A stretch of 36,287 bases of DNA, from positions 1-36,287 of the forward strand of contig JAAYJH010000076.1 of assembly GCA_012523035.1 (NCBI GenBank), written 5' to 3'. This document shows positions 1-36,287 of the stretch, piece after piece. The first letter of the stretch is position 1. Each line of letters begins with the position of its first letter. Both the position numbers and the translations under genes were made by a program. The notes below the pieces were generated by a model. The model saw only the letters and a program-made list of their open reading frames with translations. It ran no database searches and had not been told where the DNA came from. This DNA comes from Fibrobacter sp. (GTDB lineage: Bacteria; Fibrobacterota; Fibrobacteria; Fibrobacterales; Fibrobacteraceae).

Positions 1-790
1 ATCACACCTGTAGAAGAGATTTCAAAAAGCTCTTTTCCACTGCCAGACAACACACTAAACTCAAGCTCATTGAATGGAGCCTTTGTGTCGGGGTCATTTG
101 CCACTACAGTGCCTACCACACTGCCAGCAGGGCTGTTTTCTTCTACAGAGAAATCTTGGTTGGCTATGTTTGGTGCCTCGTTCACATCTTCTATATTAAT
201 GGTGACTGTGGCGGTGTCACTCAAACCACCACCGTCTTGGACTACCACTTCTAGCGTATAGTTTTTTTGAATAGTCAAATCTAATACAGCCCCTTCTTTG
301 ACAGTGATCACACCTGTAGAAGAGATTTCAAAAAGCTCTTTTCCTGTGCCAGACAACACACTAAACTCAAGCTCATTGAATGGGGCATTGATATCAGGGT
401 CACTGGCTATTACAGTACCCACCACTGTACCAGCAGGGCTATTTTCTTCGACAGAGAAATCTTGATCAGCTATGTTTGGTGCCTCGTTCACATCTTCTAT
501 ATTAATGGTGACTGTGGCTGTAGCACTCAAACCTCCACCGTCTTGGACTTTCACTTCTAAGCTATAAGAATCCTTGCTTTCAAAATCCAAAACAGCACCC
601 TCTTTTACGGTAATCACGCCTGTAGAAGAGATTTCAAAAAGCTCTTTTCCTGTGCCAGACAACACACTAAACTCAAGCTCATTGAATGGAGCATTGATAT
701 CAGGGTCACTAGCTATTACAGTACCCACCACTGTACCAGCGGGACTGTTTTCTTTAATTGAAAAAATTTGGTCTAGAATAACAGGTGAAG
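1..790 (-). repeat. 306-bp tandem repeats encoding cadherin-like domains
   Basis: The same sequence, coding for ELFEISSTGVITVKEG, recurs at 1, 307 and 613, an exact period of 306 bp or 102 codons. Long stretches are nearly identical between copies at the DNA level, including silent positions. This points to recent duplication or continuing gene conversion. The array continues past position 1. Confidence 0.85.
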
Positions 791-2261
791 TATTAGGTGA
801 AGCGTCTGCATCTTTTATACTTAAAGTAAAAGAACCAGATTTTAAATTTCCTGGTAAAACAGCTCCCATTAAATTAAACACCATCAATTGAAATGTTTCC
901 AAACCCTCTACAATACCATCTAAACGAGGGTGCACAAAGACTTCATTGTTTAAGTCTGGTTTCAAAAAGCCTTCTTTTATGGTCAAAGTAGCGGTGTCTC
1001 TTCCACAGATAGGCATTATTTTTCCATTATTTAAAGGTCCAAAATCACTCCAGTGTGCTACTCCTATTGGAGCCGTTTCAGAAGTATCTATTTCAAAACA
1101 ATAATCAAAAACTACATCTGTTTCTGGGAGAATATCCAGAGTGATATTCACTTTTTGATCTTCATTGCTTTCAATAAAAACACCACTTCCAAGTGCAGTT
1201 GGATCTATATTTAATACAGGGGGATCAAAAGGAACATATAAAAAACCGGAACCATCAAAATTAAAATTAATTGTCACTTTTTTTGCAAGCAATTGCCCCG
1301 CCAAAGTCATATGTTGTTCAATGCTAATAGTTCTTGTACTAATAAAAGTCCCTTGTATAGAATCTGAAGCACTTATAGAAGGAACTGCAATATCATTGTC
1401 CACATAAAACAAGAGATTGCCAGCATAATCTGAATTTTGAATCTCTTGGTAAGCACCCGTCCAAACACCCGCTTCATTCACAGCGTCAGTCGCCATATAA
1501 TGAACTTTTATTGTTGGATGTGGACCAAAATTTATATTGTTTTGGATAAAAATCCTGGTCAATCGACCACCACTAGGCATTCGAACAATAAGATTTCCTG
1601 GATTATCAAAAGAAATTCCTTCTAAATAATAATCATAAGGCCCCTCTCCCTCTGGAACATCTATATAGGCAGTAGAATTATTGAGTGTTATTTTAGGGTT
1701 AAAAACTTTACCTGTATAATCTACTCTTGGAATAGATAAATCCTCTTTAATCACGGGAACAGTTTCGGGACACTCCTCCAAAGGATATTTAGGTCCATTA
1801 AGACTTTGTAAATATTTATCTGCAATAGTGCCCCCAACACAATGAATCCCATTAAGAATATTAGGGCCAGTAAAGTTTGAAGTATAAATACTCCCTAAAA
1901 CCCTCACCGGGCCCGTAGAAATAGTATCTATACCATCGTCAAACTTCATGTCTCCACCGATTAAAATAGGGCCACCCACATTATGATTTGTATTCGCTAA
2001 AGTAAAATCTCCATCTGCAGTTCCAAACCAGCCTACTTTGTCTGGAATAGAGATTTTACCACCCTTAAAGTCTATGCCATTTTGACCAAATATCTTATAT
2101 TTCATAAGATAATCCCACTCCGCTTGTTGAGCAGCTGTGTCATTGAGATCAATGGATTCGAAATAAAAGGGTTCCACGCTTGCAGCAAACAATGCTGTAA
2201 GATTCATAAATAAAATCAATAAACTCAATTTTATTGTATTGTATATTCTATTCAAAAACAT
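1..2261 (-). CDS. Secreted cadherin-repeat surface protein (3' end beyond window)
   Basis: The frame is open from an ATG at 2261 to the left edge, giving 753 visible codons, so the C-terminus is missing. A second ATG at 2267 is in frame, but AGGAGG lies 7 nt before the ATG at 2261, which I prefer. The N-terminus is a signal peptide: basic RIYNTIK, hydrophobic LSLLILF, and a cut probably after ALFAA. Residues about 50-150 are glycine-rich and read like a beta-helix or polymer-forming fold. Residues about 390-480 resemble a Calx-beta domain. From about residue 490 there are tandem 102-residue cadherin-like repeats with DPDIN, LDFE and EDVNEAPN calcium-site motifs. Known bacterial cadherin/Calx-beta proteins are secreted or surface-bound calcium-dependent adhesins, and that role is inferred here. 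The gene appears to have its own promoter region, with the OmpA gene upstream closed by a terminator. The number of repeats and any anchor or sorting domain lie outside the window. Confidence 0.82.
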   Translation of the reverse strand, partial: MFLNRIYNTIKLSLLILFMNLTALFAASVEPFYFESIDLNDTAAQQAEWDYLMKYKIFGQNGIDFKGGKISIPDKVGWFGTADGDFTLANTNHNVGGPILIGGDMKFDDGIDTISTGPVRVLGSIYTSNFTGPNILNGIHCVGGTIADKYLQSLNGPKYPLEECPETVPVIKEDLSIPRVDYTGKVFNPKITLNNSTAYIDVPEGEGPYDYYLEGISFDNPGNLIVRMPSGGRLTRIFIQNNINFGPHPTIKVHYMATDAVNEAGVWTGAYQEIQNSDYAGNLLFYVDNDIAVPSISASDSIQGTFISTRTISIEQHMTLAGQLLAKKVTINFNFDGSGFLYVPFDPPVLNIDPTALGSGVFIESNEDQKVNITLDILPETDVVFDYCFEIDTSETAPIGVAHWSDFGPLNNGKIMPICGRDTATLTIKEGFLKPDLNNEVFVHPRLDGIVEGLETFQLMVFNLMGAVLPGNLKSGSFTLSIKDADASPNTSPVILDQIFSIKENSPAGTVVGTVIASDPDINAPFNELEFSVLSGTGKELFEISSTGVITVKEGAVLDFESKDSYSLEVKVQDGGGLSATATVTINIEDVNEAPNIADQDFSVEENSPAGTVVGTVIASDPDINAPFNELEFSVLSGTGKELFEISSTGVITVKEGAVLDLTIQKNYTLEVVVQDGGGLSDTATVTINIEDVNEAPNIANQDFSVEENSPAGSVVGTVVANDPDTKAPFNELEFSVLSGSGKELFEISSTGV

Positions 2262-2291
2262 GCCCATTCCTCCTCACCCCTATGACTACGC

Positions 2292-2343
2292 AAAGTTTAC
2301 ATTTCACAACAATAAATAAAGATAAAGACAATTTGTAAACTTT
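2292..2343 (-). promoter_or_regulatory. 10-bp perfect inverted repeat upstream of the adhesin gene
   Basis: AAAGTTTACA at 2292-2301 is matched by its exact reverse complement, TGTAAACTTT, at 2334-2343. The two half-sites are 32 bp apart and lie 31-82 bp before the start codon of the adhesin gene. On the minus strand the outer half contains TTTACA, which could act as a -35 box. The arrangement suits a two-site operator or DNA loop around a promoter. The function is inferred. Confidence 0.4.
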
Positions 2344-2633
2344 CCTTTACAATAATATAACTTGTAATACTTTAAAAAACAAGTTTTATTTTAAATTCTA
2401 TAAAACAATGTGTAAATATTGTAATAAATCGTGCTTTTTATAATCATTGTTAGCCATTATTTACATCGTTCCATGTATTAAAATTAAATCTTTGAATAAT
2501 TAAAATAAATAGACACGACAAAAACTAGCTTCAGTATTATAAATAATGTTTAAATTGTAAAAATGAAATAATAGAGTTATCCAGTTTGAAAACTCTAAAT
2601 TGAAGCGATAAAAATTCACTTAAAACATTTATT

Positions 2634-2667
2634 CAAATAAAAAAAGCCCTGTTTTTATCAGGGCTTT
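2634..2667 (-). terminator. Rho-independent terminator after the OmpA-family gene
   Basis: AAAGCCCTG at 2643-2651 pairs perfectly with CAGGGCTTT at 2659-2667 across a 7-nt loop. On the minus strand the stem runs into a T tract (2634-2645). It lies 18 bp after the stop codon of the OmpA gene. Confidence 0.9.
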
Positions 2668-2685
2668 GAATAGTATTGTAAAATT

Positions 2686-5448
2686 TTAATCTAATCGATG
2701 CATTTCTATGCGACGATTGAGTTCACGACCTTCTGCAGTTTTATTATCTGCAACAGGCTCTTCGTCTCCATGACCATAGGCCTCCATGCGCGATTTAGGG
2801 ACGCCTTGAGAAGCTAAATAGTTGATCACTGATTGAGCCCTTTGCTGTGATAACTTTTTATTAGCGGCTGGTCTTCCGACATTATCAGTGTGACCATGAA
2901 TCTCTATTTTTACAGATTTATTCTCGGGAGCTAAAAGCTGTTCTGCAATGCCTTTTAAGACTCGCTTTGCATTGGGTTCTAGCACAGAACTACCACTTTT
3001 AAAAGTAACTCCTTCTAACTTCACATTTTCTTCAATTTGTGGCACAGGACAACCGTTATTGCTTACAGCCCCTGAATCTAAGGGACAACGGTCTAGCCCA
3101 GTACATACATCTTTGAATTTATCGAGCATGTTCTTTTGAGTGACCCATGGATCGCAAACACCATCACCATCGGTATCTGGATTATCTAGAGGACAACCGT
3201 CATTTTCTTTTTCACCTGCTTCTAATGGGCATTTATCGAGCCCTACACAAACTCCTTCAAAGAGTTTATGCAAGCCTTTTTCTGTAACCCAAGGGGCACA
3301 AACACCGTCATTATCTAAGTCGGGGTCGTCGAGTGAGCAACCTTGATTTTCTATAGGTCCAACCTCGGTGGGACACTTATCCACACCTTGACAGACTTCT
3401 TTAAAGGCATCTTGCATTCCTTTTTCTAGTACCCATGGAGAACAAACACCGTCTTTATCTGGGTCGGGGTCGTCTGTGGGGCAACCTTGACTTATTGTAG
3501 GGCCAGCTTCATTAGGACATTTATCAATTCCAGTACATATATCTGCAAAACGATCTGATTGATTTTTTTCACTCACCCATGGATCACAAAGGCCGTCGCC
3601 ATCGGTATCTGGATTGTCAAAAGGACAACCATCATTGTCTGCAGGGCCAAAATCATAAGGGCATCTATCTAAAGCCTTACATTTTTTGATAGAAGGATCT
3701 TTTGCATTTTCAAAGTAATAACCCATTTTCTTTTCTGTGACCCAAGGATCGCACAAGCCATCCCCATCGGTATCTGGATCTGGCCATGGACAGCCACCGT
3801 TTTCTTTGGGGCCTGCTTCGCCTGGACAGTTATCATAACCTCTACAAATTCCTGCAAAATCTTGCAATTTATTCTTTTGAGTCACCCAAGGATCACAAAG
3901 GCCATCGCCATCTGAGTCTGGATTATCCATAGGGCATCCATTATTAGTATCAGGTCCAGGTTCGTTTGGACAGCTATCCACTCCTTTACAAATATCTTTG
4001 AAGTGTTTAGACATTTTCTTTTGTTTGACCCACGGATCACAAACACCATCGCCATCGGTATCTGGATTGTCTAAAGGACATCCGTTATTTTTAACATCTC
4101 CAACTTGTGTGGGGCATTGATCAATACCAACACACTGGTCTTCAAATAAATCTAAAAAACCTTTTTCTGCCACCCAAGAGTCACAAACACCATCGCCATC
4201 TATGTCTGGTTCTGGAAATGGACAACCCGCATTTCTAGGGTGCCCAAATTCGTATGGACATGCATCATCTTTGTCTAAAATACCATCACCATCGGCATCT
4301 TGAGGGAGCAAAAACCCACTCCAAGTCACTCCAGCATAAACGCTATATTCGGGCACGACCCGACCATCATAAGCAAATTCTCTATAAAAATGAGGTTCAG
4401 ATACATGGTAAGCTCTTAAATTAGAAATATACCTTTCATTCACAAATGAATAAGTCGCCCCTAAATGAAAGTCTAAACCAATGGGCGTATGAAAAACAAG
4501 AGCACCAGTTAGTTCTCCCAAGTCTAATGCTTGTTTATTTTCTGATGCTTCTGCATTTGGGTCTAAAAGCGAAAGATTTGTGCGTTCTTCCATAAATTCC
4601 ACGTAATATTCGGCAAAGAACGATAAAAACTCAAAAAAGAAAAATTCTGTAGCAACACTTGCATGGATAATTTTAGAGTACGGTGAAACATCAGAAATGA
4701 TTTTATCATCATCATTTGGCAGTACATATCGGTAACCCCCATTGAGATGAATGAGCCATGGCACATCATCGCCTAATTTAGAAAAATCTGCAGTGATACC
4801 TAAGCCACCCCTAAAGGTAAAATTAGGGTTTCCAAAAGATTCTGCATTGTTCGTGTTAAAGTTGATGTATTCGGCTTCTCTGACCCACATACCATCTTTT
4901 TTGGTATTAGCAGTTCCTATATCGGCACCACCAAACAAAGCAATATCTATAGGTTGATCTTCTGGTAAAGGGAATCTTAATTTCAAATTCGTTTTTAAGT
5001 TGCCAATCCCGCCAACCGTAGTTCCACTAATGCCTCTAAAATCGACTTCTGGCTCGAATTGTTCATAATAAAAAGGCAGCGTGACGCCTAGATCAAAGTA
5101 ATTCCAAATACCAATGCCTAAAGAAATGTAGGCTGTTCCCGCTATAAAATCACCGACATAAGCATTAGAAGGGGCCATCAGATCTGGAACAGCCTCTCCT
5201 TCTTCTGAGTTATAATGAATGTTAAAAGCATTTTCGGTGAATTGACGGGTGTGTCCCCTATCTCTAAATAATGTGTTGTCGTTAGTAATGTTTCCAAGTA
5301 TTGAAAAGCTAAGCTTGGAATGCCCTAGGCTCTGTGCCGATTGAGTTTTATTGACTCCAGCAAAACCATATTTGTTGAGTGTTTTGGTATCATTTGCAAA
5401 AACATTCGCAAAGGTAAACACTAATAAAAACAAATAAAAGCGTAGCAT
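2686..5448 (-). CDS. OmpA-family outer-membrane protein with thrombospondin type-3-like repeat stalk
   Basis: This is a 920-residue protein from the ATG at 5448, which has AAAGGAG 6 nt before it. A longer frame begins at 5499 but lacks a ribosome-binding site and would bury the signal peptide (MLRFYLFLLVFTFANVFA). Residues about 20-380 are rich in aromatic beta-strands and probably form an outer-membrane barrel. Residues 384-803 contain one short and eight long DxDGDGxCD-type calcium-binding repeats with paired cysteines. Residues about 814-920 are a C-terminal OmpA domain with HGHTDNVGR and ELNRRIE, the peptidoglycan-binding region. The expected role is structural: tying the outer membrane to the cell wall through a long calcium-stabilised spacer. 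OprF-like proteins with a short TSP3 linker are well known; a stalk of about 420 residues is unusually long. The gene is monocistronic, with its own terminator. Confidence 0.93.
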   Translation of the reverse strand: MLRFYLFLLVFTFANVFANDTKTLNKYGFAGVNKTQSAQSLGHSKLSFSILGNITNDNTLFRDRGHTRQFTENAFNIHYNSEEGEAVPDLMAPSNAYVGDFIAGTAYISLGIGIWNYFDLGVTLPFYYEQFEPEVDFRGISGTTVGGIGNLKTNLKLRFPLPEDQPIDIALFGGADIGTANTKKDGMWVREAEYINFNTNNAESFGNPNFTFRGGLGITADFSKLGDDVPWLIHLNGGYRYVLPNDDDKIISDVSPYSKIIHASVATEFFFFEFLSFFAEYYVEFMEERTNLSLLDPNAEASENKQALDLGELTGALVFHTPIGLDFHLGATYSFVNERYISNLRAYHVSEPHFYREFAYDGRVVPEYSVYAGVTWSGFLLPQDADGDGILDKDDACPYEFGHPRNAGCPFPEPDIDGDGVCDSWVAEKGFLDLFEDQCVGIDQCPTQVGDVKNNGCPLDNPDTDGDGVCDPWVKQKKMSKHFKDICKGVDSCPNEPGPDTNNGCPMDNPDSDGDGLCDPWVTQKNKLQDFAGICRGYDNCPGEAGPKENGGCPWPDPDTDGDGLCDPWVTEKKMGYYFENAKDPSIKKCKALDRCPYDFGPADNDGCPFDNPDTDGDGLCDPWVSEKNQSDRFADICTGIDKCPNEAGPTISQGCPTDDPDPDKDGVCSPWVLEKGMQDAFKEVCQGVDKCPTEVGPIENQGCSLDDPDLDNDGVCAPWVTEKGLHKLFEGVCVGLDKCPLEAGEKENDGCPLDNPDTDGDGVCDPWVTQKNMLDKFKDVCTGLDRCPLDSGAVSNNGCPVPQIEENVKLEGVTFKSGSSVLEPNAKRVLKGIAEQLLAPENKSVKIEIHGHTDNVGRPAANKKLSQQRAQSVINYLASQGVPKSRMEAYGHGDEEPVADNKTAEGRELNRRIEMHRLD
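3041..4299 (-). repeat. Eight ~48-residue TSP3-like repeats within the OmpA gene
   Basis: Each unit follows the plan PDxDGDGxCDPWVxEK, then an aromatic/charged helix of about 10 residues, then CxGxDxCP, then an N-x-GCP turn, about 144 bp per unit. The fourth unit has an insertion (NAKDPSIKK). The sixth and seventh have degenerate calcium loops (PDPDKDGVC, PDLDNDGVC). A shorter unit (DADGDGILDKDD) leads the array. Confidence 0.85.
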
Positions 5449-5796
5449 AAAAACTCCTTTAAAATCTAAACCAATGAACCAAGATGCAAAATACACCAAA
5501 GCACTGCTTTATGTTCATTTAAAATAATAAGAAATTCAATATTCTCAAATATAAATATACATTTTAAAAGCTAAACTAGAGGCAAAATGGGTAAAAAACA
5601 CCATTCTATTCATAGAGAAAACACTAAAAAGAATTATAACACAAAAAAGAAAGAAAAGAATATAATTAGTTCTTGAAAAGATAGCTTAAAATTTTTCTCT
5701 ATTCGAATGACTAGACTCTAAACACTTATGTTATTTCACATTTCGATTTTTTATGGTTTTATTCTTCATTTGCTTGCCAACAAAAACTCCTCTCAT
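5449..5796. other. AT-rich intergenic region between radC and the OmpA gene
   Basis: About 350 bp without a credible gene. It should hold the OmpA-gene promoter at its left end. I see no convincing terminator for radC. Confidence 0.5.
5498..5510. promoter_or_regulatory. 13-bp palindrome upstream of the OmpA gene
   Basis: AAAGCACTGCTTT is a perfect palindrome around a central C, about 50 bp before the OmpA start codon. It is placed where an operator would overlap a promoter. No matching regulator is visible in the window, so the role is a guess. Confidence 0.25.
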
Positions 5797-6540
5797 TCAA
5801 TCTTCAAATAGATGAGGGCTTTCTCTTTTTAAACTAGTAAAACCTGAGACACTTACTATAATATGATCCAGTACGGGTATAGACAACAATCTACCTGCTT
5901 CAGAAAGCCTTTTGGTGATATTTAAATCTTCCATGCTAGGCTTTAAATTTCCAGAGGGATGGTTGTGTGCAAAAATAACCCCGATGGCTCGGTTTTCGAT
6001 GGCACGAACAAAGGCTTCTCTTGGATGTATTTGAGTTTGGTTAGCAAGCCCAATAGTAAGAGTGTGCACTTCAATAATGTGATTTGCAGAGTCCAAAGAG
6101 ATCATCACAAAATGCTCTTGCATTGCATTTTTTAAAAACGAAAGCACATTTAAAACTTTTTCTGGAGAAGTCACCTCCACTTTGACTCCAGAAAGTAAAA
6201 ATCGCCCTGACAATTCTAATGCAGCTAATACTTGAGAAGCTTTAGCAGGGCCCAAACCTTTTATTTTAAGCAGTGTCTCTAAACTTGGTAAACGAGGTTG
6301 TGTTTCTAAAAAATCAGAAATTTCTTTTGCTAGTAAATGGACACTTTTATTTTTAGTGCCACGACCTAAAATGAGGGCTAGCAGTTCACTCGTCGATAAG
6401 GATTCAGAGCCAAAACGACTTAACTTTTCACGAGGCTGAAGGCTTGATTTTAATTCCTTTAAAGACAAATGCTGAGAGTTTTCATTTATTTCGTATTCTT
6501 TAGCCTCTAAAAAACTTTTATTTTTAATTGTTTCTTTCAT
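5797..6540 (-). CDS. radC: RadC-family (JAB/MPN) protein
   Basis: This is a 247-residue protein. The start at 6540 is preferred over 6564 because AAGG lies 7 nt before it. An N-terminal UPF0758-type region (LSxxELLALILGRGTKNKSV) is followed by a helix-hairpin-helix (LLKIKGLGPAKASQVLAALEL, residues about 90-110) and a JAB/MPN metalloprotease-like domain. The metal site H192-x-H194...D205 is complete in AHNHPSGNLKPSMED, with the glutamate-bearing IHPREAF upstream. The family is widespread. Its old link to DNA repair is not firmly supported and its biochemical role is still unclear. The length is slightly above the usual 220-230 residues because of an extra N-terminal segment of about 20 residues. 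It stands alone between AT-rich gaps. Confidence 0.93.
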   Translation of the reverse strand: MKETIKNKSFLEAKEYEINENSQHLSLKELKSSLQPREKLSRFGSESLSTSELLALILGRGTKNKSVHLLAKEISDFLETQPRLPSLETLLKIKGLGPAKASQVLAALELSGRFLLSGVKVEVTSPEKVLNVLSFLKNAMQEHFVMISLDSANHIIEVHTLTIGLANQTQIHPREAFVRAIENRAIGVIFAHNHPSGNLKPSMEDLNITKRLSEAGRLLSIPVLDHIIVSVSGFTSLKRESPHLFED

Positions 6541-7057
6541 GTTTTTACCTTTTTGATGGTGCATTCCAAACCGTGCATTCTTATTAACGAATAAAAAAAG
6601 TTTTTTTGACTCCCATTAAAAAAAACAATGAAACTTAAACTCTTTAATGAAAAAGGAAGATAAAGACAAAGACTTATATAAGAAAAACAGATATCATCTA
6701 AAAAACAAGCTATTATTCACAGACTCCGATACATTTCACTCAAAATAGATACATAAAAACGAATATTCTGCAACAAAAAATAAAGAAAACAATAAAACAG
6801 GATGAATTAGACAAATAAAACTTAAAACTGAAGAACCTCTACACCTAATAAAACTAAAAATAGCACACACAAGCAAGAAAACCCTAAAATTCATACAAAA
6901 CAAATGCTAAAAACAGCAAAGAAACTCTATAAACTTACACATTATATGAAAACCACTCACAAATTCAAAGATATTTTAGAATAAAGCAGAAAACACATTG
7001 CTTTTGGGCTTCAAATATGCTATATTATAATAGATTCAACAAAGTGAAGGTTCTAAA
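6541..7057. other. A-rich non-coding region upstream of ilvB
   Basis: This 517-bp stretch is strongly A-rich on the plus strand (about 6600-6990), has no credible gene, and shows no T-box, leader hairpin or attenuator that I can recognise. The ilvB promoter candidate lies at its right end, and the radC promoter should be at its left end. Confidence 0.5.
6998..7026 (+). promoter_or_regulatory. Candidate sigma70-type promoter of ilvBN
   Basis: TTGCTT (6998-7003) and TATATT (7021-7026) are separated by 17 bp, and an overlapping TATAAT lies at 7026-7031. The leader to the ATG at 7058 would be short, about 20-25 nt, which leaves no room for attenuation downstream of this promoter. Confidence 0.4.
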
Positions 7058-8776
7058 ATGAAAGAAAACATACTCAATGGTGCAGAAACCATTCTAGAAT
7101 GCCTTAAGAGAGAAGGTGTTGAGACTCTATTTGGATACCCTGGAGGCTCGGCCATCCCTTTATTCGATGCTCTTTATGACTCTAATATAAAAGTAGTCCT
7201 TTCTAGACACGAGCAGGGGGCCACACACATGGCCGACGGCTATGCCAGACAAACCGGTAAAGTTGGAGTTGTTTTAGTGACTAGCGGGCCAGGTGCCACC
7301 AACACAATCACAGGTATTTACACTGCAATGATGGACTCTGTTCCTTTGGTAGTCCTCACCGCACAGACTATCACCTCGAATTTAGGTAAAGATGCTTTCC
7401 AAGAGTGTGATACTAGTGGTATGACATTCACTACAGTCAAGCACTCGTACTTGGTTAAAGATCCAAACGATTTGCCTCGTATCATGAAAGAAGCCTTTCA
7501 TATAGCTCAAACGGGGCGTCCTGGACCAGTGCTTATTGATTTGCCAAAAGATGTTTTAGCTGGCCCTTGTACTGCTCCTTTTACTGATGAAATGGATTTA
7601 CCTGGTTATAAAGTCCCCACTTACGCCAAAGAATCCGATATCGATGAGGCCGCCAAAATCATTCAAAACTCTAAAAAGCCTCTATTATTAGTAGGTCATG
7701 GTGCTATGATTTCTGGTGCGAGCAGGCAAGTTAAAGAACTTGCAGAAAAAATCAATGCCCCTGTCACCAGCACTTTACTTGGGCTTGGAACATTTCCTGC
7801 CAATCACCCTCTTTCATTGGGGATGCTTGGAATGCATGGGACTGTATTTGCCAACAAAGCCATTGTAGAGGCAGACCTTATCTTTAGTATCGGCTCTCGA
7901 TTTGATGATCGCATCACCGGAAAAGTAGAAGAATTCGGACAAAACGCAAAAATCATCCACATTGATATTGATGCTGCAGAAAAAAACAAAATTCTAAAAC
8001 CAGATGTATTCTTGCATGGAGATGTCAAATTGGTCTTAGAACAATTACTCCCAAAAGTTTCTAGCTTAAAAACAGAAGCTTGGAATAAAACTATTGATAC
8101 TTGGAAAAAAAGATTCCCATTGAGCTACCCCAGGCAAGGTGGGCTTCGAATGCAGCATGTGATTCGAACTCTTTCTGAGATAACTCAAGGAAAAGCCATT
8201 TTAACGGTAGATGTTGGCCAACATCAAATGTGGACAGCACAGTTTTTTGACGCCAACTACCCTCGTCAACTCCATAATTCTGGTGGAGCGGGCACTATGG
8301 GTTTTGGTTTCCCAAGCTCCATAGGTGCAGCCATTGGAAACACCACAGGATGGCCTGTATTTAGTATTGTTGGAGATGGTGGCTTTCAAATGACTATGTC
8401 AGAACTTTCTACAGCGGCTATTCATAAGCTCCCCATTAAAATACTTGTTTTAGACAACAAATACTTAGGTATGGTTCGACAATGGCAAGACATGTTCTAC
8501 GACAAGCGATACTCCAGCGTCGATTTAGAAGGAAATCCAAACTTTGTCAAGTTAGCAGAGGCTTATGGAATCCCAGGACTTAGAGCCAGACGAAATGCTG
8601 ATGTTGCAAAAGTTCTACAAAAAGCAATAGACTACAACGATGGCCCCATCCTTGTTCATTTTGAGTGTGAAAAAGAAGACAATGTGTTCCCAATGATACC
8701 AGCAGGAGCCTCCATAACCTCTATCATCACCGAAACCCCTAAAGTCAAACTTGAAAAACCAACAGGAAGTACCTGA
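7058..8776 (+). CDS. ilvB: Acetolactate synthase, large catalytic subunit
   Basis: This 572-residue enzyme is thiamine diphosphate-dependent. It joins two pyruvates to acetolactate, or pyruvate and 2-ketobutyrate to acetohydroxybutyrate, the first common step to valine, leucine and isoleucine. The catalytic glutamate is E52 in SRHEQGATHMADGYAR. The central FAD-binding region includes SRFDDRITGK. The C-terminal ThDP motif is GDGGFQMTMSEL...LDNKYLGMVRQWQ. Length and motifs match biosynthetic AHAS rather than catabolic AlsS, and the adjacent regulatory subunit agrees. The start is supported by GAAGG 7 nt upstream. It is followed after 1 nt by ilvN. Confidence 0.97.
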   Translation: MKENILNGAETILECLKREGVETLFGYPGGSAIPLFDALYDSNIKVVLSRHEQGATHMADGYARQTGKVGVVLVTSGPGATNTITGIYTAMMDSVPLVVLTAQTITSNLGKDAFQECDTSGMTFTTVKHSYLVKDPNDLPRIMKEAFHIAQTGRPGPVLIDLPKDVLAGPCTAPFTDEMDLPGYKVPTYAKESDIDEAAKIIQNSKKPLLLVGHGAMISGASRQVKELAEKINAPVTSTLLGLGTFPANHPLSLGMLGMHGTVFANKAIVEADLIFSIGSRFDDRITGKVEEFGQNAKIIHIDIDAAEKNKILKPDVFLHGDVKLVLEQLLPKVSSLKTEAWNKTIDTWKKRFPLSYPRQGGLRMQHVIRTLSEITQGKAILTVDVGQHQMWTAQFFDANYPRQLHNSGGAGTMGFGFPSSIGAAIGNTTGWPVFSIVGDGGFQMTMSELSTAAIHKLPIKILVLDNKYLGMVRQWQDMFYDKRYSSVDLEGNPNFVKLAEAYGIPGLRARRNADVAKVLQKAIDYNDGPILVHFECEKEDNVFPMIPAGASITSIITETPKVKLEKPTGST

Positions 8777-8777
8777 T

Positions 8778-9281
8778 ATGACAAACACAACAGAAAAATC
8801 TCATTCTATCAGTCTAAAAGTTGCCAATAAACCTGGTGTTTTAGTTCGTATTGCCTTGGTGTTTTCTAGACGAGGCTACAACATCGATTCTTTGGTTGTA
8901 TCACCTACCTTAGACTCCAGATTCAGTCGCATGAACATTGTGGCTCGTGGGAACCCCAAAATTCTAGGGCAAATTATAATACAACTAGAAAAACTAGTAG
9001 ACATTGTCCACGCCAAAGACCGCACCGATATGAGTGTAGTTGAAAAAGAACTCGCATTGATCAAAGTAAAGTGTTCTACAGAAGAAAGGACCGAAGTTTT
9101 ACAACTTTGCGACCACTTTAAAGCAATCACTGTCGATATGGGAGAAAACTATATCACCCTTCAAATTACAGGCAATAGCGACAAAATCGATGCCATGCGT
9201 TCTTTACTCGAAAAATTCGAAATCATAGAGTACATAAGGACTGGAAAAGTCATTATGCTTCGAGGTGAAGATCAAACCTAA
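8778..9281 (+). CDS. ilvN: Acetolactate synthase, small regulatory subunit
   Basis: This is a 167-residue ACT-domain protein that binds branched-chain amino acids and gives feedback control to the IlvB catalytic subunit. The N-terminal ACT domain begins SISLKVANKPGVLVRIALVF with the typical RRGYNIDSLVV strand-loop. The C-terminal AHAS_S domain follows (LIKVKCSTEERTEVLQ...). I chose the ATG at 8778, 1 nt after the ilvB stop and preceded by AGGAAG. An in-frame TTG at 8751 would overlap ilvB and has no good ribosome-binding site. Its size fits the IlvH/IlvN long form of about 160-170 residues. Co-translation with ilvB is implied by the spacing, and a terminator follows. Confidence 0.96.
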   Translation: MTNTTEKSHSISLKVANKPGVLVRIALVFSRRGYNIDSLVVSPTLDSRFSRMNIVARGNPKILGQIIIQLEKLVDIVHAKDRTDMSVVEKELALIKVKCSTEERTEVLQLCDHFKAITVDMGENYITLQITGNSDKIDAMRSLLEKFEIIEYIRTGKVIMLRGEDQT

Positions 9282-9303
9282 AACACTATTATTCACAATG
9301 CTC

Positions 9304-9330
9304 AAACTCCTTTATTAAGGAGTTTTTTTT
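9304..9330 (+). terminator. Rho-independent terminator after ilvBN
   Basis: AAACTCCTT (9304-9312) pairs with AAGGAGTTT (9317-9325) around a TATT loop and runs into eight Ts. It lies 22 bp after the ilvN stop codon. Confidence 0.9.
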
Positions 9331-9413
9331 ATGAACCGCTTCAAATCATTCATAAAAAGGTGTTGTGATATTATTCTAAAAACCACCTAAGCAGAATAAT
9401 TCTTTATAAAAAT

Positions 9414-9435
9414 GAAGTCTCACACACGCCTGGCT
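9414..9435 (+). repeat. Solo copy of dispersed GTCTCACACACGCCTGG repeat
   Basis: GAAGTCTCACACACGCCTGG, followed by CT, matches the inverted ends of the intergenic element at 25321-25621. It lies between the ilvN terminator and the end of the convergent MgtC/DUF4010 gene. No second end is visible nearby. Confidence 0.7.
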
Positions 9436-9475
9436 AGAAGCGGGCATAGAAGCACTTCAAGAAATAAGGCGTTTT

Positions 9476-10741
9476 TTAATAATAGATAAATATTAATCCT
9501 AAGCTAATGGCTATTGTAGATAAAGTCACGGGGATAATTACTTTTCGCATGGTTTTTGCTCCAAATAAGACGACCATTCCGCCTTTTAAAAAGGTGTTGG
9601 CGAGCCCTGCAAATAATATAGCGAGAACTACTTGGTTTATGCCTAATACTCCTGTTTTTTGCATGCTGATCACCGATAATGCGATGGCGTCTATGGCTGC
9701 AAAGCCTGCGAAAAAACTCGATATCAAGAGACCGCTGTTTCCAAAATAGGATTGGGCTAGGTTGGTTAAAAATAAGACGAATACAAAAATAAGGCCAAAT
9801 TGAAGTGCGGGTGTCAATTCAAAGGGGTTTTTGAAGTTGGAGTCTAGATTGTGGATTTTGGATTCTTTGTATTTTAAATAAAACGCATAGAGAAAGCCTG
9901 GTATCATTGGTAAAAACATGGGGATAATTAAAGGCACTAGTAGGTTAGGGTGAATTGCCACACACATAATATAAAGCCGTACATACATCATGGACCAAGA
10001 GAGTATGATTCCCATCGAGAGTGTTGCTGCGTGTTTTGGATTGCTTTTGCTTTTTTGTGTGAAGTTTAGGGTTAAAGCGGTACTAGAGGCTATGCCACCC
10101 AATATTCCTGTCACTCCTATTCCCTTTCCTGGACCAATGAGTTTGACTAAGATATATCCAATAAAACTAATTCCAGATAATATGACAACGAAAAGCCCTA
10201 TCACAAAGGGATTGAATACTTCTAAGTTTTCTGGTCCATAAGCTTTGTTGGGTAAAAAAGGTAAAACTAAGGCCGCCATCACAGCAAATTTGATGGTTGC
10301 AAATATGTCTTCTTTGGAGATTTTTTGTGCAAAAACATGCAATTGTTCTTTGAAGGATAATACTGCTAGTAAGGCCACCATGATGGCACAGGATTCTAAT
10401 AAACGATTGTACCAGCATAAGACTCCTAGTAAATAGACTAATAGCATAGAAAAGCTAGTGGTGAGCCCTATTTTTTTTGTTTTTTTGGTGTGGTGGTGGA
10501 TAGTATAAGAAGCTAATAGTAATACACTGACTATGGTAAAACCTAATAAAATAGGGTGTGTTGAGTTTAAGATACTGCTTAAAAAGGCAAGCACCCCTCC
10601 TAATAGCCCCGATAAGGCAAATGTGCGTACCCCAATGGGGTGAAATTCTTCGGTGTTTTGATAAGAATTTTCTCTTTGAAGCCCAATAATTAAACCAATG
10701 CCAAGAGCTAGTGCCAGTCTGTAAAAAATCGTTATTTCCAT
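9476..10741 (-). CDS. MgtC/SapB-family membrane protein with DUF4010 domain
   Basis: This is a 421-residue polytopic inner-membrane protein with about 12 hydrophobic segments. Residues 1-135 match the MgtC/SapB fold, with the characteristic LALALGIGLIIGLQRE start and GVRTFALSGLLGG. Residues about 175-400 correspond to DUF4010 (GIGVTGILGGIASSTALTLNFTQ and FAGFAAIDAIALSVI). The two-domain form is common, but its substrate is unknown; magnesium homeostasis is associated with single-domain MgtC. It lies on the opposite strand between ilvBN and ilvD and is divergent from ilvD. The ribosome-binding site is weak. There is no sequence reason to tie it to branched-chain amino acid metabolism other than location. 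Confidence 0.88.
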   Translation of the reverse strand: MEITIFYRLALALGIGLIIGLQRENSYQNTEEFHPIGVRTFALSGLLGGVLAFLSSILNSTHPILLGFTIVSVLLLASYTIHHHTKKTKKIGLTTSFSMLLVYLLGVLCWYNRLLESCAIMVALLAVLSFKEQLHVFAQKISKEDIFATIKFAVMAALVLPFLPNKAYGPENLEVFNPFVIGLFVVILSGISFIGYILVKLIGPGKGIGVTGILGGIASSTALTLNFTQKSKSNPKHAATLSMGIILSWSMMYVRLYIMCVAIHPNLLVPLIIPMFLPMIPGFLYAFYLKYKESKIHNLDSNFKNPFELTPALQFGLIFVFVLFLTNLAQSYFGNSGLLISSFFAGFAAIDAIALSVISMQKTGVLGINQVVLAILFAGLANTFLKGGMVVLFGAKTMRKVIIPVTLSTIAISLGLIFIYY

Positions 10742-10877
10742 TCATCACTCTTTGTAAGGTCCAGTTTCATGTTAATTATACCCATAATCTATATTTCTTT
10801 TTCTATATTAAAATAGAATATAAGTTCGCTATTATTCTCGATATTTAAAAATTTTATTTTACAAAAAGAGGTTCATT
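10742..10877. promoter_or_regulatory. Divergent promoter region between MgtC/DUF4010 gene and ilvD
   Basis: This 136-bp AT-rich spacer must hold both promoters. TTCTAT (10801-10806) and ATAGAA (10813-10818) form a small dyad midway, which could be an operator. I cannot assign -35/-10 boxes with confidence. Confidence 0.35.
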
Positions 10878-12734
10878 ATGCCTAAACTTCGTTCCCTAAC
10901 TACTATTGAAGGCCGACAAATGGCTGGAGCTCGTGCTTTGTGGCGTGCGACTGGTACCAAAGAAGCCGATTTTGGAAAACCTATCGTTATGGTGGTCAAT
11001 AGTTTTACTCAATTTGTGCCAGGCCATGTTCATTTAAAAGATATTGGACAGCTCGTGGCAAGAGAAATTGAGAAAGCGGGGGGAGTTGCAAAAGAAATGA
11101 ACACTATTGCTGTGGATGACGGAATTGCCATGGGGCATGCAGGTATGCTCTATAGCTTGCCTTCTAGAGATTTGATTGCTGATTCTGTGGAATATATGGC
11201 AAACGCCCACTGTGCAGATGCTATGGTGTGTATTAGTAACTGCGATAAAATCACTCCGGGTATGCTTATGGCTGCGATGCGTTTGAATATTCCCGCTGTT
11301 TTTGTGTCTGGTGGACCGATGGAAGCTGGTGAAATTAAAACCAAAGGTGGAGAAAACCGTTCTGTGGATTTAATTGATGCCATGATTGACTCGGCAAATC
11401 CAGAAGTGAGCGACGAAGAGTCTTACGATATCGAAGCGAATGCTTGCCCTACTTGTGGTTCTTGCTCTGGAATGTTCACCGCTAATTCTATGAATTGCTT
11501 GGCCGAGGCCCTTGGACTAGCTCTCCCTGGAAATGGTACCATTGTGGCTACCCATACAGCTCGCCGTGAATTATTTGAAGAGGCAGGACGAGTGATTGTG
11601 AAAAATGCCATTCGCTATTATCACGAAAATGACGAGAGTGTGCTCCCTCGAACTATTGCTTCTTTTAAAACTTTTGAAAATGCTATGCGTTTAGATATTG
11701 CTATGGGTGGAAGTTCTAATACAGTGTTGCATATTTTAGCTATTGCTCAGGAAGCTGGCGTGGATTTTGGAATGAAAAACATTAATGATCTTTCGCTTAG
11801 CACTCCTTGTATTTGTAAAGTGGCCCCCAATACTGTGAATGTACACATTCAAGATGTGAACCGTGCTGGTGGTATTATGGGTATCTTGGGAGAACTAGAT
11901 CGAATTGGACTTTTGCACACTGATGTACCTACAGTGCATTCTAAAACTCTAAAAGAAGCTCTTGAAAACTATGATCTACTTAGAAATCCTATAGAATCTG
12001 CGAAGCAACTTTATTTGGCTGCTCCAAGTGGAAAGTATAGTATTAGTGCTTTTTCTCAAAGTGAGTTATACCCATCTCACGATTTAGATCGTAAAAATGG
12101 GGTGATTCGAAAAGGTGAATATGCTTATACAAAAGATGGCGGGATAGCAGTGCTTTATGGTAACTTGGCTCCTAATGGTTGTATTGTGAAAACAGCCGGA
12201 GTCGATGAGTCTATTTGGAATTTTACAGGCAAAGCCATCGTTTTTGAAAGTCAGGAAGATGCTGTGAAAGGGATTCTCAACGGCTCTGTAAAAGCAGGCA
12301 ATGTAGTGATAATCCGATACGAAGGTCCAAAAGGTGGCCCTGGGATGCAAGAAATGCTCTACCCTACTAGTTATCTTAAAAGTATGGGGCTTGGCCAAGC
12401 TTGTGCTTTGATTACCGATGGTCGTTTTTCTGGTGGGACTAGCGGTTTGTCTATTGGACATGTGAGCCCAGAAGCTGCCAGTCAAGGGAATATTGCTCTG
12501 GTTCAAACTGGAGATATTATAGAAATAGATATCCCCAAACGACAAATCAATATTGGTATCACCGATGCCGAGATCGAAGAGAGAAAACAAGCTATGATAG
12601 CCAAAGGGAAAGAGGCGTGGAAAGCTTCAGGTCGAAATAGAGTGGTTTCTAAAGCTTTGCAAGCCTATGCAGCCATGGCTTCTAGTGCAGACAAGGGAGC
12701 AGTGAGAGACCTTTCTTTGATTGGTATTGACTGA
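10878..12734 (+). CDS. ilvD: Dihydroxy-acid dehydratase
   Basis: This 618-residue iron-sulfur dehydratase converts dihydroxy-isovalerate and dihydroxy-methylvalerate to the 2-keto acids, the third common step of valine and isoleucine synthesis. Cluster-binding cysteine C122 is in [12 protein letters not shown], and C190/C193/C196 are in [25 protein letters not shown] near residue 45 and the C-terminal [22 protein letters not shown] are family signatures. The length and the [13 protein letters not shown] region match the long E. coli-type enzyme, whose cluster is [4Fe-4S] and oxygen-sensitive. AGAGG precedes the ATG. It has its own promoter region and terminator and is separated from ilvBN by an opposite-strand gene. 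No ilvC or ilvE is in the window. Confidence 0.97.
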
Positions 12735-12850
12735 TTTTAAAGAGACTTTGTTTGTTAAAATCTTTTTACTTTTATTTGCCCAGTATTTATATTATATTGT
12801 TGTAATTAATACATTAAAGTTCAACCTATCATTTATAAAACATAGCAAAG

Positions 12851-12883
12851 CTCTGCTTCATTTCGAGGCAGAGTCTTTTTTTT
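12851..12883 (+). terminator. Rho-independent terminator of ilvD, overlapping the end of the convergent gene
   Basis: CTCTGCTTC (12851-12859) pairs with GAGGCAGAG (12865-12873), one wobble, 5-nt loop, then a run of Ts to 12883. The right half of the hairpin and the T tract lie inside the last codons of the convergent rlmI-like gene. On the minus strand no T tract follows, so it acts on ilvD only. Confidence 0.85.
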
Positions 12884-14087
12884 GATAATAAGCACACTTT
12901 AAGTAAGCCCCTTCTTTAAATTGTACTGGATGGTCTATATCGTGCTCGGTTCGTTCTATTAAAAAAAATCCTTTCTCCGTACAGACTTCGTGAACCAACT
13001 CAAAAAAATCACTCGATGTGACTCTAGAACTGCAAGAGGCTAAAACCAGAACGCCTCTTTCTTTGACTAAGGGTGCGGCTAGATTGGCAAGCTCTTTGTA
13101 TTTTTTGAGTGCAAGTTTTACTTCACTTTCTTTTTTTGCAAAAGAAGGAGGATCAATGATGACCATGTCGTAATATTGATTGGAATCGCTGAATTTTTGC
13201 AATTGCTGGAAAGCGTCTCCGATTATTACTTGATGCGATGCATGGAGTGAGTTGAGTGAAACATTTTTTTGAGCTAGTGCTAGTGCGTGTTTGCTTATAT
13301 CCAAACTAGTGACTGATTTTGCTCCGCCTTTTAATGCGTGTGTAGAAAAGCCCCCTGCATAAGAGAATACATCTAAGACACTTTTTTGATGGGCTAAGTC
13401 CCCCACTTTGCGTCTATTTTCTCGATGGTCCAAAAAGAATCCAGTCTTGTGCCCTTCTATGACATTTGCAAAAAATTGAACTCCATGCTCTCGAAACAAA
13501 ACATCATTTTTTAGAAGTTTGCCATAAACAACACTCCCCTCTTTAAATGTTGGATTCTGGAGGGCCTGGAGCCTTCGACTCAATCTTAAAACAAGGGCAG
13601 AACAATTGGTGTGTTCCACCAAAGCGGTGCACAGCCACTTCATATAAGGAAACCAAATTGCCGAATAAAGCTTTACTACGCAAACACTGTCGTAAACATC
13701 TACAATGCACCCAGGAAGGCCGTCGTTTTCTCCAAAGATCAGTCGATAACTATTGGTATCGGTTTGAAGCAATGGAACCCTTATTGAAGCCGCTTTTTGA
13801 ATCCGTTCTCTAAAAAAATGTTCATCTATAAAAATAGACTCATAATAATGGATCATTTTAATAAGGATAGGTGAATGAGGGTCGTAGAGACCTACTCCAA
13901 AAACTTGATTTGATTTTTGTCTAAATAAAACACAAAGATCACCAGGATTTCCTTTTTTATTTATTTTTTGAATGCTATCAGAAAACAGCCATGGATGTGG
14001 AGAACTCAAAAGTCGTTTTTCGGCCCCTTTTGTAAGTTTCACGGCAATCTTTTGAATAGTAGCGTTTGGAAATTCAATGTTAAACAT
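12858..14087 (-). CDS. rlmI: RlmI-type 23S rRNA (cytosine-C5)-methyltransferase
   Basis: This is a 409-residue class I SAM-dependent methyltransferase. An N-terminal PUA-like RNA-binding domain (residues about 13-85, HPWLFSDSI) is followed by the RlmI catalytic domain. SAM motif I is DVFSYAGGFSTHALKGGA (from 239), motif IV is IIDPPSFAK (310-318), and the candidate catalytic cysteine is C352 in LASCSSRV. The C-terminal signature is DHPVQFKEGAYLKCAYY. E. coli RlmI, 396 residues, makes m5C1962 in 23S rRNA, and the same role is likely here. No good Shine-Dalgarno sequence precedes the ATG at 14087, so a slightly internal start is possible. It is convergent with ilvD, whose terminator overlaps its 3' end. 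Confidence 0.9.
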   Translation of the reverse strand: MFNIEFPNATIQKIAVKLTKGAEKRLLSSPHPWLFSDSIQKINKKGNPGDLCVLFRQKSNQVFGVGLYDPHSPILIKMIHYYESIFIDEHFFRERIQKAASIRVPLLQTDTNSYRLIFGENDGLPGCIVDVYDSVCVVKLYSAIWFPYMKWLCTALVEHTNCSALVLRLSRRLQALQNPTFKEGSVVYGKLLKNDVLFREHGVQFFANVIEGHKTGFFLDHRENRRKVGDLAHQKSVLDVFSYAGGFSTHALKGGAKSVTSLDISKHALALAQKNVSLNSLHASHQVIIGDAFQQLQKFSDSNQYYDMVIIDPPSFAKKESEVKLALKKYKELANLAAPLVKERGVLVLASCSSRVTSSDFFELVHEVCTEKGFFLIERTEHDIDHPVQFKEGAYLKCAYYQKKDSASK

Positions 14088-14196
14088 AGTGTAAAACTAC
14101 TAAAAAAAACGCCCTTCAAATAAAAGAAAGGAAAGGAGTCTCTTTTTTATAAAAAAATCTATCTTATGGACTATATATTTTTATTAAGAAGGTACT

Positions 14197-15270
14197 ATGC
14201 TACACAATCGATTGAAAGGTGTTAATTTAGGTGGCTGGTTCAGTCAAATTGACGCTATCAAAGAAAAAGACCCCCAAAAGTTTCCGGGAACACTGCAACA
14301 TATAGTTGATTTTTTAAATGTGAATGATTTTAAACGCATTCAAAAATCGGGCTTTAATCATGTGAGACTCCCAGTAGATTATTCTACTTTGTTTGATGAA
14401 AATTCTCTTCAACCCAAAAAAGAATATTTTGAATTATTAGACAAAGCCATTCAAAACATTTTAGCCGAAAATTTAGTGGTGATACTTGACCTTCATAAAT
14501 GTCCAGGGCACGATTTTCATTCTGGAACCTCAAAAGAACAAAGTTTTTTTACAGATTCAAAAGAACGAGAGAAAACTAAAAAGATTTGGGCTTATATGGC
14601 CGAAAGGTATTGTGATGATTCCCGTGTTTGGATGGAACTTTTAAATGAACCCACAGCCCAAGATTCAAAACTTTGGGATCAATATAAAGATGAGCTATTT
14701 TGGGAAATTCGTAAACACGCTCCTAAAAATCCAATTGTAGTCGGTTCAAACCGATGGAATAGTGCTAGTGAATTTGCGAATTTGACCCCCATAGACGATG
14801 ATAATGTCCTTTATAGCTTTCACTTTTATACTCCGATTGGCTTTACACACCAAAATGCAGCCTGGCTAAAAGATCCGTTTTTTCAACAAAAAAGAGATTG
14901 GCCAGGAGACTACCCTCCGCCCAATGATCAAGAAGGGCTTCGATTAAATCATGAGTACGGTGTCTGGAATAAAACTCGATTAAAAAGTTCTATGCAAAAT
15001 GCCTTAGACTTTCGAGAGAAATACAAAGTCCCTGTAGCGTGTAATGAGTTTGGTGTTTATGTGCAAACCAAAAGGGAACACCAACTGAGTTGGCTTCAGG
15101 ATTTTTTAAGTCTATTGAAAGAGGCTGATATTGGTTTTAGTTATTGGAATTACAAAAACTTAGATTTTGGAATTGTTTCTAAAGGCGAAAGTTTACATCA
15201 AAATTTAAGTCAGTATCAAAATCCAGAAGGCTTAGATCAAGAGTTACTGAATTTATTAGCCAATTCTTAA
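14197..15270 (+). CDS. Glycoside hydrolase family 5 endoglucanase-like enzyme, no signal peptide
   Basis: This 357-residue (beta/alpha)8 cellulase-fold protein has the acid/base glutamate E151 in MELLNEP and the nucleophile E284 in ACNEFG. Conserved active-site neighbours include GFNHVRLPV (52-60), LDLH (97-100) and H209/Y211 in YSFHFYTP. The N-terminus MLHNRLKGVNLGGW starts directly in the fold and has no signal peptide, so the protein is probably cytoplasmic. It would then act on imported oligosaccharides or on a glucan made inside the cell rather than on solid cellulose. There is no carbohydrate-binding module. GAAGG lies just before the ATG. Members of this group include endoglucanases and exo-glucosidases (exoglucanase-like GNLGGW proteins), so substrate specificity is uncertain. 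Confidence 0.9.
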   Translation: MLHNRLKGVNLGGWFSQIDAIKEKDPQKFPGTLQHIVDFLNVNDFKRIQKSGFNHVRLPVDYSTLFDENSLQPKKEYFELLDKAIQNILAENLVVILDLHKCPGHDFHSGTSKEQSFFTDSKEREKTKKIWAYMAERYCDDSRVWMELLNEPTAQDSKLWDQYKDELFWEIRKHAPKNPIVVGSNRWNSASEFANLTPIDDDNVLYSFHFYTPIGFTHQNAAWLKDPFFQQKRDWPGDYPPPNDQEGLRLNHEYGVWNKTRLKSSMQNALDFREKYKVPVACNEFGVYVQTKREHQLSWLQDFLSLLKEADIGFSYWNYKNLDFGIVSKGESLHQNLSQYQNPEGLDQELLNLLANS

Positions 15271-15489
15271 GGCATTCAATTGCAAGTTTGCTTTAATAAC
15301 ACATTCTCCAAAGTCTTATTAGCATAGTATTTAAAAATAGACTGTGTCCCTTTTTGAATACGAAATGCACATTTGTTTTCAGAAATACTTCTATAATTCT
15401 AAAAAATTGAAAGGAATGCTTTGTTTTCTGATAAGCTGTCATTTTATAGGATAGAAAGAGAGTGAAAAGCACTAGTATTTTTTATTATT

Positions 15490-16989
15490 ATGCCAAGTTC
15501 AATTCTCTGTTTTGTTCGCTTTTTAAATGGAATGCGTCATAAATTATATAAAGCAATGATGAAACCTAGTCATGTATTTTTATTGGTTTTTTGTGTTTTT
15601 TTTGTTCAAATCCATGCAAAAAACCTTTTAGCCCATGAGAAAATCTCTATAGAGTCTCCTTCTATTCATATCGATTCCAACCAGGTCCTTCCATTGTGGC
15701 TTCCTCTTAGTGAAATCATACTCCAAAACACCGTGGTTTGGGCTCGAAATCACTATATTATGGATTACAACTATGCAAAAATCAGCCTGAGCACATGGAA
15801 AGCTAATTTAAATCATAGTTGGACATGGGATAACAACCATTTTGCTATTAATTTTTTTGGACACCCTTACCAAGGAGTTTACTACCATGCTGCCGCTAGA
15901 AGCTCTGGATTAAATTTTTATAAATCATTGGTTTATGATATGTTTGGTTCTTTTACATGGGAGTTTTTTGGAGAAAGAGAAAAACCTTCTTTAAATGATT
16001 TTGTGATCACTAGTTTTGCGGGAGCCATGTATGGAGAAATTTTATTTCGATTGGCAGAAAGGCTGCTTGCTAAAAAAAGCCCGAGTTATTGGGATCATTC
16101 TTTGGCTTTTGCAATGCAACCCTACTCTTACATTCACCAGCAAGTATTTGGAAAACGCCCCAACAATCCAGGTTATGTGCCCATAGAGTTTTCTATTTTT
16201 GGAGGTATAGGTTCACGATTTGAGAGTGACTACCGCTACGATAAGAAGCCCGCCAAAAGGCTCGATGACAACTGGAAAGATGTATTTGGTGTGGGTGGAT
16301 TCGATTTAGTTTATGGCAAAGCCAATCGTATTATAAAAAAACCATTAGAGTATTTTACTGTCTCTGCTTCTCACGAAGAAGGGAAAAAGAATAGACTTTT
16401 TCAAATGGAAGTGCTTGGAAAAATAAAAAACTCACACAAAAGTGCTAAAAATGATTTTTTTGATATCGCTACTTATAGTGCCTATGATTTATTCTACGGG
16501 AGTTTGGTCGAAATGAGTGCATTTTCTTTGGGTTTAGGCACCGACATTAGCGTCCATTTAATATCTAAAATCCACTTTAGAGTCTATAGCATCTCTAGTA
16601 TAGTGGTGTTGGGGGCCACCGATTTTAATTATGATGACATTTTAAAAGAGTTTTACCCAGAATATGAGCCTACTCGAACATACCAAATAAGTTATGGTTT
16701 GAATTACAAGACTGGCTTTTCGGCTCGATATAAACAATTAGAGTTTATGCATAAGTCCAACATTTTTTTACTTAAAACCATGCCTGGTTCTTTACCCCAC
16801 TACGGAGCCGATGGATGGGATATAGTGGGTTTTAACTATTCTGATCTTAATTTTTATTTACACCAAAAATTTAATTTTGGAATAGGACTCAAACACTATT
16901 TTAAAGTTTCTGCATATAGTGGAGAATATTTGGAGCCTATGTCTAGGACAATGCTATCCACCAATGTCCATATTCGCTATCATTTTTAA
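15490..16989 (+). CDS. DUF3943 outer-membrane protein
   Basis: The frame is 499 codons from 15490. Internal ATGs at 15532, 15556 and 15559 are all plausible starts, and the last gives the cleanest signal peptide (MKPSHVFLLVFCVFFVQIHA). No candidate has a strong ribosome-binding site. The core NNHFAINFFGHPYQGVYYHAAARSSG matches DUF3943, with the conserved FxxHPYxGxxYxxAARSxG block. The rest is rich in alternating aromatic strands and ends in phenylalanine (RYHF), as outer-membrane barrels do. Function is unknown; the family is found in Gram-negative envelopes. It follows the GH5 gene after a 219-bp spacer with no clear terminator. Its stop codon overlaps the stop of the convergent membrane-protein gene by 4 bp. 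Confidence 0.82.
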   Translation: MPSSILCFVRFLNGMRHKLYKAMMKPSHVFLLVFCVFFVQIHAKNLLAHEKISIESPSIHIDSNQVLPLWLPLSEIILQNTVVWARNHYIMDYNYAKISLSTWKANLNHSWTWDNNHFAINFFGHPYQGVYYHAAARSSGLNFYKSLVYDMFGSFTWEFFGEREKPSLNDFVITSFAGAMYGEILFRLAERLLAKKSPSYWDHSLAFAMQPYSYIHQQVFGKRPNNPGYVPIEFSIFGGIGSRFESDYRYDKKPAKRLDDNWKDVFGVGGFDLVYGKANRIIKKPLEYFTVSASHEEGKKNRLFQMEVLGKIKNSHKSAKNDFFDIATYSAYDLFYGSLVEMSAFSLGLGTDISVHLISKIHFRVYSISSIVVLGATDFNYDDILKEFYPEYEPTRTYQISYGLNYKTGFSARYKQLEFMHKSNIFLLKTMPGSLPHYGADGWDIVGFNYSDLNFYLHQKFNFGIGLKHYFKVSAYSGEYLEPMSRTMLSTNVHIRYHF

Positions 16990-17816
16990 TTTTTTTTAGA
17001 TGATTTTAGCTGCCTAGTTTTACTCCTTAAACGCTCAAGTGGCATAAAAGAAAAGAAAGGCGTGAGCACAAAGTAATAAGAAATCCAATAAAAAACACAA
17101 AGCAAAACATATGGCAAAATGGCATCTAAAGTCCATTCGTTGAGCATATAAAGCACTAATAACAGAGCTAAAAGGGGGCTCACAAGCACATTGAGGTTTT
17201 GTTTTAAAGAGGCTTGGATCAATGAACCCGTTTTTGGAGATCCACTTTTTAAATTTGCTCCTACACTATACGCCAAAGTCAAAGAATCTGCGAAAAACAA
17301 AGAGATAAAAAAGAGATAAACTGTAAAATTCAACTGAAAATAAGTGGCCACAGCAGTGACTAAAGATGCACTCAAATAAAAAGGAAGCAAGATTTTAAAA
17401 GTTGCTTTTGGAATAAAAAAAGAACCGAGAAAGCTAAGAATGAGCAAAGACACATAAATAGGAATCACCACATTATCGGAACCATCTAAAATAAAAAAGG
17501 AGCCCAAAACCAAGAAAAGGGAAAATAAAGAAAATAACACCGAAAACAAAGAAGACAAAAAGAATCTGATGATCAATACCACAACAAGCCCACCCCAAAG
17601 AGGAATCCATGATAGAAAAACCTTAGGTTCTACCATGATCTGTTGTATTTGCATGGATATATCTTCAGAAGCTCCCACTAAAAAAGTGAAAAAATCGTTT
17701 TTATAACTATAAGTACCACCCAAAGCGGCTATAAAAAGCAAAAGAAACACCAATCTTAATCGAAAAAGAATTTCAATAAATCGTTTAGAAAAAGAAGCTT
17801 TTTTTCGTAATTCCAT
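16986..17816 (-). CDS. Polytopic membrane protein, last gene of the C25-protease cluster
   Basis: This is a 276-residue protein with about seven or eight hydrophobic helices, a basic N-terminus (ELRKKASFSKRF) and a basic C-terminal tail (RLRSKTRQLKSSKK). I do not recognise a family. It starts 2 nt after the protease stop codon, and the GAGG ribosome-binding site lies inside the protease's last codons, so its translation is probably coupled to the protease. Membership in the protease operon suggests a role in envelope export or quality control, but that is inference from position only. Its stop TAA overlaps the convergent DUF3943 stop in a shared TTAA. Confidence 0.75.
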   Translation of the reverse strand: MELRKKASFSKRFIEILFRLRLVFLLLFIAALGGTYSYKNDFFTFLVGASEDISMQIQQIMVEPKVFLSWIPLWGGLVVVLIIRFFLSSLFSVLFSLFSLFLVLGSFFILDGSDNVVIPIYVSLLILSFLGSFFIPKATFKILLPFYLSASLVTAVATYFQLNFTVYLFFISLFFADSLTLAYSVGANLKSGSPKTGSLIQASLKQNLNVLVSPLLALLLVLYMLNEWTLDAILPYVLLCVFYWISYYFVLTPFFSFMPLERLRSKTRQLKSSKKN

Positions 17817-17818
17817 TT

Positions 17819-20800
17819 TTACCTCGAAATAACTAATTTTTGTTTAGCAGAAAACACTTGTTTTGAGTGAAACTCTGTTGCAGAAACATCATTTTTAACA
17901 GAATAATGATATAAACCATTGGCTAAAAGTCGCCCATAAAAATCTCGACCATCCCAAGTGGTTTTACCCGATTTAGCGTTTTTAAGGACTTGAACCAAGC
18001 GGCCATTTTGATTGTAGATATAAATGTTTATTTTTGTTTCTCGCTCGACGGCTAAATTTTTGAAATGAAAAGTGGTTGTTTTTTTCATTGGATTGGGTGC
18101 ATTGAAAACATCCATTAGTCCTTTTGTCAAGGCGTTGGTCAACTCCACAAAAACAGACTTAAAAGCCCTGTTACCCATCACATCATAGGCCTGTACCTTA
18201 AACTCATAAACACCTGGTGAAAAATCTGTCTCAGAAAAAGACATTCTCGATACTACTTTTTTACTGCTTTGTTCTAAAAAGGGCCATGGGTGAAAAGGTG
18301 TCATCACGCCCACTACTTCAAAACTAATGCCTTCGTCTGCCTCTTCTCTAAAATCCAACGCGGTGGAATCTTCTACTACAACTTCTAAGCAAGCAGGTAA
18401 TTCTAGCTGGATCTTTCCTCCATCCATAATTCCAGTAGAAGAAGACTTTAAACAAGAACGAATTTGAATACTAGGAGGGCTTTGATCTTGGATGGAATCG
18501 GCATAAGCAGAAGTGCCCGAAACTTTTATTCCGTCAATTAAAGCTGTGCCTACAAATGGATTTTCAGCAGAATAAGCCCAAGCATATACTTGAGCATTGG
18601 TATCTCCAAATGCTATTTTTCTCGGCGTGATAAATTCTGTATTAAATTGCCCTCGCTTCACTTCTATGATTTCTGAATAAATAGGATTTCCTGAGTAAAC
18701 TACATCAAACCAATCTTCTATCCCATCGTATATTTTTTTGGTGTAATCTCCTTCTCTCACACTCACATATATTCTACCATTAGGCATATCAGAAACTGTA
18801 CCAGAAACTTGCATTTTATCTAAAGCCATGATCGTGTCTATTTTTTCATTCAATTCCACTTTTAATTTAGCTTGAGGAATGGTCAAAACAGGCTCACCCA
18901 GCAAAGCATAGTGTTCGTTATTGTAGCGTTGCCTTGAATAAGATCCTCGGTGATATCCTTTGGCAGCCCAATAAGCATCTCCCAATAAAGCACTTTCATT
19001 AAAAAGAGAGCTCATTATAAATGTTTTTGCAAAAACTTCATTATAAGAGGCAAAAGTCTCTCTTGTGGCTCCCACAGAAGCAATCGCACCTTTTTTGCTA
19101 GCCCCTAAAAAAACTTCGGATAAGGAAGTCTCGTCGCCTTTATCAAATCGCCCTACAGTACAAGAAAAAGAACCCAAAATAGTGTAGCGATTTTGATTGG
19201 AAATTTTATCTATATAAGAAGGTTTCATAAGCCCTTCACTAGCCCAATCTGTGATGGAACCATGACCAAAATACAGAGTAAAAAGAGCCCCTTGATTGAT
19301 ATTATCAATCAAATCACTGGCTGCTTCTGGTTTTTGAAATAAAGCATCTGGCTTATAATCTAATAAATACACTTTTTTATAGTCAAAACGAGTGCGTTTT
19401 AATTTCGCTTTTTGATTTATTTCTTTAGCAATTTCTTCGTGAATTTTAGTGTGATTGGTATAATCAATAGAGCCACTATTCAAAGCATCGTCGGCAGCCA
19501 AAATAAGTGTGCTACGCCAAGGGCCATTATCAAAAACACCGATTTTTTCATATTCTTTTACTTTTTCGTTGTAGGCATGAAAGGCTGCTACCGAAGAAAT
19601 AGAAAGACGACCCACAATCACATCTAAATCATAAGTACCATAAGTAATAGATTCTCCTGGGTCTAAAACAGCAAAGAAATCGTCGGTGGCCATCGCTTCT
19701 TTTTCAAAAGGCGGCAAGTGAATCTCTGGAAGTTTGGAGTTGATGCGTCGATAATCGTAATGACCAGATCCTCCAAGTAAAACATATTTTAGATGGGGGC
19801 ATACAGAACGAGCATAGGCAATATAATTTCGAATGGCAATAGGGTCTAAACTCCCTCCATTATACAATCTATAAATATCTTCTGCCAAAACAATGGTGGT
19901 TGGAATAGATTGGATACTCTCTCCACTGGCTCTAAAAGAGGCTAATTCTAAAGCCGGGACTTGAAAAGCTTCAGGTGCAATGATTAAATATTCAGTTTTG
20001 GAAGAAATAGCCTCCAAGTTTTCTAAAACACCTTTTTGTCGAGGTATTATGGCCTCTATTTGTAGATCCGTTTTAAAATGCCCCTCTTTGTAAAGCAAAT
20101 AACGAACATCCTCTCCCTTGCCGATACTATCGATAGCGAAACCATTTTTGGATTCTAAAACTCCAAGAGCCTCACCATTTTTAAATTTTATGATTTTATT
20201 TTTCGAAGGGACAGGGATTTTTAATAAACCTAGGTGTGTTCCGGGCAACAACCACTCTGTACTATCCGTTTTAGGCTCCCATTCATAGGCTAGACTATAA
20301 CCCTTAAATCGATCAAAATACCCTTCATTAGGAAGCATTTTTAACGAGAATTTATTGTCTTTTTCGTTTAATTGATTTGTTTTGAAGTAAAAATTACCAC
20401 CTGGAAGTAAAATAGGATCCACCAAAGGAACTCCATTTAATTCTGCATTAAAATTAATTTTTTCCATTCTTTGTGAATCATGGTATCCAGAATAAGATGG
20501 ATTTACAACTTGTTTTAAATCACCCACTTTAGAAATAATCGTGGAACGATGTGGTAAATAAGAATAGCTGACATAAGCTTCTGTTCCCTTTTTATAGGAC
20601 TTTAATTCTGAAGTCGAAGGGCTATACAAGTCTGAACTGGAAAGCTCTAAAGTGTCATTAAAAGAATGCCAATACCAAAACCACTCTTTACCAGTCGCTG
20701 ACTCCCAAAATAAAGGCTTTCCAAAATATGTGTCTCGTAAAATCGATTCTTTTTCTACTCTTGTATAATGCAACCAATTTATTTCTTTTGCATTGGTGGA

Positions 20801-21880
20801 CTTAGAAACCGAAAAAGGCTTTAAGTTTTTTGTCGCAGGACTATTAGACCAACCTAATTGAAAATACTGGAAGTAACTATAAGGAGAATTTGAAAAGTAA
20901 TAAGGTGCCGACACAGAATCACTCATCTTTTTCCAAATAGAAGTTCCATAGCCAACAAAAATCAATGTATCTCCATCATCAAAAATTCCGTTTGATTTAG
21001 GATCTCTCCCATTATGGTCTCGAATTTCTATGGGAATTTCAAACAATTTATTGGGGAAGACTTCTTCTATATCTTGAAAAACATCCGACAAAGTATCTGC
21101 AATGGCACCATACAACTTCCATTTAGAAATGGGAACGCCACTGAAATTATCAGGAACACCGGCAGCCATTAAAACATTTTTGATTTCACTAAATGGGACC
21201 GCATAAAGCCCATCTTCATTTAAAGAAGAAATTTCTTTGTCTCCGACTGCAAATCGTGCCACCCACTCCATTGAAGCCATTTTTGAAGCCGCTTTTTTCC
21301 GTAAAACACTTCCATTGTGCTTTCGAGCCCATTTCGACGCACTTTTGGGGTTTAAAACGGTAGATAAAACTCTTTTTCCAGGCCTTTGTCCTCGATGATT
21401 TGTCTTTTTAAAATGAACGACAACTTCAAAAATCTCTCTAAACTTTGGATATAGCAACAAAGGCACAGCAATATCTGTGAGCCATAGTCCATCTTTGAAA
21501 AAAGGAACCCCAACTTGTAATTTTGGACTTGATAAAGAATCTTCTTGACACCATGGAAAGCTCATTTGTTTGCTTTGAATCTCTTTGATTTCTACCCTTG
21601 GGGGTGTGGAATCTGGAAGTGCAACTCTATAAATTCGATAAGGCAAAGCAGAATCATCTATGAATCGAACCTGTTCAGGGCTCAGTTTATAACCTCCAGT
21701 CTTACAAGATTGCACCGAATAATTCAGCACGGAGTCGCGATAAATAAATTGAGAAGTCTGGTCTTTTAAAACAGATGCAGAAAAACTGAACTGAAATAAA
21801 AAAGCACCCACAAACAAAAAGATGTTAAAGTTAAATTTAACATTTTGAAACATTTTTAAGCTTTGTCTAAAAAAAATCAT
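17819..21880 (-). CDS. Gingipain-type (C25) cysteine peptidase with C-terminal FlgD/sorting-like domain
   Basis: This is a 1353-residue exported protein. The signal peptide lies within the first 36 residues. The start could be 21880 or the ATG at 21853, which gives a tidier signal; neither has a strong ribosome-binding site. The catalytic domain spans about residues 630-960: YVLLGGSGHYDYRR (699-712), acidic TDDFFAVLD, catalytic His H873 in LYFGHGS, and catalytic Cys C907 in GSFSCTVGRFD. These match peptidase family C25 and the PorU-like group. Residues about 1265-1350 form a FlgD Ig-like domain (YNQNGRLVQVLKNAKSGKTTWDG begins about 1300), commonly used as a sorting or anchoring module in FCB bacteria. 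Likely location is the periplasm or cell surface. Whether it is a maturation sortase or a secreted protease cannot be told from the sequence. No type IX secretion genes are in the window. Confidence 0.88.
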   Translation of the reverse strand: MIFFRQSLKMFQNVKFNFNIFLFVGAFLFQFSFSASVLKDQTSQFIYRDSVLNYSVQSCKTGGYKLSPEQVRFIDDSALPYRIYRVALPDSTPPRVEIKEIQSKQMSFPWCQEDSLSSPKLQVGVPFFKDGLWLTDIAVPLLLYPKFREIFEVVVHFKKTNHRGQRPGKRVLSTVLNPKSASKWARKHNGSVLRKKAASKMASMEWVARFAVGDKEISSLNEDGLYAVPFSEIKNVLMAAGVPDNFSGVPISKWKLYGAIADTLSDVFQDIEEVFPNKLFEIPIEIRDHNGRDPKSNGIFDDGDTLIFVGYGTSIWKKMSDSVSAPYYFSNSPYSYFQYFQLGWSNSPATKNLKPFSVSKSTNAKEINWLHYTRVEKESILRDTYFGKPLFWESATGKEWFWYWHSFNDTLELSSSDLYSPSTSELKSYKKGTEAYVSYSYLPHRSTIISKVGDLKQVVNPSYSGYHDSQRMEKINFNAELNGVPLVDPILLPGGNFYFKTNQLNEKDNKFSLKMLPNEGYFDRFKGYSLAYEWEPKTDSTEWLLPGTHLGLLKIPVPSKNKIIKFKNGEALGVLESKNGFAIDSIGKGEDVRYLLYKEGHFKTDLQIEAIIPRQKGVLENLEAISSKTEYLIIAPEAFQVPALELASFRASGESIQSIPTTIVLAEDIYRLYNGGSLDPIAIRNYIAYARSVCPHLKYVLLGGSGHYDYRRINSKLPEIHLPPFEKEAMATDDFFAVLDPGESITYGTYDLDVIVGRLSISSVAAFHAYNEKVKEYEKIGVFDNGPWRSTLILAADDALNSGSIDYTNHTKIHEEIAKEINQKAKLKRTRFDYKKVYLLDYKPDALFQKPEAASDLIDNINQGALFTLYFGHGSITDWASEGLMKPSYIDKISNQNRYTILGSFSCTVGRFDKGDETSLSEVFLGASKKGAIASVGATRETFASYNEVFAKTFIMSSLFNESALLGDAYWAAKGYHRGSYSRQRYNNEHYALLGEPVLTIPQAKLKVELNEKIDTIMALDKMQVSGTVSDMPNGRIYVSVREGDYTKKIYDGIEDWFDVVYSGNPIYSEIIEVKRGQFNTEFITPRKIAFGDTNAQVYAWAYSAENPFVGTALIDGIKVSGTSAYADSIQDQSPPSIQIRSCLKSSSTGIMDGGKIQLELPACLEVVVEDSTALDFREEADEGISFEVVGVMTPFHPWPFLEQSSKKVVSRMSFSETDFSPGVYEFKVQAYDVMGNRAFKSVFVELTNALTKGLMDVFNAPNPMKKTTTFHFKNLAVERETKINIYIYNQNGRLVQVLKNAKSGKTTWDGRDFYGRLLANGLYHYSVKNDVSATEFHSKQVFSAKQKLVISR

Positions 21881-21901
21881 GCTAGCTATAAGATAATAAA
21901 A

Positions 21902-22726
21902 TCACTTTGGTAAAATAATTTCCATCAGGTAGTACCCAGAACCATTGCTTAAAAACTGCACTTTCTCGCCATTTTTCATAACTTTATAAAATATCCTATA
22001 AAAATCTGGATTCTTTTCGGATTCAAATATAGCAAAAAGCTCTTGACTAGAAATTTTAGAATCTTTTATCCAAGACTTCATATACCAATGCCACGGTTGC
22101 CAATTGAAAATAGAACGCGTCGATTGAATAAAAGAACGAAGCATTAAAGAATATTCGTACTCAAAAAAATCTAAAAATTGAAGGACAAGGCCTTGTTTTT
22201 CAGCATTTGATTTTTTGGAAAAATTTTGAGGGTAAAAAAGAGTGGTTGCGTCTGGATTCTCGTAAATAAAACGAATCCTATCAGGAAAAACCTTGATTTT
22301 CAAACGAGAATCATCTCTATGTTCATAAGAATTTTCATCTATTGGCTTGTAATCGAAAAAAATCTTTTCTGCATTCAACACAGGGTGCATTTGCAAATCC
22401 ACTGGCGAAGTTGAAATATTTTGAACTCGAAAAACTCGAAGTTTTTCTGCTTTTTTATCTCCATCTAAAACAGCCATCAAAAAAGTGTTTTCAATTTCTT
22501 TTAAAACCCAAATAGACTTCGAATTTTTAAATGGAAGGAGGAATTCCTCTTGAATACCATTAGGATCATAATGCATCCAATTCCCTCGTTTGCCAATAGA
22601 GTCTAAATAATGGTACAACTCTTTAGAATTAAAGCCCTTATTTGTTTTATGTGTCTCAAAGATTAAATCCTTTGAAAAGGCATAGGAGCATAACAACAAA
22701 AAGAAAATAAAGAACTTTTTTTTCAA
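21902..22726 (-). CDS. Unknown secreted protein with TTG start overlapping upstream stop
   Basis: This is a 274-residue protein. The frame is open further upstream (to 22783), but I place the start at the TTG at 22726. It overlaps the upstream TGA as TTGA, has AGAGG 7 nt before it, and begins exactly at a signal peptide (KKKFFIFFLLLCSYAFS). The mature part has no motif I recognise. It is mixed charged/aromatic, with a PDATTLFYPQNF strand region and a tryptophan-rich FNWQPWHWYMKSWIKD segment near residue 210. The C-terminal part looks beta-rich. It sits between the PDZ-thioredoxin gene and the C25 protease, so a periplasmic role with them is likely, but function is unknown. Confidence 0.72.
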   Translation of the reverse strand: MKKKFFIFFLLLCSYAFSKDLIFETHKTNKGFNSKELYHYLDSIGKRGNWMHYDPNGIQEEFLLPFKNSKSIWVLKEIENTFLMAVLDGDKKAEKLRVFRVQNISTSPVDLQMHPVLNAEKIFFDYKPIDENSYEHRDDSRLKIKVFPDRIRFIYENPDATTLFYPQNFSKKSNAEKQGLVLQFLDFFEYEYSLMLRSFIQSTRSIFNWQPWHWYMKSWIKDSKISSQELFAIFESEKNPDFYRIFYKVMKNGEKVQFLSNGSGYYLMEIILPK

Positions 22727-23487
22727 TGGATAACCTCTTGAATTATTTTCTCGATTTGATTTTGTGTAGGGACACCGGTCCAAACTTTTTGTATATAACC
22801 ATTCTGATCTAACAGCATCAAAGTAGGGATAGAAGAAATTCTATAATGATTCGAAAACCGCCTATCACTATCTTGATATAAAGGGTAAGGAGAGGCTTGT
22901 TTTTTATTAAAACTTTGTAAAGTCGATAAATCCTCAGTAGAAACGCCTATAATCTCTAAGCCTTGTTTAGAATATTTTTGATACAAAGTCTCTAAAATAG
23001 GGAGAGTTTGTCTGCAAGGCATGCACCAAGTGGCCCAAAAATCTAAAATCACCAGTTTTGGCTTCTTTTGTCTTTTGTTTTGATTGGCATAAAAATTAGA
23101 ACCAAACTCCACAATTTGACTCCCTATTGCAGAACCCATCCAATTCGAAATATCTTTTGGCCTTTCTCTAAGGCTAATAGAAACATGATGAGTTTTATTT
23201 TCTCTTTGATAAGTTAATGAAACCTTTTCTCCCACTTTTTTATTTTGAAGCTCTTTTTTTATATCGGCGACGCTTTTTATCTTTTTATTGTTAATGGCTA
23301 TAACTTTATCTTCACTAGAAAGGCCCGCTTCTATAGCCCCAGAAGAAGGATGCAAACCTTGAACCACAAGAGCGATCTGATCTTGGTAACTTTCTTTTTT
23401 AAAAGAAAAACCGAGCCATACTTCGGCCCATAAAGATGAAACAGACATAAAGAGCAGGAATAAAACAAAGGAAAAGCTTTTTTGCAT
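22723..23487 (-). CDS. Exported PDZ-thioredoxin (TlpA/ResA-like) fusion protein
   Basis: This is a 254-residue protein. An N-terminal signal peptide (residues 1-21) is followed by a PDZ domain (about 24-108; GAIEAGLSSEDKVIAINNKKI) and a TlpA/ResA-type thioredoxin domain (about 143-254). The redox motif is W154-C155-M-P-C158, with the cis-proline P221 in SSIPTLMLLD. Such thioredoxins work in the periplasm as thiol reductants or oxidants, often for cytochrome maturation or particular envelope proteins. The PDZ domain would add peptide or C-terminus binding. GGAG precedes the ATG at 23487; a GTG at 23490 is less likely. It overlaps the next gene by 4 nt. Its position just before the C25 cysteine protease suggests control of that enzyme's thiol, which is inference. 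Confidence 0.88.
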   Translation of the reverse strand: MQKSFSFVLFLLFMSVSSLWAEVWLGFSFKKESYQDQIALVVQGLHPSSGAIEAGLSSEDKVIAINNKKIKSVADIKKELQNKKVGEKVSLTYQRENKTHHVSISLRERPKDISNWMGSAIGSQIVEFGSNFYANQNKRQKKPKLVILDFWATWCMPCRQTLPILETLYQKYSKQGLEIIGVSTEDLSTLQSFNKKQASPYPLYQDSDRRFSNHYRISSIPTLMLLDQNGYIQKVWTGVPTQNQIEKIIQEVIH

Positions 23488-23507
23488 CACAAGACTCCAA
23501 TAAAAAA

Positions 23508-24076
23508 CTAAAAGAATAAAATAGAAAATTCCCAGTGCAATACCACTTGATTTGTCTCTGAAACACCAAAAGAATTTTTAGAGCTTTCTAAATGCTCAAA
23601 AAACAAATAAGACACATAAATTACACCCCTCCAATAGAATTGAGCCTCTGGCCAAGGCGTAAAATTCTTGCCATAGCCCAAGGCCACTCTTGGAGGGAAC
23701 TTCCATCCAGCATGATTTTCAAATAAAAGACCAGAAACAGAACTCATAAAAAAATCTTCTGGTTTAAAATAATAATGAAGTCTGGATCCAAATTCAAAGC
23801 GAGACTCTAGTGGATCGGTAGAAAAATAAAGCCCTGCCGAAAAACTTGGATGGAATTGATACTGACTCGAAGCATACAAAGACCAATCGAGCTGACTGAA
23901 AAGAAAAGAAAAGCCTGTTCCTAATCCGTAGCTAAAAGATTTTGATTCCGCTTTCTTTTCAAAATAAGTTTCTTCAAGAAAAAAATGTGACGAATAAGTA
24001 TTAGAAATACAAAAAAAACCACGAGAAAAAAAACTCGAACAGCACTTATTTTCAAGTGAAAAGCCAAGACTTTCAT
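23508..24076 (-). pseudogene. Outer-membrane-barrel-like protein interrupted by a one-base frameshift
   Basis: Two overlapping frames make one protein-like sequence. From the ATG at 24076, 17 nt after the pyrD stop, frame A reads a signal-peptide start (MKVLAFHLKISAVRVFFLVVFF). Frame B is open from about 24085 to the stop at 23508, with no usable start until a TTG at 23879. Long before that TTG it already reads barrel-like sequence (EETYFEKKAESKSFSYGLGT, then GFSFLFSQLDWSLYASSQYQF). One extra T in the T8 run (A8 on the plus strand, 24011-24018) would join the frames as FFLVVFFCIS-NTYSS, a good signal peptide, giving about 189 residues. The end WEFSILFF has a terminal phenylalanine. It could be a sequencing error, a real decay, a phase-variable switch, or transcriptional slippage. 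No family is recognised. Confidence 0.65.
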
Positions 24077-24092
24077 CTGTCTATTTTTTGCT

Positions 24093-25253
24093 TTAATGAT
24101 GATTGAACTCCATGACACTGTCTATATTATGAAGCCTTAATTGTTGTAAAAGCTCTCGATTCATCGCATGGGGGGCCATCCAGCGAAAGGCCACCACCGA
24201 ATACACTTGAACTGCATCTACTCCTAACTTTAACAAATCAAATATTTTATAACCATGATCTATACCACCAGAAGCCATCACACTGAGCGTAGGGTAGTTT
24301 TCTTTCACAAAACTCACAGACCTGCACATGTTTTCATAAAGAGGCCTTCCAGAAAGCCCTCCCTTATCTCCATCCTCTCGAAGCACCTCTAGCTCTTCAT
24401 AAGGACTCATTAGTGCAAGCGAATTTAATTTAGCTGTAGGGTATGTGTTTCCTAAAACAAGCCCATTGACTCCATTTTGAAGCAGCATCTCTACCATCAC
24501 TTGAAGATGAGGTGTAGACAAATCTGGACTCAACTTGGCATAAACCGCTTTTCTTGTTTTTTGAGTGCTTCGAAATTCATTAATACTCTTAAAAAGTTTC
24601 TCTGCAAACGCAGTATCTAAATCCAATCGATCTTCGCCCGTATTGGGGCAGCTAATGTTCACTTCTATATAATCGGCCACAGCATAAGCCATAGCAAAAG
24701 TTTCTAAAACATCTTTTAGCTTCTCATTTTCCTCTGTTAAGCCTGGAGTCTCAGCTATAGAAATACCAACAGAAAGACCTTTTTTATGTGCTTTTGAAAG
24801 CTGCATTTTGACTCGCTTGGCTATTTGCTCCACGCCATCATTATTCAAGCCCATGCTATTGTGTATGGCTCTATCTTTTTCTATAAAACCTAAACGAGGC
24901 CGATGCGTATTGCCTATTCTAAAATGCCTAGTCGCCGTGCCCACAGAAATCCCACCAAAGCCTACATTGGCATAATCCGAAATGCGTTTAGCCCCTTTAT
25001 TCGCTCCAGCCGCCAAAATAATGGGACTACTCAAAAAAATAGTCTCGCTTTGATCTGCAAAAGCAATCTCTTTTTTAAGAGGAAGATGAGAAACAGCCTT
25101 GGCTCCAATGCATGGAATCCATGGAGAAAAGCGTGCCACATATTGAAAAGAATGGTGTCGAAACTCGGGGTATTTATGAAACACTTTTCGAATTAAAGCG
25201 AGAAAACGATCGCTTTTAGACAAAGGATAATCGTGATTTATAGGACTCTTCAT
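24093..25253 (-). CDS. pyrD: Dihydroorotate dehydrogenase-like enzyme, class-2-like layout with catalytic cysteine
   Basis: This 386-residue FMN-binding barrel oxidises dihydroorotate to orotate in pyrimidine synthesis. Class-2-like features are the extended N-terminus, GGISVGTATRHFRIGNTHRPR (residues 100-120) and the INxxGLNN-type NSMGLNNDG (132-140). FMN-site motifs include the later KLSPD and MASGGID. The active-site loop reads NISCPNTGEDR, placing cysteine at 202. Class 2 quinone-linked enzymes normally have serine there (NxSSPNT), and class 1 enzymes have cysteine. The N-terminus lacks the hydrophobic helix of many class 2 enzymes. The electron acceptor is therefore unclear. No ribosome-binding site is obvious at 25253. 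It is the first gene of the cluster that ends with the C25 protease and lies just after the repeat element. Confidence 0.88.
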   Translation of the reverse strand: MKSPINHDYPLSKSDRFLALIRKVFHKYPEFRHHSFQYVARFSPWIPCIGAKAVSHLPLKKEIAFADQSETIFLSSPIILAAGANKGAKRISDYANVGFGGISVGTATRHFRIGNTHRPRLGFIEKDRAIHNSMGLNNDGVEQIAKRVKMQLSKAHKKGLSVGISIAETPGLTEENEKLKDVLETFAMAYAVADYIEVNISCPNTGEDRLDLDTAFAEKLFKSINEFRSTQKTRKAVYAKLSPDLSTPHLQVMVEMLLQNGVNGLVLGNTYPTAKLNSLALMSPYEELEVLREDGDKGGLSGRPLYENMCRSVSFVKENYPTLSVMASGGIDHGYKIFDLLKLGVDAVQVYSVVAFRWMAPHAMNRELLQQLRLHNIDSVMEFNHH

Positions 25254-25320
25254 ATTGAACTAAAATAGCAAAATAAAACACCGAAACACTATAAAAAAAT
25301 TAAAAGCTCACTACAATAAA

Positions 25321-25621
25321 GTCTCACACACGCCTGGCTTTTTTTTAAAGTGAGAAGTGGAAAGTGGGAAGTTTTTAGTCACTAAAGATAAACAGCTTTT
25401 TTTTGGGCACGCATTCCAGCATTTCAAACACAATTTTCACATGGATTACCACGGGCACGCACTTCGACAGGCTCAGTGTAGCAATTTTCGCATGGATTGC
25501 TACGAACAAAATCCTGCTTTTCAAGCACGCTTCCCACCGTCATGGCGAATACAGCATGGTAATCCACACGAGATTTGTTTTTTTTGCTGTATAGCTCCAA
25601 ACCAGGCGTGTGTGAGACTTC
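25321..25621. repeat. MITE-like intergenic element with perfect 17-bp inverted ends
   Basis: GTCTCACACACGCCTGG at 25321-25337 is matched by its exact inverse at 25602-25618. The 301-bp segment between pyrD and the ABC ATPase gene has no credible coding sequence. Inside are direct partial repeats 50 bp apart (CAATTTTCACATGGATTACCACG from 25431 and a near copy from 25481). An inverted relative ends at about 25570. The motif ACTTCGACAGGCTCAGTG (25461-25478) and a CGTCATGGCGAA...GGTAATCCA stretch (25538-25565) resemble interspersed repeats found in many bacterial genomes. I see no target-site duplication and no transposase. The element fills most of the 388-bp gap at 25254-25641. Confidence 0.6.
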
Positions 25622-25641
25622 TATACCTTTAGAGTTTATTC

Positions 25642-26628
25642 TCAATTTAAAGGTGGAGTTTTTTGTTTTGCGTTTTGTATTTCAAGTTTGTCTTTGACAC
25701 AAAAAGCGTAATGTTCTTGGTCTCCTTGTTTAGGAGGGTAAATATCGCATTTTTTTTCGTAATAAGCACATCTGGGTGAAAATCGGCAAGTATCTATGAA
25801 GTCTTTGGGGGCAGGGACATTGCCTGGAATGCTTTGAATGCTCTGTACACCTCTTTCTCCGCGTGGGATAGCGGCTAAAAGACCTTGAGTGTAGGGGTGC
25901 AATGGAGAGTTTATGACTTTTTTGACGGGACCCATTTCTACGATGCGGCCCGCATACATGACTGCAACGCTGTTTGCATACTGTGCTACTAAGCCCATAT
26001 TGTGAGTGATTAAAAGTACAGCTGTATGGGTTTCTAAGGCCATTTTTTTTAACAAGTCCATGATTTGAGCTTGTACTGTCACATCTAATGCGGTGGTAGG
26101 CTCATCGGCTATGATCAAGCGAGGTTTGTTTAAAAGTGCCATGACAATACAGACCCTTTGGAGCATCCCTCCCGATAGTTCATGGGGGTAAGCATTCATC
26201 ACCCGCTCTACATCGGAAAGTCCCGCTAAATGCAGATATTTTTTTATTCTATTTTCTCTGTTGTTTTTGTCTTTTCGTAAGACTTCTAAAAGTTGTTTGC
26301 CGATGGTCAAAACAGGATTCAATGCCTGCATGGGTTCTTGAAATATGGTAGTGATAGAAGTTCCACGAATTTTTTGCATTTCTGAAAGAGCTAAAGTCAA
26401 TAGATTTTTATTTTCAAAAAGCACTTCTCCTGTGATTTTTGCACTGGGCACAGGCAATAAACGCAAGATGCTCATAGCAGTTACACTTTTACCACATCCA
26501 GACTCCCCTACCAATGCAAAAAATTCTCCAGGTTTTATAGAAAAAGACACTCGATCTGTCACTGCTAATGGATTTTTGAGCCCAAAAGAAACGGATGAAT
26601 CGCGAACAGATAAAACACAATCATTCAT
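25642..26628 (-). CDS. Peptide-type ABC transporter ATP-binding protein (OppD/DppD-like, single domain)
   Basis: This is a 328-residue ATPase from the ATG at 26628, with GGAG 6 nt upstream and an 8-nt overlap with the permease gene; a longer frame to 26658 is less likely. Walker A is GESGCGKS (41-48), the signature LSGGMLQR (151-158), and Walker B LIIADEP (171-177). The C-terminal oligopeptide-transporter domain has four cysteines in CRFSPRC...C...C, a site reported to bind an iron-sulfur cluster in OppD/DppD proteins. It powers the YejB/YejE-type permeases encoded just upstream. E. coli YejF carries two ATPase domains in one chain. Here only one domain is present and no partner gene is nearby, so it may form a homodimer or pair with an ATPase encoded elsewhere. 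Confidence 0.9.
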   Translation of the reverse strand: MNDCVLSVRDSSVSFGLKNPLAVTDRVSFSIKPGEFFALVGESGCGKSVTAMSILRLLPVPSAKITGEVLFENKNLLTLALSEMQKIRGTSITTIFQEPMQALNPVLTIGKQLLEVLRKDKNNRENRIKKYLHLAGLSDVERVMNAYPHELSGGMLQRVCIVMALLNKPRLIIADEPTTALDVTVQAQIMDLLKKMALETHTAVLLITHNMGLVAQYANSVAVMYAGRIVEMGPVKKVINSPLHPYTQGLLAAIPRGERGVQSIQSIPGNVPAPKDFIDTCRFSPRCAYYEKKCDIYPPKQGDQEHYAFCVKDKLEIQNAKQKTPPLN

Positions 26629-27646
26629 AGCGGTCTCCAGATTTGGGATCCATCGCATCTCTCACCCCTTCGCCTATAAAAGTGGCCAAGAGCAGAGTAA
26701 AAAATAAAGCTAAAACTGTGCTTATCGATATCCAAGGAGCATACAAATGACTCAAGCCCTGGCTTAAAAGTTCTCCCCAACTTGGAGTTGGAGCCTGAAG
26801 CCCAAATCCTAAAAAATCCAAAGAGGTCAAACTCCCTATTCCACCAATCAATGTAAAAGGAAACAAAGTCACCACTGGTGTCAAGGCGTTGGGTAAAATC
26901 TCTTTGAAAAACAAATGTCTGTGCGACAAGCCTAGTACTTTAGCAGATTCAACATAAGGGAGTTTTCGAAGTTTTAAAAACTCTGCCCTCATATAGTAGC
27001 TCAATGAAATCCAGTTGAATGCAGCCATGATTAAAATTAAAAGTATGAAACTACGCCCATAAATACTCCCTATTAATATGACCACATAAAGGAAGGGCAA
27101 CGAAGACCACACCTCTATTCCTCTTTGAAAAAAGATATCCCAAAATCGCCCCAGGTAGCCTTGAATGCCACCTATCAAAATACCCAAAAATGTCCCTATC
27201 AGAGTGAGTAGCAAACTAAAAGAAAGGCTTATTCTAAAACCGTGAATCAATCGTGAAAGCACATCTCTTCCATTGGAATCTGTGCCTAACCAATGCGTTA
27301 AAGATGGAGGAAATGGAGGGGTTCCATCTAAAGAGAGGTTTGCTTTGAGTGGATTGTGTGCAATGGGTGGCATCCACATCCATACTGAGTCCCCCAGTTT
27401 TTCTTTTAACTGTTTATAGTCAGCTTCTGTATTGTAGCTCCCGCCAAACTCGGTTTCTGAATAATGTATTAGACTTGGAAAATACAAAGAGCCTTGATAA
27501 AACATCAATAAAGGCTTGTCATTGACCATCCATGGGCTTGTTAAAGATAAAAGATATGCCGACAAGAGGATAATAAATGAATAATAAGCCCTTTTGTTTT
27601 TCTTAAAATGCTTCCATTTGTTTTTGCTTTCTTGAGAAAATTTCAT
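26621..27646 (-). CDS. yejE: YejE-type ABC transporter permease
   Basis: This is a 341-residue inner-membrane permease of the peptide/microcin C family, the same length as E. coli YejE. Family features are the N-terminal WKHFKKNKRAYYS helix, NDKPLLMFYQGSLYFP, the periplasmic loop with YSETEFGG, WLGTDSNGRDVLSRLIHG, the EAA-like cytoplasmic loop (AKVLGLSHRHLFFKEILPNA) and LTSLDFLGFG. YejABEF imports peptides including microcin C in E. coli and affects resistance to antimicrobial peptides in other bacteria. It starts 6 nt after yejB and overlaps the ATPase gene by 8 nt, so the three form one transporter. Substrate is unknown here because no YejA-type binding protein is encoded in the operon. Confidence 0.92.
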   Translation of the reverse strand: MKFSQESKNKWKHFKKNKRAYYSFIILLSAYLLSLTSPWMVNDKPLLMFYQGSLYFPSLIHYSETEFGGSYNTEADYKQLKEKLGDSVWMWMPPIAHNPLKANLSLDGTPPFPPSLTHWLGTDSNGRDVLSRLIHGFRISLSFSLLLTLIGTFLGILIGGIQGYLGRFWDIFFQRGIEVWSSLPFLYVVILIGSIYGRSFILLILIMAAFNWISLSYYMRAEFLKLRKLPYVESAKVLGLSHRHLFFKEILPNALTPVVTLFPFTLIGGIGSLTSLDFLGFGLQAPTPSWGELLSQGLSHLYAPWISISTVLALFFTLLLATFIGEGVRDAMDPKSGDRYE

Positions 27647-27652
27647 AATCCA

Positions 27653-28663
27653 TCAATTGAAGTGAATACGAGGGTCCACAAAAGTATATAAAATATCACT
27701 AAATAAACGCCCAAACATGGCCATCAAACTCGAAAGGAAAATAATCCCAAGCACCACATTATAATCTCGATTGACCATAGAGTTGTAGTACAACAAGCCC
27801 ATACCGTCGATGTCAAAAACTTTTTCAATTAAAAGTGCACCTGCAAACATGAGTGTGAAAATTTCTGACATACGAGTGGCAATAGGAATCAAAGCATTCC
27901 TAAGAGCATGTTTAAACACAGCTTCTTTAAATGAAAGCCCTTTGGCTAGAGCGGTTCGCATGTAATCTTTTCCTAATTCTTCTAAAGCAGTGTTTTTCAT
28001 TAAAAAAGTCAAAAACGCAAACTCCCCTATCATATAACAAAACATAGGGAGCACCAAATGCTTTAAAAGATCAAAAACTTTTCCAAAAAAATGCAAATCT
28101 TCAAAGTGATCCGATACTAAACCCCCTAAAGGGAAAACATCTAAATAAGAGCCTCCTGCAAAAAATATAATCAATAAAATACCAAGAGCATAACCGGGCA
28201 TCACATAACCAGAAAAAACAAGTCCAGAAGAAATCACATCAAAACGAGAACCATGTTTTACTGCTTTTAGTAAACCCAATGGGATACAAATTAAATAAGA
28301 TAAGAAAAAAGAAGTGAAACCAAAAAACAAAGAAATAGGAAAACGACTGGATATCACCTCCCACACCGGCTCACCATAAGTATAAGAAGTACCAAAATCC
28401 AAAACCATCACATTGGAGAGCCATTGCAAGTAGCGTTTCCAAGCGGGCTTATCAAAACCAAAATACGCTTCTATTTGAGCAATTTGATCTGCTGATAAGG
28501 CTTTGGAAGCGTCTGCCCCTCTACCTGCGGCAGACTGTACTTTGGCTATCATTTCTTCGACAGGTCCACCTGGCACCATTTGAATCAATACAAAACAAAC
28601 CAAGCTTATCCCAATCAGTGTGGGTAGCATCAAAAGCAATCGTCGTACAATATAAGCTTTCAT
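27653..28663 (-). CDS. yejB: YejB-type ABC transporter permease
   Basis: This is a 336-residue permease partner of YejE. I chose the ATG at 28663 (MKAYIVRRLLLMLPTL), 5 nt after the previous stop; an in-frame TTG at 28693 would overlap that gene. Signatures include IQMVPGGPVEEMIA, YFGFDKPAWKRY, DFGTSYTYGEPVWEVI, HGSRFDV, FFAGGSYLDVFPLGGLVS, the EAA-type loop in TALAKGLSFKEAVFKHALRNAL, and the C-terminal DILYTFVDPRIHF. Nearly all of these line up with E. coli YejB, so the call is more specific than a general DppB/OppB permease. About six membrane helices are expected. The ribosome-binding site is weak, which suggests coupling to the gene before it. Confidence 0.93.
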   Translation of the reverse strand: MKAYIVRRLLLMLPTLIGISLVCFVLIQMVPGGPVEEMIAKVQSAAGRGADASKALSADQIAQIEAYFGFDKPAWKRYLQWLSNVMVLDFGTSYTYGEPVWEVISSRFPISLFFGFTSFFLSYLICIPLGLLKAVKHGSRFDVISSGLVFSGYVMPGYALGILLIIFFAGGSYLDVFPLGGLVSDHFEDLHFFGKVFDLLKHLVLPMFCYMIGEFAFLTFLMKNTALEELGKDYMRTALAKGLSFKEAVFKHALRNALIPIATRMSEIFTLMFAGALLIEKVFDIDGMGLLYYNSMVNRDYNVVLGIIFLSSLMAMFGRLFSDILYTFVDPRIHFN

Positions 28664-28668
28664 CGAAA

Positions 28669-29331
28669 TTACTTTTTGGGCATTAAACGCCAAACTCCTT
28701 TGGGATTGAACTCTAAATCCTTTTTGTTAAAAAGAACATTGGTCTCTTTTAGTAATCGATAAGATTCATTTTCTCCTAGCTCTAAAATAACACCCGTATC
28801 AAAAGTAGATTCTTCTAAAAACAAAGATTCTGCAAGAGTCAAAAGAGTGTCTTGCCTGCTCTCTAAAGATTCATCCCCTATACGGATACACAAGTCAGCC
28901 CTATCAAAAGCCGCCATCCCCAAACTAAATAAGGTGTCTTCTTTTTGAATAAAGTTCAACCACAATGAAAAAAAATCTTCTTCGTTATAAGACTCTATAA
29001 AGGCTTGTTTAGACCATGCTGTCCCAGAATGTTCCATATAAACACCCAAGGCACCTTCATTTAATATATTTAAAATGACTTTGTTCAAAGCATTAAATTC
29101 TTCTAAACTTTTAAAAGAGCCCTTCAAAAAATATAGCGATTGATGCTTTTTAAAGTCAGCGATTTCTTCTGCTTCTAAAGGAGAGTGCTCATGAAACAAA
29201 ACATCTATATCAGGAGCAGCATTCTGAATTTTCCCCAAAAAATCAATAGAAGAACCCGGGAAAATAAAACTTCCTTCTGGAAAAGAAATTGAAGCCGTTT
29301 GGAATGGAAACATAAGGATAAAAGATTTCAT
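28669..29331 (-). CDS. Unknown cytoplasmic protein in the Yej/glycosyltransferase operon
   Basis: This is a 220-residue protein with no signal peptide or membrane segment. I do not recognise it with confidence. The stretch GALGVYMEHSGTAWSKQAFIE (about residues 93-113) followed by a later segment AAFDRADLCIRIG gives a faint impression of DUF4261-type proteins, unverified. It is acidic overall. It begins 1 nt after the glycosyltransferase stop, with GAGG before the ATG, and ends 5 nt before yejB, so it is co-transcribed with both. Its fixed position between the sugar-transfer genes and the transporter is the only hint to function. Confidence 0.75.
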   Translation of the reverse strand: MKSFILMFPFQTASISFPEGSFIFPGSSIDFLGKIQNAAPDIDVLFHEHSPLEAEEIADFKKHQSLYFLKGSFKSLEEFNALNKVILNILNEGALGVYMEHSGTAWSKQAFIESYNEEDFFSLWLNFIQKEDTLFSLGMAAFDRADLCIRIGDESLESRQDTLLTLAESLFLEESTFDTGVILELGENESYRLLKETNVLFNKKDLEFNPKGVWRLMPKK

Positions 29332-29332
29332 A

Positions 29333-30409
29333 TTAAACCTCTTTTAAAATATGATGAACCGCATCTTTTAAAAGACTCGCATTTTCAGAAAAATTGATTT
29401 CTAGTTTTTTTGCTTTTTCTAAAGACTGTTTTAAAGTATAAGAATTAAATAATAAATCCGAAATCACCACATGCCCCAAGTGCTCTAAAGACTCTCCCAA
29501 ATACTCTTGTTCTGTTTGCCCCGGTGTAGGGACAAATACACACTTAGCCCCTAAAACACTCATATCCATAACGGTACTATAGCCCGAACGAGTGATCACA
29601 TATTCTGACTTTTGCACCATCTCTTTAAAATCAGGAGTGGATAAATGTGGATACACTTGATAAGCTAAAGACTCTTGATTTGTATTTTTTTGTTTTGGTT
29701 TACCTAATATTAACACATGATTTCCCGGAAGTTTAGAGAAAACATTTCGAAGTTTTTTTTCAAATTGTGTGCGCATCGGCTCTACCCCAGAGACAATACC
29801 CAAAAACCGAACTTCTTTTTTTAATTCTTGGATTTCCTCTTGAAAACGAGTTAAAACACCCACATATCGATATCGTTCTGGCATCTTAGAAACATGAGAC
29901 AATCGCCCCGCCATTCCTGGAGCTTTTTGAAAGTCAGGGATCCAAACTTCTGTATAGCGTTTCATATAAGAAAGATGCCAATAAACTCCTATCATCTCAA
30001 ATATTTGAAAACCTTTGGGAAAGGCGATACGGAGCTGATGCGTTACATATATAGACTTCACTTTTTTAGAATAAAAGCCAAAACGATTGTCTGATACAAT
30101 CAAATCATACTGGTGTTTGTCTGCCATTCTTTCTGCCAAAGCTTGTTCCATTTTGAACATTTTAGAGAAACGCACAGCATTTTTAAGAACCCACAAGGGC
30201 ATAGTAAAACCTAATTTTGGATACACCACCTTATAAGACGGCACTCGATGTTGCACTAAATTTGGAAAAACCTCTTGGTACAACGAAATCATTGGCCCAG
30301 AAGTCGCCAATTCTACCTGTGCCCCTCCATTCAAAAACTCTTGAATAATGGGAATACAGCGAGTCGCATGGCCTAAGCCCCAGTCTAAAGGAGCCACTAA
30401 AACCTTCAT
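29333..30409 (-). CDS. GT-B glycosyltransferase (MurG / UDP-glucuronosyltransferase-like)
   Basis: This is a 358-residue protein of the GT-B fold. The N-terminal domain opens with VLVAPLDWGLGHATRCIPII, the acceptor-side loop typical of the family. The C-terminal half carries the nucleotide-sugar region ITRSGYSTVMDMSVLGAKCVFVPTPGQTEQEYLGESL (about 275-311), where R-S-G-x-S and P-x-x-G-Q-x-E-Q are the donor-binding motifs seen in MurG-like enzymes. It probably transfers a sugar from a UDP-sugar to a lipid or surface glycan at the inner face of the membrane. Donor and acceptor cannot be read from the sequence. Its start overlaps the stop of the GT-C gene upstream as ATGA. Confidence 0.88.
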   Translation of the reverse strand: MKVLVAPLDWGLGHATRCIPIIQEFLNGGAQVELATSGPMISLYQEVFPNLVQHRVPSYKVVYPKLGFTMPLWVLKNAVRFSKMFKMEQALAERMADKHQYDLIVSDNRFGFYSKKVKSIYVTHQLRIAFPKGFQIFEMIGVYWHLSYMKRYTEVWIPDFQKAPGMAGRLSHVSKMPERYRYVGVLTRFQEEIQELKKEVRFLGIVSGVEPMRTQFEKKLRNVFSKLPGNHVLILGKPKQKNTNQESLAYQVYPHLSTPDFKEMVQKSEYVITRSGYSTVMDMSVLGAKCVFVPTPGQTEQEYLGESLEHLGHVVISDLLFNSYTLKQSLEKAKKLEINFSENASLLKDAVHHILKEV

Positions 30410-32883
30410 TTATTCACCCGCCGAAGCCAAGCATTTGCCCATACAGCATGGTCACAATCCATATTTTCACCTTCATCCACCACTAAATCCAAACTAGAAG
30501 CTCCAGAAACAGAGATCCAAATCTTTTGCTTGTCTCTGGAATAAAGTTTTAGAGATTGATAGCGTTTTACCCCATCGGTATAAACATTAAAAACAGCCCC
30601 ATCTCCGCAAGCACTTTCATCGTCTAAGCCAATCGTCGCCTCAAGCCACTCAAAGTTTTTTTCTAATTTAAAAGTGTTTTTGGAATACGCATGAACTCCT
30701 AAACCATAACGGAATTCTTCTCCATCTAAACTGATAGGGCGACCCTCCACAGTTTTATTCACTTGCAAAGCTCCCCAAGCTTGCTCCGAATGTACATGCT
30801 CTAAGTCGGTGAGCAAAACAAAATTAGAATCCTTCACAAACAAATCCCTTTGAAAATAAAGTGTATCTCCATCGGGCATATAAAATAAAAATTGATTTCT
30901 ATTCAAACCTGGCTTCATCTGAAGTGAATCTAAAAACAAGGTATCTCTGGACTCCAAAACAACTCGTCCTTCATTCAATGAATCATTTTGAATAAAGTCA
31001 TATCGGATAGACTCATTAAAGTGCTTTTCCAAAACTACATGATCATTTTCTAACTGAGACAGATTCATGTTTTGGGAGTAATGAGAGAAACCTTTTTTGG
31101 ATATTATTTTATGTATTGTCAAAGGGTATCCGAAAGATTTATTTTCTAAAAGTATTCGTTCAGATTTATATTCTTTTAAAATCAATTCTATTTGATTGGT
31201 TGTTTTAAAGCCAACCACCCTAGATTTTAGGTTTACCTCTCCATAACCATCTTGCCCACGGACTATATAAATATTTTGATTAGATTTTTGCATCCACTCT
31301 AAAAACTCATCATGAGTCCAGTTCATAAAAGTCCGCTCACTAAAAGAACTGAAGCCAGAAGCCAACATCTGCCAAGGCCTGGCATATATAAAAATAGAAG
31401 AGTCCGGAAAGGATTTAAGATAATCATTTAAAAAATCTTCTTCGTATAAAAGTTTATTCCGATAATAAAGCATATTCGACTTATAACTAGAAACATGAAC
31501 CATGGCTAAACCACAAGACATAAACAATGCCAAAACTAATGTGATTTTAGCAGCTTTTTTAGAACTAAAAACAGGTAAAGTACTTAAAAAATCTTGAAGT
31601 CCAAGGGCCATCAAAATGGCAAAAAGTGGCAATGCCACCAAAACATAGCGTTGATTAATATCTATTTCAAAAGTACCAGAAACATTGAATAAGATCACAA
31701 ATATTTGAAAAGAAAACAAAAAGGCAAGCAAAGCTCCTCGTTTATATTTTCGACTAAAAATCAACCGAAACAAAAGCCAGAGAGTAGAAAAGAAAAGAAG
31801 GAGTGTAAAAGAAGAATAAAATGGATTTTTAAGAATCCCACCAAACGCAGAATCACTTTCAAAATTCAACATGATACGAATATTTGAAGTTAAATTATAC
31901 CAAAAATTAGCCAGAGAGTGAGCAGCATGTTCACCGCCCTGAAAGTCATAACCTCTATACGCGGCCATAGTATTAATAGAAGGCCAACTGGCTAAAATGA
32001 CAGCCAAAGTAAAAACAGGAAGTCTATAAAAACGCTCTCTAAAGTAAGACACATAATAAAGAGCAAATGGAATAAAAGCAAAAACAGTTTCTTGTCGAGT
32101 CTGGGCAAAAAAACCTAAAAGAGGAACGCTCAACATAAAGTATTTCCATGAAACTTTATGTGAAGGGATAGCGGCATAAAAAAACAATAAAAAAGAAAAC
32201 AAAAAGATATAAAGCACTTCGGTAGAGGCTGACCTAGCCTGCATCAAATAAATGGGCATGCCCGCCAAAAAAGCAGTCGAAGCTAAAGCCAAGGCCTCAC
32301 TTTTAAACCAAATCGACAAAGCCAAAAAGAAAAATAGCAAACTAAATAAATAAAAAAAGTAGTTCACAAAAAGAGCGGTATCTCGACCTGGGTCTGCAAA
32401 AATAAACACTATAGAATAAACAAAAGCCAGTGCCTTGCCCTTAAAATTATTCACTTCTACATGACACTCTAGTTTTTCTTGACTCCACACACCCTCGTTG
32501 CAAACTCCCCCCGACTGGTTAAAATACATTTGAAGTCCCATAGACTCCCAGCTTGTCTCATCACTTAAAACACGGTGAGATCTTGAAATATTTGAAAACA
32601 TAAACAAGGAAAAAAAGAGCATGATACCAAATAAAACAAACAAACTCTTTCGAGAAGGCGATATTTTTTTTATCGCTAACAATATGTCTTTAAAATTTAC
32701 AAGCAGTCCGACAATCAAAAAAGAAAACAATATCAACAAAAAATAATAGCCATAAGCTATATCCCATTGTCGAGCGGTTTCTACAGAAGTCGAGTTAAAA
32801 ACACCAAAAGAAATGCCCAAAACCACCAAAAGTAAAATCAAAGCCCAAATTTCAGTTTTTATTCTAATCAAAAAATTTAACAT
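30406..32883 (-). CDS. GT-C-type membrane glycosyltransferase fused to a C-terminal NPCBM domain
   Basis: This is an 825-residue protein. The first ~480 residues contain about 11-12 membrane helices. An early periplasmic loop has an acidic motif (RVLSDETSWESMG, near 105), as in PMT/ArnT-type (GT39/GT83-like) GT-C enzymes that use polyprenyl-phosphate sugars. A soluble middle region follows (about 490-690). The last ~135 residues form an NPCBM/NEW2 carbohydrate-binding module: LTDLEHVHSEQAWGALQVNK, then GLGVHAYSKNTFKL, EATIGLDDESACGDGAVFNVYTDG, and the end WANAWLRR. NPCBM domains are usually attached to secreted glycosidases, so this pairing is unusual. The sugar and acceptor are unknown. It is the first gene of its operon. 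No ribosome-binding site is obvious at 32883. Confidence 0.82.
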   Translation of the reverse strand: MLNFLIRIKTEIWALILLLVVLGISFGVFNSTSVETARQWDIAYGYYFLLILFSFLIVGLLVNFKDILLAIKKISPSRKSLFVLFGIMLFFSLFMFSNISRSHRVLSDETSWESMGLQMYFNQSGGVCNEGVWSQEKLECHVEVNNFKGKALAFVYSIVFIFADPGRDTALFVNYFFYLFSLLFFFLALSIWFKSEALALASTAFLAGMPIYLMQARSASTEVLYIFLFSFLLFFYAAIPSHKVSWKYFMLSVPLLGFFAQTRQETVFAFIPFALYYVSYFRERFYRLPVFTLAVILASWPSINTMAAYRGYDFQGGEHAAHSLANFWYNLTSNIRIMLNFESDSAFGGILKNPFYSSFTLLLFFSTLWLLFRLIFSRKYKRGALLAFLFSFQIFVILFNVSGTFEIDINQRYVLVALPLFAILMALGLQDFLSTLPVFSSKKAAKITLVLALFMSCGLAMVHVSSYKSNMLYYRNKLLYEEDFLNDYLKSFPDSSIFIYARPWQMLASGFSSFSERTFMNWTHDEFLEWMQKSNQNIYIVRGQDGYGEVNLKSRVVGFKTTNQIELILKEYKSERILLENKSFGYPLTIHKIISKKGFSHYSQNMNLSQLENDHVVLEKHFNESIRYDFIQNDSLNEGRVVLESRDTLFLDSLQMKPGLNRNQFLFYMPDGDTLYFQRDLFVKDSNFVLLTDLEHVHSEQAWGALQVNKTVEGRPISLDGEEFRYGLGVHAYSKNTFKLEKNFEWLEATIGLDDESACGDGAVFNVYTDGVKRYQSLKLYSRDKQKIWISVSGASSLDLVVDEGENMDCDHAVWANAWLRRVNK

Positions 32884-33066
32884 AAAACAAATCTAAAAAA
32901 AATGAATGCACAAAACAGAATTCAAACAGAATAAATCGAAAGAATCCAGTATTTTAGGCGAATCAAAGCAAAGCAAGTTGAAGGGTACAGTATTTTGAAA
33001 AATAAAACAATCCAATAAATTGCAAATTCAATTGACTAAGACATTTTTCTTTTTTTTTAATGGTAT

Positions 33067-33090
33067 GAAGTTTCAGAAGCGCCTGGCTTC
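33067..33090 (+). repeat. Degenerate copy of the dispersed CACGCCTGGCT repeat
   Basis: GAAGTTTCAGAAGCGCCTGG, followed by CTTC, matches the repeat at 9414 in 18 of 22 positions. Within it AGAAGC-GCCTG-GCTTCT forms a perfect 6-bp hairpin. It lies about 60 bp after the citrate synthase gene. No T tract follows on either strand, so I do not call it a terminator. Confidence 0.5.
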
Positions 33091-33150
33091 TAAAAAGAAA
33101 ATAATGGTGAAATCACTTCTTAAAATCGACTGCAAACCCAAAAGAAAAAC

Positions 33151-34437
33151 TTAAAGCCTTTCTTCTAATGGAATATAATTTCGGTGCGTTTCACCTACAT
33201 AAATTTGTCGAGGCCTGTATATTCTTTGCTTTGTATTTTCAGTAATTTCTTTCCAGTGGGCAATCCATCCGGGCATGCGACCTATTGCAAACATCACAGT
33301 AAACATATTGAGCGGAATCCCTATAGCTTGCAAAATAATGCCTGAATAAAAATCCACATTAGGATAAAGCTTCCTTTCAATAAAATAATCATCTTGGAGT
33401 GCAAACTCGGAAAGCTCGTGTGCCACTTCTAAAAGCTCATCCCCTTTACCCAAAGTTTTTAAAAGTTTGTAGGCAGCATTTTGCAGAATTTTTGCTCTTG
33501 GATCGTAATTTTTATAAACACGATGACCAAAGCCCATCAACTTGGCACCACCTTCTTTGTTTTTCACTTTTTCAATAAAATCTTTAACAGTATAATCTGC
33601 ATTTTTAATTTTAGTGAGCATTTCAACAACAGCTTGATTGGCCCCACCGTGTAATCGCCCCCAAAGAGCACACACTCCTGCTGAACAACTCGCATGTAAA
33701 TTAGCACCGCTAGAAGCCACTAATCGAACCGTACTAGTAGAACAATTTTGCTCATGATCCACATGTAAAATCAAAAACAAAGTCAAAGCATGCAGCACCA
33801 GTGGATCCACTTCATAAGGTTGATTGGGCAAGCTAAACATCATATGCAAAAAATTCTCTGCATAGCGTTTATTTGGGTAAGGATAAACCATAGGTTGACC
33901 AATACTCATTTTGTAAGCAGCAGCAGCGATCGTTCGTACTTGTGAAATCAATTGAGCCGCACTTTTATCAAAATTAGAAGTTTCTCCGCTCCTTTCATCG
34001 TACAAATCAGACTGATAGCAACCCATTGCATTGATCATTGCAGAAAGCATGGCCATGGGGTGTGCATTATTTGGAAAACCCTCGAAATGGTGTCGAAAGC
34101 CCTCATGAAGTATCTGTTGTTCGGTTAATAAATTTGAAAAATTTTGATATTCGGACTCATTGGGAAGTTTACCATAAATAATCAAATAAGCGGTTTCAGT
34201 AAAAGAACTTTTTTCTGCTAATTGTTCTATGGGGTATCCCCTATAACGCAAAACACCTTTATCTCCATCGATATAAGTGATAGAAGATTTACAACTCCCC
34301 GTATTGGCCAAAGAATCGTCCAATGTAATATAGCCCGTTTGTGCTCTTAAATTAGAGATATCGATGGCTTTTTCATTTTCTGTACCCACAATCACTGGGC
34401 ACGATAAAACTTTATTTTCTATTTCGATGCGAGGCAT
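33151..34437 (-). CDS. gltA: Citrate synthase
   Basis: This 428-residue enzyme condenses oxaloacetate and acetyl-CoA to citrate at the entry of the TCA cycle. The catalytic triad is H263 (RLHGGANQA), H305 (GFGHRVYKNYDPRA) and D362 (PNVDFYSG). The substrate-site motif HVDHEQNCSTSTVR is intact. The N-terminal beta-rich domain (residues 1-50, ITYIDGDKGVLRYRGYPIEQLAE following) and the length match the E. coli-like type II hexameric enzymes. The ATG has AAGGAG 8 nt upstream. The gene is separated from pilT by about 180 bp of AT-rich DNA that should hold its promoter, though I could not fix -35/-10 boxes. No clear terminator follows. Confidence 0.97.
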   Translation of the reverse strand: MPRIEIENKVLSCPVIVGTENEKAIDISNLRAQTGYITLDDSLANTGSCKSSITYIDGDKGVLRYRGYPIEQLAEKSSFTETAYLIIYGKLPNESEYQNFSNLLTEQQILHEGFRHHFEGFPNNAHPMAMLSAMINAMGCYQSDLYDERSGETSNFDKSAAQLISQVRTIAAAAYKMSIGQPMVYPYPNKRYAENFLHMMFSLPNQPYEVDPLVLHALTLFLILHVDHEQNCSTSTVRLVASSGANLHASCSAGVCALWGRLHGGANQAVVEMLTKIKNADYTVKDFIEKVKNKEGGAKLMGFGHRVYKNYDPRAKILQNAAYKLLKTLGKGDELLEVAHELSEFALQDDYFIERKLYPNVDFYSGIILQAIGIPLNMFTVMFAIGRMPGWIAHWKEITENTKQRIYRPRQIYVGETHRNYIPLEERL

Positions 34438-34620
34438 ATAAGGTTCTCCTTGAATCTTACCGGGTTCTAAAAAATTCTTCTAAAATTTAAATAAGACTTC
34501 TTTAAACTTTATGGAATAATTAGTTTGTTTTAGAAGCACCCATAAAAGCTAAAGTAGTTATTTAGTTTTTTAGACGCAAATTTCAAGGTTTATTTTTATA
34601 ATTTTACAAAAGAATAAAAA

Positions 34621-35724
34621 TCAAGACATCCACCCGCGATCCGAAGTTCCAGAAATACCCCTAATTTTTAAATCAAAATCATCTGGATTTGTAGCAGCAC
34701 TCATTGCCGTCTCCAAAGAAATCAGCTCGTTAGAATACAATCCCAAAAGAGCCTGGTCAAATGTTTGACTACGATATTGCATATGCCCTTCGGCAATAGC
34801 TTGCTCAATTAAATCCACTTTCGTTTTATCTACAATATAATCTTTGATGGCACCGGTATTCACCAAAATCTCGGCGGCAGGCACGCGTGAATTTCCATCT
34901 ACCGTAGGGAGCAATCGAAGCGAAATGATCCCAGCCAAACATTCGGCAAGCAACAAACGCACCTCTTCATGTTGATGAGGGGGGTACATCGAAAGGATTC
35001 TATGAATAGTTTCAGTCGCATTGGTAGTATGGATGGTAGCAAAAACCATGTGACCTGTATCTGCAGCAGTAAGCGCTATTTGCATTGTTTCTAAATCTCT
35101 AATTTCTCCTACAAGCAACACATCGGGGTCTTGACGCAGAGCAGAGCGAAGTGCAGCCTCATAAGAGTGTGTGTCCACACCAATTTCTCGTTGTGAAACA
35201 ATAGACACCTTATCTCGATGTAGATATTCGATAGGATCTTCTACAGTGATAATATTCGTAGATTGAGTGCTATTAATATGGTCAATCATCGCTGCTAAAC
35301 AAGTGGACTTTCCTGAACCTGTAGTCCCAGTGACCAAAATAAGCCCTCTTTTTTTAAGGGCTAATTCTTTAATAATTTCTGGTAGATTGAGCTCATCAAA
35401 AGATGGAATAGTCGCTTTAATATGACGAATCACAATAGCAATAGTCCCTCTTTGTCGAAACACATTCACTCGAAAACGCCCCAAATCGCGAGCTCCAACA
35501 GCAAAGTCGCATTCTTTATTTTTTTCAAAACGATCCTTTTGATCGCGATTCATAATATCATCTAAAAAAGAGTCCATCGCCACCGCATCCACTCTAACGG
35601 TTGTTATTTTCTTTAATAAACCGTTAATTCTATATATAGGAGGCACTCCCACACGAATATGCAAATCAGATGCCCCGTGTTTGACCATTTCTCGCAACAA
35701 ATGCTCTATTCGAATATCACTCAT
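34621..35724 (-). CDS. pilT: Type IV pilus retraction ATPase PilT
   Basis: This is a 367-residue hexameric secretion-type ATPase that drives pilus depolymerisation for twitching or retraction. The N-terminal PAS-like domain opens with HLLREMVKHGASDLHIRVG. Walker A is GTTGSGKST (133-141), the Asp box includes VEDPIEYLH, Walker B is DVLLVGEIRD (201-210), and the His box includes ATIHTTNA. The C-terminal retraction region has AAEILVNTGAI, close to the AIRNLIRE-type region of PilT rather than PilB. It lies 8 nt after an acidic TPR-containing gene, so the two are co-transcribed. Other pilus genes are not in the window. The 11-residue tail after DDFDLKIRGI is not conserved in the family. Confidence 0.95.
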   Translation of the reverse strand: MSDIRIEHLLREMVKHGASDLHIRVGVPPIYRINGLLKKITTVRVDAVAMDSFLDDIMNRDQKDRFEKNKECDFAVGARDLGRFRVNVFRQRGTIAIVIRHIKATIPSFDELNLPEIIKELALKKRGLILVTGTTGSGKSTCLAAMIDHINSTQSTNIITVEDPIEYLHRDKVSIVSQREIGVDTHSYEAALRSALRQDPDVLLVGEIRDLETMQIALTAADTGHMVFATIHTTNATETIHRILSMYPPHQHEEVRLLLAECLAGIISLRLLPTVDGNSRVPAAEILVNTGAIKDYIVDKTKVDLIEQAIAEGHMQYRSQTFDQALLGLYSNELISLETAMSAATNPDDFDLKIRGISGTSDRGWMS

Positions 35725-35732
35725 AAAATGCT

Positions 35733-36287
35733 TTAATTTTCTCCATATTTTTCGTTAACAAGCTTTTCAACCTCTAAGATACGAGTTTCTAAATCTTTAT
35801 CGCCTGGATTTTTATCTAATAAATCTTTATAAATGGCCAAAGCCTTACTATAAAGGCCTTGTTCCACATGAATTTCTGCCAAGGTTTTTGTCTTTAATTT
35901 TTCATCTATATCCGACGCACTGTCTTCTAAAGACGAATCTGGATTTTCTATCAAAGCTGCTGAAATCTCATCATCAGAGTCTCCTGACATTAAAAAATCA
36001 ACTGCATCTCGCTCCATAGACTCTTCGAGATCCTCATCTTCACTTAAATCAAACAAAGAGTCAAAAGCACCCGACACCTCTTCTTGAATGTCCACAGAAT
36101 TTACTTCTTGTCCTTCCACTTTTACTTCTTGATTGGATGGTGTCTCTAAGTTTAAATCCTTAGTGCTTTTAAGTTCTTCTTCTAAAACCTCTAAGTCCTC
36201 ATCTTCTTCGCCAAACAAAGAAGCAAATGAACTTGAAATCTCGCTTTCCAAAGAATCGTCCTCGGACTCATCTTCCAAAGGCTCGGC
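35733..36287 (-). CDS. Acidic low-complexity protein with C-terminal TPR-like repeat (5' end beyond window)
   Basis: The frame is open through the right edge. The upstream codons read A-E-P before the TTG at 36278, so the N-terminus is missing and the TTG is probably an internal leucine. The visible 185 residues are extremely acidic. Two similar motifs, SSFASLFGEEDEDLE and GAFDSLFDLSEDEDLEE, are spaced by a lower-complexity linker, suggesting short linear repeats. The last ~50 residues form a TPR-like helix pair (KTLAEIHVEQGLYSKALAIYKDLLDKNPGDKDL). It precedes pilT by 8 nt, so a scaffold or regulatory role in the pilus machinery is possible. I do not recognise the family. Confidence 0.75.
   Translation of the reverse strand, partial: AEPLEDESEDDSLESEISSSFASLFGEEDEDLEVLEEELKSTKDLNLETPSNQEVKVEGQEVNSVDIQEEVSGAFDSLFDLSEDEDLEESMERDAVDFLMSGDSDDEISAALIENPDSSLEDSASDIDEKLKTKTLAEIHVEQGLYSKALAIYKDLLDKNPGDKDLETRILEVEKLVNEKYGEN

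Follow-up and report, generated by a model that had tools for sequence, protein, structure and literature searches.

Fibrobacter species are major cellulose degraders. On contig JAAYJH010000076.1 of a Fibrobacter sp. six closely spaced genes include, near their centre, a predicted protease of family C25, and the locus raises the question of what this protein does and which of its neighbours work with it. The initial annotation of the window (the whole stretch of 36,287 nt analysed here) had proposed a dedicated PDZ-thioredoxin controlling the active-site cysteine of the protease, in a system for which no described counterpart was known. In this work we have compared the locus with its relatives in 41 genomes, 25 of them from the same family, with neighbour counts taken over 76 named loci. 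The C25 protein is probably a PorU-type sortase of the type IX secretion system (T9SS), encoded in an array of two joined gene blocks, with an exported protein of unrecognised family (UNK) and a polytopic membrane protein (MEM) as candidate helpers.

The six genes are present as proposed, all on the minus strand, with intergenic distances from pyrD to MEM of 16, 17, -4, 21 and 2 nt (Table 1). Taken alone such an arrangement is unremarkable; the array is considered more than chance because it recurs as a whole in the genus g4 and because both its halves recur across the family. Profile searches bore out the predicted domains, namely the dihydroorotate dehydrogenase (also matched by NF003652 at 9e-52, under the cut-off), the PDZ and thioredoxin domains with WCMPC, and Peptidase C25. 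Hydrophobic N-termini were recognized by eye on the PDZ-thioredoxin, UNK and the C25 protein. The barrel gene is the part of the description that did not stand, as its start and its body lie in separate frames: the frame of the ATG at 24076 encodes a signal-like start and stops after about 52 residues, and the frame of the body, open to 23508, has no ATG, GTG or TTG start before 23879. Between start and body lie two runs of eight T (T8), one from 24033 and one from 24018 (about 24011-24033 together), and the barrel orthologues L122 and L073 form a single open frame. No Pfam family was found above the cut-off for the barrel. A defence system was also considered and set aside, as the C25 protein, UNK, the PDZ-thioredoxin and MEM were all without a PADLOC match. 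No description of this cluster was found in the available portions of PMC6851124, PMC8754138, PMC11205867 and PMC11285876.

Table 1 Features of the six-gene array in window coordinates
Feature	Position (nt)	Strand	Evidence or remark
Six-gene array	16986-25253	-	order pyrD, barrel, PDZ-thioredoxin, UNK, C25/PorU, MEM
pyrD, dihydroorotate dehydrogenase, nearest to quinone type	24093..25253	-	PF01180 7e-40
Small outer-membrane-barrel-like gene	23508..24076	-	signal-like start, body in different frames
PDZ-TlpA/thioredoxin protein, WATWCMPC	22723..23490	-	PF13180 1e-14, PF00578 2e-19
UNK, putative exported protein of unrecognised family, conserved FNWQ.WHWY motif	21902..22726	-	no profile family
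PorU-type C25 sortase homologue, 1353 aa	17819..21880	-	PF01364, NF033707, PDB 6za2
C25 domain of PorU-type protein	18881-19990	-	PF01364 E 3e-67, 227.8 bits
His873 of PorU-type protein	about 19262-19264	-	aligns with His of PorU
Cys907 of PorU-type protein	about 19160-19162	-	aligns with Cys of PorU
C-terminal T9SS-type domain of PorU-type protein	about 17822-18112	-	TIGR04183
MEM, polytopic membrane protein; 6-TM fold resembling an RND half, large periplasmic loops absent	16986..17816	-	

The best match of the C25 protein among solved structures is PorU of Porphyromonas gingivalis (PDB 6za2; E 9.8e-54 with a profile, 9.9e-25 with the single sequence), and in this alignment His873 and Cys907 each coincide with the same amino acid in PorU. 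Both residues are conserved in 40 of the 41 alignment rows, the remaining one (G025) being truncated. The window protein shares with PorU the C25 domain, the region trailing it and a C-terminal T9SS-type sorting domain; the latter reached 26.2 bits with TIGR04183 in the genome search (cut-off 23) and 21.4 bits in the protein scan, its Pfam equivalents staying under their cut-offs. The gingipains (Rgp, Kgp) have the C25 catalytic domain in common with it, but their match is far weaker (7.8e-12 against 9.8e-54), whereas the alignment with PorU extends almost to the C-terminus. The PorU2-like model NF052324 likewise matches the C25 region, at 76 bits, far under the 353.5 bits obtained with the PorU model NF033707. 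PorU is thus the nearer match, against the gingipains in the structure-database comparison and against PorU2 in the NCBIfam one.

Two features of the protein stand against this assignment. The score of 353.5 bits lies below the curated NF033707 cut-off of 420, and we therefore use the name PorU-type homologue rather than PorU; matches to the model were found in 40 of the 41 genomes, 7 of which exceeded the cut-off. The PorU alignment begins at about residue 609, the N-terminal part of the window protein, some 600 residues, being longer, divergent and without alignment to PorU; its neighbours UNK and MEM are a further difference.

Like PorU, the window protein is accompanied by T9SS genes in its own genome. 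The search for type IX genes elsewhere in the genome, which the initial annotation had suggested, revealed SprA/Sov (1037.8 bits; over the cut-off in all 41 genomes), two PorV-family matches (138.4 and 100.5 bits, cut-off 90) and sorting domains in 38 places, 34 of them over the cut-off and one on the C25 protein itself. No other C25 gene was found by the genome search. The PorU candidate which was to be sought elsewhere is the C25 protein itself, leaving the claim of a system without described counterpart unsupported. Against the T9SS reading, GldL and GldN exceeded their cut-offs in none of the 41 genomes and GldM in 0/1, with control genomes giving no match either. It has been proposed, in the accessible part of PMC6851124, that cellulases of F. 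succinogenes are exported and anchored by a T9SS; the sortase is unnamed there, the word PorU being absent from that text.

The grouping of UNK, the C25 protein and MEM holds up well in relatives: UNK lies directly upstream of PorU in 57 and MEM directly downstream in 65 of the 76 named loci. Among the 25 family genomes UNK is found beside PorU in 11 and MEM in 19; UNK is present in 24 of the 41 genomes. No Pfam or NCBIfam family was found for either protein at E 0.1. UNK starts with TTG, its gene overlapping the stop codon of the PDZ-thioredoxin by 4 nt. Its Pfam hits were scattered and weak (best Leukocidin, 0.019 in 3/20 members) and its top PDB match by sequence had an E of 0.013; both were taken as chance. 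The AF2 model of UNK (pLDDT 89) gave nothing in Foldseek at E ≤ 0.001 and at best a VIA Z of 5.3 over residues 18-103, weak results with a predicted structure that do not show a new fold. The model of MEM (pLDDT 89) is predicted to resemble the six-helix half of RND-superfamily proteins (AcrB, MmpL5, SecDF, NPC1), to which all 50 VIA matches listed belong, the best Z of 13.4 being near the helical background. MEM differs from them in having no large periplasmic domain, in an acidic residue preceding SLTLAYSVG that is unconserved in A3, and in the lack of a significant sequence or Foldseek match (E 0.77 or worse); no PDB match was found by sequence, and its weak, single-member Pfam hits (best Peptidase_M50B, 0.0028 in 1/20) were taken as chance.

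In this lineage two conserved blocks, pyrD-barrel-PDZ-thioredoxin and PorU-MEM, appear to have been joined into one array. UNK is also found after the PDZ-thioredoxin in two deep-branching genomes, and it therefore bridges both blocks. On the PorU tree the arrangement labels, which were assigned by genus with a caveat attaching to G019, require 4 changes, the least possible number. A full-length PDZ-thioredoxin was found in 19 of the 25 family genomes, adjoining the PorU block in three (the window, G003 and G013) and located elsewhere in 16; at the separate loci pyrD is adjacent in 15 of 16 cases, and so is the barrel. The protein has the thioredoxin domain with WCxxC of TlpA/ResA-type thiol-disulfide oxidoreductases, its export being judged by eye. 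It differs from them by a fused N-terminal PDZ domain and by scores under the curated cut-offs of those models; WATWCxPC is kept in all 24 homologues examined.

In the reading that we prefer, the PorU-type protein would be carried by its own C-terminal domain through the SprA pore to the cell surface. There it would remove the C-terminal sorting domain from T9SS cargo proteins and attach these to an acceptor in the outer membrane. UNK and MEM may be lineage-specific helpers of PorU, co-transcription being presumed, and the PDZ-thioredoxin a more general envelope thiol protein linked here by happenstance. Against a helper role, PorU and SprA are found outside the family without UNK and MEM, and at least 8 genomes of the family have UNK in a separate place from PorU.

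Among the other explanations, it is possible, though doubtful, that the PDZ-thioredoxin aids disulfide formation or repair generally, in PorU and other envelope proteins. At positions 59 and 111 of PorU every family genome with this region has a pair of cysteines, and outside the family both are absent. Positions 1143 and 1164 hold cysteines in every row but G040, where both are lacking; the pairs would behave as disulfides, but the pairing is deduced from co-occurrence and the pairs persist in genomes without the PDZ-thioredoxin. With an equally modest chance, the real partner of the PDZ-thioredoxin may be the small barrel, whose terminal aromatic residue could be bound during outer-membrane assembly by the DegP/DegS-like PDZ domain. 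The adjacency of the two genes at separate loci argues for this, as do the match of the PDZ part to the DegP and DegS models (under their cut-offs) and a terminal Phe in 17 of 19 barrel ORFs, four of the 19 being two contigs seen twice. A terminal Phe is, however, a general feature of outer-membrane barrels, and no barrel was found beside the PDZ-thioredoxin in G022 or in the four loci examined from family f3.

Ordinary gene crowding, in which six genes share operon-like spacing without any functional link, is somewhat less probable still: pyrD is a housekeeping gene and neighbour pairs vary between genera, but the order UNK-PorU-MEM is kept across many genomes at identities to the window of 33-49% (UNK) and 24-42% (MEM), and UNK links both blocks. 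It is unlikely that the locus belongs to a divergent Fibrobacteraceae surface-attachment machine of the T9SS type, in which the PorU-type sortase would act with UNK as a new family, with the RND-half MEM and with motor and ring proteins that cannot be recognised as GldL, GldM or GldN; UNK and MEM might then present or move a lipid-linked acceptor for cargo such as cellulases.

That the PDZ-thioredoxin is a dedicated redox switch, binding the C25 protease and setting the state of Cys907, is very improbable and is rejected because of the gene order in relatives: the scattering that the initial annotation had itself named as contrary evidence is found for the PDZ-thioredoxin and PorU, which lie apart in 16 of 19 family genomes. 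PorU keeps Cys907, Cys1143 and Cys1164 in G004, G007, G014, G019, G020 and G023, where no full-length PDZ-thioredoxin was found (four of these genomes being less than 90% complete), and orthologues of the PDZ-thioredoxin occur in 8 genomes of family f3. In favour of a switch, the two genes adjoin in three genomes, conserved exposed cysteines occur only in PorU among the cluster products (cysteine is absent from 15 of the 19 barrel ORFs and from 58 of the 67 mature UNK proteins), and CxxC is CMPC or CIPC in the window and the two g4 genomes, instead of the commoner CGPC; but CVPC and CLPC are found in G005 and G006, both without linkage to PorU. Of the initial interpretation, the cluster itself, the competent-looking enzyme and its grouping with UNK and MEM thus remain; the dedicated thioredoxin and the novelty of the system do not.

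The PorU-type reading makes one candidate sortase gene in this genome and two partner families testable. The comparison with relatives also takes away the argument for a thioredoxin switch dedicated to the protease, and it leads to the question of how type IX secretion is powered in this phylum.

The C25 protein of the window is a homologue of PorU, the type IX secretion system (T9SS) sortase, encoded together with an exported protein of unrecognised family (UNK) and a polytopic membrane protein (MEM). PF01364 matches it at 3e-67, its only match in the genome, and the PorU model NF033707 scores 353.5 bits, below its cut-off of 420, with the best stretch at residues 619-1351. A profile of 15 family proteins matched PorU (PDB 6za2) at 9.8e-54 over residues 629-1346 versus 7.8e-12 for Lys-gingipain, and as a single query against PDB the window protein matched 6za2 only (9.9e-25, residues 609-1327). 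In the 6za2 alignment His873 falls opposite a PorU His and Cys907 opposite a PorU Cys, and both residues are present in 40 of the 41 aligned PorU rows, the exception being the shortened protein of G025. The PorU model found matches in 40 of the 41 genomes searched, only a C-terminal piece in G025 and no match in G015 (71% complete). Tandem pairs of PorU-type C25 genes occur in loci L087, L108, L057, L062, L066 and L068 of relatives, with a MEM gene between them in the first two.

T9SS has been placed in the Fibrobacteres-Chlorobi-Bacteroidetes group and PorU described with PorV, PorQ and PorZ (PMC8754138, PMC11205867, PMC11285876). F. succinogenes cellulases have been proposed as T9SS cargo whose sorting domains seem to be removed (PMC6851124). 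In the window genome (2.2 Mb, 125 contigs) SprA scores 1037.8 bits (above cut-off in 41/41 genomes), PorV family models exceed cut-off at two places, and sorting domains occur at 38 places, 34 above cut-off, the C25 protein among them. GldM had no match in this genome, GldL none above cut-off in the 41 genomes (four weak matches) and GldN none in the 41, but no control matched either, and these blanks therefore do not establish absence.

The initial annotation had described a six-gene cluster, for which the open-licence papers searched held no description. Six minus-strand genes do fill 16986-25253, with intergenic gaps of 16, 17, -4, 21 and 2 nt, and the description has to be amended in that the assembly shows the barrel gene with an interrupted reading frame.

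Genes of the minus-strand array, in gene order
Gene or product	Coordinates	Strand	Remark
pyrD	24093-25253	-	first
small barrel-like gene	23508-24076	-	second
PDZ-TlpA (PDZ-Trx)	22723-23490	-	third
UNK, exported, no recognised family	21902-22726	-	fourth; TTG start overlaps preceding stop
C25 protein (PorU-type), 1353 aa	17819-21880	-	fifth
MEM, polytopic membrane protein	16986-17816	-	sixth

The frame opened by the barrel ATG begins in a signal-like manner and runs for about 52 residues; the barrel body lies in a different frame with no ATG, GTG or TTG before 23879, and two T8 runs lie between start and body (region 24011-24076). The orthologues in loci L122 and L073 have a single open frame, and a sequencing error, a true break or slippage may be the cause. 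At the other end of the array, a gene for a DUF3943 protein (15490-16989) is convergent with MEM and overlaps its end, and such a gene adjoins MEM also in L034, L044, L048 and L049. Between an oppD-like gene and pyrD lies a 22-nt inverted repeat (25319-25620, 95% complementary, arms 258 nt apart); pieces of 25300-25630 have matches at 80 genomic sites, own site counted (206 candidates, 40 scored), and the segment thus belongs to a dispersed repeat family.

Gene order in relatives separates the array into two blocks. A C25 profile scan of named relatives (Fibrobacter, Fibrobacteraceae, Fibrimonadaceae/Fibrimonadales and related MAGs) retained the best 80 of 108 confirmed stretches, representing 76 distinct loci, in which UNK lies immediately upstream of PorU in 57 (55 of the 72 that have 900 nt or more of upstream sequence) and MEM immediately downstream in 65 (65/72 with room). 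These loci are not independent of the 41-genome set, since several contigs are common to both (e.g. L122/L034, L073/L044, L072/L049). Among the 41 genomes, UNK matches in 24, adjoining PorU in 11 (G000-G003, G011-G013, G017-G019, G022) and PDZ-Trx in five (G000, G003, G013, G005, G010); it is away from both in G006, G008, G009, G015 (partial), G016, G021 (where some 8 kb of a shared contig separates it from PDZ-Trx) and G024, and matches are partial or weak in G014, G020, G025 and G026. MEM matches in 25 genomes and adjoins PorU in 19; it lies elsewhere in G004, G007, G014 and G023, and matches in G015 and G025 are fragments or weak.

The thioredoxin had been taken as dedicated to the protease, which its distribution does not support. 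Full-length PDZ-Trx, spanning both domains, is present in 19 of the 25 genomes of the window family f1 (G000-G024) and adjoins UNK-PorU in three (G000, G003, G013). In the other 16, counting G015 despite its missing PorU match, it sits on a different contig, at a distance of 69 kb from PorU (G011), or a long way off along the single contig of G016. The barrel gene adjoins it in 15 of these 16 separate loci (exception G022), as does pyrD in 15 (exception G015, where the contig ends). No full-length PDZ-Trx was found in G004, G007, G014, G019, G020 and G023, of which G007, G019, G020 and G023 are <90% complete. Family f3 has orthologues in eight genomes (33-36% identity), and the four loci inspected there, L179-L182, gave no barrel or pyrD match. 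The CxxC dipeptide varies among homologues (L034-L182): CMPC/CIPC in PorU-linked loci, CVPC in G005, CLPC in G006 and CGPC in the remainder.

The PorU tree comprises 31 of the 41 PorU rows, omitting six genomes of genus g15, the second G037 copy, G025 and both G030 rows. Genera g6 and g11, with pyrD-barrel-PDZ-Trx-UNK and PorU-MEM elsewhere, form the deepest branches of the family, followed by g5/g8 and then, without a fixed branching order among the last groups, g1-g4, g7, g9 and g10. Arrangement labels require four changes, the minimum possible; they were assigned by genus, G019 counting as 'six' though its contig begins inside UNK and no full-length PDZ-Trx was found in this genome. On the simplest reading, PorU-MEM would have been placed behind UNK before the g1-g4 split and the PDZ-Trx/UNK join lost later in g2 and g3.

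A thiol protein could act on PorU, because among the cluster products conserved exposed cysteines are confined to PorU; Cys is lacking from the final 150 residues of 15 of 19 barrel ORFs and from the final 235 of 58 of 67 UNK proteins. Cys59 and Cys111 co-occur in f1 (G007 lacks both as its N-terminus is missing) and are jointly absent outside it, and Cys1143 and Cys1164 co-occur in every row except G040, which has neither; this pattern fits two putative disulfides, one family-specific. The proposed thioredoxin control of Cys907 is not borne out, as genomes without PDZ-Trx retain the same PorU cysteines, and no other element of the cluster reading is as weak as the thioredoxin one.

The AF2 model of UNK (mean pLDDT 89.4) gave a best VIA Z of 5.3 and no Foldseek match at E <= 0.001. 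For the MEM model (pLDDT 89.3) all 50 VIA rows listed were RND-superfamily proteins; since the best Z of 13.4 (205 residues, 5.6 A) is near the helical background of the tool and the best Foldseek E is 0.77, the predicted fold is graded no higher than RND-half-like. The locus encodes a PorU-type sortase and two uncharacterised candidate partner families, and in this lineage a second conserved block, distinct from it, has become joined on; UNK and MEM are the parts most worth testing.
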